From: an uncultured bacterium
GTDB taxonomy: Bacteria > Bdellovibrionota_C > UBA2361 > JANWWW01
DNA length: 12,038 bases
Direction: 5' to 3'
NCBI GenBank assembly: GCA_938038205.1
Contig: CALHSA010000025.1
Coordinates: 1-12,038, forward strand
Shown here piece by piece: positions 1-12,038 of this stretch. Position 1 is the stretch's first letter, and the number at the start of each line of letters is the position of its first letter. The notes beneath the pieces are model-generated. The model saw nothing but the letters and a program-made list of their open reading frames with translations, was not told the origin of the DNA and did no database searches. The position numbers and the translations under genes are program-made.

Positions 1-442
1 GTCTTTGACAAAGTTAATTGTTTTTTAAAAAAGCTTATGGAAAATTTGTTTGTGTAATTTTCTAATATTGAATTGCCTTGAGGTTTGCTCTTTTCAGTTT
101 AAGTGGCTTAGAAAGTTGTTTTATTAGTGGATTTATAGGATCAGCAAACATTCTTGTCAACCTCTCAGCTTCAGATTAAAGGCTAGGATTGAGAAAATCG
201 AACTTTAATTTGACAAAACACAGTGTTTTTATTTCTTAATTAAGAGAACAATTTTCTTATCTCCCCAAAACCTTGGTACAAGTCTAATCTCATACTATGA
301 AATAAAATTTTCAAAAAACGCCGACTGGAAGCAAACTAAGTGAAACTAAAATCTGATCCTTCAAAAATCTTAAATTTTACCTGAAAACAGTTCTTAAACA
401 AGTAAAATACTTTTTTTGAAACCGAATCAAAAGAGTTGATTG
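1..442. other. Non-coding region left of iclR
   Basis: I find no convincing gene here. A short open frame at the left edge (1-57, plus) could be the tail of an upstream gene, but 18 codons is not enough to support it. The stretch holds a 15-base inverted repeat (215-229) and a 12-base palindrome (234-245) next to a consensus TTGACA at 210-215. No tRNA-like T-arm or other structured RNA signature was recognised. Confidence 0.5.
215..245. repeat. Two adjacent palindromes, possible operator
   Basis: AAAACAC-A-GTGTTTT (215-229) is a perfect inverted repeat around one central base. TCTTAATTAAGA (234-245) is a perfect 12-base palindrome four bases further on. The first abuts TTGACA (210-215), a perfect sigma70 -35 hexamer, but the best -10 I find (CTTAAT, 235-240) needs a 19-base spacer. 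IclR-type regulators bind palindromes of about this size, so an operator is possible. AT-rich DNA also produces such palindromes by chance. Confidence 0.3.
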
Positions 443-464
443 TTACATTTGAATCTCTTTTGAT
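426..464 (-). terminator. Inverted repeat around the iclR stop codon
   Basis: A perfect 10-base inverted repeat pairs 426-435 (ATCAAAAGAG) with 455-464 (CTCTTTTGAT) across a 19-base loop. The iclR stop codon (443-445, minus) lies inside the loop, so one arm is coding. On the minus strand the second arm is not followed directly by a U-tract, so this is not a standard intrinsic terminator. It may be an mRNA 3'-end structure. Confidence 0.35.
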
Positions 465-1270
465 ACAGCGACCATCCTTTCGACCTCGAGTGCTACAGGT
501 AAAGTATCTTTTAATCCACTATTTTCGTAGTAATCCATCAATCCCCTTGTTGTCATGTTAATTAGCTCTGCAGCGCTTATTCTGTATATTGGGGCATCGA
601 CCTGAATCGCACCAATGATTCTATTGTTAGTTTCCTTGACAGGAACTGCCACAGATATTACCTCTTTTTCAAGAGAGTTGGTTATTAAAACGTAGTTGTT
701 TCTAATTTCTTCAACGCTATTCTTAAGGGCAGCATCGCCTAAAGCGGCTAGATCTTGAGCAGACATTGTTAAAGCAGCAAGAAGTCTACCTCCAGCAGAC
801 TGTAATAAGGGAACTGACTGACCCCTCTTAAAGCCAGCTCTCACTGGTTGAGAGCCCTCTTTGCCATTGATGTAAAAAGCTTGATCCTTTAAAAGAATCA
901 CAAAATAAACATTTTCATCAATTCTGTTTCTAACAGCTTTTACGGGTGCCTCACTCTTCAAAAAGATAGGGCTATACTGTTCATATGCTTGAGCTAAAGA
1001 GAGGGTTTTTGGGCCAAGATAATATCTTTCATTTAACTCATCTTGAGCGACATACCCTCTTGCCTCTAAAGTAGCTAATAATCTGAAAATATTGTTTTTA
1101 TGGAGCTTTAATTCTCTTGAAAGTTCTGTAACACCCAAAGCACCCTTGTTTTTGACCAGCTCTTCAAGAACCTCAAGAGCGTGAGAAACAGATTGAATTA
1201 AGTAATTCCATTTGTCTTTTCTTCCTCTCATATGAAAAAGTTTAAAATCTAAAAGTGGTTTAGTCAACAT
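443..1270 (-). CDS. IclR-family transcriptional regulator
   Basis: This is a 275-residue protein of normal IclR length. The N-terminal winged helix-turn-helix covers about residues 25-85, with IQSVSHALEVLEEL opening the domain and LHKNNIFRLLATLEARGYV (56-74) as recognition helix and wing. The C-terminal effector-binding domain (about 100-250) has the family's RAGFKRGQSVPLLQSAGGRLLAA-type segment (144-166) and AVPV (208-211). Such proteins bind palindromes as dimers or tetramers and respond to small carboxylic or aromatic ligands; the ligand cannot be read here. The gene is divergent from the glycosyltransferase across 104 bases, so it may control that gene and itself. The start is uncertain: neither ATG 1270 nor the internal ATG at 1231 (residue 14) has a Shine-Dalgarno sequence, and the first 13 residues precede the usual family start. 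A weak -10 (TATCAA) lies six bases before ATG 1270. Confidence 0.9.
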   Translation of the reverse strand: MLTKPLLDFKLFHMRGRKDKWNYLIQSVSHALEVLEELVKNKGALGVTELSRELKLHKNNIFRLLATLEARGYVAQDELNERYYLGPKTLSLAQAYEQYSPIFLKSEAPVKAVRNRIDENVYFVILLKDQAFYINGKEGSQPVRAGFKRGQSVPLLQSAGGRLLAALTMSAQDLAALGDAALKNSVEEIRNNYVLITNSLEKEVISVAVPVKETNNRIIGAIQVDAPIYRISAAELINMTTRGLMDYYENSGLKDTLPVALEVERMVAVSKEIQM

Positions 1271-1374
1271 AAAACATTGATAAGATTTTTTTGCAGACTG
1301 TTATTTTTAATAACCTATTTATTTTTGCTTATACCAAGATAAGCTATTTTTGGTTTAATTAAGTTTTAAACATC

Positions 1375-3381
1375 ATGAGAGCACGACTCTTATTACTTGT
1401 TTTAGTTTGTAGCTTTTTTTTATTGGCGCTGAAGCTGGTTATAAATCAAAAAGCTTTTAAATTGCAGGACCTTTATCTAGGAGAACCGATCATCGAGACC
1501 CCACAGATGGGGCTAAGCATTTCAAAAAATCAGAGAGACCCCTTTTTAAGGCCTTTTTATTTTATACCTAATGAAGTAACTTCTAAAGGAAAATTCGAGT
1601 CGGACTGTTTAAAAATCAACAAAAGGTTAATTTTAGATGAGAATTGCTCAGTTTTTTTAAAAGGAGAATGGAACTACCTTAAAAAAAATACGTGGATAAA
1701 GGGAGAACCTAATTTTTTATGGTTCATGCTGCTTGGATTGGGGATGTTGTTTTTTGGTTGGCATTTAGGAATTGTGGGATTGATTTTTTTGTCGATAATC
1801 TTAATTTTTCATGCCTACTTTTACATAAGACTTGGAAACCTTCAACATTATGTTGTCTTTCCTTTCATTCTAACTTTAGTTTTTAAATCGGATACTTTTT
1901 TTAAAGGAATCAATCGAACAAATCAAAGTACATTGGTCCTGGGTTCCCTTTTGGTTCTCTTATTTTTCTTTGTATTTAAGACTCACGCTTTTGAACGATT
2001 TACAAAATGGTCGTATCACCCAGATGAAAAAACTAAATTACAACAAACAAAAAATCTTCTAGAAACTGGACAGGGTCCGAGTATTCTTAGACACCCTCCT
2101 CTGATGATTAAAAGTTTTGCCCTTGGAAAAAAAGTATTCAAAACTAACGATGATGAGTTTTTATTTAGATTAATTCAATCCCTCTATGTTTTAGTTGGAG
2201 TTTTAGCCATCTCTATAATTTGCTATAGATATTTCGGGCTAGAGGGGTTCATTTTTAGCATTAAAACTGGACTTTCCTCCATTTTAATTTTTGTTACAGG
2301 AAACTACTTGAAAGAGGATGCTCCATTTTTTTGTTTCTCAGCTTTAGCATACTTAATGATCACATTCTGTGATAAGCAAAAACTACTCTTTTTAAGCTTG
2401 AGTTTTTTATTTGGCTGGTTGGCAACAATTTCTAAGTACACCGGATTTTTAACCTTATTGTCTCTTCTTTTTTTATGGTGGGTTCATGGGGTAAGCGTTT
2501 TTAGATCTCTTCTTGCCATGATTGTTACTGGTATTTTAGTCGTAATCGTTTTTGCTCCAGAGTTAGTGTTAGAAATTCACTCTGCTGTTGAAGGTCTAAA
2601 ACTTGAAGTTATTGGAAAGCTAAGCGCTACTAGCGGATATAGATATCCTGCTATTGACTTTTTATTCCTGTACAGCTTTTTAGGCACTTACGTAATTTTT
2701 GAGAACCCTTTCTTTGGAGTTATTAGTGTATTGGCTACAGTTTTTCTACTTAAAAATAATCAGCTGAGACCATTCGGTTTTATTCTGCTAGCACATTATT
2801 TAATTTTTGAGATCAATCAAGGGAAGCCACCACAAATGGAGCGATATTTGCTACCGTCCTACATATTTTTAATTCTTGGAGTCTCAGGAGTTGCATCAAA
2901 ATTTTCCGTTTGTAGAAAACTTCTCTTTATTTCAATTCTTTCAAACTTAATTCAGTTGGCGTTTTTATCAATTCCTAGTTTGACCTCTGAATTTCGTGTT
3001 AGCGAATATTTATGTGAACAGGGTGCTACGAAAGTGATTCACTCACGGCATATTTTAAGAACCAAATGCAACACTGAGCTACTTTCATTTAAAAGAGATA
3101 CAATACACCTTTTTAATTCTTATGATTTTCAGCCAGAATCGACTTTCTATGTAATGACATCAATGCATATTTTAGGATTCATCGAGCCTCGCGTTGATAA
3201 AAATAATATAGGTTTTGGCGCTCTTACTTTTGGGTTAGCTAGAAAATTTAGATTTAAAAAACAAATTGGCAGTAGAATTTTTCAGAAAGCTTATCTAAAT
3301 AATGTTTACTACGTTTATAAAGTTGAGAATACGGAGTTTTCTCGAGTATTAAGAAGAGTAAGAAAATTCTACGGCGTTTAA
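1375..3381 (+). CDS. GT-C family membrane glycosyltransferase (PMT/ArnT-like)
   Basis: This 668-residue polytopic membrane protein has the marks of the GT39/GT83 group (Dol-P-mannosyltransferase, ArnT and relatives). Seen directly: an acidic HPDE motif at 215-218 after an early membrane segment, followed by a conserved HPP (240-242); KEDAPF at 313-318; SKYTG at 353-357; and ERYLLPSY at 489-496. About a dozen hydrophobic helices run from residue 113 to 530. Family knowledge: these enzymes use polyprenyl-phosphate sugars and act on the periplasmic side on lipid, polysaccharide or protein. The acceptor cannot be predicted. Odd points are a signal-anchor-like first helix (5-20) followed by about 90 non-membrane residues, and a soluble C-terminal part (540-668). 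No Shine-Dalgarno or clear promoter is visible before the ATG. It stands alone, divergent from iclR and convergent with ssb, so LPS or cell-surface glycosylation is a guess. Confidence 0.8.
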   Translation: MRARLLLLVLVCSFFLLALKLVINQKAFKLQDLYLGEPIIETPQMGLSISKNQRDPFLRPFYFIPNEVTSKGKFESDCLKINKRLILDENCSVFLKGEWNYLKKNTWIKGEPNFLWFMLLGLGMLFFGWHLGIVGLIFLSIILIFHAYFYIRLGNLQHYVVFPFILTLVFKSDTFFKGINRTNQSTLVLGSLLVLLFFFVFKTHAFERFTKWSYHPDEKTKLQQTKNLLETGQGPSILRHPPLMIKSFALGKKVFKTNDDEFLFRLIQSLYVLVGVLAISIICYRYFGLEGFIFSIKTGLSSILIFVTGNYLKEDAPFFCFSALAYLMITFCDKQKLLFLSLSFLFGWLATISKYTGFLTLLSLLFLWWVHGVSVFRSLLAMIVTGILVVIVFAPELVLEIHSAVEGLKLEVIGKLSATSGYRYPAIDFLFLYSFLGTYVIFENPFFGVISVLATVFLLKNNQLRPFGFILLAHYLIFEINQGKPPQMERYLLPSYIFLILGVSGVASKFSVCRKLLFISILSNLIQLAFLSIPSLTSEFRVSEYLCEQGATKVIHSRHILRTKCNTELLSFKRDTIHLFNSYDFQPESTFYVMTSMHILGFIEPRVDKNNIGFGALTFGLARKFRFKKQIGSRIFQKAYLNNVYYVYKVENTEFSRVLRRVRKFYGV

Positions 3382-3383
3382 AC

Positions 3384-3398
3384 TCCCTTAAAAAGGGA
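3384..3398. terminator. Short hairpin between convergent genes
   Basis: TCCCTT (3384-3389) and AAGGGA (3393-3398) form a perfect 6-base stem with an AAA loop. It sits just after the glycosyltransferase stop (3379-3381) and overlaps the ssb stop (3388-3390, minus), where it could act for both convergent transcripts. The flanking T-runs are poor on both strands, so termination is uncertain. Confidence 0.35.
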
Positions 3399-3810
3399 TT
3401 TCCTCTTCTGGATCTCCCAATTCGTCTGCTGCTTGCAAAGCTCTTAATATTTCCTCATCTTTGCTAAATTCCTCAGGTTGCTCTTGATTTCTACTCAGAA
3501 ACCTAACATTTGAGGCAATTATTTCAACGCTAGTTCGAGTTTGACCCTGAGAATCTTGCCATTTTCGTGATTGTATTTTTCCCTCAACAAATACTTGAGA
3601 ACCCTTTTTTAAGTATCGCGAGCAAAGCTCTGCAGTTTTTCCAAAAGCAACTATGTTATGCCACTCAGTTATATCAACAATCTGGTCAGTTGTGGGATCA
3701 CGCCTTTTTTCGGATGTTGCTAAACTGAACTGACATACTTGTACCCCAGAGGGAGTGATTTTTAGTTCGGGATTTTTTCCCAGGTTTCCAATCAAAAAGA
3801 CTCTGTTCAT
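3388..3810 (-). CDS. ssb: Single-stranded DNA-binding protein
   Basis: This 140-residue protein coats single-stranded DNA during replication, repair and recombination. The OB fold spans about residues 1-108: MNRVFLIGNLGKNPEL at the start, then FSLATSE (28-34), the EWHNIVAFGKTAE segment (49-61), and the KKGSQVFVEGKIQSRKW strand (68-84). A short acidic linker leads to PEEEIPF at the C-terminus, the conserved tip that recruits partners such as exonuclease I, PriA and Pol III chi. The linker is short compared with E. coli SSB. The ATG is the only start compatible with the conserved N-terminus, and it has no good Shine-Dalgarno sequence. It is divergent from yceD across 42 bases and stands alone rather than beside rpsF and rpsR. 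Confidence 0.97.
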   Translation of the reverse strand: MNRVFLIGNLGKNPELKITPSGVQVCQFSLATSEKRRDPTTDQIVDITEWHNIVAFGKTAELCSRYLKKGSQVFVEGKIQSRKWQDSQGQTRTSVEIIASNVRFLSRNQEQPEEFSKDEEILRALQAADELGDPEEEIPF

Positions 3811-3816
3811 AATTTA

Positions 3817-3845
3817 ATAAAACTCTTTATTTTACTACAATACAA
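3817..3845 (-). promoter_or_regulatory. Possible ssb promoter
   Basis: On the minus strand TTGTAT (3840-3845), 17 bases and TTTTAT (3817-3822) resemble a weak sigma70 promoter. The -10 ends six bases before the ssb ATG, the same geometry as for rpsP and clpP, which would make this mRNA leaderless as well. The hexamers are weak (3/6 and 4/6 matches), so this is tentative. Confidence 0.3.
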
Positions 3846-3852
3846 ATTAATA

Positions 3853-4371
3853 ATGATACTTTTAAACCTTCTTTCACTAACTGAGAACGTATCAACATTT
3901 ACAGGAACCTTGTCTCCAGAGGTATTAAATGAACGAATAAATTCTGAATATTTTAATGTTAAGAACGAGGGGAGGTACAAGTTCAGCATAAAGAAACAGT
4001 TTGATTATTTTGAGTTTACTGGAAACATCGAATTTGATTTTGAGCAGATGTGCGGAAGATGTGTTGAATTTAAGCCAAGAAATTTAACCATACCAATTAG
4101 TGGAGTGGTTAAATTTAAACAATCAGATGACATGGAAGATGATGTAGGAATCTACTACACTGAGTCAGAAGTGTTTGATTTAGAGGAACTTTTAGTCGAA
4201 CAAATAATTTTGAACTTAGATCCATTTTGGTTGCCAGAATTAGAAGATGATAAATGTGAAATGTGTGATCAAACTATTTGTTTAGATAAAGGCAAAAACT
4301 CAGTTGGAAACCTTTTTGAGTCAAACACTTTAGAGAACCTAAAAAAAACCTTTGCTAAGAGAGGTTTTTGA
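3853..4371 (+). CDS. YceD/DUF177 family protein
   Basis: This is a 172-residue protein of the YceD (DUF177) family, linked in other bacteria to 23S rRNA or large-subunit accumulation and normally encoded just before rpmF (L32). Family marks: a CxxC at C67-C70 (CGRC) after a beta-rich N-terminus, then DLEELLVEQIILNLDPFWLP (109-128), the family's central conserved stretch, followed by a second Cys group C135, C138 and C143. The cysteines suggest a metal site. The length matches the family. The gene lies 31 bases before rpsP rather than rpmF, which is an unusual pairing. No Shine-Dalgarno is visible; TACAAT at 3836-3841 could be a -10 box giving a very short leader. The family call is good, but the molecular role is known only in outline. 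Confidence 0.8.
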   Translation: MILLNLLSLTENVSTFTGTLSPEVLNERINSEYFNVKNEGRYKFSIKKQFDYFEFTGNIEFDFEQMCGRCVEFKPRNLTIPISGVVKFKQSDDMEDDVGIYYTESEVFDLEELLVEQIILNLDPFWLPELEDDKCEMCDQTICLDKGKNSVGNLFESNTLENLKKTFAKRGF

Positions 4372-4396
4372 ATTTTTAAACCAGTAAGTATATAAT
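4368..4396 (+). promoter_or_regulatory. rpsP promoter (probable leaderless transcript)
   Basis: TTGAAT (4368-4373) and a perfect TATAAT (4391-4396) are separated by exactly 17 bases. Six bases separate the -10 box from the rpsP GTG (4403), so the expected +1 base is the G of the start codon and the mRNA would have no leader. There is no Shine-Dalgarno before this GTG, which agrees. The -35 box overlaps the yceD stop codon. Confidence 0.7.
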
Positions 4397-4402
4397 TCAT
4401 GT

Positions 4403-4729
4403 GTGGTAAAAATTAGGCTCCAAAGATTTGGTAGGCACAAAAGGCCCTTCTATCGAATTGTTGCGGCTGATGAGAGATGCAGAAGAGATGGACGATTTCT
4501 TGAATTAATCGGACACTATGATCCTTTAACAGATCCAATCAGTATAAAGATCAGTAAAGATTTATTTTTAAAGTGGATAAATTTTGGAGCTCAACCATCT
4601 GATACTGTAAGAAAGTTGGTGAACAAAGTGTATCCAAATTTGTTGGATGAAATTGAATCACGTAGGAGACAAAAAATAATATTGGCAAGAAGGAAGAGGA
4701 AAGAAAGACAAAAAGCTAGGGCAGTTTGA
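4403..4729 (+). CDS. rpsP: 30S ribosomal protein S16
   Basis: S16 is a structural protein of the 30S body needed for subunit assembly. The first 80 residues are canonical: VKIRLQRFGRHKRPFYRIVA, then DGRFLELIGHYDP (29-41) and WINFGAQPSDTVRKL (58-72). At 108 residues it is longer than the usual 80-90; the extra length is a very basic tail (about 87-106, rich in Arg and Lys), a kind of extension that varies among S16 proteins. The start is GTG; no other in-frame start fits the conserved N-terminus, and the promoter six bases upstream suggests leaderless translation. The stop overlaps the trmD start by one shared TTGA, so the two are probably translationally coupled. It heads the closely spaced set that runs to kdsB. 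The common partners KH-domain protein, rimM and rplS are absent here. Confidence 0.97.
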   Translation: MVKIRLQRFGRHKRPFYRIVAADERCRRDGRFLELIGHYDPLTDPISIKISKDLFLKWINFGAQPSDTVRKLVNKVYPNLLDEIESRRRQKIILARRKRKERQKARAV

Positions 4730-5403
4730 ATTTTAGCTTCATAACTTTATTTCCTGAAATAATACTCTCCTATTTTTCTTATGGGGTTCTTGGCAGAGCA
4801 GTTAAGTCAAAATTAATAAACGTTCAGGTTTACAATTTAAGAGATTACAGTTTCGATGATTCAAAAACGGTTGATGATTATCCCTATGGGGGGGGACCTG
4901 GAATGCTTTTAAAACCAGAGCCAATTGGCCTTGCAATTCAACACGTCTGTTCTGTAGTTCGAGGAAAGGTCATACTTCTATCATCAACAGGCATTCCTTT
5001 TTCATCATCTTTAGCTCATAAGCTTTCTAAAGAAAAAGCTCTTATTTTCGTCTGTGGTAGATATGAGGGTGTTGATGCAAGAATCTCCGAAATTTTCTCA
5101 GATTACGAAATTAGTATTGGTCAGTTTGTTTTAACGGGTGGAGAAATTGCGGCACTAGCAGTGGCTGATGCAATTAGCAGGTTTATACCTGGCGTATTAG
5201 GCAATTTATCCTCCTCAGAATTAGAATCATATAACGACATAATTAACTTGGAGGCTCCTCATTACACTCGACCGAGCATGTACTACGGCTTAAGCGTGCC
5301 TAAGGTTCTTACTTCAGGTAATCATAAACTTGTAGCTGAATACAAAAGGGTTAAATCAGAGGAACTAAGATCGAAAAGGGTAAGCTATTTGAACAAAACT
5401 TAA
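4726..5403 (+). CDS. trmD: tRNA (guanine-N1-)-methyltransferase
   Basis: TrmD makes m1G37 in tRNAs with G36-G37 from S-adenosylmethionine, preventing +1 frameshifts. The 225 residues show the SPOUT trefoil knot and its signatures: FSFITLFPEI at the start, YGGGPGM (54-60), FVCGRYEGVD (108-117), SIGQFVLTGGE (130-140), SRFIPGVLGN (151-160) and PHYTRP (178-183). It is somewhat shorter than E. coli TrmD, with a compact C-terminal domain. Odd point: the catalytic Asp (D169 of the E. coli and Haemophilus enzymes, in a D-S-F context) aligns with E167 in E-S-Y here, with one extra residue just after. Codons 55-57 form a run of eight G (4888-4895), unusual in such AT-rich DNA. The start is TTG, overlapping the rpsP stop, with a weak AGGG upstream; it ends directly before the next gene. 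Confidence 0.96.
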   Translation: MNFSFITLFPEIILSYFSYGVLGRAVKSKLINVQVYNLRDYSFDDSKTVDDYPYGGGPGMLLKPEPIGLAIQHVCSVVRGKVILLSSTGIPFSSSLAHKLSKEKALIFVCGRYEGVDARISEIFSDYEISIGQFVLTGGEIAALAVADAISRFIPGVLGNLSSSELESYNDIINLEAPHYTRPSMYYGLSVPKVLTSGNHKLVAEYKRVKSEELRSKRVSYLNKT

Positions 5404-6642
5404 ATGAAACCGGTTTGCGTCTTAATTGAGGATGACAGTGATGTTCAGGAATTGATAAAAAAGGAACTGAACGGTGCGGGATTTGAAACTTTGGCATTTT
5501 CTTTGTGGTCCGACGTAAGTCTCTCAAACGTACAAGGAGTTGATGTAATTTTGTTAGATCTGTGGCTTCCAGATGCAGATGGTTTAAGTCTGATTCCAAT
5601 TTTGAAGGAAAATTATGATAGCCCAATAATTGTTCTTAGTGCACAGGGTGACCCTGATACTATAGTTCGAGCGATGAGGCTTGGGGCGGATTATTATTTG
5701 GAAAAACCAGTAAACATTCAAAAACTCCTATCTATTCTACGTTATTTAAACACTGAAAAATTTAAACCCAGTCATTCAGGTGAATTTAGTTTTCGAAGAT
5801 TGAAAATAAAAAATTCGGCGGAAACAGTAAATTTCACTAGGAGATCTTTAACTCAAAGCGTAATGTTTTTTGGTTTGGGTATTCACTCAGGTAAAAAATA
5901 TGGTTTACAAATTGAGCCTGGGAAGAATGGAATTCAATTTCAACCGTTTGGAACTTCACTCTTGTTTCCAATCTCAGCTGCTGAGAATTATCCTGCTGGT
6001 TTGAGCTCAGGTATTAGATTTGGAGAGTTTGAAATAAGAACAGTTGAACATCTATTATCTGCTTTGTGGGGATCTGGCATAACAGATTGTGTCATAAAAA
6101 CTGGGGCTGAAATTCCGATCCTTGACGGAAGTGCAATAGATTTTTTAAAAGCCTTTAAAAAGGTTGGTATCACCGATGTTGGATCCGGTGAGGAGATAAT
6201 TGTTAAAGAAAGCTTTGATCTAAATTTTAGTCATGGAAGGTATTTTCAAGTCTTTCCTAGTGACGATATTGATATCACTTACATCTTGGAATTGGACGGA
6301 GAGAGAATAGTTGCTAGGTATCGAGGAGAGGAATCTTATGAAACTGAAATTGCTCCAGCTAGAACTTTTGCTCAAATTAAAGATGTTGAAACAGCACACA
6401 ATTCCGACTTGGCACAAGGGGGAAGATTTAATAATTTTATTTTGCTTGATGGAGTACACCCCATAAACACCACGTTAAGATTTGATAATGAACCTGCTAG
6501 GCACAAAATTCTTGACCTCCTAGGAGATTTATTCTCTCTGGGCTTCCGTTGGAGGCTTGGGATAGTTGCTCACAAAACTGGACATTCTGAAAACTTAGAG
6601 CTTTTGAAACATCTTAGAACCTTATATCTTGAGGAAGAGTAG
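5404..6642 (+). CDS. lpxC: Response-regulator receiver fused to LpxC deacetylase
   Basis: One uninterrupted 412-residue frame encodes two domains. Residues 1-118 are a complete CheY-like receiver: acidic E9-D10-D11, phospho-acceptor D52 in VILLDLWLPDADGL, switch S79, and K101 in LEKP; the sequence is closest in style to NtrC/NtrX receivers. A linker (about 119-146) leads to a full LpxC, the zinc enzyme that deacetylates UDP-3-O-acyl-GlcNAc, the committed lipid A step. Its catalytic set is intact: E215-H216 (TVEHLLSALWGSGI), DGS 241-243, H367-K368-D371 (RHKILDLLGD) and H394 (KTGH). Zinc ligands by homology are H216, H367 and D371. The ATG follows the trmD stop with no gap and no Shine-Dalgarno, so expression probably depends on read-through or coupling. 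No internal start suits a free LpxC. No AAA+ or DNA-binding domain is present. Regulation of LpxC by phosphorylation is inference; no kinase gene lies in the window. Confidence 0.93.
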   Translation: MKPVCVLIEDDSDVQELIKKELNGAGFETLAFSLWSDVSLSNVQGVDVILLDLWLPDADGLSLIPILKENYDSPIIVLSAQGDPDTIVRAMRLGADYYLEKPVNIQKLLSILRYLNTEKFKPSHSGEFSFRRLKIKNSAETVNFTRRSLTQSVMFFGLGIHSGKKYGLQIEPGKNGIQFQPFGTSLLFPISAAENYPAGLSSGIRFGEFEIRTVEHLLSALWGSGITDCVIKTGAEIPILDGSAIDFLKAFKKVGITDVGSGEEIIVKESFDLNFSHGRYFQVFPSDDIDITYILELDGERIVARYRGEESYETEIAPARTFAQIKDVETAHNSDLAQGGRFNNFILLDGVHPINTTLRFDNEPARHKILDLLGDLFSLGFRWRLGIVAHKTGHSENLELLKHLRTLYLEEE

Positions 6643-6669
6643 AAAAAATTTTTAGAATTAAGTTGGTAG

Positions 6670-6963
6670 ATGAACCCAGCCCCTTTGTTAGAGGTCTTTA
6701 AGGGAATATTTGATTGGGTTTATCTTAGAAAAAGCGATATAGTCGGCAAATCTCTTGGTGAGATAATCCAGAACAGTCATTTTGGAACTTTGCTCTCACT
6801 CAAGGTTAGTGGTGTTAAAGATGGCAAGGGAGGCAAGACTTTAATATTAAAATGTGATAATCCTAATGATTTATTCAATGCGAGCTTGATGGTAAATGAA
6901 TTAAAAAAAGCTTTGAGGCGCAAACTGCCATTTAGGTTTGAAATCAAGTTAGTCAGGTCCTAA
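6670..6963 (+). CDS. Small DciA/DUF721-like protein
   Basis: This is a 97-residue protein with a layout like the DUF721 domain of DciA, the protein that in many bacteria helps load the replicative helicase DnaB. Seen: an N-terminal helix (about 5-20), VGKSLGEIIQNSHFGTL (25-41), a strand LILKCDNPNDLFNASLMVNELKKAL (58-82) like the family's paired-strand and helix unit, and a last strand PFRFEIKLV (87-95). The key DUF721 tryptophan and other strict positions are hard to place, so this rests on overall pattern. It is short for DciA and would be a minimal form. It lies 27 bases after the lpxC fusion and 46 before pcnB on the same strand, within the likely operon. The Shine-Dalgarno is poor. If not DciA, it is a small soluble basic protein of unknown role. 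Confidence 0.5.
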   Translation: MNPAPLLEVFKGIFDWVYLRKSDIVGKSLGEIIQNSHFGTLLSLKVSGVKDGKGGKTLILKCDNPNDLFNASLMVNELKKALRRKLPFRFEIKLVRS

Positions 6964-6966
6964 GGT

Positions 6967-6994
6967 TTCATATCTGACACTCCCAGGGTATACT
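6967..6994 (+). promoter_or_regulatory. Possible internal promoter before pcnB
   Basis: TTCATA (6967-6972), 16 bases and TATACT (6989-6994) form a fair sigma70-like promoter in the 46-base gap after the DciA-like gene. Transcription would begin near 7001, leaving a leader of roughly nine bases before the pcnB GTG, too short for a normal Shine-Dalgarno, and none is seen. It would let pcnB and kdsB be expressed apart from the upstream genes. Confidence 0.4.
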
Positions 6995-7009
6995 AGAAAC
7001 TAGGTTATA

Positions 7010-8155
7010 GTGGGTAAGGTTAATATAATCGAAATTCCAGATAACCATCCTTTGTGGGATAAAGTTGACTCTGATGCTATAAAAATAATTAAAAGATTAA
7101 GAAAGTTTGGTTACACGGCATATTTGGTTGGAGGATGTGTCAGGGATTTACTATTAGGCAAAACTCCAAAAGATTTTGACGTCGTAACTAACGCTTGGCC
7201 TCGAAGAATTAGATCCTTATTTCAGAACAGTAAAATTATTGGAAGAAGATTCCAGTTGGTTCATGTTTATTTTGGCGAAAAAGTTATTGAAGTATCAACT
7301 TTTAGACAAGAGGATAAAACTCCACCAGAGATTACCAAGGATGGTTCAATCAGGAAGTCTGAGAACAGGTATGGAACAGAGCAGACGGATGCTTTTAGAA
7401 GAGATCTAACAATTAATGCCCTTTTTTTTGACCCGATAAAAAAAAGGATAATTGACTATGTCGACGGCTATAAAGATTTGAATGAAAAAAGAATAAAGGT
7501 TATTGGAAATCCGTTGCTTCGTTTTGAAGAAGACCCTGTACGAATTATACGTGCTCTAAGACATGCTTTTAGAACTGGCTTTGAGATTCAAAAAGATGTT
7601 ATCGAGGTTATTAGAATGAGAAAATCGAATTTAAAACTGGTTTCAGCGCAAAGGAATTTCGATGAGATTAAGAAAGACGCTTTACATGGAGATTTTAAAA
7701 ATTATCTTCAATATTTACACGTTTATAGCGTATTGACCACTCTTTTTCCAAACATTAATCCAGAAACTATCGATTGGGATTTGATTGAGAGAATTGAGCG
7801 AGGAAATATTAATCTGTATCCAGAGGTTATGGTTGCATCACTCTTTTTTGCTTTCTCGAAGTGTGAGATAAGCAAAATCCCCTCTGCAGAGTTGGTACAG
7901 AATTCCCTATTTGACTTATTTTCAATATGTAGTCCTCCTAAAAATGTTTTAAAGCGAACTGTCCTTTTACTGATGCTTTTAAAACGTTTCTTAAAACAGG
8001 TACAAGGGAAAAGGGTTAAAAAAAATTTTACAATTCCTGATTCTGTACTACCTATTTTCAATAACTTACTTGCTGTCATTGCGCCAGAAATGATACAGTT
8101 TGTTGAGGTACTACAAAATGAAAGTATTGGGGATTATTCCAGCAAGATTAGGTAG
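7010..8155 (+). CDS. pcnB: Poly(A) polymerase (class II nucleotidyltransferase)
   Basis: This 381-residue protein is of the class II tRNA-nucleotidyltransferase/poly(A) polymerase family. The head domain is intact: GYTAYLVGGCVRDLLLGK (34-51), catalytic D55 and D57 in KDFDVVTNA, the segment IIGRRFQLVHVYF (76-88), then RRDLTINALFFDP and RFEEDPVRIIRALRHAFRTGF. The I-I-G-R-R-F-x-L-x-H stretch is the feature that, in published comparisons, separates bacterial poly(A) polymerases from CCA-adding enzymes, so PcnB is preferred: it tails RNA 3' ends and marks them for degradation. Lacking an obvious long basic C-terminus like E. coli PcnB, a CCA-adding role cannot be fully excluded. The start is GTG with no Shine-Dalgarno. 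Its 3' end overlaps kdsB by 38 bases in another frame. Confidence 0.92.
   Translation: MGKVNIIEIPDNHPLWDKVDSDAIKIIKRLRKFGYTAYLVGGCVRDLLLGKTPKDFDVVTNAWPRRIRSLFQNSKIIGRRFQLVHVYFGEKVIEVSTFRQEDKTPPEITKDGSIRKSENRYGTEQTDAFRRDLTINALFFDPIKKRIIDYVDGYKDLNEKRIKVIGNPLLRFEEDPVRIIRALRHAFRTGFEIQKDVIEVIRMRKSNLKLVSAQRNFDEIKKDALHGDFKNYLQYLHVYSVLTTLFPNINPETIDWDLIERIERGNINLYPEVMVASLFFAFSKCEISKIPSAELVQNSLFDLFSICSPPKNVLKRTVLLLMLLKRFLKQVQGKRVKKNFTIPDSVLPIFNNLLAVIAPEMIQFVEVLQNESIGDYSSKIR
8105..8109 (+). promoter_or_regulatory. kdsB ribosome binding site
   Basis: GAGGT eight bases before ATG 8118 is one of only two clear Shine-Dalgarno sequences in the window. It decides the kdsB start against the in-frame TTG codons at 8100 and 8103, which would add six residues and have no such site. 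It lies inside the pcnB coding region. Confidence 0.65.
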
Positions 8156-8882
8156 TCAAAGATTAAAAGCTAAACCTTTAGTTGATCTAGGTGGTAAAAA
8201 AGTTGTTCAAAGGGTTTGGGAACAGGCTAATAAAAGTCAAACATTAACTGATCTATATGTTGCAACCGACTCGAATGAAATAAAAGAAATATGTGAAAAG
8301 GTTGGGGCTAAGGTAATACTAACTTCAAGTAAACCTAGAACTGGCTCAGATAGGGTTGCTGAAGCTTACTCGATACTTGGTAACAAAGCTGATTTGGTAT
8401 TAAATATTCAAGGAGATATGCCTTTTATAAATCCTGAACTCATAGACACTTGTGTTAGATTCTGTCAGGAGAGAAATGAGTTTGATATGGCAACTCCAGT
8501 TTACCCGATATATGACCAGAATGTTTTCAATAGGAATACTACAGTAAAAGTAATTTTTAGAGGGGATGGAGAGGCAATTTATTTCTCTAGAGCACCAATC
8601 CCTTACCCAAGATTTATGCCGGATGCCAATCAACCCTTGGGGTTCAAGCACCTTGGGCTTTACGTGTTCAAGCCTGATGTTCTTTTAAAGTTTTCAGAGC
8701 TAGAAACAGGGGTGTACGAGAGTAGAGAAGGGTTGGAACAGTTAAGGCTACTGGAGAACTCATTCAAAGTAAGGTTGGTTTTTGTTTCGGAAGAGCTTTG
8801 CTTACCGGGAATAGAAATTGACACTGATGAGGATGTTGAAAAAGCCTTAAGGTACATTGAGGAAACTGAAGGCCAACCTTAA
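8118..8882 (+). CDS. kdsB: CMP-Kdo synthetase
   Basis: KdsB joins CTP and Kdo to give CMP-Kdo, the donor for the inner LPS core. The 254 residues match the family in length and order: IIPARLGSQRLKAKPL (6-21), YVATDSNEI, TSSKPRTGSDRVAEA (in place of the usual TS..H.SGTDR), NIQGDMPFI, YFSRAPIPY, FKHLGLYVF, and LEQLRLLEN near the C-terminus. Two positions differ from the common form: QGDEP reads QGDMP, while the Mg-binding Asp is kept, and SGTDR reads TGSDR. The related sugar nucleotidyltransferases such as NeuA are less likely, since the LEQLR..E ending is typical of KdsB. It overlaps pcnB and is probably cotranscribed with the lpxC fusion upstream, placing two LPS steps in one transcript. Confidence 0.92.
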   Translation: MKVLGIIPARLGSQRLKAKPLVDLGGKKVVQRVWEQANKSQTLTDLYVATDSNEIKEICEKVGAKVILTSSKPRTGSDRVAEAYSILGNKADLVLNIQGDMPFINPELIDTCVRFCQERNEFDMATPVYPIYDQNVFNRNTTVKVIFRGDGEAIYFSRAPIPYPRFMPDANQPLGFKHLGLYVFKPDVLLKFSELETGVYESREGLEQLRLLENSFKVRLVFVSEELCLPGIEIDTDEDVEKALRYIEETEGQP

Positions 8883-8906
8883 AAGCTTCCTATAAGTTTA
8901 GCAACC

Positions 8907-8932
8907 GGTTACGCTTAACCTACTACTTTTTT
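8907..8932 (+). terminator. Possible terminator after kdsB
   Basis: GGTTA-CGCT-TAACC (8907-8920) is a perfect 5-base stem with a four-base loop, 24 bases after the kdsB stop and followed by TTTTTT (8927-8932). Six bases separate stem and T-run, more than in a good intrinsic terminator, so the call is weak. Confidence 0.35.
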
Positions 8933-8988
8933 AACATTTCTTCTTAGGTTATAACTGGCTAAAAAGTTAACTTAAAGTGCTCTGTTGG

Positions 8989-9099
8989 TTTTTTATCCTC
9001 AAAAAAGATTTAAACAGGTTTCAAACTTTAAGACTCTTAGAATAATTAATATGTATTCTACTAATATAAGAGATTTCTAAGTTAGGTCAGGATAAAAAA
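8989..9099. repeat. 11-base inverted repeat enclosing smaller hairpins
   Basis: TTTTTTATCCT (8989-8999) is perfectly complementary to AGGATAAAAAA (9089-9099). The 89 bases between contain a perfect 7-base hairpin (TAGAATA 9038-9044 with TATTCTA 9054-9060, nine-base loop) and an alternative pairing of CTTAGAA (9036-9042) with TTCTAAG (9075-9081). This could be a closed multi-hairpin RNA, but the stems are mostly A-U. Confidence 0.3.
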
Positions 9100-9170
9100 A
9101 AATTCAGGGAAAGGTGGAAGGATTTGTTAAAAAACAAAAATTTGCACATAAAAACTGTTTTTGGCAAAAC

Positions 9171-9200
9171 GGAGCAGTAAAGAATTTAAAGACTTGCTCC
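9171..9200. repeat. GC-containing hairpin upstream of clpP
   Basis: GGAGCA (9171-9176) pairs perfectly with TGCTCC (9195-9200) over an 18-base loop. With four G-C pairs in six it is the most GC-rich stem in this AT-rich gap. No U-run follows on the plus strand, so it is not a simple terminator. Confidence 0.3.
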
Positions 9201-9324
9201 AATTTGGTTACTCTGCTTTAAAACTTTTTAACAGCCACGCTTTTTGTTTCTATTACGTTTTCATGACAAGTACAGAGTAGAGCAAAAGCTATTTTTGTAG
9301 CTCGAGAAAAAAATTTCTACGCAT

Positions 9325-9360
9325 GTTTCTATTCTTAAAAAAGTTACTGTGAATAGAAAT
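9325..9360. repeat. 9-base inverted repeat upstream of clpP
   Basis: TTTCTATTC (9326-9334) pairs perfectly with GAATAGAAA (9351-9359), with a possible G-U pair outside it, over a 16-base loop. Part of the left arm, TGTTTCTATT, also occurs directly repeated at 9245-9254. It lies about 60 bases before the clpP promoter, so a regulator site or an RNA hairpin is possible. Confidence 0.35.
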
Positions 9361-9421
9361 TGTATTGAGAATTTAAATATTTTCATGTTTCCTCGAATAA
9401 CAATGGTAAAGATTTAAACTT

Positions 9422-9450
9422 TTCAGATTAGCTCTCTGATTTTGTATACT
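9422..9450 (+). promoter_or_regulatory. clpP promoter (probable leaderless transcript)
   Basis: TTCAGA (9422-9427, 4/6 match), 17 bases and TATACT (9445-9450, 5/6 match) form a sigma70-like promoter. Six bases separate the -10 box from GTG 9457, exactly the spacing seen for rpsP, so +1 would be the first base of the start codon. An upstream in-frame TTG (9442) would lie before the transcription start and could not be used from this promoter. Confidence 0.55.
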
Positions 9451-9456
9451 TACAAA

Positions 9457-10059
9457 GTGGAGAAAGAAAAGGCGTATCATTATATTCCTTATGTTATTGA
9501 GCAAACAGGTAGAGGAGAAAGAAGTTATGATATCTATAGTCGACTTTTAAAAGAAAGGATAGTTTTTCTTGGTTCCGAGATTGATGATAACGTAGCTAAC
9601 TTAGTTGTGGCTCAGTTGCTTTTTCTTGAGGCAGAGGATCCTAATAAAGATATCTTTATGTACATTAACTCTCCGGGTGGGGTTATAACATCAGGATTAG
9701 CCATTTATGACACCATGCAGTATGTTAAACCTGATATATGCACAGTCTGTATTGGTCAGGCAGCAAGTATGGCAGCAGTTCTTCTGGCTGCTGGGTCAAA
9801 AGGAAAGAGGATTAGTCTTCCTCACTCGAGGATTATGATTCATCAACCAATGGGCGGAACAAGAGGCCAGGCAACTGATATCAGCATTCAAGCCAAAGAA
9901 ATACTTAGATTAAGAGATATTCTCTACAATATATTAGCTGTTAAAACCGGAAAGTCAATTGATAGGATTGAGAAAGACTGTGAAAGGGATTATTATATGT
10001 CCGCTCAAGAGGCGTTGGATTACGGAATAATAGATGCAATTTACGAAAAAAGAGCATAA
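9457..10059 (+). CDS. clpP: ClpP protease subunit
   Basis: ClpP is the serine peptidase that forms a double heptameric barrel and degrades proteins unfolded by ClpX or ClpA. From GTG 9457 it has 200 residues, the usual length, beginning just before [22 protein letters not shown]. The catalytic triad is intact: S104 in GQAASMAA, H129 in MIHQP and D178 in ERDYYM. NSPGG (oxyanion region) and the handle helix segment [18 protein letters not shown] are present. The start was chosen at GTG because a promoter puts +1 there; TTG 9442 would add five residues and remains possible. Neither has a Shine-Dalgarno. It is followed 14 bases later by clpX, the classic pair, while tig is missing upstream. Confidence 0.97.
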
Positions 10060-10073
10060 TATAAAAAGTAGAG

Positions 10074-11348
10074 ATGTCTAAAAACTTTAATAAAAACTTT
10101 CGGTGTTCTTTTTGTAACAAAAGCCAGGAGGAAGTTAAAAAACTAATAATGGGGCCTGGTGTCTTTATTTGCGACGAATGTGTTGAGCTTTGTCTTGAGA
10201 TTCTTAAAGAAGATGTAGAGGTTGAGGCTTTTGAGAGTGGCAGCTCGGGTGTTTTTAAAGTACCAAAACCGCAACAGGTGAAAGAACACTTGGATCAGTA
10301 TGTAATAGGTCAAGACTCGGCAAAAAAAATTGTCGCTGTAGCTGTTCATAATCACTACAAGCGGATTATTTTGAGTCAGCAAAGGAAGGATGTTGAGTTA
10401 GGAAAATCAAATATTTTATTTATTGGTCCTACTGGAACAGGGAAAACTTTGATAGCACAAACCTTAGCAAAATTCTTAGATGTACCATTCACAATTGCTG
10501 ATGCGACCAGTTTGACGGAGGCAGGATATGTTGGAGAGGATGTAGAGAACATTTTGCTTAGTTTGTTACAGGCAGCAGACTTTGACATTGAAAAAGCTCA
10601 GAGAGGAATTGTGTACATTGATGAAATAGATAAGATTGCTCGAAAAGGTGGACATGTGTCAATTACCAGGGATGTCTCTGGAGAAGGGGTACAACAAGCT
10701 CTTTTAAAGATTCTTGAAGGAACGGTGGCTAACGTGCCTTTAAAGGGAGGAAGGAAGCATCCTCAGCAGGATTATATCCAGTTAGACACAAGTAACATAC
10801 TTTTTATTTGTGGTGGAGCTTTTGTTGGTCTAGAGGATATTATCAGGAGAAGATTAGGAAAGAATAAGATTGGTTTTGGGAATTTTGAGCCTAAGCAGGA
10901 AATTAATATTGATGAAAGTTACTCGATTTTATCTCAGGTACAAGTTGAAGATCTAATCCAGTTTGGAATGATACCTGAGTTTGTAGGGAGATTGCCTGTG
11001 ATAGCAGTTTTACATGATCTGGACGTTGAGGGGTTGAAGAGAATACTAACTGAACCCAAGAATGCACTAATAAAGCAGTTTTCTAAGCTACTTGAATTAG
11101 AGAGGGTAACCCTTAAGGTAACTGATGAAGCAATTGAGGAGATAGCCAAAGAAGCTATGGCTCGTAAGACTGGTGCAAGGGGACTTAGAGCAATTTTGGA
11201 AAATATAATGCTAGATGTTATGTTTGATGTTCCTTCTTTAAGAAACGTAAAAGAGGTCGTTATAACCCCAGAGTGCGTAAAAAACAAAGAAAACCCTCTT
11301 TTAGTTTTTGATACGAATGAGGTTAAAACAGCTCAGGGTAAAAATTAA
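10074..11348 (+). CDS. clpX: ClpX ATPase, unfoldase of ClpXP
   Basis: ClpX is the AAA+ hexamer that recognises, unfolds and feeds substrates to ClpP. All parts are present in the 424 residues: N-terminal zinc finger C11-C14 and C33-C36; Walker A GPTGTGKT (118-125); pore loop GYVGED (151-156); Walker B VYIDEID (180-186); RKH loop in GGRKHPQQ (225-232); the ClpP-docking IGF loop (266-268, in KIGFGN); and sensor 2 GARGLR (367-372). Retention of IGF shows that it docks with the neighbouring ClpP. The ATG follows clpP by 14 bases with only a weak GTAGAG before it, so it is likely cotranscribed and coupled. No clear terminator hairpin follows; the next 40 bases are mostly A. Confidence 0.98.
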
Positions 11349-11381
11349 AAATAAAAAACAAGACAAAAATTAAAAAAAAAG

Positions 11382-11410
11382 TAGACAAGGTTACTAGTCC
11401 ATGGTATGCT
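11382..11410 (+). promoter_or_regulatory. Promoter of the last gene
   Basis: TAGACA (11382-11387, 5/6 match to -35), exactly 17 bases and TATGCT (11405-11410, 4/6 match to -10) form a plausible sigma70 promoter. Transcription would start near 11417, leaving a leader of about 67 bases before GTG 11484. It would separate this gene from clpPX. Confidence 0.5.
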
Positions 11411-11466
11411 GGAATAAGTAAATAAAAATTAACACTAAAAATATTTAATAAAAATAACATAAATAA

Positions 11467-11472
11467 AAGGAG
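11467..11472 (+). promoter_or_regulatory. Shine-Dalgarno for the GTG at 11484
   Basis: AAGGAG lies eleven bases before GTG 11484 and is the strongest ribosome binding site in the window. It is the main evidence that the final open frame is a real gene with a GTG start. Confidence 0.6.
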
Positions 11473-11483
11473 AGTTTTTCCAG

Positions 11484-12038
11484 GTGGCGCTTACACTAAA
11501 GCCTGATAGTCAAAGCTCCTTTAGCGCGATAAATACGCAAGGTTTGTCCAATTATACAGTCCAAGAAAGAGGTATATTAGCAATTGCAAAGCCATTTTTA
11601 GAGTTCTGTATTCAAAAAGTTTTACAACATATATTTCCTAAGTACAAACTGAAGGTAATACTTATAAATAGTGTAGGTGGAATTAATATTAGTCTCTTAG
11701 ATTCAATTTTTAGTAAAAAAAAGCTAATAGAGGTAAAGGTACCATTCGATATACTTGAAAAAGGCAAAACAGAGTTGGAGGAAACGATATACAGTATAAA
11801 AGCAAAAATTGAGGTAATTCTGGGGAAAAAGCAGCCATGCTACAATTTGGATGGAAAAATTAACTGGCTCTATCAAAATGTAATAAAACCGTTTAAAAGC
11901 CTTAACAAACAAATAGAGAGGGGAAAAAATGTAGGTGAAGAACACCTAAAACTGCTTGCACAACTGTGCTTGTTCCTTATTTCGTTTCCTAGAGATCAAA
12001 TCGATAAGTATGCTACGGAGGTTAGTAAAATCTGTAAA
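11484..12038 (+). CDS. Unrecognised protein, cut by the window edge
   Basis: An open frame from GTG 11484 runs without a stop for 185 codons and leaves the window on the right, so only the N-terminal part is seen. Support comes from length in AT-rich DNA, a promoter 17-base spacing at 11382-11410 and an AAGGAG ribosome site. I do not recognise the family. The sequence begins ALTLKPDSQSSFSAINTQGL with no signal peptide or clear membrane helix. It is Lys- and Ile-rich, alternates predicted helices and short strands (for example KLKVILINSVGGINISLLDS), and has scattered cysteines without a motif. The moderately hydrophobic LAQLCLFLISFP near residue 165 is too short to be called a membrane segment. 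The position after clpX (where lon is common) gives no functional hint; it is clearly not Lon. Confidence 0.65.
   Translation, partial: MALTLKPDSQSSFSAINTQGLSNYTVQERGILAIAKPFLEFCIQKVLQHIFPKYKLKVILINSVGGINISLLDSIFSKKKLIEVKVPFDILEKGKTELEETIYSIKAKIEVILGKKQPCYNLDGKINWLYQNVIKPFKSLNKQIERGKNVGEEHLKLLAQLCLFLISFPRDQIDKYATEVSKICK

Follow-up and report, generated by a model that had tools for sequence, protein, structure and literature searches.

The window analysed here, a stretch of DNA of 12,038 nucleotides, codes for a protein in which a receiver, probably of the NtrX type, is joined to a catalytically complete LpxC. LpxC, a drug target, catalyses the committed step of lipid A synthesis, which is usually essential. 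Judged from its sequence, the window protein is an enzymatic response regulator that descends from NtrX and is no NtrX itself. We consider it likely that NtrY sets the phosphorylation state of residue D52 and so controls LpxC directly. Enzymatic outputs of two-component systems, the NtrYX system and LpxC are each known; a response regulator with LpxC for its output is apparently undescribed, and we could not find an account of one. The REC-LpxC fusion is unmentioned in the open-licence literature searched, and may already stand in domain databases.

Architecture of the fusion protein

The preliminary description had claimed a receiver and a catalytically complete LpxC in one frame. This was borne out: every residue that it named was found where it had been placed, and Pfam profiles recognize both domains (Table 1). 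The receiver of the window protein carries E9, D10, D11, D52, S79 and K101, and its LpxC part carries E215, H216, H367, K368, D371, D375 and H394. We take H216 to correspond to H79 of E. coli LpxC, a zinc ligand in established knowledge of the enzyme, H367, K368 and D371 to H238, K239 and D242, and H394 to H265. The linker between the two domains occupies the place of the AAA+ and HTH parts of NtrX, and its length is 18–47 aa in class relatives and 18–50 aa across the short forms. Neither an AAA+ domain nor a Fis HTH was detected in the window protein by Pfam profiles. The protein ends 8 aa past the LpxC domain, with no C-terminal FabZ. The match of this divergent copy to the lpxC equivalog TIGR00325 (147.4 bits) is under the cut-off of 187.25, and the scores of class relatives (222–250) are above it. 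No second LpxC was found in the window's genome (1.22 Mb in 46 contigs, 81% complete).

Table 1. Coordinates of the fusion gene, its parts and associated genes (window positions, except for the loci in the last row)
Feature	Position	Strand	Evidence or remark
rec-lpxC fusion gene	5404..6642	+	412 aa; one unbroken open frame; Pfam
REC domain, residues 6-112, probable NtrX type	5419..5739	+	PF00072, 70.1 bits; Response_reg cut-off 30.2
D52 codon, predicted phospho-acceptor	5557..5559	+	D in 80/80 fused proteins
Flexible linker, residues 113-146	5740..5841	+	pLDDT <50 at 118-127
LpxC catalytic domain, residues 147-404	5842..6615	+	PF03331, 194.8 bits; cut-off 27
H216 codon, zinc ligand	6049..6051	+	kept in 82/82 fused proteins
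H367-K368-x-x-D371 codons, zinc ligands and catalytic Lys	6502..6516	+	82/82 fused proteins
H394 codon, catalytic His	6583..6585	+	82/82 fused proteins
trmD	4726..5403	+	PF01746; directly upstream of rec-lpxC
HDOD gene and PAS histidine kinase	L115:10814-13047, L124:6191-8403, L126:6326-8548	divergent to rec-lpxC	

The AlphaFold model of the 412-aa protein (pLDDT 86, pTM 0.71), for which the input alignment had 40 rows with few receivers among them, contains a complete receiver fold, LpxC at high confidence and a disordered linker near residues 118–127; it contains no confident interface between REC and LpxC. The top Foldseek matches were LpxC structures, with a TM-score by target of 0.92 for Aquifex LpxC (1yh8), and none of the solved chains listed matched both REC and LpxC. 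The fold and the catalytic and zinc residues are common to the fusion and to LpxC (PF03331; Aquifex 1yh8, E. coli 4mdt), whereas a receiver is absent from the LpxCs of solved structure. LpxC is also fused to another domain in the LpxC-FabZ of Bacteroidota (NF009667), but there the partner is a second enzyme in C-terminal position, whereas in the window protein it is a regulatory receiver in N-terminal position.

The TAA stop of trmD abuts the ATG start of rec-lpxC, which makes translational coupling of the two genes probable. In class relatives the fusion is preceded by purA and nusA-infB-rbfA-truB genes, unlike the window with its trmD. The gene rimM is usually found between rpsP and trmD; it is absent from the window, where trmD directly follows rpsP (4403–5403) and is not followed by rplS. 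Immediately 3' of rec-lpxC lies a 97-aa ORF (6670–6963) with no Pfam match, and in the gap between kdsB and clpP (8883–9441, about 560 bases) there is no plausible ORF and no tRNA or Rfam match. Neither an Rfam scan nor a tRNA scan of the whole window gave a match.

Origin and distribution of the fusion

Sequence comparison with relatives shows descent of the fused receiver from NtrX. Among response-regulator models, NtrX fits the receiver best in all four class relatives (108–126 bits); the window receiver matches NtrX and CseB nearly equally (55 and 57 bits). In two relatives, L323 and L327, the match to the NtrX model spans its full length (402 and 395 bits), and LpxC begins only after it. 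A Fis-type HTH between AAA+ and LpxC scores above the Pfam cut-off in L327 and L333 and more weakly in others, and L213, in genome G057, consists of a receiver, a sub-threshold HTH and LpxC, with no AAA+. The series NtrX-LpxC, REC-HTH-LpxC and REC-LpxC is therefore present in living genomes, and these intermediates support the earlier proposal that the receiver came from an NtrC/NtrX-type regulator minus its AAA+ and DNA-binding parts. The AAA+ domain was probably lost more than once, as the LpxC tree needs four changes for the three groups. NtrX itself (NF051870; Brucella 4d6x, 5m7n) has the same type of receiver, and the fusions of some relatives share its AAA+ and Fis HTH as well. Compared with NtrX, the fusion adds a C-terminal LpxC, and the window protein lacks AAA+ and HTH and hence has no DNA-binding part.

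The preliminary description had allowed that close relatives might lack the fusion, and the comparison came out in its favour. LpxC was found in 40 of the 45 genomes of the window's own phylum, where every intact copy is a REC-LpxC and single; the copies uncut by a contig end have frames of 412–496 aa with a receiver. LpxC was not found in the other five (G001, G014, G023, G025 and G042; 60–89% complete), which could reflect either absent sequence or real loss. Genome G001, the sole one of the same family as the window's genome, has no LpxC and retains an NtrY-like kinase.

Mapping of the lineage distribution, a step proposed earlier, placed REC-LpxC or REC-AAA+-LpxC in the own phylum, in the phylum of genome G049 and in more lineages. 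The G049 phylum has LpxC in 65 of 77 genomes, nearly all with frames of 670–797 aa, and the frames examined contain a receiver, a sigma-54-type AAA+ domain and LpxC. A wider survey for fused LpxC, covering 382 genomes, detected this long form also in further families, represented by G305, G167, G192, G436, G161, G182, G206, G451, G150, G322, G393 and G257, and the short form in G214, G351, G348 and G202. A frame of suitable length does not by itself indicate a receiver fusion, because frames of 430–480 aa can be LpxC-FabZ, and the counts took in only frames with a receiver match. One planctomycetotal candidate (L016, a 415-aa frame) is as long as a fusion would be, but was rejected because no receiver forms its N-terminal part.

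A tree built from 100 LpxC domains has a branch that separates the 82 fused domains from the 18 unfused ones (SH-aLRT 96). This is consistent with a single origin of the fused LpxCs, to be read with a small outgroup and a window copy that forms a long branch. A fusion labelled Nitrospinota (L002) groups in the tree with those of G451, G182 and G322, apart from the G049 phylum.

The residues of the switch are strongly conserved. Among 80 fused proteins, D10, D52 and a Ser or Thr at position 79 are present in all 80 and K101 in 79, and the LpxC catalytic residues are unchanged in 82 of 82, with an identity of the relatives' fused proteins to the window copy of only about 32–36%. The sigma-54 contact motif GAFTGA was found in none of the 42 long forms examined, and the whole AAA+ module has been lost in several lineages. 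The AAA+ decays while the receiver residues and LpxC stay, so that receiver and enzyme are the pair that is retained. Release of a free LpxC from a conserved internal start was also considered; no such start was found, only 3 of 40 linkers having a start codon with a Shine-Dalgarno sequence, and the idea was rejected.

Candidate kinases for the receiver

NtrY-family proteins are membrane kinases and phosphatases. In 17 genomes, which belong to 11 families, an ntrY gene immediately precedes the fusion and is read in the same direction (G132, G129, G130, G127, G123, G124 and G057; G305, G167, G192, G436, G161, G182, G451, G322, G393 and G257). In several of those loci a DUF4390 gene stands before ntrY, as in NtrYX operons, so that the upstream ntrY and sometimes the DUF4390 gene are common to NtrYX systems and to the fusion loci of relatives. 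The PlrPSR system of Bordetella likewise has a DUF4390 gene, an NtrY-type kinase and an NtrX-type regulator in a row, and PlrP, its periplasmic DUF4390 protein, seems to hold the NtrY homologue back from acting as a phosphatase (PMC13001219). The PlrPSR regulator is without AAA+, like the window protein, but its output is DNA binding, unlike that of the window protein (PMC13001219).

In the own phylum, the window's genome included, ntrY is unlinked to the fusion. NtrY-type kinases are widespread in this phylum, mostly as frames of 690–865 aa, and NtrY_N was matched in 22 of 25 that were aligned. A DUF4390 gene precedes ntrY in one Pfam-confirmed case of the phylum (L229). Where the gene following ntrY was scanned, it codes for an FBPase or an M16 peptidase, and no regulator gene was detected next to any true ntrY of the phylum. 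The NtrX equivalog cut-off was passed in none of its 45 genomes, by a model that may be tuned to alphaproteobacteria.

An orphan NtrY-like kinase had been anticipated in the window's genome, and this expectation held in part. A divergent, NtrY-like kinase of 597 aa (G000:C2:33774-35564) has the H-box HEVKNP and an NtrY-like N-terminal signature, and no receiver or other response regulator was found on its contig, C2; its HATPase domain is above the Pfam cut-off, but HAMP is below it and NtrY_N is not reached. The start of this gene is overlapped by a 176-aa gene with no Pfam match, in the position that DUF4390 takes in relatives. The genome being 81% complete, another kinase may be missing from it. 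A second kinase with no receiver on its contig is the PAS kinase L135, on contig C14. In family f5, a PAS kinase accompanied by an HDOD gene lies beside rec-lpxC in all three loci examined (Table 1); it may be a second input, NtrY being perhaps not the sole one.

Receivers also occur at the C-termini of other proteins of the window's genome. One is a 615-aa GspE/PilB-like secretion ATPase (L151, G000:C15:8572-8907; identified by sequence and BLAST), to which a protein of genome G002 (L131) is similar, with 43% identity. Another is a Ser/Thr protein kinase encoded at a contig end (L158, G000:C7:54357-54650).

Proposed control of LpxC by phosphorylation and alternative roles of the receiver

In CheB, PleD and similar proteins a receiver controls the enzyme to which it is fused, as we propose for REC-LpxC; those enzymes serve signalling, whereas LpxC performs an essential step of envelope synthesis. 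In E. coli, LpxC is controlled through proteolysis by FtsH. A review of 2025 describes proteolysis, MurA activation and transcriptional two-component control of LpxC, and direct two-component control is not among the modes that it covers (PMC12444477). NtrYX, the same two-component family, also bears on LpxC in Rhodobacter sphaeroides and Caulobacter, through an effect on lpxC (PMC7240162, PMC12444477). Loss of NtrYX in R. sphaeroides raised lpxC mRNA 8.8-fold and LPS about twofold, and no NtrX site was found at lpxC (PMC7240162). In these bacteria NtrYX acts via transcription, whereas in the fusion the receiver is part of the enzyme.

According to the model that we favour, phosphorylation of D52 would most likely be set by a membrane kinase/phosphatase, NtrY, encoded elsewhere in the genome; for the window's genome, we infer this pairing from the ntrY-fusion operons of relatives. 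Phosphate would pass from NtrY to the receiver and the activity of LpxC would change as a result, so that in the fusion lineages the sensory module of NtrY would act on the LpxC protein itself. The phosphorylated form may be the one that represses LpxC, a guess made from the alphaproteobacterial NtrYX phenotype.

It is unlikely, but deserves consideration, that phosphorylation alters the stability of the protein and that the receiver is a phospho-controlled degradation signal read by a protease such as FtsH, Lon or ClpXP. Proteolysis is the classical control of LpxC (PMC12444477), and the LpxC tails of the own phylum, which extend 1–10 aa past the domain, leave no room for a long C-terminal degron, so that control could have moved to the N-terminus. 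The genes clpP and clpX are also encoded in the window, a fact of little weight alone. However, no degron or adaptor was identified, and short tails are found in some unfused LpxCs too.

We regard it as quite improbable that the receiver is mainly a tether to the membrane protein NtrY and that phosphorylation controls docking or location instead of activity. The membrane location of NtrY would fit such a role, and in Neisseria a LapB homologue has been proposed to place LpxC at the inner membrane (PMC12444477); pure docking, however, needs no invariant D52, S/T79 and K101. More doubtful still is a functional phospho-switch with another donor, either a different histidine kinase, for example the PAS kinase on C14, or acetyl phosphate. 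The absence of a receiver from the contig of that kinase, the separation of the fusion from ntrY in the own phylum and the capacity of Bordetella PlrR, of the NtrX family, to accept phosphate from a second donor (PMC13001219) speak for this possibility, but NtrX-type receivers throughout and the NtrY operons of relatives favour NtrY.

An inert relic attached to an ordinary, constitutive LpxC is hardly credible: the long branch of the window copy could be cited for it and nothing direct, whereas the phospho-acceptor Asp has stayed invariant at this level of divergence while the AAA+ was lost. The probability that an assembly or frameshift artefact joined two genes is practically negligible, since the fusion is present in all intact copies of the own phylum and in other phyla, and the earlier concern about a sequencing error is rejected by the same architecture in independent assemblies.

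If direct control by NtrY is confirmed, many little-studied lineages would have their lipid A output coupled, through the receiver on LpxC, straight to a kinase that senses the envelope. The operonic pairs of NtrY and fusion lend themselves to a direct test in vitro. More tentatively, and with considerable doubt, we suggest that the fusions represent a branch of the NtrYX systems that is widespread and undescribed, its response regulator being the very enzyme that commits the cell to lipid A, and that the forms with AAA+ and HTH may be DNA-binding regulator and enzyme at once. If so, signals in the AAA+/HTH lineages could flow both ways, from kinase to enzyme and from enzyme load to transcription. 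The fusion would also help to explain how NtrYX and LPS are connected in alphaproteobacteria.
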